From IMG/VR virus record IMGVR_UViG_3300042906_001465, positions 1-27,037 of that record: DNA of 27,037 nucleotides. The stretch is one strand, 5' to 3'. This stretch comes from a virus. Position 1 is the stretch's first letter. Each line of letters starts with the position of its first letter. The position numbers and the translations under genes were made by a program. Below, piece after piece: positions 1 through 27,037 of the stretch. A model generated the notes under the pieces. That model made no database searches. It saw only the letters and a list, made by a program, of their open reading frames with translations, and was not told the DNA's origin.

Positions 1-1
1 T

Positions 2-1093
2 CACTTCTTTATGGATCGTGGTTATACACCTCTTGTAATGGACACGGACGGTATTAACTTCTCGGTACCTGAAGGTGTAGAAGAAAGAAAGTATGTTGGT
101 AAAGGTCTGAACTGGAAAGTAAAAGAGGGTAAAGAATATGTCGGTGAAGAGGCCGATGTAATGGAGTTTAACGATCTTGCAATGAGAGGTGAAATGGCTC
201 TTGATACTGATGGACAATGGCCAGCATGTATTAACTTGGCTCGAAAGAATTATGCACTTATTACGGCAAAAGGTAAAATAAAACTTACTGGTAACTCGAT
301 CAAGTCCAAAAAAATGCCAGCATATATAGAAAAATTCTTAGATAAAGGAATAAAATTACTTCTTGATGGTAAAGGTCAAGAATTTATCGAGTGGTACTTT
401 GAATATGTACAAAAAATATATGATAAACAGATTCCATTGATAGATATTGCAAATAAGTCAAAAGTAAAACAATCCATACCTGACTATGTTTTTAGAAGTA
501 ATCAACTAACTAAAGCAGGGAATTTAATGTCACGTCAGGCTCACATGGAACTTGCAATAAAAGAGGGTCTTAATGTTAATTTAGGGGATGTCATTTTTTA
601 CGTTAACAATGGAAACAAATCTTCCCAGGGAGATGTTCAAAAAGTCAATAAACCAAAGAAAGGTTGGTCACAGGATCATATCAATAGTTTTGGGGGACCA
701 ATACCAGAGGATTTAGAATCTATAATACAACTCAATTGTTATAGAATTGACCCATTGGAATTAGAAAGTAATCCGAATATGACCGGGGATTATAATGTTC
801 CAAGAGCAATCACTACTTTTAATAAACGTGTTGAGCCCCTTCTGGTTGTATTTAGTAATGAAATTAGAAACACCATACTAATAAACAATCCAGAAGAAAG
901 ACCATTCTTTACCAAAAGTCAATGTGAATTAATCAACAATCAACCTTATAATGATCAGGACCAAGATAAGTTAGAGGATGTAATGGAAATTTCGAATGAA
1001 GAAATGGATTTTTGGACAAGAGTGAATATAAGTCCATACCATATGTATAATGATGCCGATGAGGTAATGAAAAAGTACGTACCAAGTTCGTAA
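2..1093 (+). CDS. Family B DNA polymerase, C-terminal part (5' truncated by window edge)
   Basis: Replicative DNA polymerase that extends the phage genome. The frame is open from base 2, so only the last 363 codons are present; the first ATG inside is not a start. The sequence begins at the palm with motif C (MDTDGINF), which carries the two catalytic aspartates. A KLTGNSIKSKKMP segment follows at about residue 97, equivalent to the basic KxxY/KKR-type DNA-binding motif, and then a helical thumb-like region. T4 gp43 is about 900 residues, so roughly the last 40 percent is seen. Motif C reads DTDG rather than the usual DTDS. The gene ends in TAA inside a 13-bp inverted repeat shared with the convergent gene. 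The family assignment is firm; the closest relative cannot be judged. Confidence 0.9.
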   Translation, partial: HFFMDRGYTPLVMDTDGINFSVPEGVEERKYVGKGLNWKVKEGKEYVGEEADVMEFNDLAMRGEMALDTDGQWPACINLARKNYALITAKGKIKLTGNSIKSKKMPAYIEKFLDKGIKLLLDGKGQEFIEWYFEYVQKIYDKQIPLIDIANKSKVKQSIPDYVFRSNQLTKAGNLMSRQAHMELAIKEGLNVNLGDVIFYVNNGNKSSQGDVQKVNKPKKGWSQDHINSFGGPIPEDLESIIQLNCYRIDPLELESNPNMTGDYNVPRAITTFNKRVEPLLVVFSNEIRNTILINNPEERPFFTKSQCELINNQPYNDQDQDKLEDVMEISNEEMDFWTRVNISPYHMYNDADEVMKKYVPSS

Positions 1094-1134
1094 TTTCCTA
1101 AAAGGATTGTAATTGATAGAGTTTTAGGAAATTA
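1091..1134. terminator. Perfect inverted repeat joining two convergent stop codons
   Basis: TAATTTCCTAAAA (1091-1103) is perfectly repeated in reverse complement at 1122-1134, with 18 bases between. The outer ends of the two arms are the TAA stops of the polymerase gene (+) and of the small gene on the minus strand. The position and symmetry suit a bidirectional transcript-end hairpin. It has no strong U-tract, so it may protect 3' ends rather than act as a classic intrinsic terminator. Confidence 0.6.
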
Positions 1135-1512
1135 ATTAAGTTTTACTCCGTCAGATGATATAATATACCAATTACCTTCCATAAAACGAAAGTTTACACA
1201 TGCTCCTTTGTCTATAATAATTTCTTCCCAAAATTCATCTATTTCCCCTAAATCAGGTTTTATAGAAACTTTAGTCAAGGATTTTATCGTGACATTATCA
1301 ATTTTTGCCGAGTTTAATACAATTTTGCATTCATCAACATCTTTTACAATTATTATTTCATGATCTGATGTTGTATAAAAAGGTTCTCTTACTATAATCA
1401 TTTTTTGTTTAATTTCAGTTGGTTCAGTAAAAGGTTGTTGAGGTATGATAACTTTTTGAGTTTCATATTTGACAACATTTTTTCTAGGTGTGATGTTTTC
1501 GATTTTAATCAT
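1132..1512 (-). CDS. Unknown small beta-rich protein, probably virion-related
   Basis: A 126-residue protein not recognised as a named family. It is predicted beta-rich with alternating hydrophobic residues and no signal peptide or membrane segment. The C-terminus (ACVNFRFMEGNWYIISSDGVKL, about residues 104-125) resembles the aromatic 'WYI-SSDG' endings I associate with small phage structural proteins; that is an impression, not a database match. Its ATG overlaps the TGA of the upstream gp13-like gene (ATGA at 1509-1512), so the two are probably translated together, which supports a head, neck or fibre role. No promoter motif lies directly upstream. It ends in the inverted repeat shared with the polymerase gene. 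Confidence 0.6.
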   Translation of the reverse strand: MIKIENITPRKNVVKYETQKVIIPQQPFTEPTEIKQKMIIVREPFYTTSDHEIIIVKDVDECKIVLNSAKIDNVTIKSLTKVSIKPDLGEIDEFWEEIIIDKGACVNFRFMEGNWYIISSDGVKLN

Positions 1513-2636
1513 ATTACATAGATTTGTCTTGGTGCTGCTCTAAATTTAAGGGACTTATTTAAGTTTTCCGCAATAAGTGCCTCTCGTTCCATAACTTTGT
1601 CTGGTTTAAGTCTTGTTAAACGACCTTCCGCCCCAATCAGTTCCTCAATTAATTTACTCTTTTCATCTTTTGCCTCAGTTTGTAAGGATGTAAATTCCAA
1701 AGTTAGATCACCACCATCCGGTGTTTTCAAATTACCCCCAAATTTACCTCTTACTCGTCCTAATGTTTCTTTACAGTATGCAACAAACCAACGTCTTACC
1801 CAAACTTGTGCCGGGTTGTTTAAATCGTGCCAACTCATTTTGTCAAATGGAACATCAGATGGCATCTTGATTATATCAGGATTTTGTTTAAGACAGTTAT
1901 CTCTATCTTCTTCACAAGCATCGTAATACCAATACCAAACTCTTCCTTTCATCAAGGTAGAGTTACCAAAGTCAAACTTTCCACCAGGAGTGTTCATCAA
2001 GTGAACTGCCTTTTTTCCACCAGGAAGTGCGGTCACTCGATACGTGAGGTCCCCTTGAATGATTCTTCTTTGTATATTGATTTCTTGCATTCTTAATAAC
2101 ATATCAAATGCCGGCATCATAAAATAACTTCCACTCATGTTACCAAGTTGTGCGTATCCCGCAGGTCCAGAAATACCCCCACCAGCAAGACCACCAAAAG
2201 TCCAAGGATCAAACAACATGTTATTTAACTCGGCAGGGGAGAACCACAAAAGTTCGTTAAGTTCCCTACACTCTGGAATTTCATAGATTTGTTGATTGGG
2301 TACAAGTTGGATATAATCTTTTTTCAGTACATAATCACCTCCGGCTTGAAGTCCTACAATTTTCGAATAAGCATATGTATATCTGGTTTCGAAATCTAAA
2401 CTTTTGGTTATAAATGCTTTTGCTAAGGATTGAGTTTCAACATTTAAACCCCAAAGATTGGACCATTGAGATTCAATCAACCAATCTTGGATATATTGGG
2501 AATAATCATCAATGGAAAACTCCAATAGACTATCAAGTTGTTCATCTTCCAATTCTACAGATCTAAGAGGGGCACCCAGGAGGTGTCTTACTTTAGTGTA
2601 AAGATCAGTTCTTTGTGGTTCGTTAATGATAGACAT
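1509..2636 (-). CDS. gp13-like neck / head-completion protein (candidate)
   Basis: A 375-residue protein using the start at 2634-2636 (MSIINEPQ). A longer open frame reaches 2780, but its extra N-terminus lies inside the neighbouring gene and lacks a leader, while the chosen ATG has an A-rich leader and a TATTTATA motif 14 bases upstream. The N-terminus (LLGAPLRSVELEDEQLDSLLEFSIDDY, residues about 16-42) matches the pattern of T4-type gp13 neck proteins, in which a helical start with an acidic 'v-ld-eql--l---a---y' run precedes a beta domain. The middle is Gly-rich (GGLAGGGISGPAG) and the C-terminus is helical and basic. T4 gp13 is about 309 residues, so this is somewhat longer. The role, closing the filled head and seating the tail, is inferred. 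It is coupled to the small gene downstream. Confidence 0.6.
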   Translation of the reverse strand: MSIINEPQRTDLYTKVRHLLGAPLRSVELEDEQLDSLLEFSIDDYSQYIQDWLIESQWSNLWGLNVETQSLAKAFITKSLDFETRYTYAYSKIVGLQAGGDYVLKKDYIQLVPNQQIYEIPECRELNELLWFSPAELNNMLFDPWTFGGLAGGGISGPAGYAQLGNMSGSYFMMPAFDMLLRMQEINIQRRIIQGDLTYRVTALPGGKKAVHLMNTPGGKFDFGNSTLMKGRVWYWYYDACEEDRDNCLKQNPDIIKMPSDVPFDKMSWHDLNNPAQVWVRRWFVAYCKETLGRVRGKFGGNLKTPDGGDLTLEFTSLQTEAKDEKSKLIEELIGAEGRLTRLKPDKVMEREALIAENLNKSLKFRAAPRQIYVI

Positions 2637-2650
2637 ATTAGTTTTTTTAT

Positions 2651-2658
2651 TATAAATA
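2651..2658 (-). promoter_or_regulatory. TATTTATA motif before the gp13-like gene
   Basis: On the minus strand TATTTATA lies 14 bases before the ATG at 2636, followed by an A-rich leader. It begins 2 bases beyond the stop codon of the upstream metalloprotease-dismutase gene, so that gene and this signal are almost fused. It belongs to the motif set repeated across the window. Confidence 0.5.
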
Positions 2659-2659
2659 T

Positions 2660-3754
2660 TTATTTTTTCAAACGAAGTAATAATAATTCGTTTACAAATT
2701 CCCAATTGACACTGTCCCAAAACTTTTTTACATATTGATCTCGTTTGTTGCGATATCTTAAATAGTATGCATGTTCCCAAAGATCTAGACCTAAAATGGG
2801 ATATCCACCATTTTTAACTATGTTCATCAAAGGGTTATCTTGATTAGGTGTGGACATAATTGTTAATTTGTTTTGTTTATTTAACACTAACCATACCCAA
2901 CCCGATCCAAACCTTTCTTTAGCAACTTCGTTGAACTCATCTTTCATTTTTTTAATATTTGAAAATTGTTTGTTAATCAATTCTAAAGTTTCTTTTTGTG
3001 GTTTTTGTTTTTTGGGTGATAACATTTTCCAAAAAAGAGCGTGGTTAAATGCACCCCCGGCATTATTTCTTATAGTATCATCGAACTTACCTATAGTTTT
3101 TATTATGTCCTCAAGTTCCAAATCCCCATAGTTCTTTTTAGATAGTGCGTCATTTAATTTTTTTACATAACCTTTATAATGTTTATTGTAATGGACATTC
3201 ATTGTTTCAGGATCAACAAACCTCTTTATGGATGAATATGAATAAGGTAATTTTTCAATACCTATTTTTTTCATTTCCAACAAGAAATTTTCGTGGATGT
3301 TTTCTTTTTCTTTTTTTAAGATTTGTTCATTCAGTAACCTTAGTTTTGATTCCAATTTTGTTAGACCTTCATACATAACATTTTCTTTTTCTGGATATTC
3401 TTTTTCGAAAACTTTTATTATTCTACCGGCCTCAGCATTTGCCTCATCTTCATTTTCACCACCAATGTCTGGTCCCTTTTCTCTGTTAAGGACACCTCTT
3501 TGATATTCATGAACCCACTCATGTGCTAAAGTTCTTAGTATATCTCTATTCATCCTACTATTTGTTAAAACAAAAATTTCAGACTTTTCAGTTCTACTAC
3601 CAGTTGACATTCCACCAACTCTTTCACCAGTAAAATTAATAGAAAGGTCTCTCGACAGCGGGTATTCTTTTTGTAAAAGTTTTATAAAAGGATCAATAAT
3701 GTTTTTTAAAGACTCTTTTGGTCCACCGTTAATATGTTTTATTTTTACTTTCAT
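2660..3754 (-). CDS. Zinc metalloprotease domain fused to Mn-type superoxide dismutase
   Basis: A 364-residue two-domain protein in one uninterrupted frame. Residues 1 to about 125 carry HEWVH (78-82), the zinc-metallopeptidase HExxH motif, followed by an acidic EDEANAEAG stretch (102-110) that could give the third ligand. Residues about 168-364 are a complete Fe/Mn superoxide dismutase. It has the LPYSY start, HYNKHYKGY (H188), NNAGGAFNHALFW (H238), GSGWVWLV and LDLWEHAYYLRYRNKR (D324, H328), so all four metal ligands are present. The NNAGG and NQDNPLM (Q305) signatures are those of Mn-type enzymes, which convert superoxide to peroxide and oxygen. The two domains are joined by a Lys/Glu-rich helical linker. 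There is no signal peptide, so a cytosolic or virion location is likely. Two TATTTATA motifs and a terminator precede it, which suggests an independent cargo gene. The domain calls are firm; the purpose of the fusion is unknown. Confidence 0.9.
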   Translation of the reverse strand: MKVKIKHINGGPKESLKNIIDPFIKLLQKEYPLSRDLSINFTGERVGGMSTGSRTEKSEIFVLTNSRMNRDILRTLAHEWVHEYQRGVLNREKGPDIGGENEDEANAEAGRIIKVFEKEYPEKENVMYEGLTKLESKLRLLNEQILKKEKENIHENFLLEMKKIGIEKLPYSYSSIKRFVDPETMNVHYNKHYKGYVKKLNDALSKKNYGDLELEDIIKTIGKFDDTIRNNAGGAFNHALFWKMLSPKKQKPQKETLELINKQFSNIKKMKDEFNEVAKERFGSGWVWLVLNKQNKLTIMSTPNQDNPLMNIVKNGGYPILGLDLWEHAYYLRYRNKRDQYVKKFWDSVNWEFVNELLLLRLKK

Positions 3755-3758
3755 TAGT

Positions 3759-3777
3759 TATAAATATTTTATAAATA
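3759..3777 (-). promoter_or_regulatory. Doubled TATTTATA motif before the metalloprotease-dismutase gene
   Basis: Two exact TATTTATA copies on the minus strand (3770-3777 and 3759-3766), 11 bases apart, end 4 bases before the ATG at 3754. The upstream copy touches the U-tract of the preceding terminator. The nearer copy is probably too close to the start to serve the same transcript, so the farther one is the better promoter candidate. Confidence 0.45.
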
Positions 3778-3800
3778 AAAAACCCCAAACAAATGGGGTT
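3775..3800 (-). terminator. Intrinsic terminator after the 165-residue unknown gene
   Basis: On the minus strand AACCCC, an 8-base loop and GGGGTT form a 6-bp stem (3781-3800) followed directly by a run of T. It lies about 27 bases past the stop codon of the gene at 3828-4325 and ends that transcript before the metalloprotease-dismutase unit. Confidence 0.8.
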
Positions 3801-3827
3801 AATTAATATAATTAAATTTATTTTTTA

Positions 3828-4325
3828 TTAATCTTCGGGTAAAGTTTCTCCCTCTTCATCAAGAATTGCATAAAATTCTTCTAACGTTTCAGCCGCCAAC
3901 AATCTCTCAAGTAAATCAGCATATTCTTCTTCACTGAATAATTCTTGTGCCAAAGTTTTTTTACTTTCAAGTTCATCCTCTAAATCAAGTTCGGTTGTGT
4001 TGTTTGTGTCAAATAGTATTCCCATATTTTGTGCCTTTCCTTCCATACAAGTAAAAAACTTTTGTAACATAGGTACTAAATTTTGTTTTGATTGCATCAC
4101 AAATTGATTTATTTCATTTTTACAAGCGACAAAATCTTCTTTAGTTGTGATTGACATACATCGAGCAGGAAGTTGATCCATGGTCAATCCCAATTGATCA
4201 AAACATTCCATAAAATCATCAGAACTCTCTCTTAAAAGACCTTTGTTTTTTAAATACCGTTGTTCTGCAACAAGATTTAATGTTTGAGTTTTTCTAATTT
4301 TTGTTTGACTTCTACTATTGTTCAT
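3828..4325 (-). CDS. Unknown acidic helical protein
   Basis: A 165-residue protein of unrecognised family. The first 30 residues are basic (RSQTKIRKTQ, QRYLKNKG), while the last 50 are strongly acidic and predicted helical (LEDELESKK, FSEEEYADLLERL, LDEEGETLPED). Four cysteines are spread through the middle (FMEC, ARCMS, VACKN, FTCME), too widely spaced for an obvious zinc knuckle. There is no signal peptide or membrane segment. Its ATG has a TATTTATA motif 12 bases upstream and it ends in a clear terminator, so it seems to be its own transcription unit, 27 bases after the helicase gene. The acidic tail could suit a chaperone, DNA mimic or assembly factor, but nothing in the sequence decides this. 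Confidence 0.65.
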   Translation of the reverse strand: MNNSRSQTKIRKTQTLNLVAEQRYLKNKGLLRESSDDFMECFDQLGLTMDQLPARCMSITTKEDFVACKNEINQFVMQSKQNLVPMLQKFFTCMEGKAQNMGILFDTNNTTELDLEDELESKKTLAQELFSEEEYADLLERLLAAETLEEFYAILDEEGETLPED

Positions 4326-4337
4326 AATTTTTTATTT

Positions 4338-4345
4338 TATAAATA
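4338..4345 (-). promoter_or_regulatory. TATTTATA motif before the 165-residue unknown gene
   Basis: TATTTATA on the minus strand, 12 bases before the ATG at 4325, in the short gap after the helicase stop codon. The leader between motif and start is A-rich and has no Shine-Dalgarno sequence. Confidence 0.5.
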
Positions 4346-4352
4346 TACAGGT

Positions 4353-6119
4353 TTATTGTTTGTTGATTGAGTTTAATATTTCTTCCACAGTATCTCCAAT
4401 TTCGTTTTGTTGGTTGTCTCCTAAAACAGTACTTATTATTCTTTTTTTCTTATTTAATACGTCATAGATAGTTTTCTCAATTGTGTTTTCGAAAATAGGA
4501 TAATAAACCAAGACATTTGATTTTTGACCAAATCTATACGCCCGGTCCTCTGCTTGAGAATGTTCTGCAGGAACAAATGACAAATCATTCATTATTACAA
4601 CTTCAGCCGCAGTCAATGTTAAACCAACACCAGCGGCTTTCAAGTTACCTACAAAAACTTTTATTTTATCATCAGTTTGGAATCTGTCTACTGCCTGTTG
4701 TCTAACCGAATTTGAACAACTACCATCTAAGTAAACTGCCGATTTTCCAAAGTGTTGATAGATTGATTGTAACGTGTCAGTAAAATTGGTAAAAATAATT
4801 ACTTTTTTTCCTTGGTCTATAATATTTTCAGCAAATTCTATTGTTTGACTAACTTTTTCATTTGCAATTAATTTTCTTACTTGCATTAATTTTGAAAACT
4901 GAACTGTAAGTGAGGAACTTTCTTCACTATTGTTTTTGTACCATTCACGGTATTCACCCATCAAGTTTTTATATTCTTGAGATACAATTCTTAAATAAAC
5001 TGGTGAAATTATTTTGTCGGGTAAGTCCAATACCTCCTCTTTAAGTCTTCTAAGAATTTGTCCAGAAGTTCTTTCCCGAAGTTCTTCTAAATTGGATGCC
5101 CCAGTCACATTCCAAACTTTTCTACCACCGGCATTAAACTGGTACCCTTGACAATAACGAATAGCATAGGCTTTCCAATTTTGGGCCACAGGACTTTCGA
5201 TTATATGTAAAAGGTTATAATAGTTCATCGGTCTACTTGTCATTGGAGTTCCTGTCAATAACCAAACTCTTTTGATATCTTTTACGAAATTGTTTATAAT
5301 TTTAGTTCGTTGGGCTTGGGCATTTGAAACCATATGTGCCTCATCTAAGATTACAAGATCAAAATTTCCTTTAATCAATTCCGAATCCTCCCTGTTTCTG
5401 GGATCTTTATCATGAAAATTTTTCAATATATCATAATTGACGATAACAAAATCGTGTTCAGTAGAAAACTTTTTTCCTTCTGCAATGAAAGTTGATCTAT
5501 CGGTATAGTTTTCAATTTCTCTTTGCCAATTTATTTTCAAAGATGCCGGACAAATTATAAGAATTTTTTTAACACCAGTCTCTAAAGCGGCAATTATGGT
5601 CGATGTGGTCTTGCCCAATCCCATATCGTCCGCCAAAATATACCTTTTAGACCCGACTAACTTTTCGATTGCTTCCTTTTGATGGGGAAGTGGAGGTCTT
5701 TGTGAATATTTTTCATAATCAATAACAACTTCTTCAGTAGAATGAGTCTTTATAAGTGAAGATTTAGGAACCCAAAATTCTTTTAGTTCATCCTCTTCAA
5801 AAAATTTTCCCCAAATATGGTAGGATTTTTCTTTTTCCACTAACAATTTTTCAACATATACTTGTTCAGGTACTTTGAGTAAGTATTTTTCCTCTGAAAA
5901 CTTCTGTGCAAAATATGAATCTAAAGTAACCCATTTTCTAGCAACCTTGGGAATTGTCTCATGATAATTTAAAACATAATCCGCTTGAGATCTTGTTAAG
6001 TAAAATTTTTTAGATTTTTGATGTTTACCCTTTAAATAGAGAATATAGTTATTTGCCCCAGAATATGTTTCCAATAATTCTAGGGCTTTAAATTCTATTA
6101 AAAGAGTATTCGAATCCAA
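4353..6119 (-). CDS. SNF2-family DNA helicase/translocase
   Basis: A 588-residue superfamily 2 ATPase of the SWI2/SNF2 type (SMARCAL1/HepA-like core), expected to translocate on duplex DNA during replication, repair or fork remodelling. Motifs in order: LPHQKEAI near 144-151, Walker A DDMGLGKTT (164-172), DEAH (259-262), LTGTP (288-292), then a helicase C-terminal half with IIFTNFTDTL, GVGLTLTAA and motif VI QAEDRAYRFGQ (522-532). All core motifs are intact. An N-terminal region of about 140 residues precedes the core. No in-frame ATG opens this frame after the last upstream stop. The start used here is TTG at 6117-6119. An ATG with a typical A-rich leader lies at 6144-6146 in the same frame but is followed after five codons by TAA (6129-6131). 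It is divergent from the gp14-like gene. Confidence 0.92.
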   Translation of the reverse strand: MDSNTLLIEFKALELLETYSGANNYILYLKGKHQKSKKFYLTRSQADYVLNYHETIPKVARKWVTLDSYFAQKFSEEKYLLKVPEQVYVEKLLVEKEKSYHIWGKFFEEDELKEFWVPKSSLIKTHSTEEVVIDYEKYSQRPPLPHQKEAIEKLVGSKRYILADDMGLGKTTSTIIAALETGVKKILIICPASLKINWQREIENYTDRSTFIAEGKKFSTEHDFVIVNYDILKNFHDKDPRNREDSELIKGNFDLVILDEAHMVSNAQAQRTKIINNFVKDIKRVWLLTGTPMTSRPMNYYNLLHIIESPVAQNWKAYAIRYCQGYQFNAGGRKVWNVTGASNLEELRERTSGQILRRLKEEVLDLPDKIISPVYLRIVSQEYKNLMGEYREWYKNNSEESSSLTVQFSKLMQVRKLIANEKVSQTIEFAENIIDQGKKVIIFTNFTDTLQSIYQHFGKSAVYLDGSCSNSVRQQAVDRFQTDDKIKVFVGNLKAAGVGLTLTAAEVVIMNDLSFVPAEHSQAEDRAYRFGQKSNVLVYYPIFENTIEKTIYDVLNKKKRIISTVLGDNQQNEIGDTVEEILNSINKQ

Positions 6120-6178
6120 AAATTGGTTTTAATTAAAAATAATCATTTTTTTAATATTTATCAATAAAAAACAAAAAA
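6120..6178. promoter_or_regulatory. Divergent intergenic promoter region
   Basis: This 59-bp, almost entirely A/T region separates the minus-strand block from the plus-strand tail genes. TATTTATC (6155-6162, +) lies 16 bases before the ATG at 6179. The overlapping AATATT core gives a similar but weaker minus-strand box ahead of the helicase. It also contains the minus-strand ATG-TAA mini-frame at 6129-6146. Confidence 0.5.
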
Positions 6179-6691
6179 ATGAATGGTAAAGTTCCAATAA
6201 GTAGATTAGGTAAATTTTTTGGTCAAGAGGATTTTGATTTAGAAGTCGAATTGGGTCAAGAATGGTTAGTTGGGGATTTAAACTTTACTTGTGTTCTTTA
6301 TAGGGTTGATCGTCAAAAAACAAAAAAAGATGATGTTTATGGTGAAGTTGTTTCAGATGGGATTCAGTTTTTACCCCCAGTGGAATTTAATGCCTATGTA
6401 AACATTGCCGTTCCGGAAAATAAATTTATTGGATCCTCAAAAATTGATCAGTTTGAACCGGGTAACATTACTATATCTGTGTATTTGAAAACTTTGGAAG
6501 ATTTAAGTGTAGACATTAACTTTGGAGATTACATTGGTTATTACGATAGTGAAAATTTTGTAAGATACTATTCAGTAGTTAACGACGGAAGAGTTGTGTC
6601 CGACTTTAAACATACTTATAAGGGATATAAACCATTTTATAAAACAATAATCGCCGCACCTGTCGGACCAAATGAATTTAGAGGACTATGA
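6179..6691 (+). CDS. gp14-like neck protein (candidate virion structural protein)
   Basis: A 170-residue, beta-rich protein without signal peptide or membrane segment. The run DDVYGEVVSDGIQFLPPVEFNAYVN (about 51-75), followed by an ITISVYLKTLEDL strand and FGDYIGYYD (about 120-128), resembles the layout of T4-type gp14 neck proteins, where a 'D-vyGE' turn precedes a beta domain ending in a 'GDyi' strand. T4 gp14 is about 256 residues, so this would be a short version. It leads the plus-strand run of head-tail joining genes: the next gene starts within its stop codon (ATGA) and a gp15-like candidate follows. Position and pattern support a connector role; a different small virion protein is possible. 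Confidence 0.5.
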   Translation: MNGKVPISRLGKFFGQEDFDLEVELGQEWLVGDLNFTCVLYRVDRQKTKKDDVYGEVVSDGIQFLPPVEFNAYVNIAVPENKFIGSSKIDQFEPGNITISVYLKTLEDLSVDINFGDYIGYYDSENFVRYYSVVNDGRVVSDFKHTYKGYKPFYKTIIAAPVGPNEFRGL

Positions 6692-7128
6692 AACTAATTT
6701 TAAACGAAGCACAGAATGAACAATTAATAACTCAAATTAAAAAAGACCCTGAATTATTAGTTGGAAAGAAAGTTAAGGTATATTATGATGTTAATAGACA
6801 TATGTTTTCGGTTACTTACTCGGGGATCGTCGTGTTGAAAGCGGATTATGTTAGATTAGAAAACTGTACTTTTTTAGTTGGAGAAAAAGGTAGGGAAAGA
6901 GTTCGTGCTGAAGGACAAAAAAATGTACATGCCTACGTTACTGGTACACTTACTGATTATTGTAAAAATCCATGTGAAGTTATACCTCAACCTGAGACCG
7001 GTATTGTAATTACTTATAACCCAAAACGAGATGAGTTTTTTCACATAAAGGATACTGGAGAAATGATTAAAAAGGCGGAAGAGGTTGAAATGATAAATCG
7101 TGAAAATAAAATATTTTTAATAAAGTAA
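6688..7128 (+). CDS. Conserved phage protein of unknown function (KNVHA motif)
   Basis: A 146-residue protein with a beta-rich core. It contains VKVYYDVNRHMFSV (about 29-42), then VVLKADYVRLENCTFLVG, and then GRERVRAEGQKNVHAYVTGTL (about 69-89). The 'yyd-n-h-fSv ... a-yv-l-n--F-V---GrerV--eg-KNVHA-v-G' pattern is one I recognise from small uncharacterised phage proteins; no function is known to me. It overlaps the gp14-like stop codon by 4 bases (ATGA) and its own TAA overlaps the next ATG by one base (7128). The three genes are therefore probably translated as one unit, which suggests a structural or assembly role at the head-tail junction. Confidence 0.6.
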   Translation: MKLILNEAQNEQLITQIKKDPELLVGKKVKVYYDVNRHMFSVTYSGIVVLKADYVRLENCTFLVGEKGRERVRAEGQKNVHAYVTGTLTDYCKNPCEVIPQPETGIVITYNPKRDEFFHIKDTGEMIKKAEEVEMINRENKIFLIK

Positions 7129-8171
7129 TGGGGTTCCCAAAAAAAATAAAAAAATATTTACCTCTCATAGAAAAAAAAACACTATTAGCACGAAGACATG
7201 AGATGGCTGATATGATTAGTGAGGATGGTACGTATTTACCTAAATCACTTCTTCATGCCGACATGGATGCGGGGTTTTTGGAATTTGTACGAGATCAGTT
7301 GGAGTTATCAGTGGAGGGGAAAAAAATACCTATGGTTGATGTGTTGATAACCACACAGAATTGGGCACAGTTCACTGAGACTTGGGATTTCGAAAATATT
7401 GACAAAAATGCCGAACCTCCTTTTATAACCGTAATTAGAACTCCAGAAGTAAAATATGGGAACAATCCTTCTATTGTTTATAATATCCCAAATAGAAGAT
7501 TATACTTTTACATGCAAGTTCCAACATGGGATGGACAAAGACATGGAATGGATATTTACAAAATTCCACAACCAATTCCTGTGGACATAGAATATACGGT
7601 TGCAATTATTTGTAATAGAATGAGAGAGATAAATAAATTTAATCAAGTTATCATGACTAAATTTGCATCTCTTCAGGCATATCAAGTTATCAAGGGTCAT
7701 TATATCCCAATTAAAATTACGAATATATCCGACGAATCTGTTCTTGAATTAGAAAAAAGAAAATATTATATACAAAAATACACATTCACATTAGGTGGGT
7801 TTTTACTTGATGAAGATGAATTTGAGGTAGTCCCAGCAATTACAAGGGTTCTTCAAATGTATGAGGTGGATACCAAATCCAAGAAAAGAAAACAAAGAAA
7901 AGCACAACCACCCCCATCCCCAACGATTACTTACGATTATGCTTCTGGATCAACTTCATTGACTTTATCTAAAACCTTTGATTATAGAGTTGATTTAAAT
8001 TTTATTGATTCTTTGAATGTAAGTTCTTATGATGTCTTTATAAATGGTTTATTATTTGGGACAGACATTCGATCAATTCCAGTTAATACTGGTGATGTTA
8101 TTGATATAGTGATTGTAAAACAAGTACCAAATGATGAATCCTGGATTCAATGGTACACAGAATATCTTTAA
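7128..8171 (+). CDS. gp15-like tail terminator / sheath stabiliser (candidate) with added C-terminal beta domain
   Basis: A 347-residue protein. Residues about 115-245 have the alternating pattern of T4-type gp15, the ring that caps tube and sheath: YNIPNRRLYFYMQVPTW, then PIPVDIEYTVAIICNRMREINKFNQ, then GHYIPIKI and a 'GGFLLDEDEFE' ending. A basic, proline-rich linker (KSKKRKQRKAQPPPSP, about 251-266) leads to a C-terminal beta domain of about 80 residues that could be Ig-like. T4 gp15 is about 260 residues, so the extra domain explains the length. It follows the gp14-like candidate and the KNVHA gene with overlapping starts and stops, and the sheath gene comes next, as expected for tail completion. 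Its stop codon overlaps the end of the antisense ribbon-helix-helix gene by 4 bases. The exact gp15 identity is inferred. Confidence 0.55.
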   Translation: MGFPKKIKKYLPLIEKKTLLARRHEMADMISEDGTYLPKSLLHADMDAGFLEFVRDQLELSVEGKKIPMVDVLITTQNWAQFTETWDFENIDKNAEPPFITVIRTPEVKYGNNPSIVYNIPNRRLYFYMQVPTWDGQRHGMDIYKIPQPIPVDIEYTVAIICNRMREINKFNQVIMTKFASLQAYQVIKGHYIPIKITNISDESVLELEKRKYYIQKYTFTLGGFLLDEDEFEVVPAITRVLQMYEVDTKSKKRKQRKAQPPPSPTITYDYASGSTSLTLSKTFDYRVDLNFIDSLNVSSYDVFINGLLFGTDIRSIPVNTGDVIDIVIVKQVPNDESWIQWYTEYL

Positions 8172-8332
8172 AGTTCTCCGTAGATATCTCTTTTTTCTTT
8201 ACATTTTTCCAAAATTAATTTTTCTAAAAATTTGTACATTTTAATTCCGTGCTTGTCACAATATTTTTTTAGAGTCGTGTGAACTTCCACGGAAATCTTT
8301 AAATTTTTTATTTTTTTTGGGTTAGAATCCAT
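8168..8332 (-). CDS. Small ribbon-helix-helix (MetJ/Arc-type) DNA-binding protein
   Basis: A 54-residue protein encoded antisense in the gap between the gp15-like and sheath genes. The reading MDSNPKKIKNLKISVEVHTT is followed by LKKYCDKHGIKMYKFLEKLI and a charged tail ending IYGEL. A basic arm, one strand (LKISVEV), helix (HTTLKKYCDKHG) and second helix (KMYKFLEKLILEKC) are the ribbon-helix-helix fold of small dimeric repressors. The stop codon overlaps the convergent gp15-like stop by 4 bases. Immediately upstream is a two-copy 11-bp repeat that may be its operator. Its divergent partner is the tail sheath gene, so it could control late genes, itself, or host genes. The coding call is good and the fold likely; the target is unknown. 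Confidence 0.75.
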   Translation of the reverse strand: MDSNPKKIKNLKISVEVHTTLKKYCDKHGIKMYKFLEKLILEKCKEKRDIYGEL

Positions 8333-8333
8333 A

Positions 8334-8355
8334 GGTAGAAAAAAGGTAGAAAAAA
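8334..8355. repeat. Two-copy 11-bp direct repeat upstream of the ribbon-helix-helix gene
   Basis: GGTAGAAAAAA occurs twice back to back (8334-8344, 8345-8355), one base upstream of the small regulator's ATG. The spacing is about one helical turn, which suits side-by-side binding of ribbon-helix-helix dimers. A slippage-derived tract without function is also possible. Confidence 0.45.
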
Positions 8356-8410
8356 ATCCTACTATTAATTAAATACATTGTTTTCTTAGAATTTTTAACG
8401 AAAAACGAAG

Positions 8411-8418
8411 TATTTATA
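8411..8418 (+). promoter_or_regulatory. TATTTATA motif before the tail sheath gene
   Basis: GTATTTATA lies 32 bases before the sheath ATG (8451), followed by an almost pure A leader. No Shine-Dalgarno sequence is present. It is one of the best copies of the repeated motif, ahead of a gene that must be strongly expressed late. Confidence 0.55.
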
Positions 8419-8450
8419 TAGAAAATAAAAATAAAAAAAACAAAACAATA

Positions 8451-11400
8451 ATGGCTACTAACAGTAAAGTATTTGTATCCCCAGGTGTCTATACTTCCGA
8501 AGTTGATTTAAGTTTCGTTGCTCAGAGTGTGGGGGTTACTACCCTAGGTATTGCTGGGGAAACCTTGAAAGGTCCGGCATTTGAACCCATATTCATTAGA
8601 AACTACGACGAATTTACAACTTATTTTGGAGGAACATCACCTGAAAAATTTGTGAATACACAAATTCCCAAATATGAAGCAGCGTACATCGCTAAATCTT
8701 ATTTACAACAATCAAATCAGTTATTTGTAACAAGAATTCTTGGTTTATCTGGTTATGATGCAGGACCATCTTGGTCTATAGTTACTGAAGGAAATGTAGA
8801 TCCAACAACCATAGATGTTTGGTGTTTAAGTGCGGTTACACCGTCAGGTACTTGTGTCCCTGTTTGTGTACTTCCTAAAACTGAACCGTTTATTGTCGAC
8901 TTTACTGGTTGTACTAACAGTGATGGAACTATTTCTTTCTTATCTAATTTCCCAACTGAAATTGAAAATCTTTTAACCACTCCTTATCAGGGTCCTCAAG
9001 GAAATCAATCATCTCTGAATCAAAATATTAAAGATTTAATTTTTGACGTTATAACTTCAAACAACCCTGCAATTACTGAAGATGAACTTATTAGTTATTT
9101 CGGTAGTGTTGATGGTGCTGATTACAGTGCATTGACTGTTAATGGAAGTTACACTGGAGCAACTAATGTATTTGGTGTTCCTGCAATTCCATTTGAAGAT
9201 AATGATTTGTCTTCAGTTAATAACGATCCTTGGTTTTACGCATTATTTGATAATACAGGAAATGGTAATTATACAGGATATTCATTTTGGGCAATTGTTA
9301 CCGGGGTAACGAACATCAATCCAGTTACTACAACAACTACCGGAACTATTCCAACCCCAACACCTACACCTTCAGCACAAAATCCTTGTGTTTCTCCATT
9401 ACCTTTTACCTCACCTACTCCTACCCCTACACCAGTTAATATTGACTGTTATTCCGGATCAGTTGTTGGTGTTGTATATTATTACACAGGAAACACTTAT
9501 AATGATTATGATGATATGGTAGTCGCTACCTTTAGATCACGAGGTGTGTCATATTACAATGATGGTACTAATCCTGATTTTGAAGTAAGTGGATTAACTC
9601 AAGTATCCTTAGACTTCTCTAATCAATACTCTGGAGTTACTAAAAATCCTTTCTTAACTTTTGGAGTTAATGTGACAAATAATTCAGGGACTAATTTCTT
9701 CTATGAAACATCTTTCAATACTTCAGATGCAAACTACTTAACTAAAGTATTTGGAGTTGACAATTTTGGTAAGCCAAGAACACAAGTTCCAATTTTTGTT
9801 GAGGAAAGATTCCAAACATTATTAAGTTATGGTTGGAGAAAAGGTTTCATCAAGGGTCTTAGTGCTGTCTTGGTTGACTTGGATAATGTTACGGGTCTGA
9901 ATAACGCACCAAGTACTTCAATTGCTTGGTACTTAGACAGATATCAAACACCAAAATCACCTTGGGTTGTTTCTGAATTACGAGGTACAAAAGTGTATGA
10001 TCTATTTAGATTTTACACGGTTGCTGATGGAGATTCTGCTAACTACAATGTTAAAGTTTCAATTTTCAATATCTCATTTGCGAACGAAACATTTGATGTA
10101 ATGATTCGTGACTATTATGATACGGATTCAAACCCAACAGTTTTAGAGAAATTTACTAACTGTTCAATGGACCCAAGTCAAAATAACTTCATTGCTAAAA
10201 AGATAGGATCACTCGATGGTGAATATGAATTGAATTCAAAATATGTAATGGTCGAACTAAATGAGGATGCACCAGTAGATGCCCTTCCTTGTGGATTCGA
10301 TGGTTATATGTTCAGAACTTACTTCGGAGCAAATCCTCCTTTCCCAATTTACAAAACTAAATATGATTTCCCAGGTGAAGTAATTTACAATCCTCCGTTT
10401 ACAGGACCTATTCTAAGTTCTGGAGATAATGTGAGAAGAACTTACCTTGGGTTCTCAAATAGTATTGGATATGACTCCAACTTCTTTGAGTATGTTGGTA
10501 AACAAAATCCTCTTGACAGTTGTGCTCTTGAAGGTATTGATTGGGATTACAGGACTCGAGGATTCCATATGGATAAAAACGCATCTGGAATTACAATTTC
10601 TGGACCATTCACTTCTAATGGAACCCCTAGATTCTATGTTGGTGATGCTGACTTCAGTGTTGAGCCAACAAGTGCAACTAGTCCTTACTACCGTTTGTAC
10701 TCTAGAAAATATACCTTATTAGTTCAAGGAGGCTTTGACGGATGGGATATCTATAGAGAACATAGAACTAATTCTGACAGATTTGTATTAGGGGCATCAG
10801 GTTATCTGAATGGGGCTTGTCCTGATAACCGATATCCAAATGCAATTGGTTGGGGAGCGTTCAAACAAATCTCTTTAGGAGATGGGACGATGGATTGGGC
10901 GAACACTGACTATTATGCATACTTGTTAGGTATCAGAACTTTTGCAAACCCGGAATCAGTTAATATTAACGTGTTTGTGAGTCCTGGAATTGATTATGTA
11001 AATAACAGTAATTTGGTTGAAGCAACAATTGAAATGATTGAAAACGAAAGAGCCGACTCACTTTATATTACAACTACCCCTGACTACAATATGTTCCTAC
11101 CTACAACAACTGGTATAGATGGTTTGATTTACCCACAAGAGGCTGTAGATAATCTTGAACAATCAGGAATTGATTCTAACTACACCGCAACTTACTATCC
11201 GTGGGTTCTTACAAGAGATACAGTAAACAATACACAAATCTATATTCCGGCTACAGCGGAGGTTACTCGAAACTTAGCATTAACTGATAACATCGCATTC
11301 CCTTGGTTTGCAGCGGCTGGGTACACTCGTGGTATTGTAAACTCAATAAAGGCACGTAAAAAACTGACACAGGAAGATAGAGATACTCTATACACAGGAA

Positions 11401-11795
11401 GAATCAACCCAATTGCAACCTTCTCAGATGTAGGTACAGTAATTTGGGGTAACAAAACTCTTCAAATTAGAGAATCTGCTCTTGATAGAATTAACGTTAG
11501 ACGATTATTATTACAAGCACGTAAGTTAATTTCAGCAGTATCTGTAAGATTGTTGTTTGATCAGAATGATGCACAAGTTCGTCAAGACTTCCTTAATTCT
11601 GTTAATCCTATCTTAGATGCAATTCGTAGAGACAGAGGTTTATATGACTTTAGAGTTACGGTTTCTAATGATGTTGCAGACTTAGATAGAAATCAAATGA
11701 CAGGTAAGATATTTATTAAACCTACACGTTCATTAGAATTTATTGATATCACCTTCTACATTACTCCTACAGGAGCATCGTTTGAGGATATTTAA
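8451..11795 (+). CDS. Tail sheath protein (gp18-like), greatly enlarged
   Basis: The contractile sheath subunit that surrounds the tail tube and shortens to drive injection. The N-terminus (VFVSPGVYTSEVDLSF, residues about 7-22) and the C-terminal third match the sheath family. C-terminal landmarks are VFVSPGIDYV near 840, YYPWVLTRD, FPWFAAAGYTRG, SIKARKKLTQEDRDTLY, NVRRLLLQARKLI and a closing LEFIDITFYI. At 1114 residues it is far longer than T4 gp18 (659). The extra sequence, roughly residues 110-820, is beta-rich and includes a Thr/Pro linker (PTPTPTPS and SPTPTPTPVN, about 298-333) bracketed by cysteines, so decoration domains probably project from the sheath surface. It starts with ATG after an A-rich leader and ends just before a strong terminator. 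The family call is firm. Confidence 0.96.
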   Translation: MATNSKVFVSPGVYTSEVDLSFVAQSVGVTTLGIAGETLKGPAFEPIFIRNYDEFTTYFGGTSPEKFVNTQIPKYEAAYIAKSYLQQSNQLFVTRILGLSGYDAGPSWSIVTEGNVDPTTIDVWCLSAVTPSGTCVPVCVLPKTEPFIVDFTGCTNSDGTISFLSNFPTEIENLLTTPYQGPQGNQSSLNQNIKDLIFDVITSNNPAITEDELISYFGSVDGADYSALTVNGSYTGATNVFGVPAIPFEDNDLSSVNNDPWFYALFDNTGNGNYTGYSFWAIVTGVTNINPVTTTTTGTIPTPTPTPSAQNPCVSPLPFTSPTPTPTPVNIDCYSGSVVGVVYYYTGNTYNDYDDMVVATFRSRGVSYYNDGTNPDFEVSGLTQVSLDFSNQYSGVTKNPFLTFGVNVTNNSGTNFFYETSFNTSDANYLTKVFGVDNFGKPRTQVPIFVEERFQTLLSYGWRKGFIKGLSAVLVDLDNVTGLNNAPSTSIAWYLDRYQTPKSPWVVSELRGTKVYDLFRFYTVADGDSANYNVKVSIFNISFANETFDVMIRDYYDTDSNPTVLEKFTNCSMDPSQNNFIAKKIGSLDGEYELNSKYVMVELNEDAPVDALPCGFDGYMFRTYFGANPPFPIYKTKYDFPGEVIYNPPFTGPILSSGDNVRRTYLGFSNSIGYDSNFFEYVGKQNPLDSCALEGIDWDYRTRGFHMDKNASGITISGPFTSNGTPRFYVGDADFSVEPTSATSPYYRLYSRKYTLLVQGGFDGWDIYREHRTNSDRFVLGASGYLNGACPDNRYPNAIGWGAFKQISLGDGTMDWANTDYYAYLLGIRTFANPESVNINVFVSPGIDYVNNSNLVEATIEMIENERADSLYITTTPDYNMFLPTTTGIDGLIYPQEAVDNLEQSGIDSNYTATYYPWVLTRDTVNNTQIYIPATAEVTRNLALTDNIAFPWFAAAGYTRGIVNSIKARKKLTQEDRDTLYTGRINPIATFSDVGTVIWGNKTLQIRESALDRINVRRLLLQARKLISAVSVRLLFDQNDAQVRQDFLNSVNPILDAIRRDRGLYDFRVTVSNDVADLDRNQMTGKIFIKPTRSLEFIDITFYITPTGASFEDI

Positions 11796-11816
11796 TATAA
11801 TTCTAGATTCTAACTT

Positions 11817-11846
11817 AAACCCTCATAGAAATATGGGGGTTTTTTT
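11817..11846 (+). terminator. Strong intrinsic terminator after the sheath gene
   Basis: An 11-bp stem (AAACCCTCATA with TATGGGGGTTT, one T-G wobble) closes a GAAA tetraloop and runs into seven or more T. It lies about 20 bases after the sheath stop codon and separates that transcript from the unknown gene downstream. Confidence 0.9.
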
Positions 11847-11887
11847 GTTAATTAATAAAATAGTTTGTAATTTAGCAAAAAAAAGTT

Positions 11888-12736
11888 ATGAACTGGTTAC
11901 CAGGAAAGTTAAGAATGTATATGAATGATTGGGATGATAATCTTTTATTTATGCCAACCAAAATAAGAATGGAAAAAAAGGTTGATAAAAAATGGGTTGA
12001 GGTCTGGGTATCAACGTTAGAATTTTCAGAAGTTAGATTAAATTCTGATTACCGACCTTACAAAAACAAAATTGAGTTGGCTTTTAAAAATTTTCGAGAA
12101 ACAGAACCTTTTATTAATGATCTGAATTATTGTATAGAAAATAAATTATTCGGACCAAGTTTCTTGAAATTTAAAGAATCTTTAATTTATGCGAATCCAG
12201 TTGCAATAAACACCGCTAGAGGTCACAAACCAAACGACTTAAAAATGGGGGTTAAGTTACTTATTGAAAGAACTTTCACACAAGAAGAAAGAAAAATAAT
12301 GGTCAGTAATATACAAAAATCTTATTTTTATGAGAAAAAATATGATCTGAAATTTTTGAATTCTTTGTTTAATGACCTTGATGATAAAATAATCGATTTT
12401 TACCTCAACGATAAGGTATCATATTATACAGTCTCATCAGAGGATTTTGCCAATTCTTTTAAATCTGAAATTAATAATACTGCATTAAATCCAAAACTAG
12501 GGAAAAAAATTGCAATAAAAGATTTTATAAAAAAAATATTAAATGATATTTATAGAAGTAATAATCCAGATTTAAACAAAATTTCATTTGGTTATTCAGA
12601 AGACGATAAAGAATTGGTTAACGCTATTATAGATTATATTAAAAAAGAATTATTATTTATTTATCCAAATATTCATTTTGTTATATACGATAATTCAAAT
12701 AATAAAACTAATAAAATTATAATTAATAATTATTAA
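11888..12736 (+). CDS. Unknown protein inserted between sheath and tube genes
   Basis: A 282-residue protein of unrecognised family. The start at 11888 (MNWLPGKLRMYMNDW) has an A-rich leader (AAAAAAAAGTT). No GIY-YIG, HNH or LAGLIDADG motif is visible, so it is not an obvious homing endonuclease, although that was considered because such genes often sit between T4 structural genes. The middle contains a Lys/Ile/Asn-rich helical stretch, and the protein ends in a very Asn-rich tail (DNSNNKTNKIIINNY). The 3' part is even more A/T-rich than its neighbours. It is flanked by the sheath terminator and a hairpin over its own stop codon, so it looks like a self-contained cargo gene. In T4 the sheath and tube genes are adjacent. 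Confidence 0.6.
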   Translation: MNWLPGKLRMYMNDWDDNLLFMPTKIRMEKKVDKKWVEVWVSTLEFSEVRLNSDYRPYKNKIELAFKNFRETEPFINDLNYCIENKLFGPSFLKFKESLIYANPVAINTARGHKPNDLKMGVKLLIERTFTQEERKIMVSNIQKSYFYEKKYDLKFLNSLFNDLDDKIIDFYLNDKVSYYTVSSEDFANSFKSEINNTALNPKLGKKIAIKDFIKKILNDIYRSNNPDLNKISFGYSEDDKELVNAIIDYIKKELLFIYPNIHFVIYDNSNNKTNKIIINNY

Positions 12737-12760
12737 TATGCTCTTATATATAGCATATTA
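12734..12760 (+). terminator. Hairpin overlapping the stop codon of the unknown gene
   Basis: TAATATGCT (12734-12742) and AGCATATTA (12752-12760) form a perfect 9-bp stem with a 9-base loop; the TAA stop is the outer end of the left arm. There is no U-tract, so it may stabilise the 3' end rather than terminate efficiently. Confidence 0.45.
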
Positions 12761-12804
12761 TTAAACAAAAAATAAAAGTAAATAGAAAAAAAATTTTTTT
12801 GTCG

Positions 12805-12812
12805 TATTTATA
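12805..12812 (+). promoter_or_regulatory. TATTTATA motif before the tail tube gene
   Basis: CGTATTTATA lies 38 bases before the tube ATG (12851), with a long A/T-only leader and no Shine-Dalgarno sequence. The wider context resembles the sheath promoter candidate. Confidence 0.55.
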
Positions 12813-12850
12813 GTAAAATTAATAAACTAAATTAAAAAAATTAAAAAATT

Positions 12851-13339
12851 ATGGCTGATTTGTTAATGAAGATGCCGGTTCCTTATGAACCAAAAAGACA
12901 GAACCGGTTCATCTTAAGATTTCCAACCTCTTTGGGTATTAATGAATGGTTTGTTGAAAGTGCATCTAGACCTTCAATTAAAATCGGTTCAACTGAAATT
13001 CAATTCTTGAATACATCCACATTTGTTGCGGGTAGATTTACTTGGGACGCTATTTCTGTTAAATTCAGAGATCCAATCGGACCATCAGCATCTCAAGCAT
13101 TGATGGAATGGGTTCGTTTATGTGCTGAATCAGTTACAGGTCGTATGGGTTATGCTGCTGGTTATAAGAAAAATGTTGATTTGGAGATGTTAGACCCAAC
13201 TGGAGTTGTTGTAGAAAAATGGATTTTAGAGGGTGCATTTATGACAAGTGTAAACTTTGGTTCATTGAGTTATTCTCAAGATGCTTTAGCCGATATTACG
13301 GCAAACATCCAAATGGATAGATGTGTTTTAGTTTATTAA
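12851..13339 (+). CDS. Tail tube protein (gp19-like)
   Basis: The subunit of the rigid inner tube through which DNA passes. It has 162 residues, almost exactly T4 gp19 length (163). Family features are RQNRFILRFPTSLGI (about 16-30), VESASRPSIKIGSTEI, a FTWDAISVKFRDPIG strand pair (about 63-77), ALMEWVRLC and a closing strand with ITANIQMDRCVLVY. It is bracketed by its own promoter-like motif and a terminator, which would allow independent high-level expression. The family call is strong. Confidence 0.93.
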   Translation: MADLLMKMPVPYEPKRQNRFILRFPTSLGINEWFVESASRPSIKIGSTEIQFLNTSTFVAGRFTWDAISVKFRDPIGPSASQALMEWVRLCAESVTGRMGYAAGYKKNVDLEMLDPTGVVVEKWILEGAFMTSVNFGSLSYSQDALADITANIQMDRCVLVY

Positions 13340-13360
13340 TGGTTTCAAAATAAAGTCACT

Positions 13361-13390
13361 GACCCCATCATTAATTTGTTGGGGTTTTTT
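13361..13390 (+). terminator. Intrinsic terminator after the tail tube gene
   Basis: ACCCCA (13362-13367) pairs with TGGGGT (13380-13385) across a 12-base loop, followed by six T. It lies 22 bases past the tube stop codon. Confidence 0.85.
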
Positions 13391-13415
13391 GTTGACTAAA
13401 ATTTTATACAAGTTA

Positions 13416-13423
13416 TATTTAAA
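13416..13423 (+). promoter_or_regulatory. Weak TATTTA-type box before the gp26-like gene
   Basis: TATATTTAAA lies about 12-20 bases before the ATG at 13435, just after the tube terminator. It matches only the first six bases of the common motif. A promoter is needed here if the terminator is efficient. Confidence 0.35.
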
Positions 13424-13434
13424 ATAAAAAGAAA

Positions 13435-14196
13435 ATGGAAGATTCTCAAAAATATGGTCAAATGGATTTTAATTTACCTCATGATGTAGTTTCACTACCA
13501 TCGGGTGGGTTATTTTATAACTCAAAAAAAAAGACAGTAAAATTAGGTTACTTAACCGCATCTGATGAAAACTTACTTGCAAATATTAATGAAAGAAAAA
13601 CAATTAAAGAAACAATTGTTCTTCCTTTGTTAAGGTCAAAGTTATATGAACCAGATCTAAGACCTGAGGAATTACTTGATGGAGACATTGAGGCCCTATT
13701 AATTTTTTTACGTAACACCTCTTTTGGACCTGAATATAATTTGATTTTAACTGACCCCAAAACCGATAAAGATTTTGAAACAGTAATTTTCTTGGACCAA
13801 TTAGATGTTAGAAAAACAACCGCACAACCCGATAAAGATGGTCATTTTGTGGTCACATTACCAAAAACACAATCTGTTGTTAAGTATAAACTTTTAAGTT
13901 TAAAAGATTCTTTAGAAGTTGATTCCATTTTACAGTCCTACCCAAAAAATGTTGTTGCTCCGACCGCTACTCTTAAACTTAGTAAACAAATAGTAGAAAT
14001 AGACGGTACAGACGATAGAGTATCTATAGAAAAATTTGTTCAGAACATGCCAATAATGGACTCTAAGTTTTTGAAAAAATTTATGTACGATAATGAACCT
14101 AGATTAGATCTATTAAGAGAAGTTTTAGCCCCGTCTGGAGAAAAGGTAGTAGTGAATATTACCTTTGGGGTTGAATTTTTTCGGCCTTTCTTCTGA
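13435..14196 (+). CDS. gp26-like baseplate hub / tail assembly protein, zero-frame product
   Basis: A 253-residue protein with the T4 gp26-type layout. It starts with a short beta segment VVSLPSGGLFYNSKK (about 18-32), then KLGYLTASDENLL (37-49), then ELLDGDIEALLIFLRNTSFGPEYNL (about 79-103), and ends with a hydrophobic strand VVVNITFGVEFF. T4 gp26 is 208 residues. It lies between tail tube and tape measure, exactly where lambda-type phages place the frameshifted tail chaperones G and GT. The zero frame stops at TGA (14194-14196), but the +1 frame continues without a usable ATG for about 50 more codons of protein-like sequence, and the two overlap at GAA-TTT-TTT-CGG. The 253-residue product is therefore probably one of two forms, or the gene carries a single-base indel. 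The gp26 assignment is likely, not certain. Confidence 0.75.
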   Translation: MEDSQKYGQMDFNLPHDVVSLPSGGLFYNSKKKTVKLGYLTASDENLLANINERKTIKETIVLPLLRSKLYEPDLRPEELLDGDIEALLIFLRNTSFGPEYNLILTDPKTDKDFETVIFLDQLDVRKTTAQPDKDGHFVVTLPKTQSVVKYKLLSLKDSLEVDSILQSYPKNVVAPTATLKLSKQIVEIDGTDDRVSIEKFVQNMPIMDSKFLKKFMYDNEPRLDLLREVLAPSGEKVVVNITFGVEFFRPFF

Positions 14197-14335
14197 TTAC
14201 ATTCAAAACTCCCTCCAAGAGTATTATTACCTTGCACAAAAATTAAATTTACCCTATTGGGATTATCTGAGAATGCCCATATACGTCAGAAAATTTTTGA
14301 TGAACAAGTTAATTGAAGATTCAAAACCCACATAA
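14156..14335 (+). CDS. Frameshifted C-terminal extension of the gp26-like protein (gp51/GT-like candidate)
   Basis: The frame is open in +1 relative to the gp26-like gene from just after a TGA at 14153-14155 to TAA at 14333-14335. After the overlap it reads SDYIQNSLQEYYYLAQKLNL, then PYWDYLRMPIYVRKFLMNKL, then IEDSKPT. This is a convincing helical segment with the 'MPIYxRKF' pattern I associate with small baseplate-hub assembly or tail-chaperone proteins. There is no ATG before 14273, so it must be made by frameshifting, by a TTG start (14165 or 14171), or be joined to the first gene by correcting one base in the T6 run (14176-14181). The coordinates given are the open span, not a proven start. 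Confidence 0.6.
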   Translation: MLPLGLNFFGLSSDYIQNSLQEYYYLAQKLNLPYWDYLRMPIYVRKFLMNKLIEDSKPT

Positions 14336-14339
14336 TTTG

Positions 14340-14347
14340 TATTTATT
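14340..14347 (+). promoter_or_regulatory. TATTTATT motif before the tape measure gene
   Basis: GTATTTATT lies 15 bases before the ATG at 14363, in the short gap after the frameshifted segment. It matches seven of eight bases of the common motif. Confidence 0.4.
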
Positions 14348-14362
14348 TTAAAAGAATAATTA

Positions 14363-16246
14363 ATGGGACCCAAAACACCAAATTCTAGCAATATACTTGA
14401 CCCTGGGGATAGTGAAGAAAGTGTAGGTAAGGTTGCAGATGCAACCTCCGCATTGAATGCTTCCTTTCTGGATTTAGATAAGACTATCAACGAAATGAAA
14501 CTGTCATTTAGTTTTATTACAGATACCGTAACAAATGTAGGTAATCAACTAGTATCCATAATTAATCCAATTGAGATATTCAAAACTCAGATAAATCTTG
14601 ACAAAGAGGCATCAAGGTTAGTTAGGGCGTTCGGTGTTTCAAAAGATAAGGCGGGTGAACTTACCCAGACCCTAACAGACGCAATACCTGGATTTATTGC
14701 ATTTGGAGGAAGTGTTGGAGATGCTGGTCAAACAATTAAAACTTTAGCGGAGTCATTTGATACTAATATGTCTATTGCTGGGGATACTTTGGTTAGTTTT
14801 GCCGCTACCGCGAAAGTTACAGGTGTAGAACAAGGAAAATTAGCGACCTCATTTAGGGATGTTGGTGTATCACTAGGTGACATAGATGACAGAATGTTGA
14901 AAGTCGTTGAAACCGCTAGAAATGCTGGTATCACAACCAAGGCAGTATCGGACCTGGTAACATCAAACTTAGATAAAATGAACCTCTACAACTTCAACAA
15001 TGGGGTAGTAGGTTTGGCAAAAATGGCGGCCCAGGCATCAAGATTAGGTATTGATATGAATAGTATCTTCTCTACTGTTGATAAAGTTTTTAATCCTGAG
15101 GGGGCGATTGAATTATCTTCGGCACTTCAAAGACTTGGTGTTACAACTAGTGATCTTCTAGATCCATTAAGGTTAATGGATTTAGCACAAAATGATCCTA
15201 CTGAATTACAAAATCAAATTGTCAACATGACAAAAGAATTTGTTAAATTCAACACAGCAAACAATCAATTTGAAATTTTACCAGGGGCAAAAAGAAGACT
15301 AAATGAAATAGGTGCTGCATTTGGATATTCAAATGGTCAACTTCAAAAAATGGCAATTAATGCCGCCAATTTCGATTATAAGTTAAAACAGTTGAAGTTT
15401 CCGTCTGATTTGGCATCGAAAGAAGATAAGGAGTTTCTTGCTACAATTTCCCAAATTGGAGAAAAAGGGTCTCAATTTGAGGGAAGGGCATTTGTACAAG
15501 TTGAACAAAGGGATGCTACGGGTGAGGGTACAGGTAGATACATTTCAAAGGCTTTAGAAGATTTATCTTCGGAGGACATTAATCAGTTAAAAAAACAGAC
15601 TGACATCCAAGGATCAATGGAAGATATTGCAAGAAACCAATTGGACTATGTTAAAAGAATCGAAAGTAATTTAAATAGTATGTTGGCTGCCGCAAAATAT
15701 GGAGTGGCAACAAGTCCCACTTTACAGGGACTCTTTCAAAACACTATGCAAGGTGCAGTTAATATGACAGACATAGCCGCAACCAAACCTTTCAACGAAA
15801 CAAAATTTTATAGAGAAAATACGGATGACTTTATAAAAGCCGCAGGACAAATAATTTCGGCACTAGTCCCAGGATCAGTAGTTTCCACCTTTGAGGATCT
15901 TAAAAATACACTTGAAAATATGTTAGGGGGTATTGATTTTAAAAGTATTTTTCAGGGTATCCAAAGTATTATACCAAAAAATATTACAACCGCATCCAAT
16001 GTTAATACAAGTAATGTTAATATGGCAACAAATAATGTTAACAACGTAAATCAAAATGATATTACTTTCACTAAACCTCTTACAATAGAAGTAAAAGGAG
16101 ATAATACTTTGAATGCGGACCAAAAACAACTGGTTGCAACAGAAGTCACAAATTGGTTCACAGGACCAGATAAACAAAAAAATATAGAACTTTTATTCAA
16201 ACAAATGGGATTAGTGGGTGGTAATTATAATGGAACACCGGGATAA
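14363..16246 (+). CDS. Tape measure protein (gp29-like candidate)
   Basis: A 627-residue, mostly helical protein, probably the ruler that sets tail tube length and sits inside the tube. T4 gp29 has 590 residues for a tail near 100 nm, so a similar tail length is expected. Visible features are an N-terminal coiled region (VADATSALNASFLDLDKTINEM, split around residues 23-45), then Ala/Gly-rich helices with repeated 'F-a-a-v-g-s' stretches (FIAFGGSVGDAGQTIKTLA, about 112-130; FAATAKVTGVEQGKLATSF), and a long helical middle. Near residues 540-570 an Asn/Thr/Val-rich low-complexity run (NVNTSNVNMATNNVNNVN) leads to a small beta segment and a C-terminal helix. It directly follows the chaperone-like locus and precedes baseplate genes. 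The call rests on position, length and composition rather than a sharp motif. Confidence 0.75.
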   Translation: MGPKTPNSSNILDPGDSEESVGKVADATSALNASFLDLDKTINEMKLSFSFITDTVTNVGNQLVSIINPIEIFKTQINLDKEASRLVRAFGVSKDKAGELTQTLTDAIPGFIAFGGSVGDAGQTIKTLAESFDTNMSIAGDTLVSFAATAKVTGVEQGKLATSFRDVGVSLGDIDDRMLKVVETARNAGITTKAVSDLVTSNLDKMNLYNFNNGVVGLAKMAAQASRLGIDMNSIFSTVDKVFNPEGAIELSSALQRLGVTTSDLLDPLRLMDLAQNDPTELQNQIVNMTKEFVKFNTANNQFEILPGAKRRLNEIGAAFGYSNGQLQKMAINAANFDYKLKQLKFPSDLASKEDKEFLATISQIGEKGSQFEGRAFVQVEQRDATGEGTGRYISKALEDLSSEDINQLKKQTDIQGSMEDIARNQLDYVKRIESNLNSMLAAAKYGVATSPTLQGLFQNTMQGAVNMTDIAATKPFNETKFYRENTDDFIKAAGQIISALVPGSVVSTFEDLKNTLENMLGGIDFKSIFQGIQSIIPKNITTASNVNTSNVNMATNNVNNVNQNDITFTKPLTIEVKGDNTLNADQKQLVATEVTNWFTGPDKQKNIELLFKQMGLVGGNYNGTPG

Positions 16247-16288
16247 ATTCTTTCATGGTCAATAATACCTATAAAATTGTTTTTTTAA

Positions 16289-16296
16289 TATTTATC
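16289..16296 (+). promoter_or_regulatory. TATTTATC motif before the 1709-residue baseplate gene
   Basis: AATATTTATC lies 13 bases before the ATG at 16310. The leader AAAAAAGGAAAT is one of the few here that could give a weak Shine-Dalgarno (AGGA). Confidence 0.5.
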
Positions 16297-16309
16297 TAAA
16301 AAAGGAAAT

Positions 16310-19300
16310 ATGCCAGAAAGTTTTTTGTCTTTTGATAATTCTTCAGTTTTTAGAAACAATTTAATTGCACAAAATCTTGCACCCTATCAAATTCAAGGGG
16401 CTTTCAGTCCCCCATTAGGAAACATTTTATACGAGGTCAGTCCTTTAAGTAATTTCAGTGTAATTGATTCACCAAACACATTAATTTCGACCAATCAATT
16501 AGCGAATCAATTATACCCATTAAACGAGTGGGGACCAGAAGGAGGATTTCAAGGGAAATATTCTGTACCCGGTAATCCTTTACCAGTTCCATCAAACCAA
16601 GGACCTTATGATCCTAACGACACACAATTAGACATAATAAATCAGTACTTTATTGATACTGCTTATGTAGAAAATATATTTGGACCAGAGGGTGGGTATA
16701 GTGACTTAGTAATAACGACAAAACTAGCGTTACCATATCAATTTTTTTCCCCATATTATTTTCAAGGTTCACCGGTTAATTATATTCCCTCAACCTATAC
16801 CCCATATGAGATATTAATATCGAATAATCCACAAGGGGATTTGGGATTGTTGTCACAAGACTCCCAATTGGCACTTATTGGTGCTGAAAGTTTAAAAGCG
16901 GCATTTGAGGCGAGAGTTGCATCTGAAATAATACAACTTACTCAGGGTAGTGTAAACCTTGATGCGTTGTCAGATCCTTTTACTGCAACTCAGGTTGCAA
17001 CTGGTAAACAACCTTTATTTATTCCTAATTGGAAAATTACAGTTCCAGAAAATCCTATATTAGGTGCTTTATCTTTTGCGAATAGATTGACGACAACCTA
17101 CCTCCCGGTTTCTTTGATTCCAGGTGATTACTTTCAAGAACCAGACGCATTCAATCAACCCGGACAAGTAGGAAATGCATTGAATGTTGTAAACAACCTT
17201 ACGGGAGGAGCACTTGGACCAATACTTAATAAGTATAGAAATCCTTCACAGATATTTCTTGCAAACACAGGTAACGGTCAACAATCTGTTTTATTCCAAA
17301 GTTTAGAATACAATCTTTATCGACCAAAATATGATAAAGGAATATTGGTAGGTTTTACATCCGCACTTAATAATTTGTGGGGGTCTGGACCAAATGGGGA
17401 TGGTGGTTATTATATTGGTAGTAGTGAAATAGAACCAGGATTAATTACATCTCCACCCAATCAAGTGGCGGTTGATTTTACAGGAAAACAAGTTCAAACT
17501 TTAGTTTATGGACCATCCGAAATTGGAATATTATATGAGGGTAATCAAGGTCAAATAAATTTTGGTTTACAAGCCCCATCTTACACTGATCTTGGTGGAA
17601 TAATGGGTATGTTTGTTTGGACATCCCCAAAATATCAAGCAAACAAAGGTTTCAAAGTTGGTAAGGGTGGGGAAAATATTAAATTAGATGAAGAGTTTAA
17701 TATTATAGAAAGTCAATATGATACAAATTTATCTACAAATATTGATTTCAAACCAGGGTCTATTCTTGACGACACTCAGAGAATTATTGAGGCTGCAGAC
17801 AATTTACAAGGAATTGCTAAATTAAAACATGCCGGTAACGCAATTAGTCAAGTATCTAAAGTTTTCAATGACGGGTACAAGGAAATGACGAAAGGATCCC
17901 AAGTGATTGCTTATTACGATAGTTCAACTGGATCAAACACAATTGGTGTTGAAGGTACTGAGGTAGGTAAGGAATATTGTAGATTGTTTCAAAAGGATAC
18001 ACCATACTACACATACAATGATTTACAAAAAACTGATGGTATTACAGAACACGGTAGAAAATTTAATTATTCTGTATTCGATAGGACCTATAATTTGAAC
18101 ATTGCTCCTTTGAGAAATCCGGGGTCTACAAATATTATTAATGGTAAAGTAAAGAAGTACATGTTTTCTTTAGAAAACCTGGCTTGGAGAACATCTGATC
18201 AACCTGGATACACCTATGACGATCTACCAGATTGTGAAAAAGGACCAAATGGTGGTAGAATTATGTGGTTTCCACCCTACAATCTTGCTTTCAGTGAGGA
18301 TAGTAGTGCACAATGGAACCCAACAAAATTTATTGGTAGACCCGAACCAATTTATACTTACCAAAATACTTCAAGAAGTGGATCTATAAGTTGGACAATA
18401 GTCGTTGATACACCAGCATCTATGAATACAATTGTGGAAAAACAATTAAGTAAATTGAGTCCACAAGATGTAAACTCGATTGTTGATTCATTTTTTGCCG
18501 GATGTGTAAAATATGATATATATGATTTGGCAAAAAAATTCAATCAAATTCCACAAAATGAATTATTAGTATATCAAGATTTAGTCAATGAACCAAGATT
18601 ATCTGAAGAAGAACTTGCTCAAATCTTACAAGACATTCCAGCAGACCCAACAATAAATGTAACTAATGTAAACAACGGTGGTAATCAAGGTGGTTCTGAT
18701 GGTAATCAAGGTAATCAAAATGGGGGTGATGGAGGTGTTGGTACTACAGTAATAACATCTTCTGGTGTAAAAACTTTAGACGAATATATAAATAAATCTT
18801 TTTACTTCGATAATGATTTTCCAGAAGGATATACTCTCAAAGGCGTTAAAACTTCTCAACAGGATTTTTCATTTTATTATAATAATTATATTGCTTTACA
18901 AAATACTACATATAGTACTAAAGCCCCTGTTGATGTTTATATAGGACAGACTAAGTATCCAAACAAATCGGCAATACCTAATTTCTTTACAAAAGTAATA
19001 ATTGATAACTATACTTTTTTATCAACCAAATTCATGCAAGATCTAAAAAGTGTTGTTGTAGATCAAAACCGTAGAGTCACGATTGAATTGACTGGTTCGG
19101 CATCAGCCCCGGCAAAACAAGATTATAATGTTAACTTATCTGAAAGAAGATTAGACAGTGTAATAAAATGGTTTAAAAAACAAACACTAGGAGATAAGAC
19201 AATAGAAACATTAGTGACCGAAGGATTAATCACTTTTCAAACAATTCCAGCAGGTGAGGTTATTTCTTATCCATCTAGTTCTACAGCAGAATTGGGTACT

Positions 19301-21439
19301 GAAGTAAATTGTACTAATAATATCACAACAACCCCAACCGCAACACCAACAAGTGGGAATGTCGAAAACCCAGGACCAGCACAATGGTATAGTATTCCGG
19401 CAATGGCATGTAGAAGGGTAAACATCTCTAAAATTACTGCAGAACCATATGTTGAAATAGTACCTACCCAAGAACAATTATGTAAAAGTGAAGATTATAG
19501 AAAGGCAAATCCAGATAAGTGTTGTCAGTGGTATCCAGAACTTTGTAGAGAACCCATCCCACCGATTCCCCCCAACCCACCTGATGAAACTATTCCACCT
19601 GTTCCACCGCCACCAAAACCAATACCTCCAGTGAATATTCCTCAAAAAATTAAAGATGGAATAAGTAAAAAAATATTAAGAAGGTTATTTAGTGAGTGTG
19701 ATTATTTCGAGGTTATTAAAGAAACTAACCCAATGATCTATGATACATTTAAAGAAAAAATTAAATATTTTTCACCTACGTTCCATTCTACAACACCAGA
19801 AGGTTTAAATTCTAGATTAACATTTTTGAACCAATGTGTTAGACCAGGACAAACCATACCAACTATTGGACCAGATGGAAGACCAAAATTCAATGACGCT
19901 CTTAATACGTCTTTCGGGGCTCCTCCGGTATTGGTGTTAAGAGTTGGTGATTTTTACCACACTAAGATCATTCCAAATAGATTGGGAATTCAATATGAAC
20001 CTTTATTATTAGACATCAATCCTGAAGGAATTGGGGTTCAACCTATGTTGGCAAAAATAACTTTAGGTTTTGATTTTATTGGTGGTCATGGACTAGCAGG
20101 ACCAGTAGAACAATTACAAAATGCATTGTCCTTTAATTTCTATGCTAATACAGAAATTTATGATGAAAGATCTGTTGCAACTGAAGACACATCAGCAAGA
20201 GATAAGGAACTTGTTGGAAAAATAGTTCCAAATCCACTTAAACCGGTTACACCTAATTCAGTTCCTAATCAACTTCCGGTAAAAGGTCAAGGCACAATAG
20301 GTACAATTACAACTTCAAATGCAAGTGATGATGGTACAATCGAAACGGGTGATATAAATTATACCTCCCTAATTAATGAACTTTCAGAAAAAACTAAAAA
20401 TTATTTCACGACAGTAGTTAATAAATTAAAATCAATTACCGAAGTTTCCAACTTTGGAATCATGGAAATGGTTAATTTAAAACGTAACTACCAGGAGGGA
20501 ACTATTGAAGAAAATGCAAATAATGCCCAAGAGTTAGTTTTCATATATGGAAAACCTTTTGGTTATGAAGCAAACCTTCAATCTTTACAAAACCAGGTTT
20601 TAGACGATATTAAAAAAGATGATGCACCAATTATTTTAGATTTAGTCGATAATGGCTCATTTTCTAACGGATCAATTAGACAAGTTAAAAATAAATTGGA
20701 AGAAATAGTAAAAACAAGACAATCATCTATAATTTCTGATGTCACTCCTCAGATAAATGAGTTGGTTTCATATCAAGAAAATTATATTTATACTTTTGCT
20801 AAGTATGATTGTATAGTTCAAAGATTTGATGGTAAAAAGAATGAAAATGGTGAGATAGTTGTTTACACTCTTGCTGGGGACCCTGCGGATTTTCAAAAAA
20901 TTAATGACGCTTACGTTCCGGCAATCCCACAAACATTTGTTGAATACAATAAATTTTTGAGTGATAATAAGGTTTTGAGTCAAGAATTCGGGTTCAACGA
21001 AAATGACTATGGATTTTCACCACCAGTCTCAGGACCGGTAAGTAGTGATATTTTTATAAATAGATTTTACATGATAATGTCGCAAATATTTTTGGACCCA
21101 ACAAAATATACGGATTTCGTTAATAGTTTGAATACCGAAAAAGTTAAAGAACAAAATGGAATGTTTGCGGAAATACAAAAAATATGTGATTCCTATAAAA
21201 AAATATTTGAAGAAGAAAAAACAAATGAAATGAAAACATTTGAAACTCTAGAAAAAAGTGAGGGTTACACAAAATATACTTCATTTGTGATAAAACCGGT
21301 AGAGACAAAAATAACATATACGACAGATAAAAACCAATTAGGGTATGATCAGAATAAAGAAAAATTAACAAACCTATATAGTAATATGAATACTAATTCA
21401 GATCAAAAGACATTTAACGGTAAAGTAAAATTTAATTAA
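16310..21439 (+). CDS. Very large baseplate-type structural protein with OmpA-like segment
   Basis: A 1709-residue multidomain protein. Residues 1-780 are mostly beta and include IGRPEPIYTYQNTSRSGSIS (about 675-694), resembling segments of phage baseplate proteins in which a strand pair precedes SWTIVVD. A Gly/Asn/Gln-rich linker (about 787-810) follows. Next comes an OmpA-like segment: a helix FMQDLKSVV, then VTIELTGSAS and YNVNLSERRLDSVIKWF (about 923-955), the pattern that binds peptidoglycan in OmpA C-terminal domains. After a Thr/Pro stretch (1006-1016) there is a cysteine cluster (C1058, C1071, C1072, C1079) and a proline-rich linker (1082-1114). The C-terminal 590 residues hold LRVGDFYHTKI and a LGFDFIGGHGLAGP strand region. 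The next gene starts 4 bases after the stop. A cell-wall-contacting baseplate part is inferred. Confidence 0.7.
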   Translation: MPESFLSFDNSSVFRNNLIAQNLAPYQIQGAFSPPLGNILYEVSPLSNFSVIDSPNTLISTNQLANQLYPLNEWGPEGGFQGKYSVPGNPLPVPSNQGPYDPNDTQLDIINQYFIDTAYVENIFGPEGGYSDLVITTKLALPYQFFSPYYFQGSPVNYIPSTYTPYEILISNNPQGDLGLLSQDSQLALIGAESLKAAFEARVASEIIQLTQGSVNLDALSDPFTATQVATGKQPLFIPNWKITVPENPILGALSFANRLTTTYLPVSLIPGDYFQEPDAFNQPGQVGNALNVVNNLTGGALGPILNKYRNPSQIFLANTGNGQQSVLFQSLEYNLYRPKYDKGILVGFTSALNNLWGSGPNGDGGYYIGSSEIEPGLITSPPNQVAVDFTGKQVQTLVYGPSEIGILYEGNQGQINFGLQAPSYTDLGGIMGMFVWTSPKYQANKGFKVGKGGENIKLDEEFNIIESQYDTNLSTNIDFKPGSILDDTQRIIEAADNLQGIAKLKHAGNAISQVSKVFNDGYKEMTKGSQVIAYYDSSTGSNTIGVEGTEVGKEYCRLFQKDTPYYTYNDLQKTDGITEHGRKFNYSVFDRTYNLNIAPLRNPGSTNIINGKVKKYMFSLENLAWRTSDQPGYTYDDLPDCEKGPNGGRIMWFPPYNLAFSEDSSAQWNPTKFIGRPEPIYTYQNTSRSGSISWTIVVDTPASMNTIVEKQLSKLSPQDVNSIVDSFFAGCVKYDIYDLAKKFNQIPQNELLVYQDLVNEPRLSEEELAQILQDIPADPTINVTNVNNGGNQGGSDGNQGNQNGGDGGVGTTVITSSGVKTLDEYINKSFYFDNDFPEGYTLKGVKTSQQDFSFYYNNYIALQNTTYSTKAPVDVYIGQTKYPNKSAIPNFFTKVIIDNYTFLSTKFMQDLKSVVVDQNRRVTIELTGSASAPAKQDYNVNLSERRLDSVIKWFKKQTLGDKTIETLVTEGLITFQTIPAGEVISYPSSSTAELGTEVNCTNNITTTPTATPTSGNVENPGPAQWYSIPAMACRRVNISKITAEPYVEIVPTQEQLCKSEDYRKANPDKCCQWYPELCREPIPPIPPNPPDETIPPVPPPPKPIPPVNIPQKIKDGISKKILRRLFSECDYFEVIKETNPMIYDTFKEKIKYFSPTFHSTTPEGLNSRLTFLNQCVRPGQTIPTIGPDGRPKFNDALNTSFGAPPVLVLRVGDFYHTKIIPNRLGIQYEPLLLDINPEGIGVQPMLAKITLGFDFIGGHGLAGPVEQLQNALSFNFYANTEIYDERSVATEDTSARDKELVGKIVPNPLKPVTPNSVPNQLPVKGQGTIGTITTSNASDDGTIETGDINYTSLINELSEKTKNYFTTVVNKLKSITEVSNFGIMEMVNLKRNYQEGTIEENANNAQELVFIYGKPFGYEANLQSLQNQVLDDIKKDDAPIILDLVDNGSFSNGSIRQVKNKLEEIVKTRQSSIISDVTPQINELVSYQENYIYTFAKYDCIVQRFDGKKNENGEIVVYTLAGDPADFQKINDAYVPAIPQTFVEYNKFLSDNKVLSQEFGFNENDYGFSPPVSGPVSSDIFINRFYMIMSQIFLDPTKYTDFVNSLNTEKVKEQNGMFAEIQKICDSYKKIFEEEKTNEMKTFETLEKSEGYTKYTSFVIKPVETKITYTTDKNQLGYDQNKEKLTNLYSNMNTNSDQKTFNGKVKFN

Positions 21440-21443
21440 AATT

Positions 21444-21767
21444 ATGCCACTACAATATTATAACAGATATAATCAGTTCTTACAAAATGGACAACAAACA
21501 GTTGTTCCGTATGTTGAACTACCCAGCAAACCATCAGATAAGAGATACATCTTCAAAAGAAACTTATCTAGATTAGATAAGGTGTCTCAACAATTTTATG
21601 GAAGTCCTTTTTTTGGTTGGTTAATTTTGCAGGCAAATCCACAATTTACTGGTCTTGAATTTAATATTCCTGATGGTGCAATATTGACAATTCCATATCC
21701 TTTACTAAGTTCTTTACAAGACTATAAGTCGGCAATAGATAATTACTTCTTTTACTATGGTAGATAA
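21444..21767 (+). CDS. LysM-like baseplate wedge protein (gp53/gpX type)
   Basis: A 107-residue protein. The segment KRYIFKRNLSRLDKVSQQFY (33-52), followed by WLILQANPQFTG and an IPDGAILTIPYP ending (about 75-86), is the LysM-like pattern 'l--iA--fyG-p--w--I--aNp----p--i--G--l-IP'. It is found in P2 gpX tail proteins and in the N-terminus of T4 gp53, where it helps join wedges around the hub. T4 gp53 is about 196 residues, so only the LysM-like half is present. It begins 4 bases after the previous stop and its stop overlaps the next ATG by 11 bases, so it is translated in one unit with the two giant flanking genes. Confidence 0.8.
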   Translation: MPLQYYNRYNQFLQNGQQTVVPYVELPSKPSDKRYIFKRNLSRLDKVSQQFYGSPFFGWLILQANPQFTGLEFNIPDGAILTIPYPLLSSLQDYKSAIDNYFFYYGR

Positions 21768-24700
21768 TGCAGAAAATATATTAGTTGAATTTGATTACCA
21801 AAATATATCAGTAATTGACCCAAACAAAGTAATTGATGATCAAGGTAAGGTTCAAGAAAGATTAATTAAACAAGAAAATTTAGTTTATTATGTTAATCTT
21901 GAGTGTAATGTGACACCAAGAACTAAACTTGCAATCGGTGCTCCGGCTGACGACAATATAAGAACAATTTCAGTTGGAAAAATTAATTTTCTTAATCCAG
22001 GTTTTGACACTTTTCTAAAAAATACTTACACAGATGAAATCACTGGTAAGAATACTTTACAAGGTAAAGGTGTGAACCAAAAGAAAATTGATATCACAAG
22101 AAATCCTAATAAAGCAGGTGATTTTTTTGTAAACCAAACTTTATTATCTGATGGACAACCAGGTGCTGTAGATAATGGATTACTTGGAATGGTTCAGGTT
22201 AATATATCCTATGGAACTGATTTTTTACCGGTAATTGATATAACATTGGAAGATGTAAAAGGGAGAGCGTTGTTTGAAGGTGGTAATCAATCTCCATACG
22301 CTGCTTTTTTTCAGTTTCCATACCCACTTTTCCATTTAACAATGAAAGGATATCTAGGTAAGGCGGTTCGATTACCACTTATGATGAAAAAATTTTCAAG
22401 TTCATTCGATGTAAGTAGTAATAATTTCAGAGTACAACTAACATTTCACACGTATAAATATGCTGAATTATCAAGTGTTTTGTGGGGATACATGGAAGCC
22501 GCACCCCTAATGTTTCAAAGACAGTTTACTCAGACCACACAAAATTCAAATTCTCAACAAGGTCAAAATGCTGAAGTAACTACAACCAACACTTATTTGG
22601 GTTACGAAAAAATGAAAGAATTGTATCGAGAATACAAGACGAAAGGATTGATTGATGAAAACTTTCCGGAAATTACAATAACAGAACTTAAAATTAGATT
22701 AGATAGGTTTATAAATAATATTGTTGAGACATACAAGAAAACAAATGTCGATGTATTAAATGACTTGGACAATTATCAAAATGATCTTTTAGAATATGAA
22801 CAACAAGTTTTTACCTTTTTAGATCAGTCTTGGGCAAAAAAATATTTGAATCAAACCCAGTTTTACATTGATAAAAAAGGAAATGCTATCTATCAACTAA
22901 AAGAAGAATGGCAATCACCCCAAAAAAAACAAGAGGCAATCCAAGCACTTAATACAATTGTAACAAGATACAACGAGTCATTAAAGAATAATAAAACACT
23001 TGGTCAAGGACAACCTCTTTATATCCCGATTAAAATTAATATTGACACCTTTAAATCAAAATCTAATATTCCTGATTTAAACATCGCAAAAACTTTTTAT
23101 CAGTTGAATCAAAAAGAGTTACCTACTGATGTTTTAACTCAAGCAGATTTTGAAGTCAAACTAAAAGAACGATTTTATAAAACGGACAGATTTCAGTTTG
23201 AGGGACTCAGTGAATTTGAATATTTTAATGATACTATTAAAATACTTAATCAAAAATACGTAGCCGCAAGACAAAAAAAGGAAGAAGAAATTACAGTGTC
23301 ACTTAAGTCTCAACTAAGTGATACAAACACGGGTATTGGATTTTTACCCACCATGAGAAATATTTTAGCGGTATTTTTCGCTCAAGGTGAAGCGTTTTTA
23401 AGATTACTTGATGATGTTCATTATAATGCTTGGAACATTAGAGATAACAAATATAGGAAAGCCGCAGTTTTTGGTCTTAATACTTCAGTAAAAAGTATTG
23501 ATGATAAACAAGATTTATCGCAAGAAGAAACTCCAATTTACCCTTGGCCTCAAGTTATAATTGAGTCTTTGAGTAATGAAGGTGAAGAGAAATTTGAATT
23601 GGCATACCCGGGAGATCCTGTTCTAGCAGGAGGTCTCAAGGCTTATGTGCCTGAAATCTGGCCAGAGGTTAACTTTGTTGAGGAATTTATTAGGGCGTTT
23701 ACTCAAAGAGCAACTCTACCCAAACCACCCACAAGTTTAAACAATTCGTCAGTTAGACCAAACAGGATGAGTTTCAATGCCGTTGAGTTCCCAATTGGAA
23801 ACCAAGTCTTCTTCAATACCGAAGAAGTAAAATTTTTGTATGAAATTTATGAACGACTTGAGTTGGCGTCTTATTATAGTTTGATGTCAAGAGATGGTGC
23901 AAAACTATACAATTTGTCATCATATATTGCCGAAAGTGAACTATTGAACATTATCCAAGGGTTGGGATCAAATTCTCCATTACTTACATCTAAACTTAAA
24001 AACTATAATTTGAATTCAACAAATTATCTTGGATTTTTAAGACACATATCCAATACTGGACAAGGAGAGGCATGGCAAAATTTCATAAGAGGTTATTTCA
24101 ATACACCATATATTAAAAACGATATTAATACAACTAGTGAGTTGTTTGCAAGTTCTTTTTTGAATCAACCCAAATCTCAACCAAATGTTGACATAAAGGA
24201 CTCGAGTCAAATTAAACAATATTTTGCAGTGGACAATGTAATAGAACCGTTTACCATCGTCGATATTTATCCAACAACTAATTTAAAATGGGATCAAACT
24301 TATTTAGCAAATGGTTCTGGATTAACAAATGCTCAAAATGTATTTTTTACTTCAAAAGTTCTTAATTATGATATAGAAAACAAACAAATTGTAAATTTTG
24401 ATGACACCAATAATGAAAACAAAATATTACCAATTTCGAATTACAACTATATAAATAAAATCTATGATCAGACATTAGTTCTGAATAAATTATCCAATTT
24501 TTACAAGACAAGAACTATTAAAGATCAATTCATTACTGAAGGAAATGTTTTTTATGGAAATTATAATGGGGGTGTAAATGCAAATCAAACCACTTCAATA
24601 CTTAATACACCATATTTTGTAAACGCAATACAAAAAGGAGTTTATAACTTTAGATACAGTCAAGATAGTTCACCATATAAGGCCGCCGCTTATTTATTTT

Positions 24701-27037
24701 TGAATTCATTACCACTAAACACATTAAGAGAAAAATATAAATTAGTTGATACTCAAAATAACACAACACAAGAACTAAATTACATAATATCAACACTTAA
24801 AAAATATGGGGCAATTCATAAATTACCATATGCTTGGATAGTAAAATATGGTTCCATTTGGCATCGTTACAAAACATTTGTAAATGAGGGTATTGACTTT
24901 ATTGGAGATATTTGGAAAGACTTTGATTACCTAGAAAATTACGATCCTGAAACTTTAGACCCCACTAAAAAATATATCTTTAGTGCTAATTCAACTAACT
25001 ATGAAGTGGTTTTACAAGAAAACATTACCACACCAATAGGACCTACTACCTTTAAAAAAACCCTCATCAATACTGGTTTTTATCCAAAACTTATAGATGA
25101 CTTTGGATTTTTCTACCAAGGTCTAAGAGTATTTGATGTTTCACCACAATTACAAGGAAGTTGTGCAATTATAAACGACACACAGTTAGAAATCTTTTCC
25201 ATAAATGCTAATTATATAGTGCCAGGTGTTACAATATCAGGTTCCAGTTTACAAAACGGAACTAAAATTGTTAGTCAAGTCTCAGGAACAACAGGAGGAA
25301 TTGGTAGATATAATATAAATCCCGCTCAAACTCCTCCAGGAAACACGATTGTTTTGAATCAATATGGACCTACTTTTCAATTTTTAGTATTGAATCAACC
25401 TACGGTTGGATATACATCTTTAGAAATACAAGACGCAATTGATAAAAATGAGTTGAATGTGATAAAAGATTCAAATGGAGTAATAAATAAACCAAATGGT
25501 TTTGACTCCGGAGATATCAATAGATCACTCAATTTGTCACCATGGTCATTATATTTAACTACAACCGATAAAACTGGTATTTTCCCACTTCCATCTTTTG
25601 GTTCACAAGTAAATCAAACTTTGGATGAGTGTTTTAACAGTGCTGGAGGACTAAGTGTTGAGGTGTTGAATAACAAGGCAATGTATAACGGATCGGTTAG
25701 ATCTTTTTGGAAATCACCAAACTATGGATATTTTGATAACTCGAAAGTATTGTTGAATCAACCAGACCAATACAACAAAAAAATAAATGTTGAATCACAA
25801 ACACAAGAAAATTTCTCTATAAGAGGATTGGGTAACTATGATGAAATTAGTGAACTGTTTTCGGCTTTTGATAAAAACACATTAGATCTTTTAGAACAAG
25901 AGTTTCTAAATTTTAGTAAGTCTGTCTATGATTACGAAACAACAGTCAATGAAACGGAAATTAATGAAACTTTTGAGGAAACAAGTTACAAAAATTTTCA
26001 GGGTCTTATGAGACTTATGATGAAAATCTCAAAGCCAAACGTTACACAACAGAATACTTTAGTGTCTGAGATTCAAAACGCACAAATAGAAAACTTTAAA
26101 ATTTATATGAATGGTTTTATGAATTATGAAGTTGTATTAAAGTACGGTAACCCATCACAATTTGATAAAAGACTCTTTTACACTTTTTCCAATAAATTCA
26201 TTCAGGACCCAATTTTCTATAAAGGATACAAAGAAGGTTCACCAAATGCATTACCTGGATCTACTCCTCCTATAACTTTGGTACAATCCAAAACTGCTTA
26301 CCCAGATGTTTGGAAGTCACTTGAAACGTATGTTGGTTTTTCTGAAATCCCTGAACTTGTGTATAAAAGTTCGGGTTCTTACATTACTGATTTTTTTATT
26401 GATTTAGATGTTGAATTTACGGAAAAAAACATAGAAACTTTTGCACCAATCATTAAAATGTATGCGACGCAAAAGTTGAAAAAACCAACCATAACAAGAT
26501 CCGAATTTTATGGTTTGATGAATGATTACTTGAATCAGAATGAAACTTTTATTGATGTTATTTTAGATACAGAATTACCATCACTTAGAAAAGCACTACC
26601 AAATACAGAATTATCAACCTCACAAAGCACATTCAAATCTGATTTATTTGGGGAAGTTACAAGATATGAATTGTATGATTCATTCAAGGCGATTAACGAT
26701 AGATATATTTCTGGAAGGGATTATAAAAATAAAACTTTATTTGAAGATGTAATTTTAGTAGACCGGGCTAGTAGAGACGTTGGTCAAAAAATATTTGCAG
26801 ACATTTTCAAGGTAAAAGACCTTATCCAGGATGCAAATTATGGTCTTCACATGTTAGATATTATAAATTCTATTTTGGTCGAAAATAATTTTACTTATTT
26901 TACACTACCGGCTTACGCTAACTTTTACAACGTTAGAGATGTTTCCAGAAATGCAAATCCTAGACCCGAAGGCACTCTTGAATTTGCAAATTCCTTGTTT
27001 GGAACTCACATGACGGTTGATTATAGAGATACCACCG
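21757..27037 (+). CDS. Giant baseplate-type structural protein, 3' truncated by window edge
   Basis: An open frame of 1760 complete codons runs from ATG at 21757 (MVDNAENILVEFDYQNISVI) to the window end without a stop. The start lies inside the last codons of the LysM-like gene (11-base overlap). Residues about 120-245 contain NISYGTDFLPVIDITLEDVK, then SPYAAFFQFPYPLFHLTMKG, then YLGKAVRLPLMMKKFSSSFD, then FRVQLTFHTYKYAEL. This aromatic beta domain resembles hub- or wedge-type baseplate domains. A helical, charged region follows (about 285-400), then long beta stretches with no motif that I can name. There is no signal peptide, membrane segment or enzymatic motif in the part seen. Context after tape measure, the 1709-residue protein and LysM-like protein argues for baseplate. 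The exact T4 counterpart is not recognised. Confidence 0.75.
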   Translation, partial: MVDNAENILVEFDYQNISVIDPNKVIDDQGKVQERLIKQENLVYYVNLECNVTPRTKLAIGAPADDNIRTISVGKINFLNPGFDTFLKNTYTDEITGKNTLQGKGVNQKKIDITRNPNKAGDFFVNQTLLSDGQPGAVDNGLLGMVQVNISYGTDFLPVIDITLEDVKGRALFEGGNQSPYAAFFQFPYPLFHLTMKGYLGKAVRLPLMMKKFSSSFDVSSNNFRVQLTFHTYKYAELSSVLWGYMEAAPLMFQRQFTQTTQNSNSQQGQNAEVTTTNTYLGYEKMKELYREYKTKGLIDENFPEITITELKIRLDRFINNIVETYKKTNVDVLNDLDNYQNDLLEYEQQVFTFLDQSWAKKYLNQTQFYIDKKGNAIYQLKEEWQSPQKKQEAIQALNTIVTRYNESLKNNKTLGQGQPLYIPIKINIDTFKSKSNIPDLNIAKTFYQLNQKELPTDVLTQADFEVKLKERFYKTDRFQFEGLSEFEYFNDTIKILNQKYVAARQKKEEEITVSLKSQLSDTNTGIGFLPTMRNILAVFFAQGEAFLRLLDDVHYNAWNIRDNKYRKAAVFGLNTSVKSIDDKQDLSQEETPIYPWPQVIIESLSNEGEEKFELAYPGDPVLAGGLKAYVPEIWPEVNFVEEFIRAFTQRATLPKPPTSLNNSSVRPNRMSFNAVEFPIGNQVFFNTEEVKFLYEIYERLELASYYSLMSRDGAKLYNLSSYIAESELLNIIQGLGSNSPLLTSKLKNYNLNSTNYLGFLRHISNTGQGEAWQNFIRGYFNTPYIKNDINTTSELFASSFLNQPKSQPNVDIKDSSQIKQYFAVDNVIEPFTIVDIYPTTNLKWDQTYLANGSGLTNAQNVFFTSKVLNYDIENKQIVNFDDTNNENKILPISNYNYINKIYDQTLVLNKLSNFYKTRTIKDQFITEGNVFYGNYNGGVNANQTTSILNTPYFVNAIQKGVYNFRYSQDSSPYKAAAYLFLNSLPLNTLREKYKLVDTQNNTTQELNYIISTLKKYGAIHKLPYAWIVKYGSIWHRYKTFVNEGIDFIGDIWKDFDYLENYDPETLDPTKKYIFSANSTNYEVVLQENITTPIGPTTFKKTLINTGFYPKLIDDFGFFYQGLRVFDVSPQLQGSCAIINDTQLEIFSINANYIVPGVTISGSSLQNGTKIVSQVSGTTGGIGRYNINPAQTPPGNTIVLNQYGPTFQFLVLNQPTVGYTSLEIQDAIDKNELNVIKDSNGVINKPNGFDSGDINRSLNLSPWSLYLTTTDKTGIFPLPSFGSQVNQTLDECFNSAGGLSVEVLNNKAMYNGSVRSFWKSPNYGYFDNSKVLLNQPDQYNKKINVESQTQENFSIRGLGNYDEISELFSAFDKNTLDLLEQEFLNFSKSVYDYETTVNETEINETFEETSYKNFQGLMRLMMKISKPNVTQQNTLVSEIQNAQIENFKIYMNGFMNYEVVLKYGNPSQFDKRLFYTFSNKFIQDPIFYKGYKEGSPNALPGSTPPITLVQSKTAYPDVWKSLETYVGFSEIPELVYKSSGSYITDFFIDLDVEFTEKNIETFAPIIKMYATQKLKKPTITRSEFYGLMNDYLNQNETFIDVILDTELPSLRKALPNTELSTSQSTFKSDLFGEVTRYELYDSFKAINDRYISGRDYKNKTLFEDVILVDRASRDVGQKIFADIFKVKDLIQDANYGLHMLDIINSILVENNFTYFTLPAYANFYNVRDVSRNANPRPEGTLEFANSLFGTHMTVDYRDTT

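Follow-up and report, generated by a model that had tools for sequence, protein, structure and literature searches.

The locus at positions 2660–3754 of the window (the whole stretch of viral DNA that was analysed, 27,037 nucleotides in length) raises the question of whether a phage truly encodes an HExxH metalloprotease-like domain and a superoxide dismutase (SOD) as one protein and, if so, where such a protein would act. A sequence-only reading had noted an uninterrupted frame of 364 codons at this location, with an HEWVH motif near the protein start, a full Mn-type SOD behind the HExxH part, the metal ligands H188, H238, D324 and H328, and the NNAGG and NQDNPLM motifs. All of these features were recovered as claimed. 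The gene encodes 364 amino acids in one open frame without a break, which runs from position 3754 down to 2660 on the minus strand, an orientation that the earlier reading left unstated, and is matched by full-length relatives. Each part of the gene described below is likewise on the minus strand.

An assembly or frame error that joined two genes is practically impossible, since over 100 distinct proteins from many metagenomes are fused at the same joint. These proteins were gathered from hundreds of contigs, and the contig counts are not independent because some contigs represent the same phage in different samples. A search of viral contigs yielded 423 relatives, of which the best 80 were used. 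Within this set, identity is approximately 64–71%, one identical record apart, and nearly all sequences align over residues 1 to 364. Neither a missing stop between the domains nor a lineage in which the two are always separate genes, both of which had been raised in the sequence-only reading, was encountered. Rather, fused forms dominate, protease-less forms occur, and no genome carrying the protease-like domain and the SOD as two separate genes was found among the relatives. Purifying selection acts on all three parts of the protein, with dN/dS values of 0.09 for the N domain, 0.11 for the linker, and 0.05 for the SOD, the lowest of the three.

The SOD (residues 161–364, positions 2663–3274) is identified by matches in Pfam and the PDB. 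Both Sod_Fe_N (residues 166–246, E 1e-19) and Sod_Fe_C (residues 253–356, E 3e-38) score over the cut-off, and a phmmer search of the PDB places Mn SODs closest (E 1e-59). The ligands H188 (3191–3193), H238 (3041–3043), D324 (2783–2785) and H328 (2771–2773) are conserved in relatives. Moreover, all four ligands and the NNAGG and NQDNPLM motifs are kept in 147 of 147 distinct complete phage SOD proteins. The Pfam domains, ligands, and motifs place the protein in the Fe/Mn SOD family as a Mn-type member, for which dismutase activity is predicted. In a tree of SOD sequences, the phage proteins all fall on one branch (97/91), and 20 changes of architecture are counted along the tree. Cellular sequences are sparse in this tree, as the search patterns matched only 18 genome loci, and the nearest sampled one is from Fluviicola (Bacteroidota).

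Alignment, structure modelling, and Foldseek suggest that residues 1–118 (positions 3401–3754) form a gluzincin-like HExxH domain related to IrrE-like phage proteins. Its AlphaFold2 model has a pLDDT of 87.5, and the Foldseek match against BFVD has an E value of 7.6e-13. The HEWVH motif (residues 78–82, positions 3509–3523) is invariant, as is E104 within NEDEANA (3443–3445), a candidate third metal ligand. Thus, the domain contains both HExxH and the conserved downstream acidic residue of metallopeptidases. HExxH is kept in 54 of 54 and 25 of 25 fused proteins retrieved with SOD-based queries, and its conservation is therefore no product of the search pattern. The exact EAN spacing pattern downstream of HExxH is seen in only 5 of 25 proteins in the more distant relative set.

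Like IrrE and the Peptidase_M78-like HExxH proteins of phages, the domain combines HExxH with a downstream glutamate, and its best fold matches are among viral models, including an IrrE-like model (E 3e-7). Some of these IrrE-like matches also reside in large multi-domain proteins. Unlike IrrE and Peptidase_M78 members, however, the domain yields no match over the cut-off to any curated profile in Pfam or PHROG, including M78 and other peptidase profiles; in one relative, the M78 profile gives an E value of 0.098, which is below the cut-off. A profile search of the PDB returned nothing significant and no PDB match was below 1e-3, the best fold matches in that database being weak ones to M61 (E 7e-3) and YbeY (E 1e-2). 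No match was found in phage isolates when the N domain was searched alone.

The two domains, both ordered in the model, flank a linker (residues 119–160, positions 3275–3400) whose predicted structure has low confidence. Confidence is lowest at residues 130–145, and a long helix is predicted at 132–163. Linker sequences diverge among 103 distinct proteins, and the exceptions are three glutamates, E129, E143 and E160, which are invariant or almost so. In the alignment, E129 lies within the first conserved site, MYE|G (3368–3376), where M/V/I-Y/F-E is present in 103 of 103 proteins. The other two glutamates define candidate prohead-protease sites, namely LNE|Q at E143 (3326–3334), with L or I at P3 in 101 of 101 proteins, and LLE|M at E160 (3275–3283), which adjoins the SOD and has L or I at P3 in 102 of 103. 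For comparison, these residues occupy P3 at 21% of all glutamates in the fused proteins. An (L/I/V)xE sequence directly precedes the SOD in 147 of 147 proteins of every architecture, and the joint between the SOD and a third module found in some relatives also carries (L/I/V)xE, with S, T or N as the usual next residue (54 long forms counted).

The prohead protease gp21 of phage T4 cuts after L/I-X-E. Short N-terminal sequences with this ending direct T4 internal proteins into the head and are removed by gp21 (PMC9026906; PMC3012670). At the level of sequence, the domain borders of the fusion carry sites of this type, as expected of a gp21-processed internal protein. Because conserved sites of the prohead-protease type lie between them and point to separation, the N domain and the SOD probably do not act as a single enzyme.

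Relatives of this gene exhibit several architectures at the same locus. In addition to the N domain plus SOD arrangement of the window, there are proteins with N domain, SOD and third module, proteins with SOD and third module that lack the N domain, and proteins in which the SOD stands alone behind 30–60 residues. In some SOD-alone forms the first residues (such as MEVNIKYNG...) resemble the beginning of the N domain, which indicates that the protease core was lost by in-frame deletion. The constant core of the locus is therefore the SOD and not the protease.

The third modules span approximately 100–380 amino acids and fall into several classes. In classes 0 and 1, alignment motifs recognized by eye (E...D...QVK and SCK patterns) resemble those of PD-(D/E)xK nucleases, and the third module is probably a nuclease. 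Searches of the third modules against Pfam and PHROGs gave no significant match, apart from a weak one to a PHROG without assigned function, and a profile search of class 1 against the PDB gave nothing significant. The class-1 module also occurs as a stand-alone protein in related phages (L331, L334 and L340), where its N-terminus ends in LLNE|M. Examples of third modules with PD-(D/E)xK-like patterns and no family match are found at L043:6087-7094, L219:4613-5671, and in their relatives. Relatives of approximately 700 amino acids were also considered as three-part fusions with the neck protein, and this was ruled out because the neck protein remains a separate gene.

In relatives with enough flanking sequence, gene order is constant: a SNF2-type helicase, the fusion gene, an Ad2-like neck gene, a small gene, and a DNA polymerase on the other strand. 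In the window, the UvsW-like SNF2-type helicase upstream occupies positions 4353–6119 and the Ad2-like neck (head-tail adaptor) gene downstream occupies 1509–2636, both on the minus strand. Tail sheath genes are on the other side of the fusion locus in relatives. The earlier description of a cargo-like gene does not hold, as this is a fixed syntenic gene of the whole lineage rather than isolated cargo.

The same reading had proposed that the gene follows a terminator and has promoter-like motifs of its own, which is plausible. A terminator-like hairpin (3781–3800, minus strand) lies just upstream of the gene, between it and an ORF for a 165-amino-acid protein. This hairpin is weak on its own because four such sites occur in the region versus 2.9 expected by chance; a GC-rich stretch followed by a T-run recurs upstream of the fusion gene in many relatives. 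The scan for sigma-70 promoters near the gene found sites no more often than expected by chance. In contrast, the motif ATATTTAT (3760–3767, minus strand), a candidate late promoter element, is kept with at most small changes before the gene in relatives. In a 304-kb relative (G001) this motif precedes 58 genes versus 2.1 expected, with peaks at 4–6 and 14–15 bases before the start codon, and the genes behind it include those for terminase, prohead protease, scaffold, neck and tail proteins, as well as genes with the N-terminal tags described below. It is therefore a candidate late expression signal, acting either as a promoter or in translation. The 165-amino-acid neighbour (3828–4325, minus strand), present in 21 of approximately 80 loci, has LVAEQRYL and GLLRES near its N-terminus and is perhaps another packaged protein.

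The window is a 27-kb fragment without head genes, and evidence regarding the head protease and capsid comes from the genomes of relatives. These encode a Peptidase_S77 (gp21-type) prohead protease and a Gp23-type capsid protein, which could be read in four of eight relative records (G001, G002, G003 and G007), the others being fragments or too divergent. In the protease, the LNHP (histidine) and SSRG (serine) motifs known from T4 gp21 are retained. The sequence SFLTE|A of the T4 capsid protein corresponds to SFLINE|A in that of the relatives.

Of the 315 genes in the 304-kb relative, 63 encode an N-terminal [LIV]xE[SAQTN], compared with 30.7 ± 4.5 by chance as judged from internal stretches. 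Two near-identical N-terminal L/I-x-E tags (MKKVIRLTESDLTRIVKRVINE and MKIIITESQ..., with cores RLTESDL... and IITESQ...) are common to 28 proteins of this genome (L272-L287) with 27 unrelated bodies. Such tags on unrelated bodies match the expected look of a portable head-targeting signal. On the basis of their sequences and distribution, the two tags are likely head-targeting sequences, which would predict a large set of packaged proteins. Their association with ATATTTAT is weak (p 0.011). The text RLTESDL was not found in the literature, and a search of isolate phages with the tag peptide gave no match, a 24-residue sequence being a weak query. One gene with a DWDDNL motif has apparent homologues that differ at this end, with a tag-like N-terminal extension, MNYSVLTRQIIKEMVNE, present in G001 (214321-215220) and absent in the window (11888-12736).

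Ribosomal protein bS21 is phage-encoded in G001 (135021-135179), G002 (9466-9615) and G016 (156097-156255), and in G001, G002 and G007 its gene is located within the block of terminase, portal, protease and capsid genes on the opposite strand. The closest capsid proteins among isolates include that of Flavobacterium phage immuto. Because bS21 is a mark of freshwater Bacteroidota phages (PMC9723584) and a Flavobacterium phage is among the closest isolates by capsid protein, the hosts of this lineage are likely Bacteroidota.

We consider it moderately probable that the fusion is a head-packaged polyprotein from which separate enzymes are cut and carried into the cell along with the DNA. A late gene of large T4-like phages on freshwater Bacteroidota would produce a polyprotein that is packed into the prohead, where the gp21-type protease would cut after the L/I-x-E sites and free the metalloprotease-like domain, the Mn SOD and, in relatives, the third module that is probably a nuclease. 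The freed enzymes would then travel into the cell with the phage DNA, as T4 internal proteins do. There, or already within the particle, the SOD would most likely lower superoxide around the genome in aerobic, sunlit water. We infer packaging, cleavage, delivery, enzyme activity and a benefit of the SOD from what is observed: the fusion with its conserved active sites, L/I-x-E sites at each of the joints, modules exchanged at one fixed locus, and a lineage protease with a matching capsid site. The broader proposition, in which a multi-enzyme delivery polyprotein of metalloprotease, Mn SOD and nuclease is accompanied by dozens of unrelated proteins directed into the head by the two portable tags, seems to us evenly poised between right and wrong.

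The sequence-only reading had suggested a virion protease that carries a dismutase, perhaps as an anti-defence or ageing shield. A virion-borne protein fits the evidence best and the fusion is real, but the SOD persists in many relatives whose protease core has been removed by in-frame deletion. The weakest step of the proposed mechanism is targeting of the window protein, whose model is folded from residue 3 and which lacks a short N-terminal capsid-targeting sequence ending in L/I-x-E. N-termini of this type are seen in SOD-only relatives and in relatives with stand-alone modules; the targeting signal of the window protein, if any, would therefore be the linker or the N domain. Further points count against packaging, in that L/I-x-E is a short motif, a nuclease in the head would need to be prevented from attacking the phage genome, and no virion proteomics for such phages was found.

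SOD is a usual oxidative-stress gene, and the protein might instead be a bifunctional cytoplasmic product of an auxiliary metabolic gene, unpackaged, with the SOD (and protease) acting in the infected cell and the L/I-x-E glutamates merely part of a helical linker. The long helix at residues 132–163 of the model would suit this possibility, as would the SODs examined in isolate phages (the PA5oct group and Vibrio phage 2.275.O), which are stand-alone and encoded amid ClpX, ClpS and heat-shock or translation genes. It is nevertheless unlikely given that the linker glutamates have a conserved L or I at P3, that this motif recurs at all other joints and persists after protease loss, that the same genomes contain a matching capsid site and portable tags, and that a neck gene adjoins the locus. 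That neck gene, directly behind the fusion gene, could also suggest that the SOD fold serves as a building element of the head or neck and that its activity is irrelevant. This is very improbable, as the four ligands and Mn-type motifs persist in every complete phage SOD examined (147 of 147) and, of the three parts, the SOD shows the lowest dN/dS.

A special case of the packaged polyprotein is that the SOD is active inside the particle, where it would guard the capsid DNA during persistence in sunlit water and would not be needed in the cell. There is precedent in chlorovirus PBCV-1, where a functional Cu/Zn SOD expressed from a late gene is packaged (PMC7019647), and bS21 phages of a near lineage show their highest activity in oxic lake water (PMC9723584). 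However, this arrangement leaves the protease-like and nuclease-like modules of the same chain unexplained, and we regard it as doubtful, to the same degree as cytoplasmic action.

The closest known parallel to a polyprotein delivered from the head is provided by the T4 internal head proteins (IPI, IPII, IPIII and Alt), which are cut by gp21. Their system shares with this lineage the L/I-x-E sites, the gp21- and gp23-type proteins and diverse bodies behind conserved targeting sequences, and late expression is likely for the fusion as well. Unlike those proteins, the chains described here carry several enzyme modules with sites between them, the cargo comprises Mn SOD, HExxH and nuclease-like modules, and packaging is predicted from sequence. 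The stand-alone Fe/Mn SODs of the PA5oct group and Vibrio phage 2.275.O belong to the same family as the fusion but are only approximately 25–26% identical and reside in metabolic clusters, not next to head or neck genes. PBCV-1 is a virus with an SOD in its particle, and it differs in being a eukaryotic virus with a single protein of the Cu/Zn family (PMC7019647). The bS21-encoding Bacteroidota phages are very probably of the same or a near lineage; they are freshwater phages of up to 331 kb with a bS21 gene on the reverse strand, next to those for terminase, protease and capsid, the authors suggest that bS21 may be packaged, and no dismutase is mentioned in the main text (PMC9723584).

Taken singly, the SOD family, the HExxH proteins, and head processing of the T4 type are all known, whereas a conserved, modular protease-SOD(-nuclease) chain with processing sites at each of its joints was not found described in the literature searched, and neither was a phage SOD fusion or an SOD in a phage virion. 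We know of no protease cutting of the PBCV-1 SOD. If the delivery reading is true, this would be, to our knowledge, the first phage-delivered SOD. Widespread lake phages of aerobic Bacteroidota would then bring an antioxidant and other enzymes from the start of infection, which would suggest that superoxide is a real obstacle to incoming phage genomes or stored particles. The L/I-x-E joints and portable tags would also provide a sequence rule that predicts packaged and delivered proteins among the many unknowns of this lineage.
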